Assembly (NCBI RefSeq): GCF_000020585.3
Contig: NC_011138.3
Span: 4,124,510 to 4,188,509, forward strand
DNA from: Alteromonas mediterranea DE
GTDB lineage: Bacteria > Pseudomonadota > Gammaproteobacteria > Enterobacterales > Alteromonadaceae
DNA length: 64,000 nt
Direction of reading: 5' to 3'
This document shows, one piece after another, positions 1 through 64,000 of the stretch; position 1 is the stretch's first letter, and the number at the start of each line of letters is the position of its first letter. The notes under the pieces were generated by a model, which was not told the DNA's origin, searched no databases, and worked only from the letters and a program-made list of their open reading frames with translations. The translations under genes were made by a program, and so were the position numbers.

Positions 1-1
1 T

Positions 2-952
2 GCTCGGCCCGCTGAGTTAGTGCCTGGCACGTTAAGAGTTATCAGTGTTCGCATGAACTACCTTCCTCCTGATGCGTCGTTCGCTCAACATTTAAAAGCG
101 CCCCACATTGGCTATATTAGCCGCTATGCACTAGGCCGCGATTATCACAAGGTGTTAAGAAAACGATTAAAACAGCTAGGTGAGAAAATTACCGCTTCAC
201 TTGCAGATACTCAGTACCGCCCTTTTGTAGATTCCGCCCCCGTACTAGAGCATGCTATCGCTGAAAAAGCCGGTATAGGGTGGACCGGCAAACATAGTCT
301 TACGCTCAATAAAGACGCGGGCTCGTGGTTCTTTCTAGGAGAGCTTTTTATCAATGTGCCGCTCCCTGTGGACTCGCCAATTGAAGAAGGCTGCGGTAGC
401 TGCACAGCCTGTTTAACTATTTGCCCCACTAACGCTATTGTCGAGCCTTACAAGGTAGACGGACGTAAATGTATTTCGTACCTTACTATCGAGTCTGATA
501 AAGACATACCAGAAGAACTCAGACCCTTGATGGGCAACCGCATATACGGCTGTGATGATTGTCAGCTAGTGTGCCCTTGGAATCGGTTTGCTAACATTAC
601 CGAAGAGGAAGACTTCCACCCTAGAACAGTGCTTCATGGCCAAAGCTTAAATACATTATTTAGTTGGTCAGAGGAAACCTTTTTACAAAACACCGAAGGC
701 TCACCGATAAGGCGTATAGGCTATCAAAAATGGCAGCGTAATATTGCTGTTGCACTCGGTAACGCGCCTTACAACGAAGAAAGTATTAAGCTGTTAAAAG
801 AAAGACATGGCACGGTGAGTGAGTTGGTAGACAGACACATCGATTGGGCATTGCAGCAACAACAAAAAAAACAGGCGGCCTATGAAGCACAAAACCGACA
901 GCAGCAGCGACTCATTCGAGTGATTGAGAAAGGTTTGCCGAGGGACGCATAA
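2..952 (+). CDS. queG: Epoxyqueuosine reductase QueG, 5' end cut by window edge
   Basis: QueG reduces epoxyqueuosine to queuosine in the anticodon wobble position of certain tRNAs, using cobalamin and two 4Fe-4S clusters in the cytoplasm. The frame is open from base 2, and the codons before the GTG at 20 read as typical QueG sequence, so the true start lies outside the window. Two ferredoxin-type clusters are visible: CGSCTACLTICP, and YGCDDCQLVCPWN further on. The arginine/asparagine-rich stretch VISVRMNYLP near the visible start also fits the family. The C-terminus ends in a Gln-rich tail. No partner gene is visible upstream. The family call is firm; only the N-terminus is missing. Confidence 0.95.
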   Translation, partial: ARPAELVPGTLRVISVRMNYLPPDASFAQHLKAPHIGYISRYALGRDYHKVLRKRLKQLGEKITASLADTQYRPFVDSAPVLEHAIAEKAGIGWTGKHSLTLNKDAGSWFFLGELFINVPLPVDSPIEEGCGSCTACLTICPTNAIVEPYKVDGRKCISYLTIESDKDIPEELRPLMGNRIYGCDDCQLVCPWNRFANITEEEDFHPRTVLHGQSLNTLFSWSEETFLQNTEGSPIRRIGYQKWQRNIAVALGNAPYNEESIKLLKERHGTVSELVDRHIDWALQQQQKKQAAYEAQNRQQQRLIRVIEKGLPRDA

Positions 953-995
953 TTGACGTATTACGCATCAAAGCTCTACAAGGAAGGCAACCGCT

Positions 996-1640
996 TTAAC
1001 CGGCCGAAGCGACCTTTTGCTTCAGCTCTGCCTGCATATTTTCTTTGTACTTCAAATTAGCGTTAGGCTGATGCTGAGCGGCAAAAGAAACGTTAAGCTT
1101 CAAACCGCGCTGGGCTAATTGAGTAGAGACAATAGGCGAACCGAATTGCCACCATGGCTCTTGCTCAAGAGCTTTGATAACTAAAAAGAGTTCCGTTTCA
1201 GAACCATCGTACTCACCGACAACTTCGCAAAGGCCGCCGCGGCACGTTACCGAGTTTAAAACAAAAAGCTCATTGTTTGGGGGGAGGGCAAAAAACGTAG
1301 CAAGCGAGCCTTCAGTTTCTGCGTAGAAAGCAGCGGGCGCTTTTGAGGAGGAATCACTTTTCCCTGCTTGCATTGCCTCTCTAGCTTGGCTTTGTGCAAG
1401 TTGGCTGTCTTTACTTTTGTCCGCTGCTGTGTTGCCGGTTGTTGTGTTTCCCGTAGCCAGTTTAGCGGCTGGCTTAATAACTTTCAGCTCGCTCGTTTCC
1501 GTGGCGCGAGAGCGCGCTAACACTGTGGTTAGTCGCGCCTTATCTGCATTGGATTCGCTAAGTTGATGTTGATAGCCAGAGAATTTATACCCTGCTATTA
1601 ACGCAAACGCTATTAGCAATATCACAAGCCACGTTTTCAT
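996..1640 (-). CDS. Hypothetical membrane-anchored protein
   Basis: 214 residues with an N-terminal hydrophobic segment (about residues 4-18) that looks like an uncleaved anchor, then a Ser/Thr/Ala/Lys-rich linker (about 45-105) and a compact C-terminal part (about 105-200) containing the only two cysteines, in VTCRGGLCEV. Those cysteines could form a disulfide if the domain is periplasmic. I do not recognise a family. It lies 24 bases downstream of hemE on the same strand, so it may be co-transcribed, but nothing ties it to haem synthesis. It converges with queG. Confidence 0.65.
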   Translation of the reverse strand: MKTWLVILLIAFALIAGYKFSGYQHQLSESNADKARLTTVLARSRATETSELKVIKPAAKLATGNTTTGNTAADKSKDSQLAQSQAREAMQAGKSDSSSKAPAAFYAETEGSLATFFALPPNNELFVLNSVTCRGGLCEVVGEYDGSETELFLVIKALEQEPWWQFGSPIVSTQLAQRGLKLNVSFAAQHQPNANLKYKENMQAELKQKVASAG

Positions 1641-1664
1641 TAAGCTTCCTTTATTACGGTTTGC

Positions 1665-2756
1665 TTATTTGTGATATTGCTTACTTAATTCGTGAACTGC
1701 ATTTACGAATACGCCGGCATTCTCAGGCGGAACATCTAAGTGGATGCCGTGTCCTAAGTTAAATACATGACCACTGCCTTCGCCGTAACCCTCTAGAATT
1801 GAAGCCACTTCTTGCTCTATTCTTTGAGGCTGTGCATATAACATAGACGGGTCCATATTGCCTTGTAGCGCCACCTTATCACCAATACGTGCACGGGCTT
1901 CTTTGATATCGATAGTCCAATCTAAGCCAACTGCATCACAGCCTGTTGCTGCGATAGACTCTAGCCACATGCCACCGTTTTTAGTAAACAGTGTTACTGG
2001 CACTTTGCGGCCTTCATTTTCACGAGTTAGACCACTTACAATACGCTCCATATATTGAAGCGAGAATTCTTTGTAATCGCGAGGTGATAAAACGCCACCC
2101 CATGTATCAAAGACCATGACCGATTGCGCACCTGCCGCAATTTGTGCGTTAAGGTACTCGGTAACCGAATCGGCGAGCTTTGCTAATAGCGCATGAAGCG
2201 TGGCAGGCTCAGCAAAGGCCATCTTTTTAATTTTAGTGAATGCTTTACTAGAGCCACCTTCAATCATGTAGGTTGCGAGCGTCCATGGACTTCCCGAGAA
2301 CCCGATTAGTGGCACCTCACCTTTCAGTTCGCGACGAATAGTTCTAACCGCGTTCATTACATACTGTAATTCGCCTTCTGGATCTGGAAGACCAATTTTG
2401 TCTACATCAGCTTTGCAGGTGATAGGATTCTTAAAGCGCGGGCCTTCACCCGTTTCGAAGTAAAGACCTAGTCCCATGGCATCGGGAATAGTCAAAATAT
2501 CAGAAAAAAGAATGGCTGCATCAAGGGGAAAACGACGCAAAGGTTGAAGCGTAACTTCACACGCAAGTTCAGCATTTTTACAAAGCGACATGAAATCACC
2601 CGCCACCGCGCGAGTTGCTTTGTATTCAGGAAGATAACGCCCAGCTTGTCGCATCATCCATACAGGTGTGACATCTACCGGCTGTTTAAGTAACGCACGT
2701 AAATAGCGATCGTTCTTTAACGCGGGTTTATCAACACTGGGGACATTTTGCGACAT
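1665..2756 (-). CDS. hemE: Uroporphyrinogen decarboxylase
   Basis: HemE removes four acetate carboxyls from uroporphyrinogen III to give coproporphyrinogen III in haem synthesis, in the cytoplasm. The family signatures are clear: [15 protein letters not shown] near the N-terminus (substrate-binding Arg) and [13 protein letters not shown] in the middle. The frame is open up to 2807, but I place the start at the ATG at 2756, where AGGTGAG sits at proper spacing and the protein becomes 363 residues beginning MSQNV. nudC lies upstream on the same strand, as in Escherichia coli, but here separated by a 279-base gap with its own signals. Confidence 0.97.
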
Positions 2757-2932
2757 ATAACTCACCTGAATAACTGAAGATAATAGAGCGCCGAAGTATA
2801 CCAGCATTATCTAAAAGGTGCGCTAAAACCTGTATTAAAAAATCGACGTTTAATCGACAATTCAGCGCAATGCGCCACTACCGTTAGTTCAAGTGTCGAT
2901 AATTAAAGACGAACATATCTTGAAAAAGACGC

Positions 2933-2961
2933 TTGCACTTAAAGTAAGTGTTTGCTAATAA
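2933..2961 (+). promoter_or_regulatory. Strong sigma-70 promoter with extended -10, facing nudC
   Basis: TTGCAC at 2933-2938, a 17-base spacer, then TAATAA at 2956-2961, preceded by TGC (extended -10). It points rightwards, although both neighbouring genes, hemE and nudC, run leftwards. Transcription would start near 2968. It therefore serves neither neighbour and is best read with the terminator at 3013-3037. Confidence 0.65.
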
Positions 2962-2967
2962 TAGACA

Positions 2968-3037
2968 CGTTAAAGAAAAGAAGCCCTAAATGGGACCGTG
3001 CTAAACGTATTGAAACCCTGCCTCGGCAGGGTTTTTT
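2968..3037 (+). ncRNA. Candidate small RNA of about 70 nt between hemE and nudC
   Basis: The stretch is bounded by a well-formed sigma-70 promoter (2933-2961) and an intrinsic terminator (3013-3037). It contains no usable reading frame; the only ATG is followed by a stop after four codons. The 3' end reaches the nudC stop codon from the opposite strand, so the last bases could pair with the nudC message. I do not recognise an RNA family. Its existence is inferred only from promoter and terminator quality. Confidence 0.45.
3013..3037 (+). terminator. Intrinsic terminator ending the candidate sRNA
   Basis: Inverted repeat AAACCCTGCC / GGCAGGGTTT with a minimal loop, followed by six T on the plus strand. 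On the minus strand only three T follow, so it works best for rightward transcription, for which no annotated gene exists. Confidence 0.75.
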
Positions 3038-3869
3038 ATTTGTCTGTGATCAGCGACACGGTTTCTGCTATTAACTGCCCGGCAATGGATATCTTCGGTG
3101 GAATAGTAGGAAGATCGTTGATATCAAACCACTGTGCATCGTCTATCTCGTTTTCCTGACAACGAATCTCCCCCCTTTCATATTCAGCAATAAAGCCTAC
3201 CATCAAAGAGTGTGGGAACGGCCACGGCTGACTGCTGTAGTAACGCAGGTTTTTAACCTCTACGCCTACTTCTTCAAACACTTCCCGATGTACCGCTTGC
3301 TCAAGACTCTCTCCACTTTCAACGAAGCCAGCTAAGGTTGAGTACATATTAGACTCGCGGTGGCGAACGCCTTTGGCCAAAAGAATTTTCTCATTATTGT
3401 GAATAGAAACAATAATACACGGCGATACTCTCGGATAGCTGCGATGCTGGCAGCGGTGACAGTGCATGGCCATTTCCCAATCAACTCGTTCTGTTTTTGC
3501 GCCGCATTGACCGCAAAATTGATGGGTACGCAGAAAGTGAATGTACTGCCAAGCTCTACCAATTACCGAAAAAGCATTTTCGTAATCTGCAAAAAGAAGC
3601 TGTCGCAACGACACGCGCTCCCAGCCAGGCTCTTCAATATGCTCGGCCCCTAAATCAACGACAAAAACAGGCATATCACGCTGCGCGGTCTCATTAAGCG
3701 GCGGCAACTGATGAATATCATCTATATAAGAAGCAAGAAAAGGAATTTCACTTAAATAGGCGACAGGAATAGACTCAGATGATTCTTGGATCACGATTTT
3801 ACCGCGACTAAATACCACCCACATAGCTTGCTGTGAGGTTAATTTCATTTCATCTAACTTTATCATCAT
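3036..3869 (-). CDS. nudC: NADH/NAD+ pyrophosphatase (NAD-cap removing), Nudix
   Basis: NudC hydrolyses NAD(H) to NMN(H) and AMP and removes NAD caps from RNA 5' ends. The 277-residue protein has a four-cysteine zinc ribbon (FCGQCG followed by CHRCQ), then the Nudix box GFVESGESLEQAVHREVFEE with its catalytic glutamates, then the NudC-specific SQPWPFPHS motif. The start at 3869 has GGAG about nine bases upstream. It is divergent from rsd and upstream of hemE on the same strand, matching the enterobacterial rsd-nudC-hemE neighbourhood except that rsd is inverted. Confidence 0.95.
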   Translation of the reverse strand: MMIKLDEMKLTSQQAMWVVFSRGKIVIQESSESIPVAYLSEIPFLASYIDDIHQLPPLNETAQRDMPVFVVDLGAEHIEEPGWERVSLRQLLFADYENAFSVIGRAWQYIHFLRTHQFCGQCGAKTERVDWEMAMHCHRCQHRSYPRVSPCIIVSIHNNEKILLAKGVRHRESNMYSTLAGFVESGESLEQAVHREVFEEVGVEVKNLRYYSSQPWPFPHSLMVGFIAEYERGEIRCQENEIDDAQWFDINDLPTIPPKISIAGQLIAETVSLITDK

Positions 3870-3969
3870 TGCACAATACTCCTGTCTTCTTGCGAACCAT
3901 AGTACACTATATACGCACAGTCTTGGTCTGCAACGCCGTGTTTTAACAACGAACTTTTTCGCGCAAAAT

Positions 3970-3997
3970 TTGTGTCACTAGTGCACAGTGTTATACT
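3970..3997 (+). promoter_or_regulatory. Probable rsd promoter
   Basis: TTGTGT at 3970-3975, 16-base spacer, TATACT at 3992-3997. It lies about 35 bases before the rsd start codon. It also lies in the divergent space shared with nudC. Confidence 0.5.
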
Positions 3998-4032
3998 GAA
4001 GCTTATTGTCGCTAAACAGGTAGCACATCGAA

Positions 4033-4497
4033 ATGTTGCAACAGTTAGAAAGCGTTAAATCCAGATGGGGTGGAAAAAGCCAAGTAGTTGACCGCTGGTT
4101 GATGGACAGACAGGCATTATTGGTCTCGTTCTGTGAACTAGCTGGCATCAACAAGCAGAGCGAATCTTTACCCGATGCCGATGAGATTGCTAATTTTTGC
4201 AGCGCACTACTCGATTATCTGTCTGCAGGGCACTTTGAAGTTTTCGATATTCTCGTAGAAGACGACGACGAAGGCCTTGATTTAAAAGATAAGCTTTACC
4301 CCAAATTGACAAAAACCACCGACGCAGCACTCGCATTTAATGATACGTTTGCGCAAGCAGTAACACCTGAGCAGGCCGCTGGGTTTGACGCTGCATTAGC
4401 TCAGCTCGGTGAAACATTAGAAGAGCGCTTTGCCTTGGAAGATGAGTTAATTGCTCATGTACACACAAATAAACGTGATCCAGAAGTAACGCTTTAA
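4033..4497 (+). CDS. rsd: Anti-sigma-70 factor Rsd
   Basis: Rsd binds region 4 of the housekeeping sigma factor and sequesters it in stationary phase; in E. coli it also stimulates SpoT when HPr is bound. This 154-residue all-helical protein begins MLQQLESVKSRWGG, followed by VDRWLMDRQALLV and LLDYLSAGHFEVF, all aligning with the E. coli protein by eye. Length agrees with the family. It stands next to nudC, as in enterobacteria, and 35 bases before zur on the same strand. Confidence 0.92.
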   Translation: MLQQLESVKSRWGGKSQVVDRWLMDRQALLVSFCELAGINKQSESLPDADEIANFCSALLDYLSAGHFEVFDILVEDDDEGLDLKDKLYPKLTKTTDAALAFNDTFAQAVTPEQAAGFDAALAQLGETLEERFALEDELIAHVHTNKRDPEVTL

Positions 4498-4532
4498 TAT
4501 AACAATGAAAGTCGAGTTTACGGTTATTATCA

Positions 4533-5006
4533 ATGAACAAAACCACACTTATTCATAAGGCACGAGCGTACTGCGAACAACGCGGCGCCAGATTTACTCC
4601 GCTTCGAGAGAAAGTATACGAAATTCTTGTTTCAAAGCACGGCCCCATGGGTGCTTATGAACTTCTCGACTCTTTAAAAGAAACAGAATCTAGTGCCAAA
4701 CCAGCGACAGTCTATCGCGCCCTCGACTTCCTACTCGACTTTGGGTTTATTCATCGGCTGGAGTCTACTAACGCTTTTGTAGCCTGCTACCATTTTGGTT
4801 GTAACCACCCCGTTCAGTTCTTAATTTGTGATAGCTGCGGCGACGTAGCTGAGATACAGTCTGAAGGATTACAAGACACACTAGAGAGTCAAGCTCAGCA
4901 GCATGGCTTCAAAGTATCGAAACAAACTATTGAGGCCCATGGATTGTGCGCCGATTGTCAACAAACGGAAGATCACGCTGCCCAGGAGAGTGTAAATGAA
5001 TGCTGA
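4533..5006 (+). CDS. zur: Zinc uptake regulator Zur (Fur family)
   Basis: Zur represses zinc-uptake genes when loaded with zinc. The 157-residue protein has the winged-helix region with PATVYRALDFLLDFGFIHR, which is Zur-like rather than Fur-like, the structural-zinc pairs CDSCGD and CADC, and the IEAHGLC motif typical of Zur. Its 3' end overlaps the next gene by 11 bases, so the two are translationally linked. Zinc-related genes elsewhere in the window (CDF exporter, CZB chemoreceptor, His-rich ABC permease) are possible members of a zinc response, but I saw no convincing Zur box. Confidence 0.93.
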   Translation: MNKTTLIHKARAYCEQRGARFTPLREKVYEILVSKHGPMGAYELLDSLKETESSAKPATVYRALDFLLDFGFIHRLESTNAFVACYHFGCNHPVQFLICDSCGDVAEIQSEGLQDTLESQAQQHGFKVSKQTIEAHGLCADCQQTEDHAAQESVNEC

Positions 5007-5460
5007 TTTTGTGAACCCGTTTATTGGTGGGCTGTTAAATGTGCTTGAAACCATGGCACAAACCAAGCTAACGCCGGGAAAGCCGAAACGTAAGCAGAGC
5101 GATATTGCCAAAGGCGATGTCTCTGGCTTGATTGGCATGGTAGGTCCTGACGTACGGGGCTCAATGTCTATTACTTTTGATGAGTCGCTAGCCCTTACCA
5201 TTATGGAAAGAATGGTAGGAGAACGCCCTGAGAAACTCGACGCAGAAGTGGGCGATATGGTGGGCGAGGTCACCAACATGATTTGCGGTAACGCAAAACG
5301 GGACCTTGCTGAACGCGGTTATGAGTTCGGCATGGCCACGCCTATTGTCGTGTCGGGAAAGCAACACACGATAAGCCACCAAGTAGACGGTGCAAAAATT
5401 ATTCTGCCTTTCATGTGCGATGAAGGGCTCGCGCACTTGGAAATCTGTTTTGATAAATAA
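4996..5460 (+). CDS. CheX-like chemotaxis phosphatase domain protein
   Basis: 154 residues of a single CheX-like domain. In the CheC/CheX/FliY families this fold dephosphorylates CheY-P using a conserved Glu-x2-Asn pair. Here the pair is visible in [15 protein letters not shown] (about residues 90-104). The protein has no membrane segment. It overlaps zur by 11 bases upstream, and yjbQ probably starts inside its last codons. Being in an operon with zur and away from any che cluster is odd; it may act on a stand-alone response regulator. Family call by motif; target unknown. Confidence 0.8.
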
Positions 5461-5887
5461 TTTCTGGCAGTCTGAAAAAATTACACTCGACAGCTATCCC
5501 AGAGGTTTCCACTTAATCACACAACAAGTGGAAGCCGCGCTACCTGGTATTCGTCGTGTGGAAGTTGGGCTTTTACATTTATTTCTTCAGCACACCAGTG
5601 CGAGCTTAACCATTAATGAAAATGCCGACCCTACTGTTCGACAAGATATGGAGGCTTTCTTCAACCATAGTGTAAAGGAAGAGCTTTCTTTTTTCAGGCA
5701 TACTTATGAAGGTAAAGATGATATGCCAGCTCACCTAAAATCGAGTATACTAGGGTGTCAGCTTACTATTCCTGTCCAACAAGGCGCACTTGCGCTTGGC
5801 ACATGGCAGGGTATCATGCTCGGTGAACACCGAGATCATGGTGGAAGACGAACAATTATTGCCACATTACAAGGGATCGCAGCCTAA
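5450..5887 (+). CDS. yjbQ: YjbQ family protein (UPF0047)
   Basis: 145 residues. The UPF0047 family has weak thiamine-phosphate synthase activity in E. coli but its real role is unsettled. The conserved [20 protein letters not shown] and the histidine-rich [12 protein letters not shown] near the C-terminus are present, matching the trimeric metal-site fold. The frame is open upstream to 5390, inside the CheX-like gene. I place the start at the TTG at 5450, because GGAA lies eight bases before it and the protein then begins near where E. coli YjbQ does. No ATG or GTG is available nearby, so the start is tentative; the family is not. Confidence 0.88.
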
Positions 5888-5988
5888 CCCATATTATAAA
5901 TGGCATAGTTTGTGCTAACATTTCACGTTAAGCACGATATAAAATTATCAAAAATCGATAATCACTCAACGTTAAACAGGATGTGACT

Positions 5989-7185
5989 ATGAAACGACAC
6001 TTTAAAATGGCAGCGCTATCTCTTGCTGTGCTTTCTTCAACCAGTGCGTTCGCACAAGATTCTTCTGAGCCAGAGTACAAAAACTGGTTTGGTCTATCTG
6101 GCATGTACTACAACACTGACGACTCTCGTCCACTTTCTTTAACTGAAGACGGTGTTTATGATGACGGTCGCGGCGTAGCTTTTGAATACGGTTTCCGTTT
6201 CACTCAAAGCTGGGCAGCACGTGTTGAATTTACAGCACTTGATCTTGACTACGTAGGCGGCGGCGACGAAAGCGGTGAAATGGTTGGCGTAGATGCGCTA
6301 TATTTCATGCCTGACGACGCATGGTTCGTATTTGGTGGTGTTAAACGCCAAGCAGTAGGTGAGTCAACAACACTAGGTAACATTGGTATCGGTAAACACT
6401 GGGACATACATGAAGATGTTAAGCTAGTAACTGAAATCGCGGCTTACCACGACTTTGGTGAAGACTACAACGACTACAGCATCAAGTTAGGTATTGCAGT
6501 ACCATTCGGTAAATCAACGCCTTCAGCGCCTAAAGACAGCGACAACGATGGTGTTGTAGACGGTAAAGACCAGTGCCCAATGACACCAGCAGGTGTTCGT
6601 GTTGATGCAACTGGCTGTAGCGTAGACAATGACAACGATGGTGTACTAAACAGTGTTGACCAATGTCCTAATACACCTGCAGGCACTAAAGTAGACGCTA
6701 CTGGCTGTGCAATTAAAGATGCAGACAACGATGGCGTTGTAGATAGCAAAGACATGTGCCCAGATACTGCTGCTGGTGTTAAAGTAGACGCTAAAGGCTG
6801 TACAGTATTTGACGAAGAGACAGTAGAAATTACACTACGCGTTCTTTTCGACAACGAAAGTGCTGTTGTTAAAATGCCTAAAGATCCAGAAATTTCAGAA
6901 TTTGCTGAGTTCATGAAGCAGTATCCTTCAACCACTGCGGTAATTGAAGGTCACACTTCTGCACCAGGTTCTGAAGCATACAACATGGACCTTTCTGACC
7001 GTCGTGCTGCTAACTTCAAAGAAGTAATGGTAGACATGTATGGTATCGATTCTTCTCGCTTAGATACAATCGGTTACGGCGAAACTCGTCTTCTTGACGA
7101 AGGTAACAACGCCGAAGCTCATCGTGTAAACCGTCGCATTTCAGTGACAGTTAAAGACACGGTTAAAGTACCTGAAGAGAAATAA
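5989..7185 (+). CDS. OmpA-like outer membrane protein with calcium-binding repeats
   Basis: 398 residues. A signal peptide ends at AFA before QDSS (about residue 21). An N-terminal beta-barrel (about 25-180) follows, then a linker of three thrombospondin type-3-like acidic repeats (DxDxDGVxDxxDxCP, about 184-275), then an OmpA C-terminal peptidoglycan-binding domain (about 285-390) with the NMDLSDRRAANFKEVM motif and a final NRRISV. The start is the ATG at 5989, with AGGA seven bases upstream; an in-frame GTG two codons earlier lacks that spacing. Related to OprF-type porins. A terminator follows directly. Codon use looks like that of a highly expressed gene. Confidence 0.92.
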   Translation: MKRHFKMAALSLAVLSSTSAFAQDSSEPEYKNWFGLSGMYYNTDDSRPLSLTEDGVYDDGRGVAFEYGFRFTQSWAARVEFTALDLDYVGGGDESGEMVGVDALYFMPDDAWFVFGGVKRQAVGESTTLGNIGIGKHWDIHEDVKLVTEIAAYHDFGEDYNDYSIKLGIAVPFGKSTPSAPKDSDNDGVVDGKDQCPMTPAGVRVDATGCSVDNDNDGVLNSVDQCPNTPAGTKVDATGCAIKDADNDGVVDSKDMCPDTAAGVKVDAKGCTVFDEETVEITLRVLFDNESAVVKMPKDPEISEFAEFMKQYPSTTAVIEGHTSAPGSEAYNMDLSDRRAANFKEVMVDMYGIDSSRLDTIGYGETRLLDEGNNAEAHRVNRRISVTVKDTVKVPEEK

Positions 7186-7205
7186 TTCATTTGATATGAA
7201 TTGAG

Positions 7206-7230
7206 AAAGGCGCCGAACGGCGCCTTTTTT
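7206..7230 (+). terminator. Terminator of the OmpA-like gene
   Basis: AAAGGCGCC / GGCGCCTTT with a GAAC loop, followed by six T, 20 bases after the stop codon. Confidence 0.9.
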
Positions 7231-7336
7231 GTGTCTGTATTTTTTGACTAGCGGTATCAGTACTGCGACGGACAAACCTTACTTATTACATGTGATTTGC
7301 TAGCTAACATAGAGACTAACCGCTAGAGAGAAAAGG

Positions 7337-8722
7337 TTAGTAGTCGTCGGCTATCGCGGGACCCGCGTAGTTATCAAAGCGTGAAAACTGGCCTTGGAAG
7401 GTTAAGCGACAAGTACCGATAGGGCCGTTACGCTGTTTACCGATAATAATTTCCGCAATGCCTTTATATTCACTGTTTTCGTGATATACCTCATCACGGT
7501 AGATAAACATAATAAGGTCGGCATCCTGCTCAATTGAACCGGATTCACGAAGGTCAGAGTTAACTGGGCGTTTATCGGCACGTTGCTCTAGCGTACGGTT
7601 AAGCTGAGAAAGTGCCACAACCGGCACTTCTAGCTCTTTAGCCAGTGCTTTCAGTGAGCGTGAAATCTCCGCAATTTCTAGCGTACGGTTATCGCTAAGA
7701 GAAGGCACACGCATTAACTGAAGGTAATCCACCATGATAAGACTAATACCACCGCGCTCTCGTGCGAGTTTACGGGCTCGGCTTCGCACATCCATAGGCG
7801 TTAGGCCGGAAGAATCATCGACAAATAAACTATCTTTGTCTTTTAGCATCGCCATGGTATTAGAAATGCGGGCCCAGTCTTCGTCATCCAACTGAGCGGT
7901 ACGAATTTTGGTTTGATCGACGCGGCTTAATGAAGCCAACATACGCATCATGATTTGTTCCGAGGGCATCTCCAGACTGAAAACAAGTACCGGCTTTTCT
8001 TCTGCCATCATCGCGTTTTCAATCAAGTTCATGGCGAACGTTGTTTTACCCATCGATGGACGGGCCGCTACAATGATTAGGTCCGATGGCTGCATACCAC
8101 TGGTCATTTTATCCAAGTCAGTAAAGCCCGTTGTTACACCGGTAACCTCTTTATTGGTTTTAACTAACTCTTCAAGACGATCAATTGTCTTTCCTAGCAC
8201 AGACTCGACGTCTCGAGGGCCTTCGTTCTCACCGGTTCGACGCTCGGCAATTTCAAAGACTTTACTTTCAGCAAGGTCGAGTATATCGGCACTATCCCTG
8301 CCTTCTGGGTTATACCCTACTTCAGCAATTTCATGGGCTACACCAATAAGCTCGCGAGTAATAGCGCGTTCGCTAATAATTTGCGCGTACGACACCACGT
8401 TTGCAGAGCTTGGGGTATTTTTCGCGAGTTCGCCTAGATAAGCAAAGCCACCAGCATCTTCAAGCTCGTCATGCTTTTCAAGCTCTTCAGACACGGTAAT
8501 AAGGTCTATAGGCTGGCTACTGTTAAGTAAGCGAGTGATAGCCCGGAAGATAATTTGGTGTGAACGATTGTAAAAATCGTTATCGGTAACGAGCTCGGCA
8601 ACCTTATCCCAGCTTTCTGGGTCGATGAGCATACTGCCTAAAACGGACTGCTCAGCCTCTATACTATGAGGTGGAACCTTCAATTTTTCGACATTATTGT
8701 CGTTTTTAGACGCAGACGCCAC
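7337..8722 (-). CDS. dnaB: Replicative DNA helicase DnaB
   Basis: DnaB is the hexameric 5'-3' helicase that leads the replication fork. The 461-residue protein has the N-terminal primase-interacting domain (starting around PHSIEAEQSVLGSM) and a RecA-like C-terminal domain with Walker A ARPSMGKTTFA (about residue 222), Walker B (IMVDYLQLM) and the SDLRESGSIEQDAD loop. The start is a GTG at 8722 with AGG eight bases upstream. In many bacteria dnaB directly follows rplI; here 5.6 kb of other genes separates them. Confidence 0.97.
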   Translation of the reverse strand: MASASKNDNNVEKLKVPPHSIEAEQSVLGSMLIDPESWDKVAELVTDNDFYNRSHQIIFRAITRLLNSSQPIDLITVSEELEKHDELEDAGGFAYLGELAKNTPSSANVVSYAQIISERAITRELIGVAHEIAEVGYNPEGRDSADILDLAESKVFEIAERRTGENEGPRDVESVLGKTIDRLEELVKTNKEVTGVTTGFTDLDKMTSGMQPSDLIIVAARPSMGKTTFAMNLIENAMMAEEKPVLVFSLEMPSEQIMMRMLASLSRVDQTKIRTAQLDDEDWARISNTMAMLKDKDSLFVDDSSGLTPMDVRSRARKLARERGGISLIMVDYLQLMRVPSLSDNRTLEIAEISRSLKALAKELEVPVVALSQLNRTLEQRADKRPVNSDLRESGSIEQDADLIMFIYRDEVYHENSEYKGIAEIIIGKQRNGPIGTCRLTFQGQFSRFDNYAGPAIADDY

Positions 8723-8837
8723 AAGCGAAACCTATACCAATGCACAAAAGTCAGTTGGATATTATGCGCTTTTAACGCTGATCTCTCAACAAAGGAAGCG
8801 GGTCTTTTCTCTTAAAAGCCTAAAAAGGCGACAGTGC

Positions 8838-9308
8838 TTAAAGGGTTTTTTCTAGCTTTAAAAATGTGCCGTCTACTAACGTATACGCTTGGCTATTTTC
8901 CTGGAATAAAATAGTAGCCCCCATGTTTGCCGTTTCTTCTGCACAAGATAAGCTTACCTCGGTCACGCTATCGTCGCTAAAGCCTAATGAAGATGGGGAG
9001 ACCTTAAATGCTGTGTGAAATTCTTCGCCGCTTATTTCTTTTGACGAATAGACGGGTGAGGCACAAAGCGCCTGATCCAGCTTAGCGGAATCGGATGCGT
9101 ACGTTACCGAGCGCCCTAAAAATTGCTCCGACTCAGATGACGAGTGCGCAGAAACACCTACGTTGTAAGCTTTGGTAACCACCCAAGTACCTTCGTAGTA
9201 CGCAGGTTCTTGAACAGCGCAGCCTAATGTGAACGCGCATATCCCAAACGCGCCAATGATTAAGCTATGAAAGCGCCAAAACCTTTTGACGTGTCCAACA
9301 ATACTCAA
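8838..9308 (-). CDS. Putative lipoprotein of unknown function
   Basis: About 156 residues. The hydrophobic stretch SLIIGAFGICAFTLGC ends in a cysteine that fits a loose lipobox, followed by a 120-residue domain with two or three further cysteines. I set the start at the TTG at 9308 because GGAG sits seven bases before it; in-frame starts at 9320 (ATG) and 9377 (GTG) have poorer spacing. The gene lies between the DUF4097 operon and dnaB on the same strand, but a terminator at 9458-9487 separates it from the former. No family recognised. Confidence 0.65.
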   Translation of the reverse strand: MSIVGHVKRFWRFHSLIIGAFGICAFTLGCAVQEPAYYEGTWVVTKAYNVGVSAHSSSESEQFLGRSVTYASDSAKLDQALCASPVYSSKEISGEEFHTAFKVSPSSLGFSDDSVTEVSLSCAEETANMGATILFQENSQAYTLVDGTFLKLEKTL

Positions 9309-9457
9309 GTTTATCTCCATATTAAAAACATTATAAAAATCAGCTAGTTTAACGTAACAGCTCTCTAAAAGGTTCACTTAACGTCGCGTGAATATCGCGC
9401 TTTCTCGTTTCCTTATCGTTCTGATTAAACGTCCAAACATCGCCAATTGGCGCCGAC

Positions 9458-9487
9458 ATAAAAAAGCTGCGTCTTCGCGCAGCTTTT
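9458..9487 (-). terminator. Terminator of the ECF sigma / DUF4097 operon
   Basis: AGCTGCG / CGCAGCT with a six-base loop, flanked by A on the left and T on the right. On the minus strand six T follow the stem, making it a good terminator for the leftward operon ending at 9575; it may work weakly in the other direction. Confidence 0.7.
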
Positions 9488-9574
9488 CTACTATCACTAC
9501 TTCTTATGATTAAGAAATATGGACTAAATTGCTTTTTTCAAGCTAAAGCTTCAATCAGACTATCTATAGCTTAT

Positions 9575-10588
9575 TCATTTTTGGTCTATTTCTATGCGGC
9601 CATGTACTGTAGAAATGTCTACGTTTGCATCACCACCGTTATGAATAAAGCGCAGCCAGCTTCCAGGTCCGTACTTAGGCTTTTGTGCTTTTTCATCGCT
9701 AATATTATTCACAATATTACCGCCTGCGTGAGTCTCGATATCAAACTGTACTGATACTCCCTTTTGGAAAACGAACTCCATTGCCCCACCAACCGAATTC
9801 GCTTTAATACTGCCATTTGCATTCAGCCCCAATTTCGCAAAGGTACGCCCATTAACCGTATTTATTTGAAGGCTATCAACATCTTGCAAAGAGAGGTCAA
9901 TTCGTCCATTCACCGTTTCTACTGACAAGTCCGGGCTACTCGATGCGATATCAAGCTTACCATTCACAGATGTAAAACTTACCGGCGTGCTTCCTTCGTG
10001 CGTAGCTTCAATATCACCGTTAACCGTTCCTGCTTCTAGCCGACCTCTAACGTTCTTTAACACAATATCGCCATTTACAGACTCAACCTCAACGCGTTCA
10101 CCAATGTTTTCAAGGGTAACGTCGCCGTTTACGACCTCTACATCTACCGCTTTGGTTATTCCTTTGGCATTTATATCTGCATTCACTGCAGTGTAGTGAA
10201 GGTCGCTCGCCGCCGGCACGTAAATAATTAGGTCATCTCCATCTCGACCTTTCTGGTACCAACTCTTTGAGTGGCGCTCTACCTCTACGTGAATAACGAC
10301 CACATCGCCGCGTTTTTCAAAAATAAACTCTTCCGTTTGATCGCCAAGTTCGCCCGTCACCCGTACCTGAGGTTTATCCCACACGCGGATATCAGCCTTC
10401 CCGTCTATGTGCTCAATATCGACTTTAGGCGATGACGATGTATCGATAGTTTTATCAACTTTTTCGCCTGCAAACGCTGCTGTGGCAAAACTTAGCAGTG
10501 TAGTAGCCAGTGCAAGCTTAGCTCCAATAGACGCGTTGAACATGTGCGTAAATGTTTCCGATAATGTATTTTTCATATTTATATTCAT
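9575..10588 (-). CDS. DUF4097-family beta-helix protein, exported
   Basis: 337 residues with a signal peptide ending ATAAFA before GEKV (about residue 41). The rest is a ladder of short beta repeats, each with V-N-G-(D/R/K)-(I/L): VNGDVTLEN, VNGDIVLKN, VNGDIEAT, VNGKLDIAS, VNGRIDLS, VNGRTFAK. This is the DUF4097 pattern (a putative adhesin-like right-handed beta solenoid), often encoded beside envelope-sensing sigma/anti-sigma genes. I chose the ATG at 10588 rather than the upstream GTG at 10639, which would run into the preceding gene. It is last in the sigma / anti-sigma operon, so it is probably a target or co-sensor of that system. Confidence 0.8.
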   Translation of the reverse strand: MNINMKNTLSETFTHMFNASIGAKLALATTLLSFATAAFAGEKVDKTIDTSSSPKVDIEHIDGKADIRVWDKPQVRVTGELGDQTEEFIFEKRGDVVVIHVEVERHSKSWYQKGRDGDDLIIYVPAASDLHYTAVNADINAKGITKAVDVEVVNGDVTLENIGERVEVESVNGDIVLKNVRGRLEAGTVNGDIEATHEGSTPVSFTSVNGKLDIASSSPDLSVETVNGRIDLSLQDVDSLQINTVNGRTFAKLGLNANGSIKANSVGGAMEFVFQKGVSVQFDIETHAGGNIVNNISDEKAQKPKYGPGSWLRFIHNGGDANVDISTVHGRIEIDQK

Positions 10589-10601
10589 CTTAAAGCCCTT
10601 A

Positions 10602-11117
10602 TTAAATTTGCTGCCACTTTGGCGCGTGCACTCGCTCAATTAAGGCAATTTGTTGTTGATATACATGATGCAGCATTTTGATTAATGCTGAGTTATCTGG
10701 ATCGTCTTTCAACGCCGCTTTAATAACATCTGCGGCATCGTCTAATTCTTTTAACTGCTCCTGCCAGTCCTGGGTAAGCGCAGGCGTACTTTGATAGCTT
10801 GCTAGCAGACTGTTTACTTGTTGCTGCTGTTGCATGCTCATTGCGTCAATCAGCGCATAGCCATCGCTTCGACTTTCATCAGCGTTAAACGCAAAGGGGG
10901 CAGCGAACCATAATACCGTGACTACGCAAACGCTTGCGGCTATCGCCATCCACTGTCTTGATGTAACCGTAGATGACGAAGCGTCATCGCTTGAAGGGGT
11001 GTCTTGAGCCGATGCTATACCTAGCTCTACACCTCGCCACAGGTCCCGCTCGGGTTGCTTCTCTTTGGATAACCCAGAAATATGCTGAGTAAGCTTTTGA
11101 TCAAAATCACTCATCAT
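10602..11117 (-). CDS. Probable anti-sigma factor, single-pass membrane protein
   Basis: 171 residues. A cytoplasmic part (about 1-53) is followed by one membrane segment (MAIAASVCVVTVLWFAAPFA, about 56-75) and a helical, Gln-rich periplasmic part. There is no HxxxCxxC zinc motif, so it is not a ZAS-type anti-sigma. The start overlaps the sigma gene's end by 11 bases, the usual arrangement for co-translated sigma/anti-sigma pairs. The role is inferred from that layout and topology rather than from sequence family. Confidence 0.7.
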   Translation of the reverse strand: MMSDFDQKLTQHISGLSKEKQPERDLWRGVELGIASAQDTPSSDDASSSTVTSRQWMAIAASVCVVTVLWFAAPFAFNADESRSDGYALIDAMSMQQQQQVNSLLASYQSTPALTQDWQEQLKELDDAADVIKAALKDDPDNSALIKMLHHVYQQQIALIERVHAPKWQQI

Positions 11118-11682
11118 CGACTCCCATAAAGCCTTTCAATAATTGCTTGGCACGGAAAAACTGCGCCTTGCTCGACCCCACTGCCATATTCAACATATTT
11201 GCAATATCTTCGTGGCGGTAACCTTCAAGGGCGTGCAGTACGAACACCATTCTTGCCCTTTCGGGAAAGCGAATAACCAATGCTTCTAAATCTATGTCAG
11301 TACTGCTGCTTTGTGCTGTCATCTCACTGATACCGCTACTCTCTAAATTGAACATGCGTTGCACCCAGCCCTTTTGCTTGCGCATGTAAGAAATAGTGAT
11401 GTTTGCGGTTACGCTGTGCAGCCACGTAGAAAACTGACTTTGCCCATCAAAGTTATTCAGTTTTCTCCAAAGCTGAATGAAGACCTCTTGCGCGGCATCT
11501 TCTGCCATCCCTTTTTCACCGGTAAGCCGATAACACAATGCGTATACGCGCCCAATATGCTCATCGTAAAGTGCTCTAAACGCGTGTTTATCGCCACTTT
11601 TCGCTTTTAATATCAGCTCATTTTCGCTTTTGTTACCGAACACCACATTGGCGTGTACAACACGTTGTTGTGTGTGTTCCAT
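11107..11682 (-). CDS. ECF-family RNA polymerase sigma factor
   Basis: 191 residues with region 2 (FRALYDEHIGRVYALCYRLT and AEDAAQEVFIQLWRKL) and region 4 (FVLHALEGYRHEDIANMLN, then VGSSKAQFFRAK) joined by a short linker, as expected for an ECF sigma factor. The ATG at 11682 is preferred over an upstream in-frame start at 11718 because the family begins near here and a weak AGAG lies upstream. It heads an operon with an anti-sigma factor and a DUF4097 protein. An ECF-type promoter at 11736-11762 suggests autoregulation. Confidence 0.9.
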   Translation of the reverse strand: MEHTQQRVVHANVVFGNKSENELILKAKSGDKHAFRALYDEHIGRVYALCYRLTGEKGMAEDAAQEVFIQLWRKLNNFDGQSQFSTWLHSVTANITISYMRKQKGWVQRMFNLESSGISEMTAQSSSTDIDLEALVIRFPERARMVFVLHALEGYRHEDIANMLNMAVGSSKAQFFRAKQLLKGFMGVDDE

Positions 11683-11735
11683 TATTTTCTCTTTGTTATT
11701 CGTGGTGCCGATTAGCACTTGTTAGTGTTATAAGG

Positions 11736-11762
11736 TTAGTCGTACCCTATAGTAGAAAGGTT
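11736..11762 (-). promoter_or_regulatory. ECF-type promoter of the sigma operon
   Basis: Read on the minus strand: AACCTTT, then CGACTAA, with 16 bases between AACC and CGAC. This is the usual layout for ECF sigma promoters and lies about 54 bases before the sigma start codon. Which sigma uses it is inference; the adjacent one is the obvious candidate. Confidence 0.5.
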
Positions 11763-11794
11763 TAAATAGACAAAAATATTTTTGGGGAGAGACC

Positions 11795-12439
11795 ATGTTG
11801 CCTACCTTTAGTGTTGACGCCTTATTTGCCGGAAAGCCAAAGCCACTGGGCCCTCGCGGAGCCCCAAGCAGCATTGTCAAAAGCCCGGTTAACTCGCTTA
11901 CGGTTCACATAGATCGAACCAATGAAGACCAACAAGCTAATACACGCCTTCACGGAGGACCTGAAAAGGTACTGCATCAATTCAACCCAACCAATTATCT
12001 TACATTAAGAAAACATTTCCCTGAGGGCGACTTCTCATTAGGAAGTATTGGCGAAAATATAAGTGTAGAGGGCATGGACGATGCCACCGTTTATATCGGC
12101 GATATCTGGAAATTTGGCGACGTTGAGTTACAAGTCAGTGCGCCTCGGGCACCTTGCAGTAAGATTTCTCAGCGTTTTAACATTCCGAATTTAGACAGAT
12201 TTGTGGGCGAGCGCGGTATTACTGGTTGGTACTACCGTGTTATTAAAACAGGGGCTATTCACGTGGGTGACGAGGTAACGTTGCTTCACCGTGAAGACGA
12301 CACCGTTAACATTCACACTTTAATGCAGTGTGCTCACACCAAAGCCGACAAAGCACTCGCTGGAAAGCTGGCTCAACTCACTGTTCTGGATGATGAATGG
12401 CGTGAGAAGTGCGCGAAAATCGTGCTTAAGGCGCGTTAG
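11795..12439 (+). CDS. yiiM: MOSC-domain protein, YiiM family
   Basis: 214 residues. YiiM-type MOSC proteins bind molybdenum cofactor and reduce N-hydroxylated compounds such as 6-hydroxylaminopurine. Seen here: the N-terminal LGPRGAPSSIVKSPV stretch, HIDRTNEDQQANTRLHGGPE, GENISVEGMD, and the cofactor-binding cysteine in SAPRAPCSKISQRF, then GITGWYYRV. The ATG at 11795 has GGGGAGAG just upstream. It is divergent from the ECF sigma operon and converges with the next gene, with a 14-base antiparallel overlap at the stop codons. Confidence 0.85.
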   Translation: MLPTFSVDALFAGKPKPLGPRGAPSSIVKSPVNSLTVHIDRTNEDQQANTRLHGGPEKVLHQFNPTNYLTLRKHFPEGDFSLGSIGENISVEGMDDATVYIGDIWKFGDVELQVSAPRAPCSKISQRFNIPNLDRFVGERGITGWYYRVIKTGAIHVGDEVTLLHREDDTVNIHTLMQCAHTKADKALAGKLAQLTVLDDEWREKCAKIVLKAR

Positions 12440-12872
12440 TCGAGTGCTTTGGACTATAGGTATATAAGGAGTACCTTTCATTATCTTCGTTATCAATGTG
12501 ATAGTGCGAATCTGTGTCCAATATTGGTGATAGTTCATTCTCTAAGCGGTAGAGAATGGGCTCTAATTTTGAAGGCGTGTTTACATACACCCAAAGCCTG
12601 CAGCTTTTTTCGTGACAATCAAGATAATATCCCACATCTGCCTCAACGTAGGATGTGAAAATTTGGTTGAGTGTATTTTTCACCATGGTGCGCTGATAGT
12701 TTTTAGACACTCGGTACTCTAGGTTCATAGTGCAATTGTCTAAGCATGCAGTGAAAGGCGCAGGCGCACGGGTAGGGTTTTGGCTAGAAAAGTGTATAAA
12801 AATCCCAGCGTAGGCGCATAAAGTCACCGAAAACACAATTAACGCCGCAGTTCTAAACTTTAACAAATTCAA
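12426..12872 (-). CDS. Hypothetical membrane-anchored protein
   Basis: 148 residues with one N-terminal membrane segment (about residues 8-29) and a small probably periplasmic domain holding four cysteines in two pairs (CLDNC and CHEKSC). No family recognised. It may be co-transcribed with the metallo-beta-lactamase-fold lipoprotein upstream on the same strand, 80 bases away. The 3' end overlaps the convergent MOSC gene. Confidence 0.6.
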   Translation of the reverse strand: MNLLKFRTAALIVFSVTLCAYAGIFIHFSSQNPTRAPAPFTACLDNCTMNLEYRVSKNYQRTMVKNTLNQIFTSYVEADVGYYLDCHEKSCRLWVYVNTPSKLEPILYRLENELSPILDTDSHYHIDNEDNERYSLYTYSPKHSTNAP

Positions 12873-12952
12873 CCCCTGAATATAAAAGCATTCCTTATTA
12901 GATTAAAGAATAACCACTCCGTTAGAGCTACGCAAGATTATCTTGTGAACTG

Positions 12953-14044
12953 TTAAAAAGACACCTGCCCGCCTTCATTTAGAATAACCCACGGTATTGT
13001 TGTATTTAGCTGTTGCTTCATTTTCATCAATCGAAATAGCGCAGAATGCGAGGTTTTATCTCCCATCATCCAACTAGCATTTCCAAAGCCCCAAGGCACG
13101 ACGACTTTACAGCCAAGGTCTTGGGAAGCAACAATAGCGTCCTCTGGCGTGGTGTGAACCTTGCGATACCATTTAGGTGAGGTTTCGCTGAAATAAGACG
13201 CTATGGGTAACAGGCAAACATCTATGTCACCAAAGCGGGCTTTAATATCTTTGAAATGTGGTGAATACCCTGTATCCCCCGCAAAGAACAAAGTATTCCC
13301 TTCATGTTCAAAGACCCAACCGCCCCACAATGTTGCATTGTCATCCTCGTATAAATAGGGCACCCAAATCCGGTTACTGAAGTGATGAGCGGGCACAAAA
13401 TGTATAGCGGTTTTGCCGGTTTTTTTACTCGTATACCACGCCATCTCTTTAATCGTATAGCCTCTATTAGGGAAGTGCTCTGCGAAACCTAACGGAACAA
13501 GATACTCGGGCTTTGTGCCTAATTCGGCAATATCGGCTTTATTAAAATGATCATAGTGTATATGAGAATAAACCACAGCATCGGTTTGTGCGAGTTTGTC
13601 TTCACCTACCTCAGCGGGTTCGTTGCGGCTGAACCCCTCCGCCAATCGAAAAGCCCAATTAACGGGCCAATCAAACTGCCCAAACACAGGGTCGATAAGT
13701 ATTTGCTCACCACTTGCGGTGTTAAGTAAAAAACTAGCGTGCCCTAACCAGGTAACGTTAAAGCCGGTGTGCGAGTTCACTGTCGGGTTGTTGCCAACGA
13801 ACTGACAATTTTGCATGTCGCTTTCACATTCAATATCGGCAGACGCTGGGTAGCAATCTTCAGTACACGTGACAGGATAAGCCATGAAGCTGTCGTACAT
13901 ATTACTAAATCTATCCTCGTACCCGCTTTCATCGGTGTAAACGACTATCGCATTGCTATCATCAACTCTTGTTATTCGATTAGGTGTTGCACACCCAGCT
14001 AGCATGCAGATTGATATAAAAAAGATGGCGATATACTGCTTCAC
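12953..14044 (-). CDS. Metallo-beta-lactamase-fold lipoprotein hydrolase
   Basis: 363 residues. The lipobox MLAGC near residue 18 marks a lipoprotein. A metallo-beta-lactamase fold follows: TWLGHASFLL, the metal motif SHIHYDH (about residues 160-166), the later AHHFSNR and GDTGYSPHF histidine and aspartate ligands. This layout is the UlaG / NAPE-PLD-like branch, whose members cut phosphodiesters or lactones. An 80-residue cysteine-bearing insert between the lipobox and the fold (about 20-95) is unusual. Substrate unknown. Confidence 0.85.
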   Translation of the reverse strand: MKQYIAIFFISICMLAGCATPNRITRVDDSNAIVVYTDESGYEDRFSNMYDSFMAYPVTCTEDCYPASADIECESDMQNCQFVGNNPTVNSHTGFNVTWLGHASFLLNTASGEQILIDPVFGQFDWPVNWAFRLAEGFSRNEPAEVGEDKLAQTDAVVYSHIHYDHFNKADIAELGTKPEYLVPLGFAEHFPNRGYTIKEMAWYTSKKTGKTAIHFVPAHHFSNRIWVPYLYEDDNATLWGGWVFEHEGNTLFFAGDTGYSPHFKDIKARFGDIDVCLLPIASYFSETSPKWYRKVHTTPEDAIVASQDLGCKVVVPWGFGNASWMMGDKTSHSALFRLMKMKQQLNTTIPWVILNEGGQVSF

Positions 14045-14310
14045 GTGCTTTAGTCCCTTAATTCTTCGCTCATAAAAGCTTTGTGACGGAAGTCCACAGT
14101 CTAAACAGTAAGTTGCAATTCACCACCCATTATTTGTAACAAGCCAATAAGAAGGTATCGTTGAGTGTAATTGAGTGGAAGAGTGAGTAGTGACGACTTG
14201 TCTATTTAGATAGTTGATTTGCAGAAAGCACTTTTAAAATTGTCTACCAATATACTTTCGCTTTACCCTTATTTTTAAGCAACAAGATACTCGACATGAA
14301 ATTTAGGCCA

Positions 14311-14340
14311 AAAAAAAGCCGCTCGAAGAGCGGCTTTTTT
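14311..14340 (-). terminator. Terminator of the rpsF-rpsR-rplI operon
   Basis: Long stem AAGCCGCTC / GAGCGGCTT with a GAA loop, flanked by A on the left and T on the right, so it terminates in either direction. It lies 15 bases after the rplI stop codon. Confidence 0.9.
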
Positions 14341-14355
14341 CAAATACGTCAGCGA

Positions 14356-14808
14356 TTACGCTTCAGCAATGATGATCACTTTAATTGAAGTGATAACGTC
14401 AGAGTGAAGTTGTAAGTCGATGTCATACTCACCAGTCTCACGAAGAGTACCAGTAGGTAGTTTAACTTCTGCTTTTTGTACTTCAACGCCAGCTGCAGTG
14501 ATTGCATCAGCGATGTCACGAGTACCAACAGAGCCAAATAGTTTACCTTCGTCACCAGCAGGAGCTGCGATTGTAACTTCAGCAAGCTCAGCAACTTTTT
14601 CAGCGCGTGCGTTTGCAGCAGCTAGTTGCTCAGCGATCTTCGCTTCAAGTTCAGCACGACGTGCTTCGAACTTTTCAACGTTGTCTTTAGTTGCAGGAAC
14701 CGCTTTACCCTGTGGGAAAAGGAAGTTACGAGCGTAACCAGACTTAACAGTCACTTGGTCGCCCAGGCCGCCAAGGTTGGCGATTTTATCTAGTAGGATG
14801 ATATTCAT
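14356..14808 (-). CDS. rplI: 50S ribosomal protein L9
   Basis: 150 residues with the N-terminal L9 signature [19 protein letters not shown] and [15 protein letters not shown], a long alpha-helix rich in Ala/Glu/Lys, and a C-terminal rRNA-binding domain. L9 binds domain V of 23S rRNA and helps keep reading frame. It is last in the rpsF-rpsR-rplI operon. Confidence 0.98.
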
Positions 14809-14834
14809 CTTAGCTAACCCTTATATTCGCCAAA

Positions 14835-15062
14835 TTACTTGTGTGAATCAGTGTACGGAAGCAACGCAAGAAAACGTGCGCGCTTGATCGCAGAAGACAG
14901 CTGACGCTGATATTTTGCGCTTGTACCAGTAATACGGCTAGGGACAATTTTACCGCTCTCAGTGATGTAGTTCTTAAGAGTAGCGATATCTTTGTAATCA
15001 ATCTCAGTCACACCTTCTGCAGTGAAACGGCAGAACTTACGACGTCTGAAAAAACGAGCCAT
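14835..15062 (-). CDS. rpsR: 30S ribosomal protein S18
   Basis: 75 residues: [18 protein letters not shown] start, then the conserved [20 protein letters not shown] and RITGT motifs. S18 pairs with S6 on the 30S platform. It begins 12 bases after rpsF; the priB gene that separates them in enterobacteria is absent. Confidence 0.98.
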
Positions 15063-15073
15063 GGGTGATCTCC

Positions 15074-15475
15074 TTAAGCGTTGTCTTCAGTGGTTTCAGT
15101 TTTCTTTTCTGCGCGTTCTTGGCGAGGTGCAGAATCGTCACGACGCTCACGACGAGGCTCTTCTTTCATCATTGGAGAAGGCTCAGTCACAGCAGTCTTA
15201 GTGCGCATTACCATGTTACGTAGGATCACGTCGTTGAAACGGAAAGCATTTTCCAGTTCGTCAACAGCTTCTGCAGTCGCTTCAGCGTTGATTAGTACGT
15301 AGTGGGCTTTGTGCAGCTTTTCAATTGGGTAAGCCAGTTGACGACGGCCCCAATCTTCTAAACGATGAACTTGACCACCGTCTTGCTTAAGAATTGTAGT
15401 ATAACGCTCGATCATACCAGGTACTTGTTCACTCTGATCAGGGTGAACCATAAATACGATTTCGTAATGACGCAT
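15074..15475 (-). CDS. rpsF: 30S ribosomal protein S6
   Basis: 133 residues. The S6 fold begins [18 protein letters not shown] and includes the [20 protein letters not shown] stretch. The C-terminus is an Arg/Glu-rich tail like that of E. coli S6, which is extended by glutamates there. First gene of the operon. Confidence 0.98.
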
Positions 15476-15559
15476 TATAGCTCCTTACGGTTGTAGCCTC
15501 GACAGTACAGCCGACTGTATGGAGACAAGGAACGAGTTAGGTTGGCTGTAAGGGCGCGC

Positions 15560-15588
15560 ATTATACGTGCACTGGCGCAATTGCACAA
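15560..15588 (-). promoter_or_regulatory. rpsF operon promoter
   Basis: On the minus strand: TTGTGC, a 17-base spacer, and a perfect TATAAT (15565-15560). It lies about 85 bases before rpsF, leaving a leader long enough for ribosomal-protein autoregulation. Confidence 0.75.
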
Positions 15589-15616
15589 GTGTTAATCAAC
15601 CAGTGCGTTTTCAGGC

Positions 15617-16843
15617 TTAGCTTTCGAAAATATTTGAAGAAACGGTTTGCAAGGGGAAACGCAGCGTGAATTCCGTACCATTGTAGTCAGAATTAACCCC
15701 CAACGTACCCTTGTGGGCTTTTGCTATCTCTGACGCTATAAATAAACCTAATCCTAAACCTTCATTCTGCCTATTGCTTTCTTTACGCCAAAACGGTTGA
15801 AATAAACGAGCCTTAGATTCATCAGAAATGGGCGTGCCGCTGTTTTGTACACTAAGAATGAAATCGTTGCTATTGGTTAGAACCTTCACGTAAACAGGGT
15901 ATGACATATCGCCATGAATTAACGCGTTTTTTAATAGGTTAGATAGTAATTGGCAAATCCGTTTGTCATCACAAATTAACGGGCGCGTTATATCAACATG
16001 AATACGTATTGAGCTTTTGGGGTAAGCGGTGGCCAACTCTTCTACGGTATAATTTATCTGCTGACTAAGGTTATTAGATACTGCTAATTTGACCGGTAAG
16101 CCCTGCCCTACTCTGGTGTGCGTAAAATCCATCGTATCTTCTATCAAGCGCGACATTCTCTGCACGCTATTTTTCATGCGAGATACCGCTTTAAAAACCG
16201 GTACTTGTACCGTACTTGCAACCTCACTGTCTTTGATTAGGTCATCTAGAAAGCTTATACCAATTTGAATAGAAGACAGAGGCGTGCGGATATCGTGGCC
16301 TAGAATGGCGATATACTGCTCTTGCAGACGAGCCATATTTTTTGCGTCACTAAGCTGCGTAAGCGTTTGCTCAATATGATCGTTCAACAATATTTGATTG
16401 GATATCAGTTTCGCAAAAGCACTGACTTGGCCGTGAACCGCCTCGGTTCGCAGCTCACGGGGCTCAGGGTCTAGCCCACATAATGTGCCAAAGAATTCAC
16501 CTTTCGCATCGTAAAGAGGATAGGAGAAATAGCTTTCAAACCCGTACATAATAGGAATAGGGTTTTCACGATATTCATTATCTGCAGACGCATGATTGAT
16601 GACAATTTCTTTTCTGTTTGCCCGAACCGTTCGACAAAATGTGGTTTCTATTTCTAATTCATCGCCAGGCGACAGCCCAAACTCAGCATTGTCTAATACT
16701 GAGCACATAGTCCACGCCTCTTCAGTTACTCTGGCTACACAGATAAACCGTAAACGAAGCGTACTGGCTAAGATTTCCATAATATGCGGTATTGCTTCAA
16801 TTGCGTTTATAGCTTGAATATCGCGCTGAATTGCTTCGTTCAT
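15617..16843 (-). CDS. GAF-domain sensor histidine kinase
   Basis: 408 residues. A GAF domain (about 12-160, with SYPLYDAKGEFFGTLCGLD) is followed by a histidine-kinase core: the phospho-acceptor in ILGHDIRTPLSS (about residue 180), an N box (LLSNLLKNALIHG), and G boxes (GLGLGLFIASEIAKAH). No membrane segment, so it is cytosolic. The ATG at 16843 has AAGG eight bases upstream, better than the ATG at 16849. No response regulator is nearby; it may feed an unlinked one. Confidence 0.88.
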   Translation of the reverse strand: MNEAIQRDIQAINAIEAIPHIMEILASTLRLRFICVARVTEEAWTMCSVLDNAEFGLSPGDELEIETTFCRTVRANRKEIVINHASADNEYRENPIPIMYGFESYFSYPLYDAKGEFFGTLCGLDPEPRELRTEAVHGQVSAFAKLISNQILLNDHIEQTLTQLSDAKNMARLQEQYIAILGHDIRTPLSSIQIGISFLDDLIKDSEVASTVQVPVFKAVSRMKNSVQRMSRLIEDTMDFTHTRVGQGLPVKLAVSNNLSQQINYTVEELATAYPKSSIRIHVDITRPLICDDKRICQLLSNLLKNALIHGDMSYPVYVKVLTNSNDFILSVQNSGTPISDESKARLFQPFWRKESNRQNEGLGLGLFIASEIAKAHKGTLGVNSDYNGTEFTLRFPLQTVSSNIFES

Positions 16844-17033
16844 TGCCATTACCTTTAAAGAAGTCCTTTTTATGGAATACGGTCAAGATTCAAGCCCGCC
16901 CCTATATACTTAATTTCCTCAGCTTACATAAGCATTCTGAAGCGTAACGTGTAAATGTGACAAGTTCACACAGCCTAGACTAAAGTATAATACGCTACCT
17001 TCGGACTAAATTTAACCTAAACATTCCCCTTAA

Positions 17034-17053
17034 TACTGTTTATTTATACAGTT
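17034..17053 (+). promoter_or_regulatory. LexA (SOS) box before yebG
   Basis: TACTGTTTATTTATACAGTT fits the gammaproteobacterial LexA consensus CTGT-N8-ACAG with an AT-rich centre. It is about 46 bases before the yebG start codon. A second compact palindrome, GCTGTACAGT, follows at about 17058 but lacks the N8 spacer. Confidence 0.85.
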
Positions 17054-17098
17054 AAATGCTGTACAGTTTTTATGTCTTTAACTAATGGGGGACCTACC

Positions 17099-17386
17099 AT
17101 GGCCATTACCACACAATATGTTGTTACGCACAAAGGGGTAGAGAAATTGGTAACTACCGATAAAAAAGAGGCTGATCAGTACGACAAAATGCTCGATGCA
17201 GCAGACAACTTAGCTGATTACATTCAGGCTAAAGGTATCAAATTAGACGATAGCACTGTGGAAGAGCTCACTATTATGCTGTCGAAGAACAAAGATAAAA
17301 TTAGCAAAATCTTTAAAGGCGCAACGGCAGAAAGCGTGTTAGAAGATGAGAGCGCCGAAGTGGTAAAGCTTCAAGCTAATGGCTAA
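17099..17386 (+). CDS. yebG: SOS-induced protein YebG
   Basis: 95 residues. The YebG family is LexA-regulated in E. coli; its molecular role is not settled. The N-terminus (ITTQYVVTHKGVEKLVTT) and KKEADQYDKMLDAADNLADY match the family by eye. The frame is open further up, to 17072, but the ATG at 17099 gives the family-like start and has GGGGGA upstream. A clear LexA box precedes it. Confidence 0.9.
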   Translation: MAITTQYVVTHKGVEKLVTTDKKEADQYDKMLDAADNLADYIQAKGIKLDDSTVEELTIMLSKNKDKISKIFKGATAESVLEDESAEVVKLQANG

Positions 17387-17582
17387 CATTCCTTAAGCTA
17401 ACTTGCCTAACACGTCGTTATAATGAGCAAATAACAAGAGCAAGCGCCGCTTTGCCCAAATGCTATTTGATACAATTGTGATTTGATAGCATTACTTCAA
17501 AGCGGTAACTTGCTTTTAGTACAAGTGAGCGCATCGTTTGCTTTTGCAATATATAACAACAAAGACCTAGGTTGGGCTTAGC

Positions 17583-18347
17583 GTGAATATAATAAATAAT
17601 AAGAGCGCTCTTACTCAGTGTAAAAGCGCCATTGAAGTTAGTCATGTAAACTTTGCGTATTCGAAAGAAAGCACTCCGATACTCAATATTGAAAAATGGC
17701 AAGTATCACGCGGTGAGCATGTGTTTCTTTCCGGCCCGTCTGGTAGCGGAAAAAGTACGTTACTGAATTTACTTTGTGGCACCCTTACTCCAACGGCAGG
17801 CAGCATTGCCTTGCTAGGACAGCCGTTCTCGTCTTTATCTAATCGACAAAGAGACAAGTTTAGAGCACGTAATATTGGTGTGGTATTTCAGCAGTTCAAT
17901 CTCATCCCCTACCTCTCGGTTGCACAAAACATTAGCGCAGCCGCGTATTTCTCAGGTAAAGGCAATAGTAGCCAAAAGGTTCTGGCTAATACCTGTGAGT
18001 TACTTGATAGGTTACAGCTACCTTCCCATGTTTTACATGCCAAAGCTGATGCACTAAGTATTGGACAGCAGCAGCGTGTGGCAATAGCCCGTGCGCTTAT
18101 CAATAGTCCTCAACTATTAATTGTGGACGAGCCAACATCAGCGCTTGATGCAGATGCCCGTGACAGTTTTATGGCATTACTGAAAGAGGTCGCTAGTGAC
18201 AGCACCATGATATTTGTAAGTCATGATAACGCGATGGAACGCTATTTTGACCGCCATTTTCGTATTTCTGAACTAAGCCTCCCATCAACGACACAACCAC
18301 CGCACGCAGTAAAGCATACAAGCAAACCTAAGCAGGAGAGCCTGTAA
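17583..18347 (+). CDS. ABC transporter ATP-binding protein (MacB/LolD type)
   Basis: 254 residues. Walker A GPSGSGKST (about residues 50-58), Q-loop FQQFNLIPYLSV, signature LSIGQQQRVAIARAL (serine-isoleucine variant of LSGGQ), Walker B LLIVDEPTSALD and the H-loop (FVSHD). The start is a GTG at 17583. Its stop codon overlaps the permease ATG by one base. MacB/LolD-type ATPases usually power lipoprotein, peptide or mechanotransmission systems rather than simple import. Confidence 0.92.
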   Translation: MNIINNKSALTQCKSAIEVSHVNFAYSKESTPILNIEKWQVSRGEHVFLSGPSGSGKSTLLNLLCGTLTPTAGSIALLGQPFSSLSNRQRDKFRARNIGVVFQQFNLIPYLSVAQNISAAAYFSGKGNSSQKVLANTCELLDRLQLPSHVLHAKADALSIGQQQRVAIARALINSPQLLIVDEPTSALDADARDSFMALLKEVASDSTMIFVSHDNAMERYFDRHFRISELSLPSTTQPPHAVKHTSKPKQESL

Positions 18348-19687
18348 TGCTAAGCACTATTGCCATCGAAAGCTTGAAACGCAGAAAAACAACCGCGTTA
18401 CTCACCCTTTTAAGCATAACCATTAGCATTAGCTTACTGCTGTGTGTAGATATTGTTCGCAGCCAAGTAAAAACAAGCTTTACACGCACCGTTTCTGGCG
18501 TTGACCTAATTGTTGGCGCCCCAAGCGGCCAGTTGAATTTATTGCTGTCTTCAGTGTTCAATATCGGTACGCCTACTAAAGGTATTGATTACAAAAGTGT
18601 GGCGTCGCTAAAATCGAATAAACAGGTTTCTTGGCTAATTCCCCTCTCATTAGGTGACACTCACCGAGGGTTCAGAGTTATAGGAACGACAAACCGCTTT
18701 TTTGAACACTTTAAATACGGTGACAAGCAAGCTTTAGCCCTGACAGAAGGGCGTGTATTTGAGCAGCCTTTATCTACCGTTGTAGGCGCTGATGTTGCGG
18801 ATTCACTAGGCTACACGGTTGGCGATAAGATAATTGTTTCTCACGGCCTTGGAAGTGTCTCTTTTAATAACCATGACGATCACCCTTTTATTATTTCAGG
18901 TATCCTCGAGAAAACGGGAACGCCAGTAGATAAAGCGGTGTATGTCACATTACAAGGGTTAGAGAAAGCCCATTCAGGCCCTAAGTCTGCGCATACATCA
19001 CGGTTACGTAAAAAAACGGCTTTTCTTAACGGTCACAGCACAAATGAACATGAACATGAACATGAACATGAACATGAACATGAACATGAACATGAAGAGC
19101 CTACTCAAGACAATTATGATAGTGACGCATTTACACCTGAATCTGTGTCTGTCGTCATGCTAGGACTGAAAAACCGCGCAGCCGCATTACAACTGCAATA
19201 TCAAATTAATCAGAGTAAAAAAGAGCCACTAATGGCAATTTTACCTGGTATGGCACTGGCTGAATTGTGGCAGATAATGGGAAATGTAGAGGCCTTGCTA
19301 TTAGGTTTGTCAGGTTTAATAGTGATTTGCGCCCTTATTGGCCTGGCAACCATGCTGTTAGCAACAATGCGAGAGCGCTATCAGGAGATTGCCGTATTGC
19401 GTACAATTGGCGCTGGCCCGTTTACTCTACTGTTACTGATCCAGCTAGAAGCAATGCTACTCACTATTGTTAGCGCAGCATTAAGCATCGCACTGGTTGC
19501 CGTATTAATGAGCATGTTCAAACCTTGGCTAAGCAGTACGTACGGGTTATTTTTATCAAGCCCACTATTTAGTCAAAGCAGTGTCATCATAGTATTGCTC
19601 ATATTAGGCTGTACCTACTTGGTGTCGTTGTTCCCAGCCATCGCAGCTTACAAGCGGGGCCTGCACGCTGGGCTTAACAGTAATTAG
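18347..19687 (+). CDS. FtsX-type ABC permease with Glu-His repeat
   Basis: 446 residues. One N-terminal membrane segment (about 17-37), a large extracytoplasmic domain, then three segments near the C-terminus (about 318-440), the MacB/FtsX layout. Within the periplasmic domain, residues 234-249 are eight Glu-His pairs. Histidine-rich loops commonly bind zinc, copper or nickel, so a metal-related substrate is inferred. Zinc-regulated systems with this type of ATPase and permease are known in Vibrio (zrg genes), but the accessory genes of those are absent here. Function is inference. Confidence 0.85.
   Translation: MLSTIAIESLKRRKTTALLTLLSITISISLLLCVDIVRSQVKTSFTRTVSGVDLIVGAPSGQLNLLLSSVFNIGTPTKGIDYKSVASLKSNKQVSWLIPLSLGDTHRGFRVIGTTNRFFEHFKYGDKQALALTEGRVFEQPLSTVVGADVADSLGYTVGDKIIVSHGLGSVSFNNHDDHPFIISGILEKTGTPVDKAVYVTLQGLEKAHSGPKSAHTSRLRKKTAFLNGHSTNEHEHEHEHEHEHEHEHEEPTQDNYDSDAFTPESVSVVMLGLKNRAAALQLQYQINQSKKEPLMAILPGMALAELWQIMGNVEALLLGLSGLIVICALIGLATMLLATMRERYQEIAVLRTIGAGPFTLLLLIQLEAMLLTIVSAALSIALVAVLMSMFKPWLSSTYGLFLSSPLFSQSSVIIVLLILGCTYLVSLFPAIAAYKRGLHAGLNSN
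19046..19093 (+). repeat. Eight tandem GAACAT hexamers within the permease gene
   Basis: Eight exact copies of GAACAT encode the Glu-His run. Perfect identity at the DNA level suggests recent expansion by slippage. Because the unit is six bases, copy-number change alters the number of histidines without breaking the frame. Confidence 0.98.
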
Positions 19688-19710
19688 TCACGACATTAGA
19701 AAGGGAGAAG

Positions 19711-21294
19711 TTACTCTCCCTCTTTCTCGTTTGTACTAAAACGAAGAATTAGCTCGTGAACTTGATTTACAGTAGCACGCAAGTCGTGACTCGCCGCCAA
19801 TGAGGCCTCTGAAGAACGCTGTGTTTCCGAGGCGCCATCGGCAACTTCAACTAGCTGCTGATTGATATGTTCTGCTACCGTGCTTTGCTCTTCAACCGCC
19901 GACGACATTTCAACCGTAGCATCAGCTATCCCTTTCACCGCGCTGTTTATCTCAAATAGCGCCCCACGGGTCTCTTCAACAATAGCGCTGCCGTGTTCAG
20001 CCGATGTTAACCCTTCATTCGAGACACGTACGGCTCGCTCAGAGCGTTCTGCTAATTCATTAATAATATTGTGAATTTTGTCTGTAGATTCCCGGGTTTT
20101 TGAGGCTAGCGTTCTGACTTCATCGGCAACTACAGCAAAGCCTCTGCCTTGCTCACCGGCTCTTGCGGCTTCAATAGCAGCATTCAGCGCTAGTAAATTG
20201 GTTTGTTCTGCAATTGTAGAGATGATATTGGCTGCTTCGCCAATATCACTGGTGGACTGAGCAAGCTCAGTTACCGTTGTTGAAATTGACTCTACGGCTT
20301 CACGCAGCGCAACAATTGCCTGCATTGCCTGCTCGGCTTTTTCATTCCCCGTTGCCACGTTTTCCGCCGCAGACCGAGCACTTATAGCATTACTTTCCAC
20401 CCGCTCTGCCACTTCTTGAATGGCTTGACTCATTTGTGTAACTGCCGATGCAATTTGCTGTGTTGCTTGGTTTTGCTGAACCACCGCTGCGCTTGTGCTT
20501 TCTGCTTGTTGGTGGGTGGTATTAGCGATATTTTCTAGACTTGCTGATGCATCTTTAATTCTCGTTAATGCCGTTCTGTTGCGTGCCAGTTCGCAGGCAA
20601 GCGCAAGCTTGGCTTGCGCAATATGCGTGGCGTCGTCATAGTAGGTTTGGGCCACGGTATCGTTTGCGTAACTTTTAGGGCTCAAAGAAAGCAGCGCATT
20701 CCAGTCTTTTTTACCTTTCGCTTGTTGAACAGTGACTAAAACTAACGTACCGACAAACGCAATGCCCGCAGCAGCTAAGCCATGAGTTAACCCAAGCGCG
20801 ACAACTAAAAGCGCACTTATTAACAACGAGGGCGCCATATGCATAAGCATTTGCGTAAAACGCGATGTGGCAGATACCGCAGACTTTCCTTGTTGCAACC
20901 TCGCGTAAATGCCCGATGCTCGCCTTGTCTCCGCATTTGAAGCAGGAACCCTAACAGACTCATAGCCCACTATCGTCGCTCCTTCGTAAACAGGCGTTAC
21001 GAAAGCAGAAACCCAGTAATGGTCGCCATTTTTTCTTCTATTTTTAACCAAGCCTAACCAGCTTTGGCCAGACTCTAATGTACGCCACATTTCCTTAAAC
21101 ACTGGCGATGGCATATCTGGATGTCTTATTATATTGTGATTTTTGCCGATTAGTTCATCTCTACTGAACCCACTTACTTCAACAAACTCGTCGTTACAAT
21201 GCTGTATAACTCCGCGCTTGTCGGTAGAGGAAATAAGTCGATGGTGAGTAGGAAACTTGTATTCTTTTTGAGTAACCGGCTGGTTGTTTCTCAT
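19711..21294 (-). CDS. PAS-domain methyl-accepting chemotaxis protein (Aer-like)
   Basis: 527 residues. An N-terminal PAS domain (about 15-115; [20 protein letters not shown], then [13 protein letters not shown]) resembles the FAD-binding PAS of the energy sensor Aer. A hydrophobic hairpin (about 150-188) sits in the membrane with little periplasmic loop, and the cytoplasmic signalling hairpin carries [18 protein letters not shown] at its tip. The role would be redox or energy taxis. FAD binding is inferred. Confidence 0.9.
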
Positions 21295-21449
21295 GCAGTG
21301 CTTTCTCCGTTATGCAAAGCGTTCGTCCGTCAAAGCGTACGATCATCGCTTTCCCCTAAGACTAGAACATAAACATCTGCTGTCTAGTGAAATGGAAAAA
21401 ATTAGGGAATTTTATACTTTATCAGAGAGTTAGAAAAGCGATTTATACT

Positions 21450-22955
21450 TTAGGCTATAGGGAGTATCACCGATACTTTTGTTCCCTTCCCTTCTTCACT
21501 GGCAATAATAATTTTTCCGTTGTGCTGTTCAACAATTGTCATTGAGATAGACATGCCTAAGCCAGTGCCCTCCCCCGGCGGTTTAGTGGTAAAAAAAGGC
21601 GTAAAAATTTTGCTCAGCGTTTCTTTAGACATCCCCTCGCCTTCGTCATCTATAACAAGAATGACGTTCTGCTCATCTCTTTCTACCTTCAACGTTATGC
21701 CTTTGCCTTGTGGTGTAGCATATATGGCATTAGTTAAGAAATTCATGAGAACTTGCTGAATCTGCCCTGAGTTACCGTTAAAGAAAACGTCTTCTTTTGG
21801 CACTTCGAAAACCACATTATTGCGATAACGATGTAAGTTGTTAGTAAGTTTAATAACCGTGTTCATCGCTTCAATAGCGCTTATCTGGGTATGTTTACCA
21901 GAACCGGGGTAAGAGAAGCTGCGTAAGGCTTTAACAATTTCTATGATGCGTTCTATCCCTTCATGGGATTCATCGAACATTTGGGCTATTTCTATTGCGC
22001 TGTCTTTAAGCGAAAAACGCTTTTCAAGCGCTGTAAATTGTTCTTCTATCTCACCACCTGCCCGGGTACACAAGTTGCCAATTTCTTCAAGCGCACGTTG
22101 GTAATCGTTAAAAATGTCTTTCGCAACCACCGTATTACTTCGTACATAGCCAATAGGGTTGTTAATCTCGTGAGCAATACCTGCGGCAAGTTGCCCTAAC
22201 ATTGCCATTTTATCTGCACTGACTAATCGCTCTTCCAAGAAGTCACGATCTTTTTTGACGTTGCTTAGTTCAAGCTGACGATTATCTAACTCGCTTTTCT
22301 TATTTTGGTATCGAGAGGTAATATTGAGATAGTATTTAGTGGTATCTAAAACGTAGAGTGTTTCTTCTTCAAGGTTATCATCGTTAGTAAGTAGCACCAG
22401 CCACGTATATTCACCCTGTGACATTTCATGCATAAAGTGAAGTAACCGTGCCTCTTTGTGCGTATCAGGACGTATGACTGCGCTTACGCACCAGTGGGAA
22501 TAGCTTTCTCGTAAATCTAACGGCGTCTCATCTAAAATTAACTTTGCAAGGTCATGAGAGGTTATCCAACCTTGGCCATTGGCAAGAACTCGATCATCAT
22601 CGCCTATCGATAATTCGCCGTCCTTAACGGTGAAAGCTTTACCACAATAAGCGCCGCTAAACTCAACCGCCGATTCAAGCGCTGAAAAAATATAACTTAC
22701 GCCAGATTTTGCTTGGGTTAGCTGAGAAGCGGTGCGGTTTAAGTAAAGCAGTTCGCGCTCACGCTGCTTAGAGTCGTTCAATGCTTTTCTGAGCGCTTGA
22801 TTTGCAAGGTAAGCGTCTTGAGAATATGTTTCTAGAAAGGATTCGGCATTTTTACGCGCAATCTTTTGGCGCTTTAACTGGCGCTCTAAAGAGTTCACGC
22901 GGGCTTCAAGCGCTAAAATACGTTCGTGTTCTGTTGAACTTGGTATCTCACTCAC
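21450..22955 (-). CDS. Cytosolic sensor histidine kinase with coiled coils
   Basis: 501 residues. An N-terminal coiled coil (about 5-75), a sensory region of unknown fold (about 75-210), a second coiled coil (about 215-250), then the kinase core: GIAHEINNPIGYV with the phospho-acceptor at about 261, NFLTNAIYATPQGKGI (N box), DDEGEGMS and GEGTGLGMSIS (G boxes). No membrane segments. The start is a GTG at 22955 with GAGG nine bases upstream. It sits between two chemoreceptors on the same strand, with no response regulator nearby. Confidence 0.88.
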   Translation of the reverse strand: MSEIPSSTEHERILALEARVNSLERQLKRQKIARKNAESFLETYSQDAYLANQALRKALNDSKQRERELLYLNRTASQLTQAKSGVSYIFSALESAVEFSGAYCGKAFTVKDGELSIGDDDRVLANGQGWITSHDLAKLILDETPLDLRESYSHWCVSAVIRPDTHKEARLLHFMHEMSQGEYTWLVLLTNDDNLEEETLYVLDTTKYYLNITSRYQNKKSELDNRQLELSNVKKDRDFLEERLVSADKMAMLGQLAAGIAHEINNPIGYVRSNTVVAKDIFNDYQRALEEIGNLCTRAGGEIEEQFTALEKRFSLKDSAIEIAQMFDESHEGIERIIEIVKALRSFSYPGSGKHTQISAIEAMNTVIKLTNNLHRYRNNVVFEVPKEDVFFNGNSGQIQQVLMNFLTNAIYATPQGKGITLKVERDEQNVILVIDDEGEGMSKETLSKIFTPFFTTKPPGEGTGLGMSISMTIVEQHNGKIIIASEEGKGTKVSVILPIA

Positions 22956-23034
22956 TAAGCAGCCTCAAGATTCACGCGTCACACATTGTGTGACGCCGCT
23001 TAAATTTACAGGGCCCGATAATACTTAACGGGCG

Positions 23035-24117
23035 TTAATTTATCAGTCGGTCAAGCAATGTCATAACCCGTTCGCTTGCTTGTTCCATTTCTATGAGCTT
23101 AGCATCAGCTTCAGCATTGTTCCCATTTTGCTTAGCTTGCACTGCCGCTATACCGCTACTGTGCACCTTCGCGTGGGGAATATCGATTTCTCTGAATGCG
23201 GCTGTTTGACCGATCGCTGTACTTGCATTGCCACTGTACCACTTGCCTAGCCGACAGTTTACGTGGTCACTAAATTCCGCTGCTGTTTTACTGCTATAAC
23301 CGCACATCACTGCGTAAACGTCTGATTTCCATACAACATGGTCTAGTTTTACCGTTTGGATAAAGGTAGCCATAGCTCCTTCACTGATTGTAGATTTCAT
23401 ACTATCGCAATGTTGAACCATGCTTTCATAGCTACCGTTAAGCTGGTTAATACCAGTTTCTAACTGCTCGTTATTGCCCCGCAGCTCATTCACACCAGAA
23501 ACAGCCTTGGACGTAGATTGAATAATTCCGTTTACAAGCTCAGAAACTTCCGTGGCGGATTTGTTCGTTTCCGTTGCTAGTGCGCGAACCTCATCGGCAA
23601 CAACACTAAACCCTCGCCCAGCGTCACCTGCGCGGGCAGCCTCTATGGCGGCATTGAGAGCCAGCAAGTTGGTTTGATCAGAAATACTCGTAATTGTGGT
23701 AACAAACTTGTTGATGTTATCAGCAGTAGTGGAAAGGCCGGAAATACGCTCGCTCATGCTCCCCATCTGTACATTTAGGCCACTCATATCAGAAACAATT
23801 TTATTTAATGTCGACGCTGACTCACTGAATAGTTCATTGATATTAACGATGGACTGGCTCTCAGCGTTGATGCGTTCGTAGGAATGCAGAACCGTTTCTC
23901 GAACCCCTTCTAGCTGGCCCAGTGCATCGATTAAGCACTTCACTACCACCGATTCAGTTACCGACACTTGCTGATTAGTCGCCGTTTCAATAGCAGAATG
24001 TAAATCGCTGTTTTCAGTCTCAAGCAGCTCAACTCTCTTTAGAGCCTCTTCAAGTTTCACTTCTAGTTGACGAACTTCAGCGTCTTTTTCTTCGTATTTA
24101 CTGCGAGATACAAACAT
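23035..24117 (-). CDS. Soluble chemoreceptor with zinc-binding (CZB) domain
   Basis: 360 residues and no membrane segments. A coiled coil (about 10-45) precedes an MCP signalling hairpin with [19 protein letters not shown], then a C-terminal CZB domain (about 250-355) showing [11 protein letters not shown] and [10 protein letters not shown], plus AKVHSSG. In CZB receptors a His3-Cys site binds zinc and senses zinc level or hypochlorite. Here all four ligand types are visible. The receptor would signal from the cytoplasm. Confidence 0.9.
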
Positions 24118-24412
24118 GTGTAGTTACCGGTAGATTTTTTATAGAATTATTTTTACCAGACTAACAGATGTTAATACCTCTTAACCATTAGTCTGAAGTA
24201 GCGTTGTATTATAAGTATCGGAAAAAAAACAAAAAACTAGAGTATTAATTAGGTAAAACTTAAATACACTAGTTTTTAGGCAGTATAAGCTTCTATCTGC
24301 GCTTTTCACTAGGCACCTTAATCAATTCAACGACGTTTTGGCACTAGCCTGAAAAACCAGACTCTTAGCGCATTTTTGGCATAAATCGCACTCACATTAG
24401 GAATTACACAGA

Positions 24413-25165
24413 ATGCTTTTAGAAACACTGCTTCCCATGTTCGCGCTTTTAGGACTTGCAACGCTTCTTCAAACATTAAGCGGGTTTGGCTTTGGACTTA
24501 TGGTGGTGTCTAGCTTTACCTTGTTTAATATTTTACCGCTTACTGCTACCACCTTCGTAGTATGCTTCCTTAGTCTGTTCAATTCCGTTAGCTTGGTTGC
24601 CCGAAATATAGACCATATAAACAAGCGTGCTTTCACCCTATTACTTGTGAGCGGCATTCCGTTTATGGCAGTAGGATATGCATTACTTGAGTACCTTTCT
24701 GCTGGCATGACTACATGGCTAAACCTATTGCTTGGCGTAGCTATTTTAAGTTGCTGCGGCCTTCTTTTAGTAAAAAGAAAGCAGGCAACGCCGTCTGAGC
24801 GAGCTTATGGTTTTTCTATAGCAGGTGCGCTAGGCGGCCTACTCGGCGGGCTTTTTTCTACGTTTGGACCACCTGTTGTTTTTCAGTGTTACCGGCAAGC
24901 ATGGTCTATAAACGAAATTAGATTTACGCTATTGGCAGTATTTAGCGTCACTTCTCTTATTCGACTTGCTATAGTGCCACTAGGCACCCTCCCATCTAGC
25001 GAAGTGGTTATTTCTGCTTTATGCGCAGTTCCCGTAATCCTTGTTTTTACTCGAATAGGTCGGCTGTTGGCGGTGAGAGTTCCCGCGGCAACTGTAAGGC
25101 TTTTAGCCCTAACCATGTTGGCAATGAGCGGCGTAACGCTTATCGTGCAAAACGTTAAAATTTAA
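24413..25165 (+). CDS. TauE/SafE-family membrane exporter
   Basis: 250 residues with seven or eight hydrophobic segments and the two half-repeats of the TauE/SafE family; GFGFGLMVVSSF in the first and GGLLGGLFSTFGPPVVF in the second are the typical glycine motifs. Family members export sulfite, sulfoacetate or related anions; the substrate here is not shown. It stands alone between the soluble chemoreceptor and the convergent CDF exporter. Confidence 0.85.
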   Translation: MLLETLLPMFALLGLATLLQTLSGFGFGLMVVSSFTLFNILPLTATTFVVCFLSLFNSVSLVARNIDHINKRAFTLLLVSGIPFMAVGYALLEYLSAGMTTWLNLLLGVAILSCCGLLLVKRKQATPSERAYGFSIAGALGGLLGGLFSTFGPPVVFQCYRQAWSINEIRFTLLAVFSVTSLIRLAIVPLGTLPSSEVVISALCAVPVILVFTRIGRLLAVRVPAATVRLLALTMLAMSGVTLIVQNVKI

Positions 25166-25211
25166 ACCTTACTAGGCTATTTATAGAAGCCACCACTTCC
25201 ACACATAATTG

Positions 25212-26174
25212 TTAGTTTATTTCTTCATGGGCGTGGCTGTGTGAATGGGTGTGTAAATGGTCTTTATCATCTCTACACGGCTCACCGGGCAGCTCAAACT
25301 CAATCGTGGTATGAGATAAACCAAACGGGGTCAGCCGCTCATTAACTTCCTGCTTTAAAGCTCGCAACTTTTCATTGTCTATTAAGCAATTAATTACCAC
25401 ATGAGCAGTGAGAACGTGTTGCTCGCCATCTAAAGACCAAAAGTGCACGTGATGTATTTCTTCAACGTGTTTAATTGATAATAGCTGCTTACTTATGGCA
25501 TTACGTGTCGCCAAATCAGGCACTCCCTGAAGAAATAGCGACATAGTTTGCACCACATACCTGATGACGTTAATCAGTATGAAGAGGGTAAATCCGATAG
25601 ATAAAATAGGGTCGAGGATGGGCCAATTTACAAAATGAAGTACAATAGCAACGATAAGAACAGCTACCCATCCCATGGCATCTTCGATGAGATGCCAGTT
25701 AAGCACCTTTTCATTCGTTGAATGCCCGCCGTGAAGCTTGTAGGCAGCAAGGCCATTTACCAAAATACCGAGTACGGCTAAGCCCATCATACCCTCAGTA
25801 ACAGGCATTTCTGGGTTAACTAGTCGAGGAATAGCTTCAGAAAGTATCCACACAGCACCAACGATTAAAATGACACCATTTATCATGGCCCCCATTAGGC
25901 TCAAGCGTTTGAAACCGTAAGTGTACTTTTCAGTGGATGCCTTCTTACCTAGTTTACTTAAATACCACGCTAAGCCTATAGATAAGGTATCACCTAAGTC
26001 ATGCACCGCATCGGCCATAATAGCTACGCTATTAGTTAACCACCCGCCAATAAATTCAATAATGGTGAAAGTAAAGTTAAGCCAAAAAGCCCAGCCTATA
26101 CGCGTAGAGTCAGCGTTCTCTAAATCATGGCTGTGCGAGTGAGGATTATCGCGAGCGCTATGGTGGTGATGCAT
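25212..26174 (-). CDS. Cation diffusion facilitator, zinc exporter type
   Basis: 320 residues with six membrane segments and His-rich ends: HHHHSARDNPHSHSHD at the start and HLHTHSHSHAHEE at the end. Helix 2 has the metal-site motif ADAVHDLGD, helix 5 has HLIEDAMG; together they form the tetrahedral zinc site of the ZitB/CzcD branch. The C-terminal cytoplasmic domain begins at about residue 220. The ATG at 26174 is preferred over an upstream TTG at 26189. It should export Zn2+ (perhaps Cd2+) against protons. Confidence 0.92.
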   Translation of the reverse strand: MHHHHSARDNPHSHSHDLENADSTRIGWAFWLNFTFTIIEFIGGWLTNSVAIMADAVHDLGDTLSIGLAWYLSKLGKKASTEKYTYGFKRLSLMGAMINGVILIVGAVWILSEAIPRLVNPEMPVTEGMMGLAVLGILVNGLAAYKLHGGHSTNEKVLNWHLIEDAMGWVAVLIVAIVLHFVNWPILDPILSIGFTLFILINVIRYVVQTMSLFLQGVPDLATRNAISKQLLSIKHVEEIHHVHFWSLDGEQHVLTAHVVINCLIDNEKLRALKQEVNERLTPFGLSHTTIEFELPGEPCRDDKDHLHTHSHSHAHEEIN

Positions 26175-26448
26175 AATGAAGATCCACAAGTTGGGCCTGA
26201 ATCAGAGCATACCTGAAGACTAAAATTCTGCGAATAGAAACTTTTACACAGCTTGTTAACAAGTGCGTTAACCCTTTTGTAAATGCTGCGTGAACACACT
26301 TACCAAAAATCTATACTTCGGTATAAGAAAACAAATAAACCATTGTATTAAAACAAAAATAAAATTTAACAGCGCATTTTTCAGCTTAAGTAGAATGTTA
26401 AATTTATGAGAACAGTATTGATCTTTACACGCCAGTAGCTTAATGTAA

Positions 26449-26462
26449 TGTAAGCGCTTTCA
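26449..26462. promoter_or_regulatory. LacI-family operator 1 before GH16
   Basis: TGTAAGCGCTTTCA, one arm imperfect. It matches the GCGC-centred palindromes recognised by many LacI/GalR-family sugar regulators and matches the sites before the FucP/GH1 genes. Confidence 0.75.
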
Positions 26463-26488
26463 AACAGCCATTTTTATTTGGCGCAAAT

Positions 26489-26502
26489 TGTAAGCGCTTA
26501 CA
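26489..26502. promoter_or_regulatory. LacI-family operator 2 before GH16
   Basis: TGTAAGCGCTTACA, a perfect palindrome, 40 bases (about four helical turns) from operator 1, which would suit looping or cooperative binding. It ends 65 bases before the GH16 start codon. Confidence 0.85.
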
Positions 26503-26567
26503 AAAGCTTTTTACGTGGCCGTTGCCACACATAAAAACCCAATTTCATTAGATCAGGGCTGAAAACA

Positions 26568-29249
26568 ATGACGAAAAAAGCATCTCAACTATCGCGGATA
26601 GCTGCCGCGCTCTCAGTCACTACCCTATTTGGCTGTGGAGGCGGTTCAACAACCTCTACAGATATTGACGTTGTTGACGCATCGGTACCCGTTTCCGACT
26701 GGGAGCTGGTGTGGAGCGACGAATTCGATGGGGCTAGTATCGATGACGATAACTGGACCCATGAAGTAGATTGTAACGGCGGCGGCAATAATGAAGCGCA
26801 GTGCTATACCGACAGCGAAGAAAACGCATTCGTTTCTGACGGTAGCTTAAAAATTGTTGCGCTCCCTGCCGAAGAAGGTGCGCCAAAACCTTACACATCA
26901 GCCCGTCTTAATACACGTTACAAAGCCGACTTTAAATACGGACGCATTGAAATGCGTGCAAAAATGCCTGAAGGGCAAGGAAGTTGGCCGGCGTTTTGGA
27001 TGATGCCTACTGATGAAGTATATGGCGGTTGGCCGCGCTCTGGTGAAATTGACATTGTTGAAGCAGTGAACCTAAAAGCGGCCAACGCTGAAGGTAATCC
27101 AGAAAATCACATCTATGGCACCCTTCACTACGGTCAGGAATGGCCAAATAACGATAGCTCTGGCCAAGCCTATTCATTACCAGATGGCGCAAACCCTGCC
27201 GATGACTTCCATACCTACGCGGTAGAATGGCAAGAAGGGGAAATTCGCTGGTATATGGATGGGTATCTTTATGCTACCCAGCGTCGCTCTGAAGTACGTT
27301 ATAACGCCAACGGCGACGCTACCGGTCTTACACACCGCGGTTGGTATGCTGAGTACTATGAACAAGGTACTGGCGAGCTAACAACTCACTGGGATAATGC
27401 GCCATTTGACCAAGAGTTTTATCTAATTCTAAACTTTGCGGTAGGTGGCGATTGGCCAGCCAATGTAAATGAAACCGGTATTGATGCTGAAGCATTCGCA
27501 GAAGGTCAAACCTTCGAAGTAGATTATGTACGCGTATATGAATGTGCGTCAGACCCAGATACTGGCAAAGGCTGTGAAACTGTTCGCCCAGGTTATGATT
27601 CTTTAGATGACGCATTAGTTGAAGGTGCAGCGCCTGTTCCGTCTCCGCCATCTACAGGTATTCCACAAAACCTGACTATCTTTGATGGAACACCAAATCC
27701 GAATTGGCCAGCATGGGATTGCTGTGGTGGCACTACACCTGAACTTGTAGAAGATTCAGAGCAGGGACAAGTTTACGAGTTTACTATTAACGAAGCGCCA
27801 ACGGTAATGGGCTTTATAAGCCGCAGTCAGTTTATTACTGACCCAGAAGGAGAAGCTTCGCCATTCGACGCCTCACCAATCGAAGAGACGGGCAGCGTTA
27901 AATTTGACCTCAAAGTGACGTCTCTTCCTAACAATGCAACGACAAACTGGCTATTTAAAGTAGAAAGCTCAGAAGGTTCGACCTTTGCTGAGCTGCCTTT
28001 GATGAACGGCTACGTAGGCCCAGCAGACACGGCCGGCGCAACACCAGAACAAGGTGTGTGGGAGTCTTATGAATTTCCATTGAGCGCGCTAGCACAAGCC
28101 GGCCTTGATACCAGTGCCATCGACGTCATTATGGTTTTCCCTGCATGGGATACAGGTAACGGTGCTGTGTATCGCATGGCGAACGTAGAAATTTCTCAGG
28201 AAGGTGGCGTTAGCTACCCTGAGTTAGTTATCTTCGAGGACGGTCAAAACCCTAACTGGCCTATGTGGGATTGCTGTGGTGGTTCTACGCCAACTGAAGA
28301 AATGGATGATGAAGCGCATGGCCTAACTGCAGAATTCCGCATTGGTGCAGAGCCAACGGTAATGGGCTTTATTACTCGCTCTGAATCTGGCGGTGGCGAT
28401 ACCCCATTTGATGCCACAGCGCTAACAGACGGTGGTTTACTTCAGTTTGAAATGCGGGTGTTGAGTGCGCCAACCAATCCAGATTCAACATGGCTATTTA
28501 AAGTTGAGTCAAACGGTGCATCAACCGCGGTAGAACTTCCTTTAGCCGATAGCGTTGAAGGCCAAGCCCCTGTTGAAGGTGAATGGCAAACATACACTTT
28601 CCCTATTTCAGATTTACAGGCCCGTGGTTTAGACGTAAGCGCGATTGACGTCATCATGGTATTCCCTGCTTGGAGCACTGGTGAAGGTGCAGTCTATCGC
28701 TTAGACAACGTTAAAATTTTCCACCCTGACAACGGCGCAGAAGCACCTGCTGGCGGCCTTACTCTATTTGCAGATACAGCTGCTGATCAATGGCGCATTT
28801 GGGATTGCTGTGGCGGTTCAACACCCACTGAAGAAGTAGACGATGCAGAGCACGGCACGGTAGCTGAATTCCGCATCGGCGCAACGCCAACAGTAATGGG
28901 TATTATTGCTGATGACGGTCATTCGTACGACGCATCTGCGCTACTAACAAACGGTGTAGTGCGCTTTGAGATGAAAGTAAGCTCAATGCCTAACGACGCA
29001 TCGGCGCCTTGGTTATTTAAAATTGAGTCTATCAATGTGTCATCGGCGGTTGAGCTACCGATTTCAGCAAGCCTTGAAGGTGTAGATCCTGTTGAAGGCG
29101 AATGGCAAATCTATACATTCCCGCTTCAAACCCTGTACGACGCGGGCTTAGACATCAGCGCCATCAACGTCATTATGATGTTCCCGGCATGGGGTTCAGG
29201 TGAAGGCGCAGTATACCGCGTTGATAATGCAGAAATAGCCGCACAGTAA
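26568..29249 (+). CDS. GH16 endo-beta-1,3-glucanase (laminarinase) lipoprotein with three repeat modules
   Basis: 893 residues. A lipobox (TLFGC, Cys23) anchors it to the outer membrane. A GH16 domain (about 45-330) carries the catalytic GEIDIVE (nucleophile Glu160, acid/base Glu165), the signature of bacterial laminarinases. Three modules of about 165-185 residues follow (starting near 366, 550 and 730), each with W-D-C-C-G-G near its start and an FPAW motif near its end; they look like jelly-roll carbohydrate-binding modules. The gene leads into the TonB receptor, 67 bases on, with two LacI-type operators upstream. It would cut laminarin at the cell surface. The substrate is inferred from the family and neighbours. 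Confidence 0.93.
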   Translation: MTKKASQLSRIAAALSVTTLFGCGGGSTTSTDIDVVDASVPVSDWELVWSDEFDGASIDDDNWTHEVDCNGGGNNEAQCYTDSEENAFVSDGSLKIVALPAEEGAPKPYTSARLNTRYKADFKYGRIEMRAKMPEGQGSWPAFWMMPTDEVYGGWPRSGEIDIVEAVNLKAANAEGNPENHIYGTLHYGQEWPNNDSSGQAYSLPDGANPADDFHTYAVEWQEGEIRWYMDGYLYATQRRSEVRYNANGDATGLTHRGWYAEYYEQGTGELTTHWDNAPFDQEFYLILNFAVGGDWPANVNETGIDAEAFAEGQTFEVDYVRVYECASDPDTGKGCETVRPGYDSLDDALVEGAAPVPSPPSTGIPQNLTIFDGTPNPNWPAWDCCGGTTPELVEDSEQGQVYEFTINEAPTVMGFISRSQFITDPEGEASPFDASPIEETGSVKFDLKVTSLPNNATTNWLFKVESSEGSTFAELPLMNGYVGPADTAGATPEQGVWESYEFPLSALAQAGLDTSAIDVIMVFPAWDTGNGAVYRMANVEISQEGGVSYPELVIFEDGQNPNWPMWDCCGGSTPTEEMDDEAHGLTAEFRIGAEPTVMGFITRSESGGGDTPFDATALTDGGLLQFEMRVLSAPTNPDSTWLFKVESNGASTAVELPLADSVEGQAPVEGEWQTYTFPISDLQARGLDVSAIDVIMVFPAWSTGEGAVYRLDNVKIFHPDNGAEAPAGGLTLFADTAADQWRIWDCCGGSTPTEEVDDAEHGTVAEFRIGATPTVMGIIADDGHSYDASALLTNGVVRFEMKVSSMPNDASAPWLFKIESINVSSAVELPISASLEGVDPVEGEWQIYTFPLQTLYDAGLDISAINVIMMFPAWGSGEGAVYRVDNAEIAAQ

Positions 29250-29316
29250 CAAAGCGGATGCCGCTTTAGCACCCTAAAGCGGCACTCTCCATTTGATAAG
29301 AATTAGTAGGGCAATT

Positions 29317-32265
29317 ATGAAAAACACATCTTTTAAGAAGACCCAGCTTGCCACATCAATGGCGTTGTTGATGGGCTCCACACTCGCACTACCTACTTAC
29401 GCGCAAGACGCTGAGACAGCGACACCTGCAGAGGGCGAAGTAGAAGTTATTCAGGTTAGCGGTATTCGCGGCAGTATGATCCGCTCTATGGACTTAAAAC
29501 GCAGTTCAAGCGGTGTGGTTGACGCTATATCAGCAGAAGAACTGGGTAAATTTCCTGATACTAACCTCGCTGAAGCATTGCAGCGCATTACGGGTGTAAC
29601 TATCAGCCGAAGCAACGGTGAAGGTAGCCAAATTACCGTGCGGGGTTTTGGCCCAGAGTTCAACTTGGTAACCCTTAATGGCCGCCAAATGCCAGGCACA
29701 GGTTTTACCCGCTCTTTCGACCTTGCCAACCTTTCATCTGAAGGCGTAAACACGCTAGAGCTTCAGAAAACGGCCCGCGCAGAAAACCCGAGCGGCGGCT
29801 TAGGTGCAACGGTAAATATCATCACTATGAAGCCACTGGCTCAGTCAGGCCAAAATGCGACTATTTCGGTTAAGGGCATTTACGATACATCTAACGAAGC
29901 GGGTGACGATGTAACGCCAGAGATTGCAGGCGTTTATACTAATACGTTTGCAGATGACATGTTCGGATTCGGCGTGTCATTCTCACACCAAGAGCGTGAC
30001 TTCCAGCAGCAGTCAGCAAATATTCAAGGGTGGGTACTGCAAGAAAACGACGATCTGCCTCAAAACATAGACCCAAGCAATGTTGTTGATAACCGCACTA
30101 ACATTACTAATGCGGCGTTCTTTCCAAAAGACATGAACTACAGCATCAATGACGTGCAGCGTGAGCGTCAAAACGGCCAAGTAACCTTCCAGTTCCGTCC
30201 AGTTGACGAGTTTACCGCGACCATCGACTACACAGCATCTCGCGCAACCACCGGCACTAACAGTGTGGGTTGGGGTATTTGGAATAACTTTGGTGCAAAT
30301 ATCAATGCCTACGAACTCGATGAAAACGGTACGGCCGTTTATGCTGATATCAGCGGCGATGACGGTTCGTTTACAGCAAGTCGAAACACAACTCGCGTTG
30401 ATGCTCGCTCATTGGGTGTAAACCTAGATTGGATGGTAAATGACGACTGGCACCTACGTTTAGACTATCACGACTCGTATAACAAAACTGACAACGGTTA
30501 TGATGAAGGGCTAGGTAGTTCTGGACAGATTATTTTGGGTTCAAATCAACTGGATTCAAAAGTTTATGACTACCGTGAAGGTGAAATCCCTCAGGTCTTC
30601 GTTAACTGGAACAACGGCACTAACGAAATCATGCCGAGTGAAATTGACTCTAACTTCAGCCAGTTTATCTATTCACCGGGCCGCTCTGACATCGAGCAGC
30701 TGCAGCTTGACGGCACCTGGTACAACTCTACGTGGGACATCCCGCTTGTCAAAATCGACTTCGGTGTAGCTCGCACAGAACAGTCTTTGACTGGCTTTAC
30801 CGCATGGAGCGGACTACGCGGCGGACCTGGCTTTAGCCCATCTTTCACTGAAATTTTCCCAGACAGCATGTTTGTTCGTAACGATACGTCAGGCTTCTTA
30901 GATGCCTTTGACGGTGGTGGTGCGAGCATGAACCCTGGCTATTACTACACCTTTGACTTTGATGAAGCCATTGCTCGTCAACTTCAATTCATCACTGCTG
31001 ACGTGGTGGGTGAGAGCAACGCGTATTCCATCGACCCGTATTTCAGCGGCGATCCTTCAGTAAGCAACGTAGAAGAAACAACAGATTCAATCTATGTGCA
31101 AACAGAGTGGGACTTTGAAGTTAGCGATTACTATGTACAGGTTAATGCAGGTCTTCGCTACGAAGAAACCGAGGTACCTAGCACCGCGGAAGTTCGCGTT
31201 CCTATCCAAGTAAACTGGGTTGCAGCGGGTGAATGGATTACCGTATTCCAAGAGGGTGTTGAAGAGCAAGACTTCACCGGTAAGTACGACGTGCTTCTGC
31301 CTATGTTCGACGTAAAAGTCGATGTGACAGACGATATTGTTGCCCGTTTCTCTTGGGGTAAATCAATTACCCGTGCACCTATCGGCTTTTTACAAGGCGG
31401 ACGTTCATTTAGCGGGAGTCCTAAAATTGGCTCGAGGGTAGTATCTGAAGGCAGTACCGACCTTAAACCTTATGAGTCGACTAACTTAGACTTATCTTTC
31501 GAATGGTACTATGACGAAGCAAGCTATGCGTCAGTAGGCCTGTTCAGAAAGTCAGTGAAGAATTATATCGACACCCAAGGTAGGCTTGAAACCTTTGACG
31601 GCCTTAACGATATTTACCAAGGCCCAAGATGGCAAGAAGCTGTTTCTGCGCTTCAGGCAGAAGGCATTCAGGCGACCGACAGTAACATTTACGACTACTT
31701 CAGAGAAGCGGGCTACGCTGATGCAGACGGCGTTGTTGAGCCTAACTCAGACGACCCGCTTATCGAGTGGAATGTGGTTAAGCCGCGTAACCTTGATGAT
31801 TCTAAAACCGTTGAAGGTATCGAACTTGCTGTTCAACACACCTTTGGTGAAACGGGCTTTGGTTTTGGTGCCAACGCGACGCTGGTTGATGGTGACGTAG
31901 AGTACGACCCATACAACCTAGAGCAACAAAACCCGCTAGTAGGTATCAGTGACTCAGCTAACTTCCAAGTGTTTTACGAGAAAGAAGGCCTGTCTGTAAA
32001 AGTCACTTACGCATGGCGTTCAGACTACGTAGTAGGCATTGGCCAAGCACAAGGCTCGGCGGATAACCCAGCGACTCAGTTCGATACGTTTGGTCAGGTT
32101 GACGCCAGCATCAACTACGATGTGAATGAGCACCTAACCGTGTTCTTAGAAGGTGTAAACATCAACGACGAAACCGAGCGTGGTTACGGCCGCTTTGAAG
32201 AGCAATTCTTATTTGCTCGTCAGTATGGCCCTCGCTACACGCTAGGTGCTAGATACAGCTTCTAA
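29317..32265 (+). CDS. TonB-dependent receptor for glucan oligosaccharides
   Basis: 982 residues. A signal peptide ends at about TYAQDA (residue 30); a plug domain follows (VSGIRGSMIRSMDLKR, ALQRITGVTISR, VRGFGPEFNLVTLNGRQMPG), then a 22-strand-type barrel ending in the aromatic RYSF. This is the large receptor class used for oligosaccharide uptake in Alteromonadales. The ATG at 29317 has AGGG seven bases upstream; an in-frame TTG earlier is less likely. It is encoded just after the GH16 enzyme and is followed by a strong terminator. Confidence 0.93.
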   Translation: MKNTSFKKTQLATSMALLMGSTLALPTYAQDAETATPAEGEVEVIQVSGIRGSMIRSMDLKRSSSGVVDAISAEELGKFPDTNLAEALQRITGVTISRSNGEGSQITVRGFGPEFNLVTLNGRQMPGTGFTRSFDLANLSSEGVNTLELQKTARAENPSGGLGATVNIITMKPLAQSGQNATISVKGIYDTSNEAGDDVTPEIAGVYTNTFADDMFGFGVSFSHQERDFQQQSANIQGWVLQENDDLPQNIDPSNVVDNRTNITNAAFFPKDMNYSINDVQRERQNGQVTFQFRPVDEFTATIDYTASRATTGTNSVGWGIWNNFGANINAYELDENGTAVYADISGDDGSFTASRNTTRVDARSLGVNLDWMVNDDWHLRLDYHDSYNKTDNGYDEGLGSSGQIILGSNQLDSKVYDYREGEIPQVFVNWNNGTNEIMPSEIDSNFSQFIYSPGRSDIEQLQLDGTWYNSTWDIPLVKIDFGVARTEQSLTGFTAWSGLRGGPGFSPSFTEIFPDSMFVRNDTSGFLDAFDGGGASMNPGYYYTFDFDEAIARQLQFITADVVGESNAYSIDPYFSGDPSVSNVEETTDSIYVQTEWDFEVSDYYVQVNAGLRYEETEVPSTAEVRVPIQVNWVAAGEWITVFQEGVEEQDFTGKYDVLLPMFDVKVDVTDDIVARFSWGKSITRAPIGFLQGGRSFSGSPKIGSRVVSEGSTDLKPYESTNLDLSFEWYYDEASYASVGLFRKSVKNYIDTQGRLETFDGLNDIYQGPRWQEAVSALQAEGIQATDSNIYDYFREAGYADADGVVEPNSDDPLIEWNVVKPRNLDDSKTVEGIELAVQHTFGETGFGFGANATLVDGDVEYDPYNLEQQNPLVGISDSANFQVFYEKEGLSVKVTYAWRSDYVVGIGQAQGSADNPATQFDTFGQVDASINYDVNEHLTVFLEGVNINDETERGYGRFEEQFLFARQYGPRYTLGARYSF

Positions 32266-32285
32266 GTTTAATAAGCACTTACGAT

Positions 32286-32311
32286 AAGGGCCTTTTTAAG
32301 GCCCTTTTTTT
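32286..32311 (+). terminator. Terminator of the GH16-TonB receptor operon
   Basis: Perfect 9-base stem AAGGGCCTT / AAGGCCCTT with a three-base loop, ending in a run of T. Confidence 0.92.
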
Positions 32312-32441
32312 GTGCCTGCTAAGTCTATTTGTAAATACACGTTTAGCCCCTTCACGAGGCCCGCTATTCTTACCGGTTAGGTAATACCGATCATAAGTAA
32401 GAAGGTCAACGGAAGTTTAGCTCGCCCATTCTGCAAAAACG

Positions 32442-33929
32442 CTAATCAGTAACCGGCGTTCCATCTTCGTTAAACTTAGCAATTGCCGCGCCCGACGCCT
32501 TCCACTGTTCACGCTCTTCGTCTGTAGCTTTAGGGGAAAACCAGCCAACGAAGGCATAGAATATACCTATTAGGGGAGCGGTCCAGCATGCAAAAGCAAG
32601 AGGGATGTACAGCAAGTTTTCCAAATTAGCGCCTGAAATACCAAGGCCGAGTGCCGATATAACAAAGGCGCCACCGGCATTCCAAGGGATAAGCGGTGAC
32701 ATCAAAGTTCCCCCCTCTTCAATACCTCGCGACAGGTTAAGCGTAGAGTAGCCCATACCCCGATAAACGGGAGAATACATCCTTCCCGGCAAGGCAACCG
32801 ATAGGTATGGGTCGCCAGCTACTAGGTTAGTAGCAAACGCCGTTCCTACCGCCGCAACTTGCGTACCGGCAAAGGTTTTGGCTTTGCTTTTAATTGCATT
32901 AATGATGCTTCGTAAGCAGCCCGTTGTCTCTAACGCCCCACCGAAACCAAGGGCAATAAGCACCAATGAGATAGTCCACATCATAGACTGAACACCACCG
33001 CGATTGAGCAGACTATCTATTTCAATGATATTGGTATTAATGGAGTAGCCGTTATTTGCATAGTCGAATACAGCCTGCAGGCTTTGCCCCTGCATAAACA
33101 TGGCAAATACACCTCCCACTACGACACCAGCAAATAATGCAGGAAGTGGCGGAATCTTCTTAAGTGCTAACCCCATAACAATCAGTGCTGGCAATAGTGC
33201 CCAGCCAGAAATGGTGAAATTATCTTCCAGTGCCGTGGTAATACCCGCAATCTTGGCAAACGACACGCTCTGAGCATCAATGACAAAAAAACCAACCCCA
33301 AGGTAAATTAAAAACGCAATTACCATGGCTGGGATGGTGGTGGCCATCATATTCTTGATATGCGAAAACACATCAGTACCAGTAACAGCTGGGGCAAGAT
33401 TCGTTGTGTCTGACAAAGGTGAAACTTTATCACCAAAAAAAGCCCCGGAGACCACTGCCCCTGCCGTCCAATACATGGGTATATCGAACCCTTCGCCAAT
33501 CCCCATTAGCGCAAGCCCAACCGTCCCAACGCTGCCCCAGCTTGTGCCTAACGAAACAGAGACCACTGCGCAGATAACCATGCCAGCCGCTAAAAAAATC
33601 TGAGGAGAAAGAGTCTTTAGCCCATAGTAAATAATGGTAGGTACAGTACCACTGGCTATCCAAATACCTATGATCATTCCAACAACAATAAGCACACTTA
33701 CCGACGGTAAGGCCACGTGAATGACTTTAAAAATACCTGCCCGTACTTCTTCCCACGTCAGACCAAGATAAGTCCCAACAAAACTGGTCAAAGCAATGCC
33801 GATGGCAAGTGGTATATGGGGTTCAAAGACGCCGAAGTAGAATATTTGAGTACCCAAGATAAAAAGGGTTAATACAACGGGCGCAAGTGCGAGAAAGAGG
33901 TGTGGTGTAACCGTTTTTTCTTCTGTCAT
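32442..33929 (-). CDS. nhaC: NhaC-family Na+/H+ antiporter
   Basis: 495 residues, about 11-12 membrane segments. The family motifs SLGTSWGSVGTVG and GAFFGDKVSPLSDTTNLAPAV are visible. NhaC proteins exchange sodium for protons; some relatives exchange organic acids such as malate and lactate. It runs leftwards inside the glucan locus with its own terminator context, so a supporting role (sodium balance for Na+-driven sugar uptake) is only inference. Confidence 0.88.
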   Translation of the reverse strand: MTEEKTVTPHLFLALAPVVLTLFILGTQIFYFGVFEPHIPLAIGIALTSFVGTYLGLTWEEVRAGIFKVIHVALPSVSVLIVVGMIIGIWIASGTVPTIIYYGLKTLSPQIFLAAGMVICAVVSVSLGTSWGSVGTVGLALMGIGEGFDIPMYWTAGAVVSGAFFGDKVSPLSDTTNLAPAVTGTDVFSHIKNMMATTIPAMVIAFLIYLGVGFFVIDAQSVSFAKIAGITTALEDNFTISGWALLPALIVMGLALKKIPPLPALFAGVVVGGVFAMFMQGQSLQAVFDYANNGYSINTNIIEIDSLLNRGGVQSMMWTISLVLIALGFGGALETTGCLRSIINAIKSKAKTFAGTQVAAVGTAFATNLVAGDPYLSVALPGRMYSPVYRGMGYSTLNLSRGIEEGGTLMSPLIPWNAGGAFVISALGLGISGANLENLLYIPLAFACWTAPLIGIFYAFVGWFSPKATDEEREQWKASGAAIAKFNEDGTPVTD

Positions 33930-34103
33930 ATTACCACCCTGTAAATAAACTGGAGAAGTGAATGAGCACGAGATTGATAAAAGCGTGCATAAACCAGCTT
34001 CATCCGAAACAAATTGTTTGTAACAATAAAATTTGCTACGCAGCGCAATAATAATTAGATCGGTAGGAAATAGGTGGGCAGAGGTCTGTCGACCCCAAAA
34101 AAC

Positions 34104-34142
34104 AAAAGCGTCGCCAGTATTTATGTGCTGGCGACGCTTTTT
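34104..34142 (-). terminator. Terminator of the FucP-GH3 operon
   Basis: 14-base stem AAAAGCGTCGCCAG / CTGGCGACGCTTTT with a 10-base loop, 33 bases after the GH3 stop. T tract present on the plus side and a shorter one on the minus side; effective either way. Confidence 0.85.
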
Positions 34143-34174
34143 CGAAGGTTTAGGTTAAGGGGTGTAACCTCAGC

Positions 34175-36727
34175 TTAACCTTGGCAACTTATACTCGCTG
34201 ATTCTGCTGCATTTGGCGTAAACTGAATATCTGCCACGCTCAAGCTTGCTTTACCTGCACTGCCTAGTTCAAACGGTACAACAAGACCGGTGAAGTCAAT
34301 GCCCTCGTCAACAAAGCACTGCAGGTCAATGCTTACGTTCGTCCACGTATCAGCAGGCATTGCTTTAAGCTGCTCGCTAATATCAATCTGCGTTGAGCAA
34401 CTGCCCGCAGTATCTCCTTCGCCTTCACAGTTCATACCAACCGTTACAGGCTGCGTGATATCTGAGTGACGACTCACGTTAAAGCTTAACGCACCTTCAG
34501 TAAGTAGTTGTGCGCTTAAATCTTCGCGGAAGAAGCTCTTACTTGCAAAGCGCATAGCGGCAAATTCAGACCCATCGAAGGTAATTTTACGGGCATCTTC
34601 TTGCACTTCTTTGTCGACAGTACGATAAGTTAGGGCACCAACGGTATGTGTACTTGCATTAACCGTTAGTGAGTCATCACCCGAATAAAGCCATAGCACC
34701 CATGGAGACTGAACCGCCCCATTTAGGATTTCCATTGGCGTATTGCTGTCATTGCTCACTTTAATTTCGGTATTTAGCGTATCGCTCAATACATTTTCAG
34801 CGTCAAAGGTTAACCCAAAGCCATAAGGCAGAAGCGGTTCATAGGTTTCATCGCCTTTATTCACAATTTGCTGTGGTTCAGACGGCCATGAGAATGAAAG
34901 CTTGCCTTTAAAGTCCTGCTTACCAAAAAGCACATCTGCGACTGCCGCGCCTTCTGAGCCCGGTAGCCATGCGGCGACAAACGCATCAGAGGCATTAAGT
35001 TCTGCATTTACCCACATAGGGCGGCCGCTGATAAATACAGATACAACTGGAATACCTTGTGACTTCAGCTTTTCAAGTAGTGCTAAGTCTTTCTTGCTGC
35101 CGTGTTGGTAAATTAGCGTTTCTCTATCGCCATGCCCTTCGGCATAAGGCTCTTCACCGAATACCACAATGGCAACATCAGGCTTTTCTTCGAATGAACC
35201 GTCTACAGAAAGGATAGCGTCTCCTCCGGCGCTTTCAGCATGCTGCTTAATACCATCGTAAATGGAGGTGCCGCCCGGGAAGTCTTCGTTAGTATTGTTG
35301 GTACCTTGCCACGTAATACTCCATCCACCGGACTGCTTGCCAATGTTGTCAGCGCCGTCACCGGCAACCAATATGCGCTTGCCGGCAGATAATGGCAGGG
35401 TTTTGTTTTTATTTTTAAGTAGCACTAGCGATTCACGTACCGCCTGGACCGCTATTTCACGATGCTCAGCTTTACCAATTAAAGAACGATCGCCAGATAA
35501 TGGACGATTTGCAGGGCTTGGCTTATCAAAAAGGCCTGCGCGCACTTTTACACGCAGAATACGACGCACTGCATCATCAATGCGCGACATCGCTATGGTG
35601 CCATCTTTCACCTGTGCAAGGGTATTGTCGTATAGTACCTTCCAGTCATTTGGCACCATGAAAATATCTAGACCTGCATTAATAGCTTGGGCGCAATCTT
35701 CGTTGCTACACCCTTTCACCTGCCCATGGCCGTTCCAGTCACCTACCACAAAACCGTCAAAGCCCATCTGGTCTTTCAGCACGTCGGTTAGTAGATATTT
35801 ATGGCCGTGAAGCTTATCGCCATTCCAGCTGTTAAACGATGCCATAACCGACTGCGCACCAGCCGTTAGACCACCCACATAACCTTGCGCGTGAATATCA
35901 AACAGGTCTTGTTCGCTAGCCACGTTGTTACCTTGATCGTCGCCGCCAACAGTACCGCCATCACCCACAAAGTGTTTTACTGTGCTGATTACACGCTGGT
36001 CGCTTAAGAAATCTTTGTCAGCAGAACCTTGAAGACCTTTAACAACTGAAGCAGCATACTCTCTTACAATCGCAGGATCTTCAGAGTAGCTCTCATAGGT
36101 TCTGCCCCAACGGTCGTCGCGTACAACGGCAACCGTGGGCGCAAATACCCAATCAATGCCCGTTGCCATCACTTCTTTCGCGGTGATATGCGCTATTTTC
36201 TCTACTAAGTCTGGGTTATTAGCCGCGCCTAAACCAATGTTATGGGGAAATAAGGTCGCACCAATAACATTGTTATGACCGTGCACGGCATCGGTACCCC
36301 ACATGGTAGGAATACTTGAACCATCTAGGCTGTCGTCCACCGAGGCTTGATAGAGTTTCTCGGCAAGCGCAACCCAATCTTCAGGGGTTGCATGCTTGTC
36401 GTTGTTAGGAAACGCACCACCGCCGTTAAGATAAGAACCAAACCCATATTTACGCATATCCTCAACAGTAATATTGCGAATTTCTGGCTGGATCATCTGC
36501 GCAATTTTCTGTTCCAGGGTCATGGTAGAAAGAATATCTGAAACCTTTTTTTCAACAGCAGAGTCTGACTTTACTTCGATATCTAACTTGGGCCAGATCT
36601 CACTGGCTTTATTCGTTTTCTCTAAGGCACTGTTAACTGAAGAAGCGTCTTCATCGGTTGCGCAAGCACTGACTAAAACACCTACTAATGCGCCTGTAAC
36701 AACCTTCGCGATTAGACTTTTTCGCAT
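34175..36727 (-). CDS. GH3 exo-beta-glucosidase lipoprotein (ExoP-like)
   Basis: 850 residues. Lipobox LVSAC (about residue 22). The GH3 N-terminal barrel has MWGTDAVHGHNNV, RDDRWGRTYESYSEDP and the nucleophile aspartate in FVVGDWNGHG (about residue 327); the second alpha/beta domain and its acid-base region follow to about residue 640. A C-terminal beta domain (about 690-850) resembles the extra domain of the Pseudoalteromonas exo-glucanase ExoP. It would release glucose from beta-1,3 or 1,4 glucans in the periplasm or at the surface. It lies 12 bases after the FucP-type transporter, in one operon. Confidence 0.93.
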   Translation of the reverse strand: MRKSLIAKVVTGALVGVLVSACATDEDASSVNSALEKTNKASEIWPKLDIEVKSDSAVEKKVSDILSTMTLEQKIAQMIQPEIRNITVEDMRKYGFGSYLNGGGAFPNNDKHATPEDWVALAEKLYQASVDDSLDGSSIPTMWGTDAVHGHNNVIGATLFPHNIGLGAANNPDLVEKIAHITAKEVMATGIDWVFAPTVAVVRDDRWGRTYESYSEDPAIVREYAASVVKGLQGSADKDFLSDQRVISTVKHFVGDGGTVGGDDQGNNVASEQDLFDIHAQGYVGGLTAGAQSVMASFNSWNGDKLHGHKYLLTDVLKDQMGFDGFVVGDWNGHGQVKGCSNEDCAQAINAGLDIFMVPNDWKVLYDNTLAQVKDGTIAMSRIDDAVRRILRVKVRAGLFDKPSPANRPLSGDRSLIGKAEHREIAVQAVRESLVLLKNKNKTLPLSAGKRILVAGDGADNIGKQSGGWSITWQGTNNTNEDFPGGTSIYDGIKQHAESAGGDAILSVDGSFEEKPDVAIVVFGEEPYAEGHGDRETLIYQHGSKKDLALLEKLKSQGIPVVSVFISGRPMWVNAELNASDAFVAAWLPGSEGAAVADVLFGKQDFKGKLSFSWPSEPQQIVNKGDETYEPLLPYGFGLTFDAENVLSDTLNTEIKVSNDSNTPMEILNGAVQSPWVLWLYSGDDSLTVNASTHTVGALTYRTVDKEVQEDARKITFDGSEFAAMRFASKSFFREDLSAQLLTEGALSFNVSRHSDITQPVTVGMNCEGEGDTAGSCSTQIDISEQLKAMPADTWTNVSIDLQCFVDEGIDFTGLVVPFELGSAGKASLSVADIQFTPNAAESASISCQG

Positions 36728-36739
36728 GATTAATCCTCG

Positions 36740-38002
36740 TTACTTTTCAGTGGTTTGAAATTTAGATACGCGACTTCCTACAAGGCCATAGTAAGCAATG
36801 TAGAGATAGCACGAAGCGGGTAATAGGAATGACAATGTGACCCCAATCGAGTCGGCCAGCATTCCTTGTAATAGCGGAATAATGGCACCGCCGACAATGG
36901 CCAAACATAAAATGCCTGAACCTTGTGGCGTGTCTTTGCCCAGTTGATGGAGCGCTAAGCTAAATATGGTAGGGAACATAATTGAGTTAAACAGACCTAC
37001 ACCCAAAATACTCCACAGCGCTAAATCACCCGTGCTTGAAAGCGACAACAATATCAATGCAATAGCGATACACGCATTGAAGGCTAGCACGTAGCCTCCG
37101 GAAACTTTTTGCATAACGACAGCGCCAATAAAGCGACCTACCATAGCGCCGCCCCAGTAATAGGCGAGAAGTTGCGCTGCTTTCGCTTCTGTTAGCCCAC
37201 CAACAGCAGGGCTAGCCAAGTAATTAACCAACATACTGCCAATAGCAACTTCAGCACCTACATACATGAATATACCAACAGCACCTAACACCAAGTGTTT
37301 GTGATGCCAGGCTCCTCCTTTAAACACACCGGTATTAGAGCTGGTGTGGTTTAGCTTTGGCAGTTTCAAGTACATAAAAATAAGCGCAATTAGCAGCAAG
37401 GTGCCCGCTAAGATAAGGTAGGGCACTTGCACATCAGAGGCACTCGGTGAGCCTGCGCCGTGTTCCCCTGTCGCGCCGTACATTAGGTACGAACCAAAGA
37501 AGGGGGCGACGGTTGTACCAAAAGCATTAAAAGCTTGTGTCATGGTTAGCCTAGAAGACGCAGTCTTGGGGCTTCCTAGCGCGGTTACATAAGGGTTTGC
37601 CGACACCTGTAAAATAGTAATACCCGATGCCAGAACAAATAACGCTAAGAGAAAAACGGCATACACTTGGCTAGAAGCAGCAGGAAAGAAAAGCAAACAG
37701 CCCACACACGCGATGCCAAGCCCTAGTACAATGCCTTTTTGATACCCTATTCGCGACACCACCATGCCCGCTGGAAGAGAGACAATAAAATAGGCGCTAA
37801 AAAAGCAAAACTGAATAAGCATTGCTTGGGTAAAACTTAAATTAAAAGCCCCTTTGAGATAAGGGATCAGAATGTCATTTAAGCAAGTGATGAAACCCCA
37901 CATAAAGAATAGCGTAGTGAGAGAGATAAGAGCAAAGCGATAATTACCGTTAGAAACAGTGTTGTCGCCATCTTGCGTATTCGGTTGCGCTGGTATGTCC
38001 AC
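36740..38002 (-). CDS. Glucose/galactose MFS transporter, FucP family
   Basis: 420 residues, 12 membrane segments. FucP-family features include [20 protein letters not shown] in helix 1 and [14 protein letters not shown] in helix 4. FucP and GluP relatives carry sugar with protons (or sodium). The start is a GTG at 38002 with AGAGG seven bases upstream. It precedes GH3 in the same operon and shares a three-operator control region with the divergent GH1 gene. Confidence 0.9.
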
Positions 38003-38048
38003 GGGTAACCTCTGTTGCTATTTTTTTAGTTAATGTTACATTTACATT

Positions 38049-38062
38049 TGAAAGCGCTTACA
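38049..38062. promoter_or_regulatory. LacI-family operator A
   Basis: TGAAAGCGCTTACA, one mismatch from the perfect palindrome, 47 bases upstream of the FucP-type gene. Confidence 0.75.
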
Positions 38063-38080
38063 TCTCATCTTAAAATTTTT

Positions 38081-38094
38081 TGTAAGCGCTTACA
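38081..38094. promoter_or_regulatory. LacI-family operator B
   Basis: TGTAAGCGCTTACA, identical to the perfect site before GH16. It is 32 bases from operator A, close to three helical turns, and lies midway between the divergent genes. Confidence 0.85.
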
Positions 38095-38110
38095 TAAAGT
38101 AAATAATTAC

Positions 38111-38124
38111 ATGAAGCGCTTTCT
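38111..38124. promoter_or_regulatory. Weak LacI-family operator C
   Basis: AAGCGCTT core flanked by imperfect arms (ATG / TCT). It keeps the spacing of about 30 bases seen between A and B. Weaker match, so less certain. Confidence 0.5.
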
Positions 38125-38207
38125 AATTCAATGTAAATATCATGTTATTTGACCAAATGATTATGCGGCCAATATGAAAAGTTTGTTAATGCCAGGACAC
38201 CTCTAAG

Positions 38208-39566
38208 ATGCAAGAAATTAACTTACCCTCCAACTCAATGATGTTGTCGAAAGACTTTTTGTTTGGTGTGGCTACCTCTAGCTTTCAAATAGAGGGCGAC
38301 CGGAACGGCCGCTTAGACTGTATCTGGGACACGTTCTGCGCCCAAGAAAATACCATCGAGGACGGCACTAACGGCGATGAAGCATGTAAACACATTGAAT
38401 TATGGAAACAAGATGTTGCGCTTATCGATAATTTAGGTGTGGACGCTTACCGACTCTCTATCTCTTGGCCTCGTGTGATGAACCAAGACGGTACCGTGAA
38501 TGAAATAGGCATTCGTTTTTATATCAACTTGGTTGATGAGCTTAAGCGCCGCGGTATGAAAGTGTTCGTTACGCTTTACCACTGGGACTTGCCTCAGTAT
38601 TTAGAAGACCAAGGGGGCTGGTTAAATCGAGATACAGCCTACGCATTCGCGCAGTATGCTGAAGTGGTAGCAAACGCGCTGGGCGAAAAAGTGCATGCTT
38701 ATGCCACGTTAAATGAACCATTTTGCTCAGCCTACCTAGGTTATGAAGTCGGTATCCACGCACCTGGAATAACAGGTGTTGGCAACGGCCGAAAAGCTGC
38801 CCACCACTTGCTTCTAGCTCACGGTTTAGCTTTAAAGGTACTGAATAAGTATTGCCCTAATAGCCAAAACGGCATCGTTCTTAATTTCAGTACCTGTCAT
38901 GGCGCCACTGATTCTCAAGCAGACAAGCGTGCAGCACAGCTCGCTGACGATTATCACAACCAATGGTACTTAACGCCCATTGTCGAAGGTAAGTATCCTG
39001 AGGTAATCGATAGACTTGATGATGCAGATAAGCCTGATATTCACGAAGGTGATATGGCGATCATCTCGCAACCCATCGACTATTTGGGAATTAACTACTA
39101 CACCCGTACGGTGTACGAAGGTACTGATAACGATTGGTTTGAAGTGGTTCCACCAACAACCACTGAATTAACCGCAATGGGCTGGGAAATCACACCTGAT
39201 GCATTTACCGAATTACTCGTAGACCTTCACCAACGTTACACCTTGCCACCTATTTACATTACTGAAAATGGTGCCGCTATGGATGATGAGCTTGTTAATG
39301 GCGAGGTAAACGATGACGATCGCACTGCATACTTTCATACCCATCTTAATGCGGTGAATAGTGCTATCGAACAAGGTGTTGATATACGAGGCTACTTTGC
39401 CTGGAGCTTAATGGACAACTTCGAATGGGCGCTAGGCTACAAAAAGCGCTTTGGCATTGTTTACGTCGATTACAAAACCCAAAAACGCACGTTAAAACAA
39501 AGTGCTTTGGCTTATTCAAAACTGGTGAAGAGCCGGATAAATGGGTACATTAGCGGTATCAAATAA
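38208..39566 (+). CDS. GH1 beta-glucosidase, cytoplasmic
   Basis: 452 residues and no signal peptide. Typical GH1: LFGVATSSFQIEG at the N-terminus, acid/base glutamate in TLNEPF (Glu170), nucleophile in ITENGAA (Glu353), and WSLMDNFEWALGY near the end. It would hydrolyse imported cellobiose-like or laminaribiose-like disaccharides to glucose. It is first in the GH1-LacI-transporter operon, with operators between it and the divergent FucP operon. Confidence 0.95.
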   Translation: MQEINLPSNSMMLSKDFLFGVATSSFQIEGDRNGRLDCIWDTFCAQENTIEDGTNGDEACKHIELWKQDVALIDNLGVDAYRLSISWPRVMNQDGTVNEIGIRFYINLVDELKRRGMKVFVTLYHWDLPQYLEDQGGWLNRDTAYAFAQYAEVVANALGEKVHAYATLNEPFCSAYLGYEVGIHAPGITGVGNGRKAAHHLLLAHGLALKVLNKYCPNSQNGIVLNFSTCHGATDSQADKRAAQLADDYHNQWYLTPIVEGKYPEVIDRLDDADKPDIHEGDMAIISQPIDYLGINYYTRTVYEGTDNDWFEVVPPTTTELTAMGWEITPDAFTELLVDLHQRYTLPPIYITENGAAMDDELVNGEVNDDDRTAYFHTHLNAVNSAIEQGVDIRGYFAWSLMDNFEWALGYKKRFGIVYVDYKTQKRTLKQSALAYSKLVKSRINGYISGIK

Positions 39567-39586
39567 GGACAAGTACTAAAAACCGT

Positions 39587-40588
39587 ATGGCAACAATTTA
39601 CCAAGTATCAGAAGCAGCAGGCGTATCTCTCGCTACCGTTTCTCGTGTTATGAATGGAAACGCGAAGGTAAGCGAACGCACCCGTAAAAAGGTAGAAGAC
39701 GCAATGGCATCGCTAGGCTATCAGCCTAACGCTATTGCGCAGTCTCTGGCATCGAACCGGACCAACAGCGTTGGATTGCTTGTATCGGAACTGCATGGCT
39801 CTTACTTCGGTGATTTGATGAGTACCGTTGAAAACGTACTCAAACAAAATGGCAAACACGTCATTATTACTGCTGGGCACGTTGACGAAAAGCGAGAGCA
39901 CGAGGCCATTGAGTTTTTAAAAAGCCGCCGCTGTGACGCGCTAATTTTACACGCGGAAGCCGTGTCCGATGACTACTTGAAAAAGCTTGTCGACAGTAAA
40001 ATTCATGTTGTTGTGATAAATCGCAAAGTAGATGAACTAGATGAAAACTGCTTTGTCGTCGACAATGAGCAAGGTGGCTATCTAGCGACAAAAGCGGCTA
40101 TCGACGCCGGCCACAAACACATTGCTTATATTAGCGGCCCGCTGTTTAAAAAAGACGCGAGCGACCGTCTCTCTGGCCACAAGAAAGCGCTAGAAGAGGC
40201 TGGAATTCCTTTTGCCAAAACTAGCATGTTTGAAGGTGACTTCCATGAGTCTTCGGGCCAAGAAGGCATGCTCTATCTACAGGAAAACTACCCTGAGTTA
40301 ACTGCACTTGTTTGTGCAAACGATGAAATGGCATCAGGCGCAATGACAGCCGCACGGGAAGCGGGGTTTGATATTCCAGATCAGCTTTCCATTATCGGTT
40401 TCGATAACGTGCTTTTTTCACGCTACCTTTACCCTAAACTCACGACTATCAATAACCCTATTAACGCAATGGGCGAAATGGCGGCTTTCTGGGTGCTAGA
40501 ACATGTTTACGACATTAAAAGCCCCATTCCCATTGAGCATCTATTCGTTCCAGAGATGATTGATAGGGACACATTAGGCAACTTATAA
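39587..40588 (+). CDS. LacI-family transcriptional regulator of the glucan locus
   Basis: 333 residues. The N-terminal helix-turn-helix (TIYQVSEAAGVSLATVSRVM) and hinge helix (NAIAQSLAS) lead into a periplasmic-binding-protein-like effector domain. It sits between GH1 and the sugar-porter gene, 20 and 1 bases away, and is probably the protein that binds the TGTAAGCGCTTACA sites. A small sugar such as a laminari-oligosaccharide or glucose would be the inducer; that is inference. Confidence 0.93.
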   Translation: MATIYQVSEAAGVSLATVSRVMNGNAKVSERTRKKVEDAMASLGYQPNAIAQSLASNRTNSVGLLVSELHGSYFGDLMSTVENVLKQNGKHVIITAGHVDEKREHEAIEFLKSRRCDALILHAEAVSDDYLKKLVDSKIHVVVINRKVDELDENCFVVDNEQGGYLATKAAIDAGHKHIAYISGPLFKKDASDRLSGHKKALEEAGIPFAKTSMFEGDFHESSGQEGMLYLQENYPELTALVCANDEMASGAMTAAREAGFDIPDQLSIIGFDNVLFSRYLYPKLTTINNPINAMGEMAAFWVLEHVYDIKSPIPIEHLFVPEMIDRDTLGNL

Positions 40589-40589
40589 A

Positions 40590-42164
40590 ATGAATAAAGC
40601 CCTGTCTCCGTCGCTGTATTACACACTTATTGTCTCTCTAGGAGGGTTTATATTCGGCTTCGATGCCAGTGTAATAGCAGGAGCTAATGGGTTTATTGAT
40701 GCAGAATTTGGCTTAAGCGATTGGCAACAAGGCTTTGTGGTAAGTTCGCCTACGCTCGGTGCTCTTATCGCCATGTTATTTGCAGGCGGCGTTAGCGATG
40801 CTATTGGCAGACGCAAAGCACTTATTCTTGTTGCTTTTCTTTATTTGCTTTCATCGGTGGGTTCTGCCCTCGCGCCTAATTTTGAGCTGCTCGTGCTCTC
40901 TCGCTTTATTGGGGGCATCGCATTTTGCTCGCTTATTATCGCGCCACTCTATATTTCAGAAATCAGTGCGCCAAAAAACCGCGGCAAAATGGTCTCGGTC
41001 AATCAGCTTAATATCGTGTTTGGTTTTGCTCTGTCATACTTCACTAACTACTATTTATTGCAGCTTAGTAACAGCGGTGCGCCTTGGGTGAATGAATGGG
41101 GCATTGATACCCATTTGTGGCGCTATATGTTGGGCTTAGAAATTGTGCCTGCCATCGTATGGTTTAGCCTGTTGTTCACTATACCTCGTAGCCCTCGTTG
41201 GTTAGTGTTAAAGGGCAAGCACCAAGAAGCTGAGCAGGTCATAAACCGCTTGCTCGACCACGCACAGGCAAAGGTGCTGGTCGAAGACATTTCCTCGTCC
41301 CTTAAAGAAAAATCGTGGCCACTGCGCGAACGCCTCGGCTTTCTAAAAACCAAAGCCATGCGTTTTCCTTTGATGGTGGGCATCATCATTGCCATTGCCC
41401 AACAAATTACCGGCATCAACGTTATCTTTTTTTATGCCCCCACTATATTTGAGCAAAGCGGTGTAGGCACGAATGCCGCCTTTATGCAGGCTGTATTGAT
41501 TGGGGTGGTAAACGTGGCGTTTACCCTTGTGGCCATGCTTACTATCGACAAGTGGGGCAGAAAACCCTTGTTGATAATAGGACTAACCGGCGTGGTTATC
41601 AGCATGGCTATTTGCACTTATGGCTTTAAACAAGCGACTTACCAAATACAGCAATCGGCCATTGATGAAATTCAACATAGCGCGCCCGCTTCAGCAAGTA
41701 AGTTAGCCCCGTTAACCAGCGATACCTATTATTCAGACGTGGCGTTTAAACGCGCTCTTAAGCGTGTGCTTTCAAGCGACGAATTCGACACTTATCAACA
41801 GCCATTACTTACCAGCAGCATTAATATGAATGCGCCGTTAGTGCTTTTTGGCATCATTGCCTTTGTTGCTTCGTTCGCTATGTCGTTGGGCCCTGTTATG
41901 TGGGCCATGCTGGCCGAGATATTTCCTAACCAAACTCGGGCACTGGCTATTTCTTTGGTGGGTATGGTGAATTCACTCACAAGCTTCTTGGTTCAAATGG
42001 TATTCCCATGGGAGCTCGCCAATTTAGGGGCTGCCGCCACTTTTGCCATATACGGCAGCTTTGCTTTAGTGAGCTTGATACTGGTCGCCAAGCTCTTCCC
42101 TGAAACAAAAGGAAGAAGCCTGGAAGACATTACAAAGGACTTCGAGCAGTTCGCTACAAAGTAG
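40590..42164 (+). CDS. Sugar porter MFS transporter
   Basis: 524 residues, 12 membrane segments. Sugar-porter hallmarks: GRRKALI in loop 2-3, PRSPRWLVLKG after helix 6, PETKGRSLED at the end. An insert of about 60 residues between helices 8 and 9 (about 350-410, charged and Ser/Gln-rich) is not in E. coli XylE. The ATG lies one base after the LacI stop. Its 3' end overlaps the convergent cydC stop by 11 bases. Confidence 0.92.
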   Translation: MNKALSPSLYYTLIVSLGGFIFGFDASVIAGANGFIDAEFGLSDWQQGFVVSSPTLGALIAMLFAGGVSDAIGRRKALILVAFLYLLSSVGSALAPNFELLVLSRFIGGIAFCSLIIAPLYISEISAPKNRGKMVSVNQLNIVFGFALSYFTNYYLLQLSNSGAPWVNEWGIDTHLWRYMLGLEIVPAIVWFSLLFTIPRSPRWLVLKGKHQEAEQVINRLLDHAQAKVLVEDISSSLKEKSWPLRERLGFLKTKAMRFPLMVGIIIAIAQQITGINVIFFYAPTIFEQSGVGTNAAFMQAVLIGVVNVAFTLVAMLTIDKWGRKPLLIIGLTGVVISMAICTYGFKQATYQIQQSAIDEIQHSAPASASKLAPLTSDTYYSDVAFKRALKRVLSSDEFDTYQQPLLTSSINMNAPLVLFGIIAFVASFAMSLGPVMWAMLAEIFPNQTRALAISLVGMVNSLTSFLVQMVFPWELANLGAAATFAIYGSFALVSLILVAKLFPETKGRSLEDITKDFEQFATK

Positions 42165-43821
42165 CGCGATGTTCACCGTTAACGGCAACCATGCTCGCTT
42201 CGTCTAACTGTACGTTTTTTTGCACCACAAGGGCTTTAGGGGTGACATGTGAAGCAATTACAACTAACTTATCGGTAGCATAGCGGTTTAACACGTCACA
42301 CACACGTTGTTGTGTGTGAATGTCTAAGCCTTCGAACGGCTCATCAACAAGTAGTACCCGTGGTTTAGCCAAAATAGCCCGAGCTAGCGCGACGCGCTTT
42401 CTTTCACCACCAGACAATGGTCTTCCGGCTTTGCCTACCCACGTCGTTAAAGGCAAAAGCTTTTCCAACCCTAACTCTTGCATTAGCGTAATGAATTCAC
42501 TGTGTGATATGCACCTTCCAGCAGGGTCTAAATTCAAGGCAAGACTGCCGGATAATATAACGGGTTCTTGCTCAACATAGCGCCAGTTTGTCACTAAGCC
42601 AGGTGGCATATTAACACCGTCAATCTCTCGTTTCCCGTCAGCAGGAAGCAACCCCGCGAGACCCTGAAGCAAAGATGACTTACCACAACCAGACGCACCT
42701 GAAACACAAACCACGCCTCTTGCTGGCAAGTTCGTATTCACCTTGCTCGTGCGACGACCTGTTACCGAAAACTCAGTTAACGTTACCGCGGTGTTTATCT
42801 CTCTTTCACAAAGCATTTTAATGGGCGTCGCTTTCATCTGCTGAAGCGCTTTTACACTTTGCTTGTATTGCGCAAACTTAGATATGCTTGAAAAAGCGTT
42901 TCCCGCCCAATCGGGCGCCGCAAGTAATACCATAGGCACGACAATCGCGATGGGTGCAAAAAGCAGCGTCTGTGTGATGGAAAAGGCCCCTGACATCGTT
43001 AGCACAACCAATAGAAACGCCACCCCTTGAAACCACCACGCCGTGCGATCCGCGGTATTTTTTTGCGCTATCTTTTCGTGCCACACTACTTTAGCACTCA
43101 CGTCTTTTATATTTATATCTGGAGCGCTTACCTCTGCGGCCTCTCGGTTTGTGGCAACGTCGTGTTCTAGACCTTGCAAAGTATGACTTTCATCTGCGCA
43201 GGTCGTTTTGCCTTCGCGTGTATTCGTAAACGCTGTACTTAAATGCCAGATAGCACTGCTGTTTAGAAAGTTGGTTGACGCTTGTCTAAATCGGGCATTG
43301 GCGTGAGTCGCACGCTTAGCGATACGAAGCGCCCCTACCCCTTGTAATACCAAGGCGATTGACCACACAACAAACAGTGCAATAAGCAATCCTGCCCCAG
43401 GAAAGCCAAACCCCACAGCCACGACACAAAGACACGTAAAAATAAACGTTGCGCTAGATAGTGGCGCTATCCACGCAATCCAGCGGCTAGCAAGCTCTTC
43501 TGTGTGTTGTGCTAGCGCTTCTGTCGTTAATGCTTTTTCATTAATTTGCGTGTTTTCAAGCTGACTAAATACAGACAACCTTATATTGGCTATCCGCGCC
43601 AGCAAATCGTTATGACCTACCCACATACTGGCGTAGCCTGATGCAATGCGAAGTAGCGCGAGTGCGCGGATAACAACAGCAGGAATGACATAGTTAAAGC
43701 CCACAGGCGCAATTGCACTGACGGCAATAAACCAAGAAGAAATAACCAAGATGCTTATGCCTGCTACACCATGCAGTAGCGCGAGCAATAACGTTATATA
43801 GGCAGGTTTCGTATTATTCAT
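42154..43821 (-). CDS. cydC: CydC, subunit of the cysteine/glutathione ABC exporter (heterodimer with CydD)
   Basis: 555 residues. Six membrane segments (about 5-310) and a nucleotide-binding domain with Walker A SGASGCGKSSLL, signature LSGGERKRVALARAI and Walker B LLVDEPFEGLD. CydDC exports cysteine and glutathione and is needed for assembly of cytochrome bd. A roughly 50-residue linker in the membrane domain (about 195-245) is longer than usual. It overlaps cydD by eight bases. Antiparallel overlap of 11 bases with the sugar transporter. Confidence 0.92.
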   Translation of the reverse strand: MNNTKPAYITLLLALLHGVAGISILVISSWFIAVSAIAPVGFNYVIPAVVIRALALLRIASGYASMWVGHNDLLARIANIRLSVFSQLENTQINEKALTTEALAQHTEELASRWIAWIAPLSSATFIFTCLCVVAVGFGFPGAGLLIALFVVWSIALVLQGVGALRIAKRATHANARFRQASTNFLNSSAIWHLSTAFTNTREGKTTCADESHTLQGLEHDVATNREAAEVSAPDINIKDVSAKVVWHEKIAQKNTADRTAWWFQGVAFLLVVLTMSGAFSITQTLLFAPIAIVVPMVLLAAPDWAGNAFSSISKFAQYKQSVKALQQMKATPIKMLCEREINTAVTLTEFSVTGRRTSKVNTNLPARGVVCVSGASGCGKSSLLQGLAGLLPADGKREIDGVNMPPGLVTNWRYVEQEPVILSGSLALNLDPAGRCISHSEFITLMQELGLEKLLPLTTWVGKAGRPLSGGERKRVALARAILAKPRVLLVDEPFEGLDIHTQQRVCDVLNRYATDKLVVIASHVTPKALVVQKNVQLDEASMVAVNGEHRATL

Positions 43822-45568
43822 TTGTTGCCTCCTGCCTTTCGTTTTGGCTAACCATTGAAGCGACTTTTACCTTACCGTCTTTAATAGCCCAGAAGTGTGT
43901 AAACCAATTGGCGGGCAGTGCTTTGTGTGAAGCCCATATAAGCGTTTTATTCTCACCTAAGCGGTTGATGAGTTGGGCCAGTCTATGATGCTGGGAATCT
44001 GGTAAATGCGCTGTTGGCTCATCCAATAGCCATATATTAACATTTCTAAGCAATGCTCTAGCCAAGGACAGGCGCTGCGCTTCGCCTCCAGACAGTAATG
44101 GGTAGTCTGTCATTACCGTGTCTAACCCATAAGGCAATAACGCTAGCCACGGCCCGAGTTCTACCGCTTGCAGTACCTCGTTAAGCGCTTCATCCGTATA
44201 GCTATCGTCAAGGCATAGGTTCTCTCGTACCGAACCTGGTGTAACCACGGGGTGCTGAGTGATCCACACAACCGGTTCGTTAAATTTGTGGGAAGCGGGG
44301 CGCTGCCCACCCAGTGCTTCTAGAAGTAGCGTCTTTCCTGAGCCTGAAGCGCCACTGAGTAAAATTTTATCGCCTTTAGAAACATTAAGGCTATCTGCGC
44401 AGAGCAGCACTGGGGTTTCGCTTTCACAAGAAGATAATGAACTATAAAGAGACGCGTCCATCTCAAAAACGTTAAAGTGAGAGGCTGCAAGCAAAGATTC
44501 ACTTGGTCGTTTATTCATACTTTCAAAATAGCTTCCCACCTTTTCGTCTGAATGCGTTTTAACTTGAATAGGAATAGAAAATAAAGGATATAGTTCGTCT
44601 TGCGCGGCCTCTGCCTGTGCTTTTTGATGATATACCTGACCCAACTTTTTCATTTCACTTAATAGCAGGGGAACAGTAAGCAGCACCCACAAACCTTGCT
44701 GTAATGTTATTGCTGGCCCAATAGTTAATTCGCCCAGCAATGAAAAACCGATAAATACTGCCACTAAGGCCACGGCAAGCGTGGCGAAAAAATCGAGGAC
44801 GCTGTTAGATAGAAACGCCACACTCACCACTTTCATGGTTCGCGCATTTAAGTTTTCACTGGCTTGTTTCAGCAGGTCAGTTTGTTTTTGATGGGCCTGA
44901 AAACTTGCCAACATGGGCAGTGCGGCCAAGCGGTCAGTAAACAAACTGCCCAGTCGTTCAAGCGCAACAAAGTGCTTGCGATGCAAGGCTGCCGCTCCTT
45001 TCCCCACGATGATCATAAAAAGTGGCACAACCGGCAGTGTCAGTAGCAAACCAAGCCCAATCACGGGGTTTACATAGAAAATAACGGCCAAAGCCAGCAG
45101 TGGCACTATTACAGCGATCATTTGCTGCACGCGATATTCTAGCGCCCAATCAGTAAAAGCCTGTATGTGCTGCAGCCAAAGGGTTTGCCAGTAATAAACA
45201 GAGTGCTGGCGAATTAGCGCATGCTGACGCGCCACAAACACCTGTTTCAAATGTGCTTCAAGTTTATCAAGTACCTTCACCTTCCCCCTACTGGAAAGGG
45301 CGTTAAACGCGCCTTGGAATAACCAGCACAACGCTAAACAGATAGAAAGCCCTACTATATCGCCACGGGTAGCGTGCGTTTTATTCACCACCCAGTCTTG
45401 AGCAATATTAGAAAAGTAATAAAAGCCAATAATTAAAGAAAAAAGCGACAAACACTTAACCGCTACCTGTGACATAAGCGAACGGCGCAAGCCAAGCGAT
45501 TGCGCGCTATCCATTTCCTTACACCATTTAGTAAGTGTTTGTCTGCTGGCAATCTTTTCTTTAGTCAC
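43814..45568 (-). CDS. cydD: CydD, subunit of the cysteine/glutathione ABC exporter
   Basis: 584 residues. Membrane domain (about 30-320), then Walker A SGASGSGKTLLLEALGG, signature LSGGEAQRLSLARALL, Walker B IWLLDEPTAHL. I keep the GTG start at 45568 because RQTLTKWCKEMDSA aligns with the E. coli N-terminus; an ATG at 45514 would remove it. The gene lies downstream of cydABX, separated by the 45612-45799 repeat element. A roughly 50-residue loop before the ATPase domain (about 340-385) is unusual. Confidence 0.92.
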   Translation of the reverse strand: MTKEKIASRQTLTKWCKEMDSAQSLGLRRSLMSQVAVKCLSLFSLIIGFYYFSNIAQDWVVNKTHATRGDIVGLSICLALCWLFQGAFNALSSRGKVKVLDKLEAHLKQVFVARQHALIRQHSVYYWQTLWLQHIQAFTDWALEYRVQQMIAVIVPLLALAVIFYVNPVIGLGLLLTLPVVPLFMIIVGKGAAALHRKHFVALERLGSLFTDRLAALPMLASFQAHQKQTDLLKQASENLNARTMKVVSVAFLSNSVLDFFATLAVALVAVFIGFSLLGELTIGPAITLQQGLWVLLTVPLLLSEMKKLGQVYHQKAQAEAAQDELYPLFSIPIQVKTHSDEKVGSYFESMNKRPSESLLAASHFNVFEMDASLYSSLSSCESETPVLLCADSLNVSKGDKILLSGASGSGKTLLLEALGGQRPASHKFNEPVVWITQHPVVTPGSVRENLCLDDSYTDEALNEVLQAVELGPWLALLPYGLDTVMTDYPLLSGGEAQRLSLARALLRNVNIWLLDEPTAHLPDSQHHRLAQLINRLGENKTLIWASHKALPANWFTHFWAIKDGKVKVASMVSQNERQEATNE

Positions 45569-45611
45569 TGTTCGTTTCTATCTTTTTTGTTGTTTCGTTT
45601 ATTTTTAACTT

Positions 45612-45799
45612 TTTTTGAAGTGGTAGGCTGGCTGCAAAAAAGCCCTCCTCCACCTCTCAATAATTCCGCGCTTCTTTTTCACTTTCTCTTCGAAGTGGTG
45701 GTGGACTGGCTGCAAGAACTCTCAGCGGCAGGGATGCCGCTGCGAAGCCCCCACGGATGGGTTCACGGCGTGTTCTTGCGGCCAGCCTACCTCCACTTC
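45612..45799. repeat. Structured inverted-repeat element between cydX and cydD
   Basis: Two 28-base arms (45692-45719 and 45772-45799) are near-perfect inverted repeats: GAAGTGG-rich to GCAAGAAC, and the complement. Between them is a perfect small hairpin, CAGCGGCA-GGGA-TGCCGCTG (45723-45742), and the text CCCACGGATGGG. A third, partial copy of the GAAGTGG-GGCTGGCTGCAA arm lies at 45617-45636 and half-pairs with CCTCCTCCACCT at 45643-45654. The whole element separates the cydX stop codon from cydD. From memory it resembles interspersed repeats common in Alteromonadales; that is unchecked. The open frames across it look spurious. Confidence 0.8.
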
Positions 45800-45912
45800 T
45801 ACTCTTGGTCTTCGGGTCTATCCATGTTTTCCGTTGCTTCCAACCACATCGCATTAATAATGCCGAAAGAGCACGCCAGTAAAACACCTAATATCCAAGC
45901 GAAATACCACAT
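45799..45912 (-). CDS. cydX: CydX, small subunit of cytochrome bd oxidase
   Basis: A 37-residue protein beginning MWYFAWILGVLLACSFGIIN, one membrane helix followed by an acidic tail with MWLEATENMD. It matches the E. coli CydX pattern: WYF-x-W-I-L-G start, and E-A near the end. CydX stabilises the CydAB haems. It starts 10 bases after cydB with a good AAGGAG-type site. Its last codon touches the inverted-repeat element, so the element is directly downstream. Confidence 0.93.
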   Translation of the reverse strand: MWYFAWILGVLLACSFGIINAMWLEATENMDRPEDQE

Positions 45913-45922
45913 AAATATCTCC

Positions 45923-47059
45923 TTAATAGATAGTGTGAGATTGGTCGAGGTCGTCGTTTTTGATACGACCGCGCATCACATAAAAACTATAGGCAGTGTA
46001 GCTCAGTACAATAGGCACAAAGATACAGGCAACGATGAACATAACGTTTAGCGTCATATGGCTAGACGTTGCATCCCATACCGTAAGGCTAGCTTCTGGC
46101 ATGGTGATACTTGGCATTAAGAACGGGAACATTGAGAAGCCCGCTGTTAAAATTACGCCTGTGATAAATAGTGCGCTTGACACAAACGCCATACCTGCAT
46201 TTCCCTTCTTAGAGAAGAACGCGCAGGCAAGGCCAGCTACTACACCTAATACAGGTGCTATCACCATGAAAGGATATTTGCTGTAATTGCTCATCCAAGC
46301 GCCCGCTTCAATAGCTACCTCTTTCTTAAGCGGGTTCGATGTAGCAATGGTGTCAATTGATGAGGTGATGACAAAGCCATCTAAACCAAATGCTACCCAA
46401 AAACCTGCAATGACAAACAATGCAACGCCTACCAGACTTAATATTACTGACACGGCGCGGGCTCTAACTTCAATAAAGCCATCGGTTTTCATTTGTAGCC
46501 AGGTTGCACCGTGGTTTAGCAATATAGCGACTGAAAGTAGGCCACTCACTAAAGCAAACGGTGTTAAAAGACCAAAGAATGACCCGGTATACGTTGACTT
46601 AAGCGTGTTATCTAATTCAAAGGGCACACCTAGCAGCAGGTTACCGAACGCCACACCAAATATGAGCGAAGGAATGATGCCACCAGCAAACAACGCCCAG
46701 TCCCACGCTTTGCGCCACTGTGGGTTTGGCAGTTTACTGCGGTAATCAAAACCAATAGGACGCATCCATAGAGCAATTAACGTCAATGCTAAAGCAAGGT
46801 AAAAACCTGAAAACGCGGTAGCATAAATCATTGGCCACGCCGCAAAAATGGCGCCACCAGCCGTAATAAACCACACTTGGTTTCCGTCCCAGTGAGGCCC
46901 GACGGTGTTAATCATCACGCGACGTTCTTTGTCATTTTTTCCGATGAGGGTAAGCAGTGCGCCCACCCCTAAATCGAAGCCGTCAGTGACGGCGAACCCA
47001 ATTAGCAGTACGCCAACTAAGCACCACCAAATGACTCTTAGCAGTTCATAATCAATCAT
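45923..47059 (-). CDS. cydB: Cytochrome bd ubiquinol oxidase subunit II
   Basis: 378 residues, nine membrane segments. Starts [21 protein letters not shown] and shows the [23 protein letters not shown] motif typical of CydB. It overlaps cydA by four bases (ATGA). With CydA and CydX it forms a high-affinity quinol oxidase for low-oxygen conditions. Confidence 0.97.
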
Positions 47060-48636
47060 GCTTTTGCTCCTTGCTCATCAAGGTCAATAAGATCAAGTTC
47101 GGTTTCAGTCGTTTTATCTTCCGGTGGAACGGGACCTTTCTTCGCGAATTTCTTCATTAGATAGAAGCCAATGATGAACATCGCTGTGTAGAAAACGGTG
47201 TAGGCTATAATGGTGATTACCACGTCACTAATTGCCAAGTTAGACACCGAGGTATGCACTGGCAATACTTCTGCGATAGACCATGGTTGACGACCATACT
47301 CAGCAACGAACCAGCCTGCTTCACACGCAACCCATGGAAGTGGTAGGCCATACAGTGCACCTTTTAATAGCCAGCGAGGCTTGGTGATTTTGTGTTTTGT
47401 GCTGTAGTAAAAAGCACACAAGAACAATGCAAGCATAATAAAACCTGCAGCAACCATGATGCGGAAGCTCCAAAATAGCGGGGCCACCGGTGGAATGCTA
47501 TAATCAACAGCTTGTTGAATTGCCGTTTCTGATGGGTTTGAAACATCGTCAGTATAGGGTTCAAGCAGCATTGCATAACCAAGACTGTCTTTGTTGGCTT
47601 CAAATGCGGCGCGCTGCTCAGCCGTTGCGGTACCATTTCTTACGTCATCAAGCACTTCATAAGCTTTGATGCCGCTTAAAATACGCTCGCGATTCTCTTC
47701 TTTAAGATCCTTAATACCTTTCACTTCTTCGGTTAACGAGCGTGTTGCGATAATGCCCATTGCCCAGGGAATTTGAAGGGCGTATTCGGTTTTTTCTTTT
47801 TCATCGTTAGGTATACCAAAAACAGTGAACGGTGCTGGCGCGGGATGCGTCTCATATTCAGCTTCAACTGCAGCTAATTTCACTTTTTGCACGTCACCTA
47901 GTTCATAGCCACTTTCATCACCTAAAACAATAACTGACAAGGTAGCCGCTAAGCCAAAGCTAGCTGCAATCGCAAACGAACGACGGGCAAACGCAATATG
48001 CTTGTGATTCAGTAGATAGTAGCTAGAAATTGCCAATACAAACATGGCACCGGTCACGTAGCCTGCTGAAACCGTATGAACGAACTTAACCTGTGCTACC
48101 GGATTAAAAATAACGTCTGCGAAGCTGGTCATTTCCATACGCATAGCTTCAAAGTTGAATTCAGCGCCTACCGGGTACTGCATCCAGCCATTAGCGATTA
48201 GGATCCAAAGCGCTGAGAAGTTAGAACCAATGGCAACTAACCAAGTAGCCATAAGGTGCTTCACCTTAGACATTTTGTCCCAGCCAAAAAAGAACAGGCC
48301 CACGAAGGTAGACTCCAAGAAGAAGGCCATCAGCCCTTCAATAGCCAGAGGCGCGCCAAAGATATCGCCGACATAGTGGGAATAGTATGACCAGTTCATG
48401 CCGAACTGGAATTCCATGGTTAAGCCTGTGGCTACGCCAATAGCAAAGTTAATACCAAACAGCTTTCCCCAAAACTGGGTCATTTGCTTGTATATCTCTT
48501 TACCTGTCATTACATAAACTGACTCCATAATGGCAAGTAGAAAGCTTAGCCCTAGTGTTAAGGGTACAAAAATAAAGTGGAACATCGCAGTTAATGCAAA
48601 TTGCCACCGCGATAGTTCTATTAACGTATCGCTCAT
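47056..48636 (-). CDS. cydA: Cytochrome bd ubiquinol oxidase subunit I
   Basis: 526 residues, nine membrane segments. Starts [21 protein letters not shown] with the first haem histidine in this stretch; the Q-loop and the [12 protein letters not shown] motif (haem/quinol region) near residue 440 are present. Length is close to E. coli CydA. It reduces oxygen to water with quinol. Upstream on the minus strand lie a sigma-54-like promoter and possible FNR-like and inverted-repeat sites. Confidence 0.97.
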
Positions 48637-48735
48637 GGGTTATCTCCCTCGTCTCTCGTGCGCGATAAGCGCTTGACCTTAAGTGAATTTATTGGTTATT
48701 CAGTGGTTATCACATGAACATTCAACACAGCTAGA

Positions 48736-48750
48736 GCACGGTTTATGCCA
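48736..48750 (-). promoter_or_regulatory. Sigma-54-like promoter of cydA
   Basis: On the minus strand TGGCATAAACCGTGC: the GG and GC elements are 10 bases apart, as required for sigma-54. The match to TGGCACG-N4-TTGC is good but not perfect. Transcription would start near 48725, about 90 bases before cydA. A sigma-54 activator is encoded 1.1 kb away. Confidence 0.5.
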
Positions 48751-48846
48751 TTCATCACTTTTCTCGTTAATCTGAACCAACAGCTGATGAATGACAGTCT
48801 ATTCGTACTGTGCAGGACAATTATTCCATGGCAAAAGTTGCGCACT

Positions 48847-48860
48847 TTGATCCATCGCAA
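48847..48860. promoter_or_regulatory. Possible FNR-like site upstream of cydA
   Basis: TTGATCCATCGCAA, first half-site exact and 3 of 5 in the second, versus TTGAT-N4-ATCAA. FNR-type control of cyd operons is usual; this single degenerate match is weak. Confidence 0.3.
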
Positions 48861-48882
48861 GGATCTAATATGAATCTTGCGC

Positions 48883-48911
48883 CAATTTTGTCACTATTGG
48901 CGACAAAATTG
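48883..48911. promoter_or_regulatory. Perfect inverted repeat, possible activator-binding site
   Basis: CAATTTTGTC, a 9-base spacer, and GACAAAATTG: 10-base perfect arms. It lies about 150-175 bases upstream of the predicted cydA sigma-54 start site, where upstream activating sequences usually sit. Confidence 0.5.
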
Positions 48912-49006
48912 ACACAAATAAAAAGGAGACGGGGACGTTGTATCGTTGTTTAAAACGGTTGAGAAAAGAGCTCTTGCTTTAGCTGATACAAAATTAACTT
49001 AAGTTG

Positions 49007-49609
49007 TTACTGTGGCGAATAGGTCAGCGTGAACGCGCCGCGCAATTCACCAAGTTCAAAGCCTGTGGCCTCATCCTTAGGGTAATGCTTTAAAATGGTT
49101 TCCTTTACTGAAGGTGCAACTTGGGCGCCGTGGCACGCCATACAAACCTGGCCTTGTTGAATAGCCATCATGTACCGGAATTCGCCACTGTCACTGTCAT
49201 ACTTATAAGTATCTATAGGCGTAGACGGCTGTTTTTCCTCTAGCTTAGTCTTTTCCAATAGAGAGGCAAAAAGCGCTAGTTGCTCGCGCTCCCACTCGTC
49301 TGGCACGTTATTCGGGTTTCTCACTTTAAGTGCAGTACGTCCTACTTCCCACCCATTTTGGCTAAGCCCCTCGGCGATAGGCTCGGCGGCCAACTTGCAC
49401 TCTTCTACACCCGCTTCCAAACCGCCAGACTGAATTGCCTGTTTTAGCCTAGATTTAAGCGCTCCACCAAGGGCTTTAGCGTGAACTCTTGCCTGCTTCA
49501 CTTTTGTTTGTACTTCGCTGTCAGCCAGCTCATCGTTTTGTGCATTAGCGAAAGGGCACCCGACGCTTACGGCTAACCCTAACGCAATTAAAAAGATGCT
49601 TTTTTTCAT
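49007..49609 (-). CDS. DUF3365-family c-type haem protein, periplasmic
   Basis: 200 residues. Signal peptide ends at NANA-Q (about 23). A single CMACH haem motif (156-160) sits near the C-terminus, in the arrangement of DUF3365/Tll0287-like sensors, which carry one c-haem in a PAS-like fold. It could sense redox state or gas, or pass electrons. It lies 370 bases upstream of cydA and is divergent from the sigma-54 regulator gene. Confidence 0.85.
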   Translation of the reverse strand: MKKSIFLIALGLAVSVGCPFANAQNDELADSEVQTKVKQARVHAKALGGALKSRLKQAIQSGGLEAGVEECKLAAEPIAEGLSQNGWEVGRTALKVRNPNNVPDEWEREQLALFASLLEKTKLEEKQPSTPIDTYKYDSDSGEFRYMMAIQQGQVCMACHGAQVAPSVKETILKHYPKDEATGFELGELRGAFTLTYSPQ

Positions 49610-49673
49610 TGTGTAACTCTCCTATTGACTGAAGTATTGGCACTCAGACATTGTGATTCAACTAAAACAATGA

Positions 49674-49688
49674 ACAAGCTCTATGCCA
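49674..49688 (-). promoter_or_regulatory. Weak sigma-54-like promoter before the DUF3365 gene
   Basis: On the minus strand TGGCATAGAGCTTGT: good -24 GG element and TTG of the -12 element, but the critical C at -12 is a T. It shares TGGCATA with the cydA promoter candidate. Low confidence. Confidence 0.3.
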
Positions 49689-49736
49689 ATATGTTAAGTT
49701 GGCAGGATAAAAGTAGCATTAACTAATACGCTGACA

Positions 49737-51083
49737 ATGAACATATCAATTGTACAAGCAATGATAGATGCAATAGACAAGCCCGCTATTTTCATCAATC
49801 AAAATTACATTATTGAGGCGGTCAATACGCCTTACAGAGATACTTACCCTGTCGATATAAAGCTCGGGTATAGCACCTGTTATCAGGTATCTCATCGAAA
49901 CAATAAGCCCTGTGACCAATGCGGCGAGCAGTGCCCTATGCAGGAAAGTAAAAAGTCGGGCCGGGCAGCAAGTGTGGTGCATATCCATACCACCAGCGAG
50001 GGCCAAAGCTACTGCGACATTCTGATGCGCCCAATCTTCGACGGTCACGGGGATTTAATAGGTTATCTGGAGATTCTAGATAAGCTTGCCTTTGCGTCTA
50101 ACCGCCCCTCTGCTGGAAAAATGATTGGCGAGTCAGAGGCATTTAAAACGATGCTGAATAAAATTAACCGCGCTGCGAACTCAGATATATCTGTTTTACT
50201 GTTTGGTGAAACCGGAACCGGGAAAGAACTGGTGTCTCAGGCTCTACACTCAAGTAGCCATCGGGCTGAAAAACCCTTCGTTGTTATTGAATGCACTGGG
50301 TTGTCTGATGCTTTACTTGAAAGCGAGTTATTCGGCTATGAAAAAGGAGCGTTTACGGGCGCAACCACCAATAAAAAAGGACTGGTAGAGGCGGCTGAGG
50401 GTGGCACTCTATTTTTTGACGAAGTAGGCGATATTCCGCTCGCCATGCAGGTGAAGCTGCTAAGGCTTTTTGAAACCCAAACTTACCGCCCTGTGGGAAG
50501 CGTGATCTCGAAGAAAGCCAATTTTCGGTTGGTGTGCGCATCGCATAAAAATTTAAAGCAAATGGTCGAAAAGGGGGAATTCAGGCGTGACCTTTACTAT
50601 CGAATAGCCGGCTTCCCTATCAATCTTCCGTCCTTACGAGAAAGAAAGTCAGATATTGCACTGATTGCAGCGCATTTTTTAGCCCAGTCCCACGAGAAAA
50701 AGCGTTTTCATAAAAAAGCCCTCGAAAAATTAAGCAGCTACGCCTTTCCGGGCAATATTCGCGAGTTGCGCAATATCGTTGATCAAGCAGTATTACTTGC
50801 CGATGAGCCCGTGATCTACGAGTCGGACCTCCCCGTGTTAGACGAGTTCATCGGCGAGGATAACGCTTCAATGGAGGGTAGAAACGATCAATACCCACTA
50901 ACAACAAACGGAGTTAATCTTGGCAAGGATATTATGACTCTGAACGAGGTAGAAGACACTTATCTTGCTCAGGTAGCAAGCACCTTTAAAGGCGATATAA
51001 ACAGCCTCGCAGACGCACTAGGCGTGAGCACCCGCACGCTTTACCGAAAACTAAAAAAAGCCGGTGTTAAAGAACTTAATTAA
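49737..51083 (+). CDS. Sigma-54-dependent activator with Cys-containing PAS-like domain
   Basis: 448 residues. N-terminal PAS-like domain (about 1-118) with cysteines at 48, 59, 62 and 66 in CYQVSHRNN and [12 protein letters not shown]; an AAA+ domain follows with Walker A GETGTGKE (about 158-165) and the sigma-54 contact loop GAFTGA (about 206-211); a Fis-type helix-turn-helix ends the protein ([20 protein letters not shown]). No receiver domain, so it senses directly. The Cys cluster might bind metal, haem or an Fe-S cluster, or sense redox. Beside the cyd genes, it probably activates cytochrome bd synthesis. Confidence 0.9.
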
Positions 51084-51145
51084 AATATGGAAATATTCGT
51101 CCATAGCACGCTATGATAAAAATGCGCTCCGTAAAAAGATAAATA

Positions 51146-51556
51146 ATGTCGAATAAACGCCTGACAGCCTTAACACTCTGCCTTTGTATGCTCTTGCAAA
51201 ATGCATTAGCAATAGGCCTTGCTTCGCATACTATGCAGCATGCCCGTGGGTTCGTGAGCGATGATATTGAACTTATCTGTACTGGCAAAACCATGCGTTA
51301 TATATCGGTAAGTGCAACAGAGCTTGAAGGTGAATTTGTATTTATAAGCCCCGAGCTACTAAAAGCGCCTGTTGAGCACGTAGACTGTACCAACGGCACG
51401 TTGGCCGACCTCCCTCATATTGACAACGTACCCGCAGATGCATGGGTAGTGATATCGCTTGTGCGCTATCGCGCCTTAGCGTCTCGCCTTGCAGCAGCAC
51501 CCTACACATCTTTTGCCTTTGCGGCGCCGCTAGGCCGCGCCCCACCTCTCGCATAA
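51146..51556 (+). CDS. DUF2946-like small exported protein
   Basis: 136 residues with a signal-like N-terminus (about 1-22) and a C-terminal GRAPPLA of the kind that ends many DUF2946 proteins. DUF2946 members are often encoded before copper-related TonB receptors; here one follows 70 bases on. Two cysteines (about 47 and 78). The family assignment is tentative; function not known. Confidence 0.6.
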   Translation: MSNKRLTALTLCLCMLLQNALAIGLASHTMQHARGFVSDDIELICTGKTMRYISVSATELEGEFVFISPELLKAPVEHVDCTNGTLADLPHIDNVPADAWVVISLVRYRALASRLAAAPYTSFAFAAPLGRAPPLA

Positions 51557-51626
51557 CAACACCTAAAACACACTTAACACGCATGGTTTAGCCGTGCATA
51601 TAGTTCGTTTATTTAATGGAATTGTT

Positions 51627-53744
51627 ATGGAGTATTCTTTATTGGCATTCGCTGTTACAGCTGCCTGCACATCTGCACACGTTTATGCAAACACATCTGA
51701 GTTCATTGATAGCGCTTCAACAGAAGTGATTACAGTGATTGGTTCTTCGCTTAATGATGATGTGAAGGAAATAGAGCGAGAAGCGGTAACTGCCGCAACC
51801 AACATAGACGCTGATTTTGGCGATCAGTTAGCACTACTGCCCGGAGTTTCTATCTCGCGAAACGGCCCGGTTACAGGCCTCATTCAATATCGAGGCTTGT
51901 TTGGCAATAGAGTCGGCGTATCCATCGACGGCGTCGACATAACAGGCGCTGGCCCCAACTCAATGGACTCACCATTATCCCACATTTTGCCAGAACCAGG
52001 GCTTACCGCTACCTTGTATCGGGGTATTGTACCGGTGAGTGCTGGCGTACAAACATTAGGCGGCAAACTGCGTATCAACGCCGATGCAGCATCGCTTTTT
52101 GCTTTAGATAACGATATTACTGGTAGTGTAAATGCCAGTGTAATTGCCCCAGGTAGCGGGCAACAGTATCAGGGCAATGTACTTTACAAAACGGACCAGG
52201 CTTTCTTTAGTGGCGCGTTTATGCATCAGCAGCGTGACGAACGAGAGTCTGGTAATAACATCGTTATACCCAACAGCTATTATCAGCGAAATGGCGGTAA
52301 ATTTAGACTTGGCTATGAATGGGGAAAACACCAATTCGACGCCAGCTACCAACGGCTAAATACGAATGAAAGCGGTACGCCCGCCCTCGCTATGGATATA
52401 GGTTTCATCGATGCTGCATGGTACCGGGTCGGTTATCGCTACAACGCTGGGGAGTCTGAATACTTTGCTATAAATTGGTTTGGCAACAGTAACCAACATG
52501 CCATGGATAACTTTTCCCAGCGCATGGTGATGTCTGAGAGCATGGTCCGCGAAAACAACGCTGACGCTATTGCTCAAGGGTTGGATGCCAAGTACGTGAC
52601 GCCGTTAAATAGTGGCGAGCTTGAATTTGGCGCTTACCTACATCACAGCCGAAACAATTCTGTAATTACTAACCCCAACAACGGTATGTTCTTTGTCGAT
52701 AATTTTACTAATGCAAAAAGAGATACCGCGAGTGTTTATGCCCAGTGGACAGTAAATACAGAAGCCTATTCGTCTACTTATGGTGCGCGATACACCTTTA
52801 CTACTATGGATGCTGGAGAAGCGGGTTCTAACATGGTGATGATGAATCCAGCAATTGCTACGTTAGTCAGTAATTTTAATGCTGCTGAGCGTGACGAAAA
52901 CTACAACATGTTAGATATGGCCGCTACCACCCGATACCATGCGAGCGAATCGCTTGATATCGTAATTGGTATTTCTCAGAAAAATCGCGCTCCAACCTAC
53001 TTTGAACGCTACACCTGGCTACCGCTTGGCATTTCCGGGGGTATGGCCGACGGATTTAATTACATTGGCAACCTTGAATTAGAAAATGAGACCGCGCGCA
53101 AAATAGAGGTAGGAATTGATTACAACTATGAAAGTTGGACCATATCACCCCGACTTTTCTACCAAGATATAGAGGATTACATCACCGGCTCACCTAGTAC
53201 GAATATGGCGGCAAACATGGTGTCTTCTATGATGGCTTTTACTGAGCCGTTTCAGTGGACGAATACCGATGCTGTTATCAAGGGTGCCGACATGACAATA
53301 CAAGGCCAGCTTACCGATAGCTTGAGTGTGCAAGCAGTAGCAACCGTCCAGCATGGTAACCGTGATGACATTGACGATGCTTTGTTCCGCATTGCGCCAG
53401 AGCATTTAACAACAACAGTTCAATGGAATACTCAGGTATTTGATGCGCCACTTCAAATGCAGCTTACATCTGAGTTAGTCGGCGCACAAAATCATGTTTC
53501 AGCACTGCAAAATGAAGCATCGACAGCAGGTTATGGTTTATTTCATATCTCTGGGCTTTTAGCACTTTTTGATAATGCGCACACAAATCTTCAGCTTACG
53601 GCCAGTATTCATAACCTGTTTGACAAACAGTATGCCCCACATACAGCCGGAATTAACCGCGTAATGAATGCTGGTGCAGAAGTAGGTGAGCGGGTGCCCG
53701 GTGCTGGGCGCGAGTGGCATTTGTCTTTGAGCTATCGTTTCTAA
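51627..53744 (+). CDS. TonB-dependent copper receptor (OprC/NosA-like)
   Basis: 705 residues. Signal peptide to about HVYA, plug with LLPGVSISRNGPVTGLIQYR and the OprC-like stretch GAGPNSMDSPLSHI, then a beta barrel ending in LSYRF. Methionine-rich patches (SNMVMMNP, AANMVSSMMAF) occur in extracellular loops, in line with copper binding. I start it at the ATG at 51627 (GGA upstream), not the in-frame GTG at 51594. It follows the DUF2946-like gene. A strong terminator ends the unit. Confidence 0.88.
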   Translation: MEYSLLAFAVTAACTSAHVYANTSEFIDSASTEVITVIGSSLNDDVKEIEREAVTAATNIDADFGDQLALLPGVSISRNGPVTGLIQYRGLFGNRVGVSIDGVDITGAGPNSMDSPLSHILPEPGLTATLYRGIVPVSAGVQTLGGKLRINADAASLFALDNDITGSVNASVIAPGSGQQYQGNVLYKTDQAFFSGAFMHQQRDERESGNNIVIPNSYYQRNGGKFRLGYEWGKHQFDASYQRLNTNESGTPALAMDIGFIDAAWYRVGYRYNAGESEYFAINWFGNSNQHAMDNFSQRMVMSESMVRENNADAIAQGLDAKYVTPLNSGELEFGAYLHHSRNNSVITNPNNGMFFVDNFTNAKRDTASVYAQWTVNTEAYSSTYGARYTFTTMDAGEAGSNMVMMNPAIATLVSNFNAAERDENYNMLDMAATTRYHASESLDIVIGISQKNRAPTYFERYTWLPLGISGGMADGFNYIGNLELENETARKIEVGIDYNYESWTISPRLFYQDIEDYITGSPSTNMAANMVSSMMAFTEPFQWTNTDAVIKGADMTIQGQLTDSLSVQAVATVQHGNRDDIDDALFRIAPEHLTTTVQWNTQVFDAPLQMQLTSELVGAQNHVSALQNEASTAGYGLFHISGLLALFDNAHTNLQLTASIHNLFDKQYAPHTAGINRVMNAGAEVGERVPGAGREWHLSLSYRF

Positions 53745-53787
53745 ATAGTGGAAAGAAAGCGATAAACTGTAAATGACAGAACTTATT

Positions 53788-53824
53788 GAGCTTAAGAGGC
53801 AGGCCTCTTAAGCTCTCGTTTTTT
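53788..53824. terminator. Terminator after the copper receptor
   Basis: 12-base perfect stem GAGCTTAAGAGG / CCTCTTAAGCTC with a four-base loop, then TCGTTTTTT. It lies between the receptor and the convergent TauE/SafE gene. Confidence 0.88.
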
Positions 53825-53827
53825 CAA

Positions 53828-54598
53828 TTAAAGAAAGCTCTCTGTAGCCTGCCATAAAAGACGTAGGGCTAATAGCGTCACCACGATTTTGAACGTCAGC
53901 ATAAACTTCTCAGCCGGCACACGCTTTAACACTTTGAGCCCTAAAAACGTGCCAAGTGCGCCACTGACGATCATTGCAATGACAAGCCCAGCCCACTGTG
54001 CAAAGGAAAAACCCACGAAAGTAAAGACAAATGCTTTAAGGCCATGTTGGAGTGTCATGCAGCTGGCTAAGGTGCCGGTTATCTGCATTTTACTGTAGTT
54101 ATTTCGGTGTACAAATGCCGCCACTAAAGGCCCTGTCGCTCCTACAAACATTGAAACCAAGGTGGTCACCAACCCCGCCAGCGTCCTTCCCGCGGGTCTC
54201 ATTTCTTGTGCTTTAGGTTTGCTCCCCCACACTAGAAACAAAATAAATACCGCGACTGCAAATTGAATAACAACCAGCGGCAGTTGAATCACAATAAACG
54301 ATGCCAAGAAAGCACCAGCGATTGCGCCCAAAGAAAAATACTTCAGCATACGCCAGTCGATATGCTTCACCGTCATCAGTGCTCGGTTTCCGTTTGAACC
54401 AAGCTGTACCAGACCGTGAACGGGGATCAGTGCGCTAACCGGCATAGTACCAGCCATTACTGCCAGTAATAACACCCCGCCGCCAATACCCAACGTTGCG
54501 GTCATCATTGATGTAAAGAACGACAAAACAACAAGCACCACCGACGTTGACATCGACAACGCGCCATTAGCCGTTAACCAGTTATAAAGTAAATCCAA
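53828..54598 (-). CDS. TauE/SafE-family membrane exporter (second copy)
   Basis: 256 residues with about eight hydrophobic segments; ATLGIGGGVLLLAVMAG and FVGATGPLVAAFV fit the two half-repeats of the family. The start is the TTG at 54598, supported by GGAG eight bases upstream. It differs in sequence from the 24413-25165 protein and so is a paralogue rather than a duplicate. Substrate unknown. Confidence 0.85.
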   Translation of the reverse strand: MDLLYNWLTANGALSMSTSVVLVVLSFFTSMMTATLGIGGGVLLLAVMAGTMPVSALIPVHGLVQLGSNGNRALMTVKHIDWRMLKYFSLGAIAGAFLASFIVIQLPLVVIQFAVAVFILFLVWGSKPKAQEMRPAGRTLAGLVTTLVSMFVGATGPLVAAFVHRNNYSKMQITGTLASCMTLQHGLKAFVFTFVGFSFAQWAGLVIAMIVSGALGTFLGLKVLKRVPAEKFMLTFKIVVTLLALRLLWQATESFL

Positions 54599-54713
54599 GA
54601 TTTGAACTCCATCATAATTTGTGATGCCTTTACGACGTTTTAGTGATCACAATGCCACCTTTATTCGTTCAATTAATAACCAGCAACAAAGTGTAGTAGA
54701 TAAGGTTGTTATC

Positions 54714-54890
54714 ATGCCTTCAGTTAACTACTTAAACAAAGCACTTCAAATATTGAGTAATAGGGATAGTACAAAAGATGCCAAGCTTGTTGCTAGGCAA
54801 ATTCTCCATGACAGTGGCTTTACTGATAAAGATATTTGTGACTGTTTAAAGCTAGGCTCCACTATTCGCATTACCATATTTGAAGCCTAA
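54714..54890 (+). CDS. Small hypothetical protein
   Basis: 58 residues if started at the ATG at 54714 (AAGG nine bases upstream), or 88 from an ATG at 54624. The compact helical sequence with DICDCLKLG has no family I recognise. It is divergent from the TauE/SafE gene. Confidence 0.45.
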   Translation: MPSVNYLNKALQILSNRDSTKDAKLVARQILHDSGFTDKDICDCLKLGSTIRITIFEA

Positions 54891-54964
54891 ACTAGCATCA
54901 AACCCAATTCTCACCGCTTAACCACCAAGCCAAACGGGTCTAATTTATTCACCTGAAAAACACG

Positions 54965-54993
54965 TTGACTTTCTTTTTCGTGCGCAGGATACT
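54965..54993 (+). promoter_or_regulatory. Promoter of the attenuator leader
   Basis: TTGACT at 54965-54970, 17-base spacer, GATACT at 54988-54993. Transcription would begin near 55000, about 38 bases before the leader peptide. Confidence 0.5.
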
Positions 54994-55037
54994 CAGGTCA
55001 TTAAATACTCACTAGCAGCACACTGTTTTTAACCACT

Positions 55038-55127
55038 ATGCCTAAAAACACTAATATACATACTGCTTTCTCAGCGTCTGCGCTGATTATTATTCTCGCT
55101 ATTCTAAGGAATGGGCGGGTTAGCTAG
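55038..55127 (+). CDS. Leader peptide, Ile/Leu-rich, of an attenuator
   Basis: A 29-codon frame, MPKNTNIHTAFSASA, followed by an Ile/Leu run (three consecutive ATT codons, then CTC, GCT, ATT, CTA) and ending RNGRVS. Its last codons are the 5' arm of the antiterminator stem. The layout matches amino-acid attenuators of branched-chain operons. Against it, I see no purine-rich ribosome site just before the ATG, so translation is not assured. Confidence 0.45.
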   Translation: MPKNTNIHTAFSASALIIILAILRNGRVS

Positions 55128-55172
55128 TGCGTAAATAGAATTCACTAAACCCGCCGCAAAGGCGGGTTTTTT
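55114..55172 (+). promoter_or_regulatory. Transcription attenuator: overlapping antiterminator and terminator stems
   Basis: GGCGGGTT at 55114-55121 can pair with AACCCGCC at 55148-55155, helped by TAGTG / CACTA inside. The same AACCCGCC can instead pair with GGCGGGTT at 55161-55168 to give a terminator ending in six T (55167-55172). The two structures exclude each other. A ribosome finishing the leader would mask the first arm and favour termination; stalling at Ile/Leu codons would favour readthrough. Confidence 0.65.
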
Positions 55173-55210
55173 ATTGGCTCGTCTTGCGGTTAAAAAACGG
55201 AACGACAGCC

Positions 55211-55618
55211 ATGAACAATCCAATATCTCACGTATTACAGCAGCTTCACGACGCAGTAAACCGTGGCGATCAAGACGCCTTATCCCAATATTATGCTACC
55301 GACGCAAAAGTGGTAGCCACCCCCATGTCGACAGATAATCATCAACATGCCAGTCAACGCGACTGCATTGACGCCCTACTTAAATTTCAAAAGAAGTTTA
55401 TGCCCGAACATTTTGTCACAACAGGGGATGAGCGGGTTATACAAGCCGGTGATGTGGCGCTAGTCGTCGCCAAGCTTTACCTAGTGCCAAAAGCTACGCC
55501 CAACGCCCTACCCTGCGAGGGCAAACGGGCCGTTTATGTCTTACAAAAAGATGCGAGTGGTGAATGGCGCTGTATCATCGATAACTTCTTCGGTACTGAT
55601 TTGCTGGATTTTGCATAA
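55211..55618 (+). CDS. SnoaL-like / DUF4440-type small protein
   Basis: 135 residues. The layout HDAVNRGDQDALSQYYATDAKVVATP at the start and WRCIIDNFFGTDLL at the end is typical of the NTF2-like/SnoaL cone fold, which holds small enzymes or ligand-binding proteins. Function cannot be inferred. The ATG at 55211 has GGA nine bases upstream and is preferred over a TTG at 55184. It lies just after the attenuator, so it is the apparent regulated gene. Confidence 0.7.
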   Translation: MNNPISHVLQQLHDAVNRGDQDALSQYYATDAKVVATPMSTDNHQHASQRDCIDALLKFQKKFMPEHFVTTGDERVIQAGDVALVVAKLYLVPKATPNALPCEGKRAVYVLQKDASGEWRCIIDNFFGTDLLDFA

Positions 55619-55831
55619 ACCTTTGGCACGGAGGATTCGGTAAGGCGACTACTTGAAGCGTTAAGTACGTATTACCAAGCACCCCATTTTCGTGTAAAAG
55701 TAGAACATCAAGAAAGTCTGCGTGCACACAATGCCGTCGCTGAAATATCAAGCTCAGTTCATCGATAAATTCAAGCATAGCTTGGGTGTTGAAACCGGTA
55801 GACAGAAGAAAGGATAAAAGGAAAATAACCA

Positions 55832-56629
55832 TTGTTATCTTTAGACAAACTCTCTTATATCAGTAAAGCAGTGTGCATCAGCGCTGCAGTATCAGCTATC
55901 GCGGCGTGCTCGTCTACAGCATCAACCCCGCTTGCTGGTGAAAAAGCGCATACCCTTTCAAACGCCGTGGTTTATCAGACTAGCAGCAAAGAGTACCCTG
56001 TTCTTTCAAGCTTTGTGTATAACCAAGCTGTTGCAGCGCTTCCTACGCGTTTTGAGAATGGCGACGTTGTAGTCATGGATGTTGATGAAACCGTACTAGA
56101 CAACAGCACCTACCAAAAAGAACGGGAAAGTGCCGGCTTGGGGTATTCTTCAAAAAGCTGGGCTGATTGGGTAAAACGTGAAGAAGCAACATTGGTTCCT
56201 GGTGTCGCTGATTTTATCGACGAGGTTATTGAGCGAAATGGCAAGGTTGCGCTTATTACGAATCGTAACAAGCAGCTTGATAACCACACGTGGAATAACC
56301 TCTTGGCGCATGGTTTGCCGCTTACCGCCAGCAATACGTGTGTTGTCGGCCGAACTGCTGAAGACAAAGAAGCGGTGGGCCACGAAGGCATGGTTAACGA
56401 CAAAGACTTGCGCAGAATGCAGCTCACCCAAGGCAAGATCGCATGTTCAAATACGTCGACAGACGCGGCATCAACCTGGGCAGCGCCTCATACTATTATC
56501 ATGCAAGTTGGCGATAACATTGAAGACGTGGGCGGCGTAACTCAAGAGTCTGCCGATATCGAATCACTAATGCCACGTGTAGGTACAGACATTTTCATTC
56601 TGCCAAACCCAATGTACGGCTCTTGGTAA
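55832..56629 (+). CDS. e(P4)/class-C-type acid phosphatase lipoprotein (HAD family)
   Basis: 265 residues. Lipobox AACSS (about residues 25). HAD motif DVDETVLDN (the two catalytic aspartates), then a threonine/asparagine step in ALITNRNK, a lysine in the EDKEAVGHEG to LRRMQ region and a final IMQVGDNIEDVGG. It belongs to the HAD IIIB, e(P4) group, lipoprotein phosphatases that strip 5'-nucleotides and NMN outside the cell. The start is a TTG at 55832, with AAGGA upstream. Confidence 0.9.
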   Translation: MLSLDKLSYISKAVCISAAVSAIAACSSTASTPLAGEKAHTLSNAVVYQTSSKEYPVLSSFVYNQAVAALPTRFENGDVVVMDVDETVLDNSTYQKERESAGLGYSSKSWADWVKREEATLVPGVADFIDEVIERNGKVALITNRNKQLDNHTWNNLLAHGLPLTASNTCVVGRTAEDKEAVGHEGMVNDKDLRRMQLTQGKIACSNTSTDAASTWAAPHTIIMQVGDNIEDVGGVTQESADIESLMPRVGTDIFILPNPMYGSW

Positions 56630-56852
56630 CAACACCAGAAATAGCGAGTCAGCGGATCCTCATTCGCTGACTTGCAATACTCGCTCTACGTGCTTTACGC
56701 ATTGTACGGCTGAGAAAAATAATGTTGTGGCATTTATGTTAAACACCTTGATACGTCTACCACCGCTGGCTGAATAGTCACCTTATACAAAATGAGTTTT
56801 TATAAATTCTTTCTAACGCGCAAAAATGACCTATAGTTGTTATTGAAGAAAG

Positions 56853-57359
56853 TTGGAGAAAATCGCCACCACGGATTCATTAACTCGCTTGTTCAACAGG
56901 GGTAAGACGATAGAGCTACTTGAAGCTCGTATGAATGAATTACCGCATAAAAGCAATAAATGCGCAGTGGCAATGTTAGATATCGACCTTTTTAAAACTA
57001 TTAATGATAAGTATGGCCATTGTGTGGGCGACGATGCGCTAAAACTCTTCGCTGCTACAGCAAAGCAAAACTTCTCGGCGAGTGTTGATATGGGACGGCT
57101 AGGTGGCGAAGAGTTTCTTTTTATCTTTCAAGGTGTCGATGTAAGCGAGACCGTTAAGCAGCTTGAAACCTTCAGTCAATCACTGAAAGACGCTTCTATT
57201 AAAGCACTAGGTGGGGAAATCAAACTCACTTTTTCAGCGGGTGTTTTATTACTTACAGAAGCGCAAAGCATTTCTTCTGTTTTAGAGAAAACCGACGGCG
57301 CGCTTTACGAAGCTAAAGAAACCGGTAGAGACAAAATAGTCGTATTTACCTGTTTGTAA
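56853..57359 (+). CDS. Isolated GGDEF domain (diguanylate cyclase), likely truncated
   Basis: 168 residues of GGDEF domain only: ATTDSLTRLFNRGKT, DIDLFKTINDKYGH and the active-site RLGGEEF (about 82-88). The residues before GGEEF do not form a clear RxxD inhibition site. The frame has a stop nine bases before the TTG at 56853, and the first residues correspond to the usual linker into GGDEF domains, so any sensor part is missing. It would make c-di-GMP if expressed; it could be a decayed gene. No clear ribosome site. Confidence 0.7.
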   Translation: MEKIATTDSLTRLFNRGKTIELLEARMNELPHKSNKCAVAMLDIDLFKTINDKYGHCVGDDALKLFAATAKQNFSASVDMGRLGGEEFLFIFQGVDVSETVKQLETFSQSLKDASIKALGGEIKLTFSAGVLLLTEAQSISSVLEKTDGALYEAKETGRDKIVVFTCL

Positions 57360-57529
57360 TTTCATACAACCTGATGTGAAAAAAATACACTGTCATTTGC
57401 GTTCTCGTGACCTTCACTCAGCTCACACTTCCCACCCTACGCAAAAAAACTTTTAAAAACAAAATATTAAACAATTTTAATCCTAATCTAGTTATTTGGC
57501 ACAGATCACGCATACATTAGACTAACGGA

Positions 57530-58028
57530 TAATGATAGAGTGCAGCTTGTAGCCAGGAAGGCTTTAGCGACGGAGAGGCCAAACTGCGTAAGTGAAAAAA
57601 TACTGAAGGTGACGACATAGGAAGTGCATGGAATGGTCGCCAAGGATAAACGGAAACGTCAGTATTATAGCTTTAGGATGACTGTTGAAGGTTCGTTATT
57701 TGCTGGTCGATGATGAGGTTAGGGAAAAGAAAACCTAGATAAACTCGCAGGATGCATCGCACTTGTTTCATAGGGATTGCAAACAAGTTCAGGAGTACCT
57801 ACATCGTAAGCACTGACAGTGATGTCTCGTGCAGCAAGGGATTGTTGACCCTATTTGGATTTGTTGAAATACATGTGTGTTGTTTCGGCAGAACCATAGT
57901 GAGGACACTGGTAACGTCGTCGACGTTATTAGTGAGTTGTCACTCGACGACTACCCTCTCCCCTCAAAGGCCCATCCCGGCCTTTACATACCTCTGATTT
58001 TGGCCCGCCTTTGGCGGGCATTTTTTTA
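57530..58028 (+). ncRNA. csrB: CsrB-like regulatory RNA
   Basis: About 500 bases with no real gene. The plus strand carries about 15 GGA triplets, many as AGGA or AGGGA in hairpin loops, e.g. ACTTGTTT-AGGGA-AAACAAGT (about 57762-57788) and AGGTT-AGGGA-AAACCT (about 57716-57736), while TCC is nearly absent. This is the hallmark of CsrB/C RNAs, which sequester the translational repressor CsrA. A GTCGTCGA / TCGACGAC stem at about 57917-57950, a GGCC hairpin, and a GCCCGCC / GGCGGGC terminator followed by seven T close the transcript. The start near 57530 rests on a TTGGCA-N16-TAGACT promoter, weakly. Confidence 0.75.
58003..58027 (+). terminator. Terminator of the CsrB-like RNA
   Basis: GCCCGCC, TTT loop, GGCGGGC, then A and seven T. 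It lies 58 bases before the MFS gene, so it ends the RNA and not that gene's transcript. Confidence 0.92.
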
Positions 58029-58084
58029 TCTGTACTTATGATAGAATACTCGGGTTCTATAGCCTTATTTTAAGAGCCGATAGC

Positions 58085-59305
58085 GTGCCACTGCCACCGT
58101 CTTCCACCCTTGTTTTTAAAGTGCTTTTTTGCGCCTTACTTGCCACGTCTGTGGGGCAAAGCGTTATGCTTACCACCCTGCCATCTATGGGCCGTGAAGC
58201 AAATCTTACTGAATTTCACATCGCAACGATTATGTCGAGTTCAGCATTTATTTTCGCCTTTGGTACCAATTTATGGAGCAAAGTGGCCAAAAGAGCAGGG
58301 TTTAAGCGTATTCTTATGGTAGGCCTTACCGGCTATAGCTTAGGTACGTTTGCATTCGCAAGCGCTTGGATGGCAGGGTTTTCTGGGTTAATAAGCGGCA
58401 CTAACTTATTTCTTGCCTTGTTGATAAGTCGCAGCATGCAATCAACTATTATGTCTGCCACGCCCCCTTCGGCGGTGGGCTATGCCATAGCAATAAGCAC
58501 ACCCGAAACACGTGTGAGCGCCATCAGTAAGGTTACCTCCGCAAGTAACGTAGGCCAAATAATCGGCCCCGCTTACGCTGGACTGCTGGTGAGTTTTGGC
58601 CTACTCGCCCCCTTATACAGTATCGTGCTGTTAACGCTGTTAGCACTGACGCTTGTTTATTTTAAACTACCCGACCTACCGCCCTTAGGTGCACAAAAGA
58701 CATCTGCTGATCTGAAACGCGATGAAGAAGCAAAAACTATCGTTCCGTATATATTTGTGGCGGCGTGTATTTGTGTGTTTTGCGCCATGGCAATGATGCA
58801 ACAGTCCCTAGGGTTCTTCTTCATTGATTACTATCATTTTACCCCTGTAGATGCAGCCCAACAGGTTGGCTTTGCTATGATGGTGAGTGCTGCTACTTCA
58901 CTTACCGTGCAATTTGGATGGGTACAAAAAGGGCGAATAAGTAAAGAAACCATGATTACCCTTGCCTTACCTTTACTAGCTCTTGCTTATTTACTTCTAT
59001 TTCTACAACATTCACTGACTATTTTGTACCTGGCTATGGCTCTGATGGGCTTAGGTATGGGTATGGCCTATCCGTCACTTGCCGCTGCGGCAACCACCTT
59101 TTGTGCGCCCGGACAGCAAGCTAGGATCACGGGTCTGATTACGGCAACGACCGCCATGGGCTATATCGTAGGGCCTCCGTTCGCCGCATTTATCTACCAG
59201 ATAAATATCGCTTACCCTTTTGCAGCGGCATCGCTTTTATTAGCGGTAACGGCCTGCATGACTTTTATCACGCTTAGGCACGTCAAACAATCTACTAATA
59301 ACTAG
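58085..59305 (+). CDS. MFS transporter, drug:H+ antiporter-like
   Basis: 406 residues, 12 membrane segments, DHA1-like motif in loop 2-3 (SKVAKRAGFKRILMVG) and helix 5 (GQIIGPAYAGLL). The start is a GTG at 58085 with a weak site. It may export a small molecule; its place next to the Fur-controlled SIP gene hints at a siderophore or related export, but a terminator and separate promoter separate them. Confidence 0.8.
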   Translation: MPLPPSSTLVFKVLFCALLATSVGQSVMLTTLPSMGREANLTEFHIATIMSSSAFIFAFGTNLWSKVAKRAGFKRILMVGLTGYSLGTFAFASAWMAGFSGLISGTNLFLALLISRSMQSTIMSATPPSAVGYAIAISTPETRVSAISKVTSASNVGQIIGPAYAGLLVSFGLLAPLYSIVLLTLLALTLVYFKLPDLPPLGAQKTSADLKRDEEAKTIVPYIFVAACICVFCAMAMMQQSLGFFFIDYYHFTPVDAAQQVGFAMMVSAATSLTVQFGWVQKGRISKETMITLALPLLALAYLLLFLQHSLTILYLAMALMGLGMGMAYPSLAAAATTFCAPGQQARITGLITATTAMGYIVGPPFAAFIYQINIAYPFAAASLLLAVTACMTFITLRHVKQSTNN

Positions 59306-59503
59306 TGCAATAGCAAGGGCTTGGCTATACCCATTTGGCGTCTGCTTTGTTTACAAATAAGAAAGGTATTTATTTTTTTACCTTTTATTTTTAATTAAGC
59401 GGAACCTTTTGTGATTTAGGCTATCTTACTAAGTACATGAAGTCGTTGAGTGTGCGTCTTTGTGGTGTGTAAATGTGTTTTCCAAGTTATGTTGTGGTTT
59501 TTT

Positions 59504-59525
59504 AAGGGGCTTCATGCCCCTTTTT
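59504..59525 (+). terminator. Terminator after the MFS gene
   Basis: AAGGGGC / GCCCCTT with a TTCAT loop, then T. It is 200 bases after the MFS stop codon, leaving a long 3' region that could itself be a small RNA. Confidence 0.75.
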
Positions 59526-59626
59526 CTTTGTCTCGAGTTTACTCCCAAGCCTATTAGTATTTCCTTCTATCAATCGATAAACCCGAATTTAATATTCTTT
59601 TTCGTTCCACCTTTAGATATGGTAAT

Positions 59627-59649
59627 GAGAATCATTAACAAATAAAATA
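59627..59649 (+). promoter_or_regulatory. Fur box before the siderophore-interacting protein gene
   Basis: The core AATGAGAATCATT fits the Fur consensus (GATAATGATAATCATTATC). It is 27 bases before the SIP start codon, so iron-bound Fur would block transcription. Confidence 0.8.
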
Positions 59650-59675
59650 ACGTTTTTAGTTTAAAGGAGAAGGGA

Positions 59676-60449
59676 ATGGCTAAACCGCAACCACGTCAAG
59701 CTACAGTGACCAAATCTGTTCGTATAACCCCCACTATGCAGCGGATTTATTTAGGTGGTGACGACTTACGCACCTTTCCCTCTGTATCAGCGGGCGCGTA
59801 TGTAAAGCTTATGTTTGATCTTAACGGGAACCCGTTACCGCACCCTACAGAAATGAGTAAAGTTGCCATGCGTACTTACACCGTTGCCAGCTTTGACGCG
59901 ACAAAACCAGAAATGGTAATTGATATGGTTGTGCATGCCGACAATGGTATTACTGGCCCCGCCTCAGCATGGGCTGTTTCAACCCAGCCTGGAGATACCA
60001 TTACGTTAGCAGGCCCTGGCACCAGCAAAGGCCTAAACGACCACTATGACTGGGTTTTACTCGCCGGCGATATGACCGCACTGCCGAGTATTCGAAACCA
60101 CCTTGCCGAACTTCCCTCAAACGCAAAAGGGTACGCCGTCATCCAAATTGAAGATGAAAACGACAAGGTTGCGCTAAGTAAACCTAAAGGCGTCTCTATA
60201 ATATGGGAACATACCCAATCACTCCCAACGTGTCTTGCAGAGCTCGATTGGCTAGACGGCACGCCGAGCATATGGGTAGCATGCGAGTTTTCAGATATGA
60301 GGGCAATAAGAACCTGGCTCAAGGATGATAAAGAAGTGGTTCATGAGCATATCTATATTAGTAGCTATTGGAAAAAAGGGCGCAGTGAAGATCAGCATAA
60401 GATAGATAAAAAGCAGGATAGTGACGCTTTTGCCAAGACATTAAACTAG
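59676..60449 (+). CDS. Siderophore-interacting protein (ferric reductase)
   Basis: 257 residues. The FAD-binding RTYTVASFD (about residues 68-76), the NAD(P)H domain with LAGDMTALPSIRNHL, and the SYWKKGRSEDQHK C-terminus are typical of the SIP family (ViuB, YqjH), which reduces ferric siderophores in the cytoplasm to release iron. A Fur box and an AAGGAG site precede it. No siderophore receptor or transporter gene is beside it. Confidence 0.9.
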   Translation: MAKPQPRQATVTKSVRITPTMQRIYLGGDDLRTFPSVSAGAYVKLMFDLNGNPLPHPTEMSKVAMRTYTVASFDATKPEMVIDMVVHADNGITGPASAWAVSTQPGDTITLAGPGTSKGLNDHYDWVLLAGDMTALPSIRNHLAELPSNAKGYAVIQIEDENDKVALSKPKGVSIIWEHTQSLPTCLAELDWLDGTPSIWVACEFSDMRAIRTWLKDDKEVVHEHIYISSYWKKGRSEDQHKIDKKQDSDAFAKTLN

Positions 60450-60643
60450 TCTCGCCCCATGTAGGGTTTGCAACGCGTTGTAAATCCTGCATAAAACCAC
60501 TTAAGCCTCTGCCCCTTAATTTATTAAAAACCCCGACATTTCAGTAGCCTACACATTGGAATATGACTTGCTGCAGTTAAAGTAACTGGCCGGTTTTCTA
60601 TGACCAGTTTTTTAGCCAGTTGTTTAGATAAGGAGAGCACGTT

Positions 60644-60835
60644 ATGAACAATGATCGTATTGAAGGTAATTGGAAAGAGATGAAAGGTAAGGTGCAACAG
60701 AAATGGGGCAAGCTTACCGATGACGACCTAGATGTTATTGACGGTCGCCGTGAAGAACTAGTAGGTAAAATTCAGCAAGAATACGGTAAAAGCCGTGATG
60801 AAGCTGAGAAAGAAGTGGATGCATATTTCAATTAA
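60644..60835 (+). CDS. CsbD-family stress protein
   Basis: 63 residues: RIEGNWKEMKGKVQQKWGKL, then DGRREELVGKIQQEYG, the CsbD family signature. Members are small, helical, induced by general stress; function unknown. Strong AAGGAGAG site. Upstream at about 60584-60622 a repeated AACTGG / CCAGTT could form alternative hairpins. A terminator follows at 60936-60969. Confidence 0.92.
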   Translation: MNNDRIEGNWKEMKGKVQQKWGKLTDDDLDVIDGRREELVGKIQQEYGKSRDEAEKEVDAYFN

Positions 60836-60935
60836 TTGCCTCACCTACGCTTAAACTTTTAGCAAGAGGAGCTTCGATTATATGCTGCCCGATATATAGG
60901 GTAAGCAAAGGGAGCTAGAAATAAGCTAGAATTAG

Positions 60936-60969
60936 AAAGGGCCGCAACATGAATATTGCGGCCCTTTTT
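60936..60969 (+). terminator. Terminator of the CsbD gene
   Basis: 12-base stem AAAGGGCCGCAA / TTGCGGCCCTTT with an eight-base loop, followed by more T. Confidence 0.9.
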
Positions 60970-61035
60970 ACTGCCTATCGTTCGCGCATATTAAGAAGGG
61001 GACAAGCCCGCTTCTTTTTAACGCTAACCTTTTGC

Positions 61036-61293
61036 TTACTCTTCTGTTTTCGGCTGTAGGTTATCGCGGACTTCCCTAGCGTCAAAACTCGTTGCCGATG
61101 ACGGGCGGGTGCCTTTGCCTAATTCAATACTCAAAATACTTTCGATTTCACTTTTTTGTGAACCACCCACAAATACTCCAGTTTCAAATTGCGTAGTAGG
61201 GTGATACGAGGTACGACACGTTAGTACGCCACTTGTGTGTGAGCCAAGCGTTGGTTTATTGATGTGTGTGCATTGGGCAGATTGGTTTTTCAT
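61036..61293 (-). CDS. Small hypothetical protein
   Basis: 85 residues from the ATG at 61293 (AGG eight bases upstream). Polar, with two cysteines in the N-terminal third (QCTHIN and LTCRTS). No signal peptide and no family recognised. It converges with the CsbD gene across the terminator. Confidence 0.5.
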   Translation of the reverse strand: MKNQSAQCTHINKPTLGSHTSGVLTCRTSYHPTTQFETGVFVGGSQKSEIESILSIELGKGTRPSSATSFDAREVRDNLQPKTEE

Positions 61294-61526
61294 CGTCATT
61301 ACCTACAACAAATAAATATTAATGTTCTATGGGAGCTGATTTTGGTGATGTAGTAGACCTAAGGTGAAACATGAGTGGAATAGGCTTGGCATCACTTGAG
61401 TGACAACGCAAAAGAGCGAATCGTTGCGTAGCCCCTACGAAGCTGCGGCTTGCGTCAATACCTTTGCAAGCCGCATTGAGGTTACTCAAGTCTTTCCTTT
61501 AGGTGAACCGTTGTGGTTATCCCGTA

Positions 61527-62243
61527 CTAAAGACCAAGCGCCCCTGAGATGCTTGACGCAACGTTCTCATTAACCGTTGTAGTCACCGCGTCTTCAACCG
61601 TAGTAGATACCGTTTGCTCGACGGTGCTTGATACTGCCCCTTCAACTGAGCCAGCTACCGTACTTTGAACGGTATCCGCAACGGTTCCTTGTGCGGTGCC
61701 CCCTATTGCACCATTAACGTTAGAAGATAGCGCGTTAGATGCAGCGCCACTTGCATTTAGCGTTGAAAGTGAGCCAGAGACACTGTTTGTAAGCATTCCT
61801 GACGCAGCGGCTGCCGTCGATGTTGCAGAATTAGTTGCCGTTGATAATGTCCCGTTTAGCGCGGTTTCAGCCGTTGCTGTTACGCTAGGTGCGGTTTCAG
61901 TAGACAGCGACTGTGCGCCATTGGCTAACAGGCTGGCGTTCGACGATGAAGCTTGTGCAGCCTCTTGTGTGGTGTTATCGCCCTCTTTCTGTTCAGACGG
62001 TGCTTCATTTTCCATAGTAGCGGTTGTGGCTTGCCCATTAGCATTAGCTGAGCCCTGCGCTGATACGTTACTTTGTGTAGAGGCCTGATTAGTCGTTTCA
62101 TCACTTGAGTTTGTAGCTAGTGATAAAGAGGTAGAACTTGACGCATTAACTGAGGCATTCGAAGAAATTTCGGCTTCTTGAGCCATCACTGACGTTGATG
62201 CAATACCTAAAGCAAGTGCAATTGCTGTATTTAACTTTTTCAT
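61527..62243 (-). CDS. Secreted Ser/Thr/Ala/Asn-rich low-complexity protein
   Basis: 238 residues. Signal peptide ends SVMA-QE (about residue 21). The rest is made almost wholly of Ser, Ala, Thr, Asn, Gln, Val and Gly, with no Cys, Trp, Tyr, Phe or His after the signal. The last 60 residues show a repeat of the form (A/S)-x-x-(T/S/A)-V with valine every third or fourth residue (VADTVQSTVAGSVEGAVSST), suggestive of an amphipathic helix or beta repeat. No family recognised; a surface or matrix component is a guess. Confidence 0.65.
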   Translation of the reverse strand: MKKLNTAIALALGIASTSVMAQEAEISSNASVNASSSTSLSLATNSSDETTNQASTQSNVSAQGSANANGQATTATMENEAPSEQKEGDNTTQEAAQASSSNASLLANGAQSLSTETAPSVTATAETALNGTLSTATNSATSTAAAASGMLTNSVSGSLSTLNASGAASNALSSNVNGAIGGTAQGTVADTVQSTVAGSVEGAVSSTVEQTVSTTVEDAVTTTVNENVASSISGALGL

Positions 62244-62335
62244 CCGTTTATCTCCGTTTTTTCATAAAGGACGATGAGATAACGAATGAAGAAAAGGTTT
62301 TATTCCGCAGTTTAGGATTTTTTTTAGAAATAATA

Positions 62336-62363
62336 AAAAAAGCCCTGTAAAAACAGGGCTTTC
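62336..62363 (-). terminator. Terminator of the gene at 62369-63046
   Basis: AGCCCTGT / ACAGGGCT stem with an AAAA loop; seven T follow on the minus strand. It lies just downstream of the stop codon at 62369. Confidence 0.85.
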
Positions 62364-62368
62364 AAAAT

Positions 62369-63046
62369 TTATTTTTCTGCAGCAGTCATGCTCTTTTCCC
62401 ACCAAGGAAGTGAGAAATCAATATTGTCTGGGTCGTAAGTTTTGGCGTATTTCATTTTAACTGAGCTCCAAAACGCTGCTTTGAATACCGGATCATAGAT
62501 AACAAACTCACCCTTTTCGCGGTATTGCTCAAACAATTGTTGGTATGCGCCCACCGGCGTTAACGGGTTATCTTGCTGAAAAACCACGTCGCCACCATAC
62601 GCCTCGTACAAGGCTTTAGAAACTTTCCAACTTTTCGCCATACCGTGGGCCATAGCTAGACGATAGCGCTCAAGCTCTTCACCTTGAAACTCACTATTGC
62701 CGTCCAGATCCACTGTCCACAGCTTAATTACCGAGTACGCTGACTGCACCTCGCCTTCATTTGGCTCTATGGCATTTTTGTCTGCAAAGTCAGCCAACAC
62801 TGATTCTGTAATTTTATTACCAAGGGCACGCTGAGTTAAAATGGTGCGTACTTCTTTTTCAGACTTATCAGTAAGAATAGATTGAAAACGATCTACATCA
62901 GCTTGCGATGGTTGCAACTCGGTATTGGATATCGATTTATTGAACAAACGAGCGATGATCTCGTTTGCAGCTTGCGGTGTGTTAATCCCAAGCGAAATGA
63001 CTATGGCAGCAAATAGCACCATAGGAATAACGTTCGAACGCGTCAC
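62369..63046 (-). CDS. Hypothetical exported protein
   Basis: 225 residues. One hydrophobic N-terminal segment (VIPMVLFAAIVISLGI) forms a signal peptide or anchor; then a helical, charged domain. I start it at the GTG at 63046, which has AGGGAAG eight bases upstream; the frame is open to 63070. Some likeness to the N-terminal helical parts of SurA-type chaperones is possible but not convincing. Confidence 0.6.
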   Translation of the reverse strand: MTRSNVIPMVLFAAIVISLGINTPQAANEIIARLFNKSISNTELQPSQADVDRFQSILTDKSEKEVRTILTQRALGNKITESVLADFADKNAIEPNEGEVQSAYSVIKLWTVDLDGNSEFQGEELERYRLAMAHGMAKSWKVSKALYEAYGGDVVFQQDNPLTPVGAYQQLFEQYREKGEFVIYDPVFKAAFWSSVKMKYAKTYDPDNIDFSLPWWEKSMTAAEK

Positions 63047-63172
63047 TTTGTATGCTTCCCTAAGTTCCAATATTTAGCATGAACACAAGACACATTCATT
63101 TATTGTTTTAAGAATTTTCCGTTGTCTTGCGAAATGACCTTTTTTGAGCCTCATACTTTAGATTAGTTTTGA

Positions 63173-63589
63173 CTAAAATTCCACTTTCTTACGCATTGAT
63201 TTTTTTGCGCCCTGTTGTTTTTTTACATCAACCCGACGTGCTTTTGCCGCACGGCTTACCTTAGTTTTTATACGCGTTTTTTGTTCAATCGTCGCTGCTT
63301 TTATCCATTCCACTAAGCGCGCTAAAGCATCCTCTCTGTTTTGCTCTTGGGTACGATAATTCTGTGCTTTCAACACAAAAACACCTTCATTAGTCACCCT
63401 TTTATCTTTCGCTTGAAGCAGCTTTTCTTTCAATCTTTCGGGCAAAGAAGAGGCATGGATATCAAACCGCAAATGAATGGCGCTACTTACTTTGTTGACA
63501 TTCTGCCCACCACTCCCTTGCGCACGAATAGCCTGCAGATCAGCTTCGCTCTCATCTATCGCAATAGTGCGGCTAATTCTTAATTCCAT
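63173..63589 (-). CDS. arfB: Ribosome-rescue peptidyl-tRNA hydrolase ArfB
   Basis: 138 residues. The GGQ motif, in AQGSGGQNVNKVSSAIHLRF (residues 27-29), hydrolyses peptidyl-tRNA; the basic C-terminal tail (RIKTKVSRAAKARRVD through KSMRKK) inserts into the empty mRNA channel of a stalled ribosome. Length and layout fit ArfB (YaeJ). AGGAA precedes the ATG. Confidence 0.95.
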   Translation of the reverse strand: MELRISRTIAIDESEADLQAIRAQGSGGQNVNKVSSAIHLRFDIHASSLPERLKEKLLQAKDKRVTNEGVFVLKAQNYRTQEQNREDALARLVEWIKAATIEQKTRIKTKVSRAAKARRVDVKKQQGAKKSMRKKVEF

Positions 63590-63733
63590 CTTGGTTCCTA
63601 AAATTTTGCTGTCTTTACACGCTTTGCATTAACCCGCTGTTGTTGGGGTTATCGCGCTCTATCACTATGGCTGACTTGACGCCCTTTGCGTTAGCCGCTA
63701 GGTTAAATTTCACTCTATTATGGAACATACATC

Positions 63734-64000
63734 ATGATTGTTGCACTACTTGTTTTCATTTGTATCCTTGCGGGCCTTATTTGGTTTACTGCCAAAATGG
63801 ATGGCAATATTGAATCTGCATTTACACCCGCAGGAAAACTAACGCCAGTGTCCGGCGGAATTATACACTGGCAGAAACAAGGAAGCGGCCCGTCTCTTTT
63901 GCTTATACACGGCTTACTCGGCAATAGTAACAACTTTAACGAATTGGCAAAAACCCTTGCTGACCGTTATACGGTTTACAGCATTGACCGGCCTGGTAGC
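63734..64000 (+). CDS. Alpha/beta hydrolase, 3' end cut by window edge
   Basis: 89 residues visible. Membrane-anchor-like N-terminus (MIVALLVFICILAGLIWFT), then a fold start with LLLIHGLLGNSNNF (oxyanion HG motif) and the DRPG step. No stop codon before the window end. The catalytic serine lies outside. Member of the large alpha/beta hydrolase superfamily; substrate unknown. Confidence 0.85.
   Translation, partial: MIVALLVFICILAGLIWFTAKMDGNIESAFTPAGKLTPVSGGIIHWQKQGSGPSLLLIHGLLGNSNNFNELAKTLADRYTVYSIDRPGS

Follow-up and report, generated by a model that had tools for sequence, protein, structure and literature searches.

We analysed 64,000 nucleotides of the chromosome of Alteromonas mediterranea DE (4,480,937 bases), a stretch henceforth referred to as the window. 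We take AltDE of PMC4223743 to be the strain that now bears this name. The locus of interest, at ~4.182 Mb, lies in an intergenic gap of 725 bases (57360-58084), the length that the original prediction had given, between a gene for a GGDEF protein (56853-57359) and a gene for an MFS transporter (58085-59305). The GGDEF protein is the c-di-GMP enzyme that had been said to be encoded next door. Across 14 clade-A sequences, the conservation of the locus has sharp edges at TGGCAC and past the T-run. Its features are given in Table 1.

Table 1. Predicted features of the RNA locus, with positions in the window
Feature	Positions	Strand	Remarks
Primary transcript, ~505 nt	57523..58027	+	Start predicted by the -12 element and end by the terminator
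Upstream box, possible sigma54 activator (enhancer-binding protein) site, GTnTGtAA..ACAc....AAAA..TaCa	57352..57395	+	Score of 30.0 in the window
Sigma54-type -24/-12 promoter TGGCAC-AGATC-ACGCA (GG-N10-GC)	57497..57512	+	Conserved across loci
Array of 15 GGA, presumed CsrA sites	57527..57905	+	13 belong to the clade consensus, from which the GGAs at 57723 and 57792 are absent
5' stem with inner hairpin AGCC-AGGA-AGGCT (57551-57563), AGGA in the loop	57540..57589	+	Covarying: double-sided changes in 4 pairs (helix 1) and 1 pair (helix 2)
Two-part stem around four GGAs	57599..57666	+	Helices 3 and 4: 2 pairs each changed on both sides
Mini-hairpin GC-AGGAT-GC	57747..57755	+	Two pairs, invariant
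Hairpin CTTGTTTCA-TAGGGAT-TGCAAACAAG, GGA in the loop	57762..57787	+	99.2% of cells in helix 6 paired; no pair changed on both sides
3' module (sRNA-like), conserved	57928..58027	+	Model R1, 118.9 bits in the window; parts in order in the next row
Parts of the 3' module: hairpin; C-rich CCTCTCCCCTC (57955-57965); hairpin (57966-57985); ACCTCTGATTTT (57990-58001); terminator stem (58003-58019); T-run		+	
Spurious 81-aa ORF	57752..57997	+	By eye, the middle part resembles the ancestral BON frame

We searched 59 genomes of the genus with the DNA of the interval, and 41 of them contain all or part of it. From 41 sequences we built a covariance model of the 3' end (R1), which matched 46 loci in 45 of the 59 genomes at ≥53 bits; the remaining matches scored ≤32 bits and were taken as generic terminators. 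The 46 loci were sorted into 8 intact coding, 26 long non-coding, 3 partial and 9 short forms (180-302 nt). Measured from promoter to CTCTGA, 18 of the long non-coding forms have 485-496 nt and 8 have 626-645 nt. In the 38 loci that are not intact coding genes the frame is broken, partial or deleted, and the sigma54-type promoter and the 3' module remain. Counts of promoters, 3' ends and upstream boxes refer to 41 of the 46 loci. The other five (G027 and G050, missed by the 3' motif, and G013, G015 and G043, found later) were added to the comparisons of the middle hairpin, the GGA triplets and the promoter. One genome, G033, has two copies of the locus (L012 and L072) 24 kb apart, each with promoter and 3' module.

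Sigma54 promoters are laid out with GG at -24 and GC at -12. The pattern TGGCA-N8-GC was present in 41 out of 41 loci and in four of the five added ones; in loci with several matches we took the one whose distance fitted. In the fifth added locus, G050, the sequence is TGGTAC by eye, with the same GG-N10-GC. Because the bare motif occurs at chance frequency in the window, the argument for sigma54 rests on its position and conservation. The 41 loci have their best upstream-box match 122-147 nt ahead of the -24 box, a distance at which activators of sigma54 promoters bind. Scored with a weight matrix trained on these same 41 loci, 37 exceed the maximum of the shuffled controls, and G054, G032, G002 and G019 do not. 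A first pattern for the box had no match in the own genome and missed its own site too. The second pattern found this site alone, with one match in the reversed control. The locus has the sequence attributes of a sigma54 transcript, namely a conserved -24 GG and -12 GC and an activator-like box upstream, from which we infer the use of sigma54 and of an activator. Elsewhere in the window, the gene at 49737-51083 encodes, by eye, a protein of the sigma54 activator type, with a PAS-like Cys-rich N-terminus, an AAA+ domain with GAFTGA and a Fis-type C-terminus. This protein scored below the cut-off of all of the best 25 of the 27 NCBIfam models matched, and nothing links its gene to the RNA promoter.

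The original prediction described about 15 GGA triplets and almost no TCC on one strand. We counted 14 GGA and 2 TCC in 57530-58028, both TCC in the C-rich 3' end, and found the fifteenth GGA at 57527. The number of GGAs alone is weakly above that in dinucleotide shuffles (9.8 ± 2.3, p 0.05). An A stands at -1 or -2 of 14 of the 15 body GGAs, compared with 4.2 ± 1.9 in shuffles (z 5.3). Both strands were scanned over 344 kb of the 4.48 Mb, made up of the window and of 280 kb that surround csrA and the Aln1 locus. Here ≥12 A(N)GGA per 430 nt occurred at two places only: the RNA locus, with 15, and the Aln1-like locus, which reaches 46. The 13 consensus GGAs are intact in 97% of the sequences, as opposed to 71 ± 6% for local control triplets (0 out of 20,000 reach this level), and over the 7 sites of the variable part the values are 98% and 65 ± 9%. 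Among all triplets with ≥5 occurrences, GGA is the most conserved. The orthologous intervals carry the expected enrichment in all 26 long non-coding loci, window included (z 3.3-5.3). Short forms such as G019, G020 and G038 show no GGA enrichment, with 0-1 GGA in the body and the promoter and 3' module kept. The array is, as read from these forms, not the most widely kept function of the locus, and we rejected it as a universal function across the genus because several short forms are without it.

Ten of the 13 GGAs are fully unpaired in the consensus fold, compared with 26% of other triplets (p 2.5e-4). GGAs lie in AGGA and TAGGGAT loops (Table 1), as in the AGGA and AGGGA hairpin loops proposed originally. 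The consensus structure has 98.7% of its cells paired, and slid controls pair at 29-46%. As the structure was derived from the same alignment, the slid control favours it and the double changes are the stronger point: 11 pairs are changed on both sides, compared with 5.4 ± 1.5 in shuffles. Further pair types are no more numerous than in shuffles (46 vs 44.0 ± 1.7; 95 out of 500). The RNA has multiple, enriched and conserved A(N)GGA sites, mostly unpaired in or between conserved stems, which are attributes of the functional class of CsrB/RsmZ-type sRNAs. The minimum-energy fold of the window RNA has a z of -2.4, and 0 of 100 shuffles were equally low. It pairs the 5' GGAGAGG (57572-57578) with CCTCTCC (57955-57961) inside the 3' module, a pairing that is absent from the consensus fold, and body and 3' module might mask each other in this way.

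Some of the weaker matches of the DNA search are intact genes of 186-191 codons. Two of these, scanned with Pfam, each contain a pair of BON domains (PF04972, E 2.9e-34 and 4.6e-30), and the best NCBIfam model for one of them is OsmY, below its cut-off. In a protein search, 8 genomes had an intact copy in place and 6 further ones a BON remnant interrupted by 3-10 stops; most genomes, the own genome included, also have an intact BON gene elsewhere. The paralog of the own genome (L060), which is intact, has TGGCA-N8-GC ~70 bases before the match, and the upstream box was not found there. The window interval has no open frame with BON domains (PF04972), and the best tblastn match of the window to BON is not significant (E 0.16). 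Weak tblastn matches were obtained in the clade-A relatives G028, G040, G021 and G001 (E 1e-4 to 6e-4). Given that the BON trace in the window and its relatives is weak or not significant, descent rests on place, the shared 3' end, the promoter type and the intermediates. Synteny, the shared 3' end and the intermediates demonstrate, at the level of sequence, that the RNA descends from a BON gene.

We assessed whether the locus still codes. Substitutions over the aligned body are spread evenly by phase (180/165/164), without three-base periodicity, and each of the 48 gap runs has a length of 1 base. The ORF at 57752-57997, which had been suspected to be a false gene, has no Pfam match. ORFs of 65-94 aa do cover the 3' half in 13 of the 14 clade-A loci, and a short protein from the body could in principle be the product; their ends vary between loci, and together with the lack of Pfam match (for the window ORF), the flat periodicity and the single-base gaps this makes the protein a very improbable product. 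The mean identity of the body is 85.9%, compared with 36.3% (MFS) and 50.4% (dnaB) at four-fold sites, and the body is higher in 66 out of 66 pairs (12 of the 14 clade-A sequences, both G033 copies being left out). Frame-broken BON remnants in the same place would suit a decaying pseudogene that is now functionless. The identity of the body, far above four-fold sites in every pair, the covariation and the kept promoter and terminator leave next to no probability for this reading, and for clade A the conservation tests refute it. By these comparisons, the locus in the clade of the window no longer codes, its RNA is under strong selection, and the GGAs and stems are themselves selected.

We placed the forms of the locus on a dnaB tree of 57 of the 59 genomes (G035 gave no match and G057 a split match). 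The tree was made by a quick method with a midpoint root, and several of its deep forks are weak. The 25 genomes with long non-coding forms and the short-form G038 make up one clade (SH-aLRT 92). Nearest to it are G039 and G053, both without the locus (support 97), followed by the coding G005 and G031 at an unsupported fork (1). The distribution of coding and non-coding forms needs at least five changes on this tree, and the frame was thus probably lost several times. The simplest account of these sequences would be that the frame was lost once, long ago, in the clade of the window and was lost or deleted separately elsewhere.

A(N)GGA exceeds synonymous-codon shuffles in 5 of the 8 coding copies (p 0.010, 0.012, 0.001, 0.020 and below 0.001). 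There is no such excess in the coding copies of G008, G016 and G030 (p 0.79, 0.51 and 0.92) or in any of 7 paralogs tested (p 0.34-0.84), which were chosen from 23 paralog loci (L038-L060) with the longest fitting frame taken. The excess in coding copies suggests that, at least in part of the genus, the BON mRNA may have been a CsrA ligand before the protein was lost.

The 3' module is kept in all 46 loci, coding or not. Constant in it are the C-rich stretch, the middle hairpin and CTCTGA (41 out of 41). The middle hairpin folds in 41 out of 41 loci with letters that differ between groups, weakly in G010 (-1.6 kcal/mol). The first hairpin and the terminator stem likewise keep their pairing through changed letters; the closing pair of the terminator is changed on both sides in 7 of 41 loci and broken or gapped in 6 of 41. 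The terminator, already described as strong, is kept in 14 out of 14 clade-A sequences. A conserved structured module at and after the stop codon, with a terminator, is what characterizes a 3' UTR-derived sRNA. The terminator end bears a weak likeness to suhB/mmgR, a C-rich single strand between hairpins, and membership of that family (RF00519) was rejected at 30.9 bits for a cut-off of 41. In a sample of the family we found the module in 15 of 295 genomes, all of the same genus and none outside; this search scored 13 candidates per genome, so that weak relatives may be missed. A pattern scan for the 3' end in named genomes yielded 95 stretches, of which 80 were listed. Of these 80, 18 are in Alteromonas, Salinimonas or Aestuariibacter. 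We took the remaining 62 as chance; they come from many phyla, with a few in other Gammaproteobacteria.

This breadth raises the possibility that the selected product is the 3' module itself, a sigma54-dependent, probably Hfq-type sRNA from the BON 3' UTR, with the body as a leader whose GGAs serve folding or stability. The short forms, which keep little beyond the promoter, and the three stems that pair despite changed letters agree with this. Transcription from a sigma54-dependent promoter is known for glnA. The accessible part of PMC9731577 describes GlnZ, which comes from the glnA 3' UTR, and SroC, which is released from the 3' UTR of gltI in an operon with a sigma54-dependent promoter. 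Both are precedents for an sRNA in an mRNA 3' UTR and, for gltI, for such a promoter, but their host genes still code and that part of the paper mentions no GGA array. However, the long-form body is strongly conserved and GGAs are its best-kept triplets, which would not be needed in a leader. We therefore consider the module as sole selected product unlikely, while giving it some weight.

The proposal that the RNA works like CsrB stood in part. The kept GGAs, mostly unpaired, and the covarying stems support it; the covariance check did not, with no RF00018 match in 57200-58300 at E ≤ 10. In the whole genome RF00018 gave one chance-level match elsewhere (10.4 bits, cut-off 71), and no Rfam family, CsrB included, reached its gathering score at 57523-58027. 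Like CsrB and CsrC, the RNA has many GGAs, many of them unpaired, an intergenic place and a terminator. Unlike them, it has a sigma54-type promoter, descent from an mRNA and an extra 3' module.

The genome has one csrA above the Pfam cut-off. The GGA-dense locus G000:C1:1062110-1062740 (L190), at ~1.062 Mb and 173 kb before csrA, contains 47 GGA and 1 TCC in 630 nt, and we took it as Aln1 by position and GGA content. The GGA density of the RNA locus, 15 in 407 nt, is about half of this. We also searched for a GacA/UvrY box, using what we take to be its consensus. The best match upstream of the RNA has 3 mismatches, and one upstream of the Aln1-like locus has 2; the number of matches was at chance both in the window and there. 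AltRN1 (1066159 in strain DE1, accessible part of PMC4223743) matches the Aln1-like locus by position. In A. macleodii Te101, three start sites within 404 bp define Aln1a-c (PMC5864184, accessible part), and the GGA-dense stretch is longer than this 404-bp region. Aln1a-c, which are Alteromonas CsrA-antagonist RNAs with A(N)GGA in single-stranded regions, resemble our RNA. The RNA locus was rejected as Aln1 itself: within this genome, what we take for Aln1/AltRN1 lies elsewhere (~1.062 vs 4.182 Mb) and has ~2 times the GGA density and no 3' module.

The accessible part of PMC11882849 describes Pf1-Pf3 of Pseudoalteromonas fuliginea, Csr RNAs of Alteromonadales that are lineage-specific and carry 25, 21 and 9 GGAs; Pf3 binds CsrA and acts against it with its 9, a number that the 15 of the RNA locus exceed. 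Compared by description only, they differ in that this part mentions neither descent from a protein gene nor a sigma54 promoter. The RNA might instead be a CsrA target, bound without meaningful sequestration and protected or exposed by CsrA. The denser Aln1-like locus in the same genome is compatible with this, as is Spot 42, cited as protected by CsrA (PMC11882849), but 13 kept sites exceed what a simple target needs and the activity of Pf3 speaks for a sponge, so that we hold a mere target to be improbable. Titration of CsrA by mRNAs is described for flaA and the fim leader (PMC4894983, accessible part). The flaA mRNA of Campylobacter jejuni resembles the proposed ancestor as an mRNA that also titrates CsrA; it differs in that flaA still codes and has its sites in the leader.

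On balance, the reading that we favour, and consider probable, is that a sigma54-driven dual-function BON mRNA became an untranslated CsrA-binding RNA with a 3' sRNA, and that it is now a CsrA sponge accessory to the Aln1-like RNA. That CsrA is the partner, that the net effect is sequestration and that the 3' module acts are points that we infer. In the proposed mechanism, an enhancer-binding protein would open the sigma54-type promoter on some signal, and the ~505-nt untranslated RNA would accumulate. Over the first 400 nt, the A(N)GGA sites in and between hairpins would bind CsrA dimers and remove CsrA from target mRNAs, in an accessory role next to the denser Aln1-like RNA; with half the GGA density of that locus, titration could be minor. 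Such an RNA might control carbon use, motility and biofilm, as the original prediction proposed. Several results speak against the favoured reading: no Rfam CsrB match, short forms without the array, three coding copies without GGA excess, further pair types at the level of shuffles, a sigma54 motif at chance frequency by itself, an upstream box with a single site in the genome and, if AltRN2 (below) is this RNA, a level in DE that stays flat on starvation. The last 100 nt would form a separate sRNA-like module, probably released or used in place, whose C-rich, anti-Shine-Dalgarno-like stretches may pair with purine-rich ribosome-binding sites. The ancestor would have been the mRNA of a small, stress-type BON-domain (OsmY-like) protein with the 3' module and, in part of the genus, excess GGA; the protein was presumably lost and the RNA functions stayed.

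To our knowledge, the origin of bacterial regulatory RNAs is poorly documented. The broader claim would be that an mRNA that also served as a CsrA sponge ceased to encode its protein, probably on repeated occasions, and turned into a pure regulatory RNA that puts Csr titration under sigma54 control; we see the chances of this as evenly balanced. If true, this would be a non-coding RNA gene that arose in bacteria from a protein-coding one, with its coding, decaying and non-coding states all present within a single genus. With 8 coding, 26 long non-coding, 3 partial and 9 short forms around constant landmarks, the passage from mRNA to RNA gene is directly testable. If CsrA binds, the Csr system of marine copiotrophs would receive, through this locus, an input from sigma54 and its activator. 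The combination of GGA array, 3' sRNA and sigma54 promoter with loss of the protein was not found in the mainly open-access literature that we covered. In that literature, with the supplement of PMC5864184 excluded, we found no description of the locus other than a probable one, AltRN2. The supplements of PMC5864184 hold 127 chromosomal sRNAs of Te101, according to the accessible part of that paper.

Across the chromosome, the RNA locus of DE lies 258 kb past the alpha-operon leader. It is 88.6% identical to its counterpart in G021, presumably A. macleodii ATCC 27126. An RNA-seq study of 2014 (PMC4223743, accessible part) reports AltRN2, a 309-nt transcript without database match at 4312594-4312902 of strain DE1, with an identity of >99% in deep strains and 87-88% in surface strains. 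The identity to surface strains, the late chromosomal place and expression in both DE and DE1 agree with the RNA locus. AltRN2 differs in its length (309 nt vs 505 predicted), and its coordinates are those of DE1, where it was reported as a transcript without homology. Its distance past the alpha-operon leader is 248 kb in DE1, and a DE/DE1 difference of ~10 kb must be assumed if the two are the same. We consider it likely, not certain, that AltRN2 is this RNA, which answers the call of the original prediction for a transcript to that extent. The RPKM of AltRN2 in DE was 949-1393, with no rise on starvation (1168 in minimal medium, 1048 starved), and in DE1 it ranged from 293 to 41812, the latter under carbon starvation at low coverage (PMC4223743). 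The locus would thus give a probable identity to an unexplained transcript that is higher under carbon starvation in DE1, not in DE.

Another gap of the window contains a match to Rfam P9 (RF00624, 'Pseudomonas sRNA P9') at 55086-55170 (44.7 bits, cut-off 43). As a candidate for AltRN2 this gap fits less well, at 93.1% identity to G021 over 247 bases vs the 87-88% reported. Further downstream, the MFS gene is followed by a gap of 370 bases, in which 177 (59362-59538) are ~90% identical to G021, with flanking matches at 73-77%, and are a candidate for another non-coding element on this pattern of identity. In A. macleodii Te101 at high salinity, RpoN is among the upregulated sigma factors (PMC5864184, accessible part). 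A sigma54-like TGGAATATGACTTGCT with 2 mismatches, a class that occurs at chance frequency, is located at 60557-60572 and begins 87 bases upstream of a CsbD gene (60644-60835); in strain DE1 under starvation, a csbD gene ranks with the most highly expressed ones (PMC4223743, accessible part).
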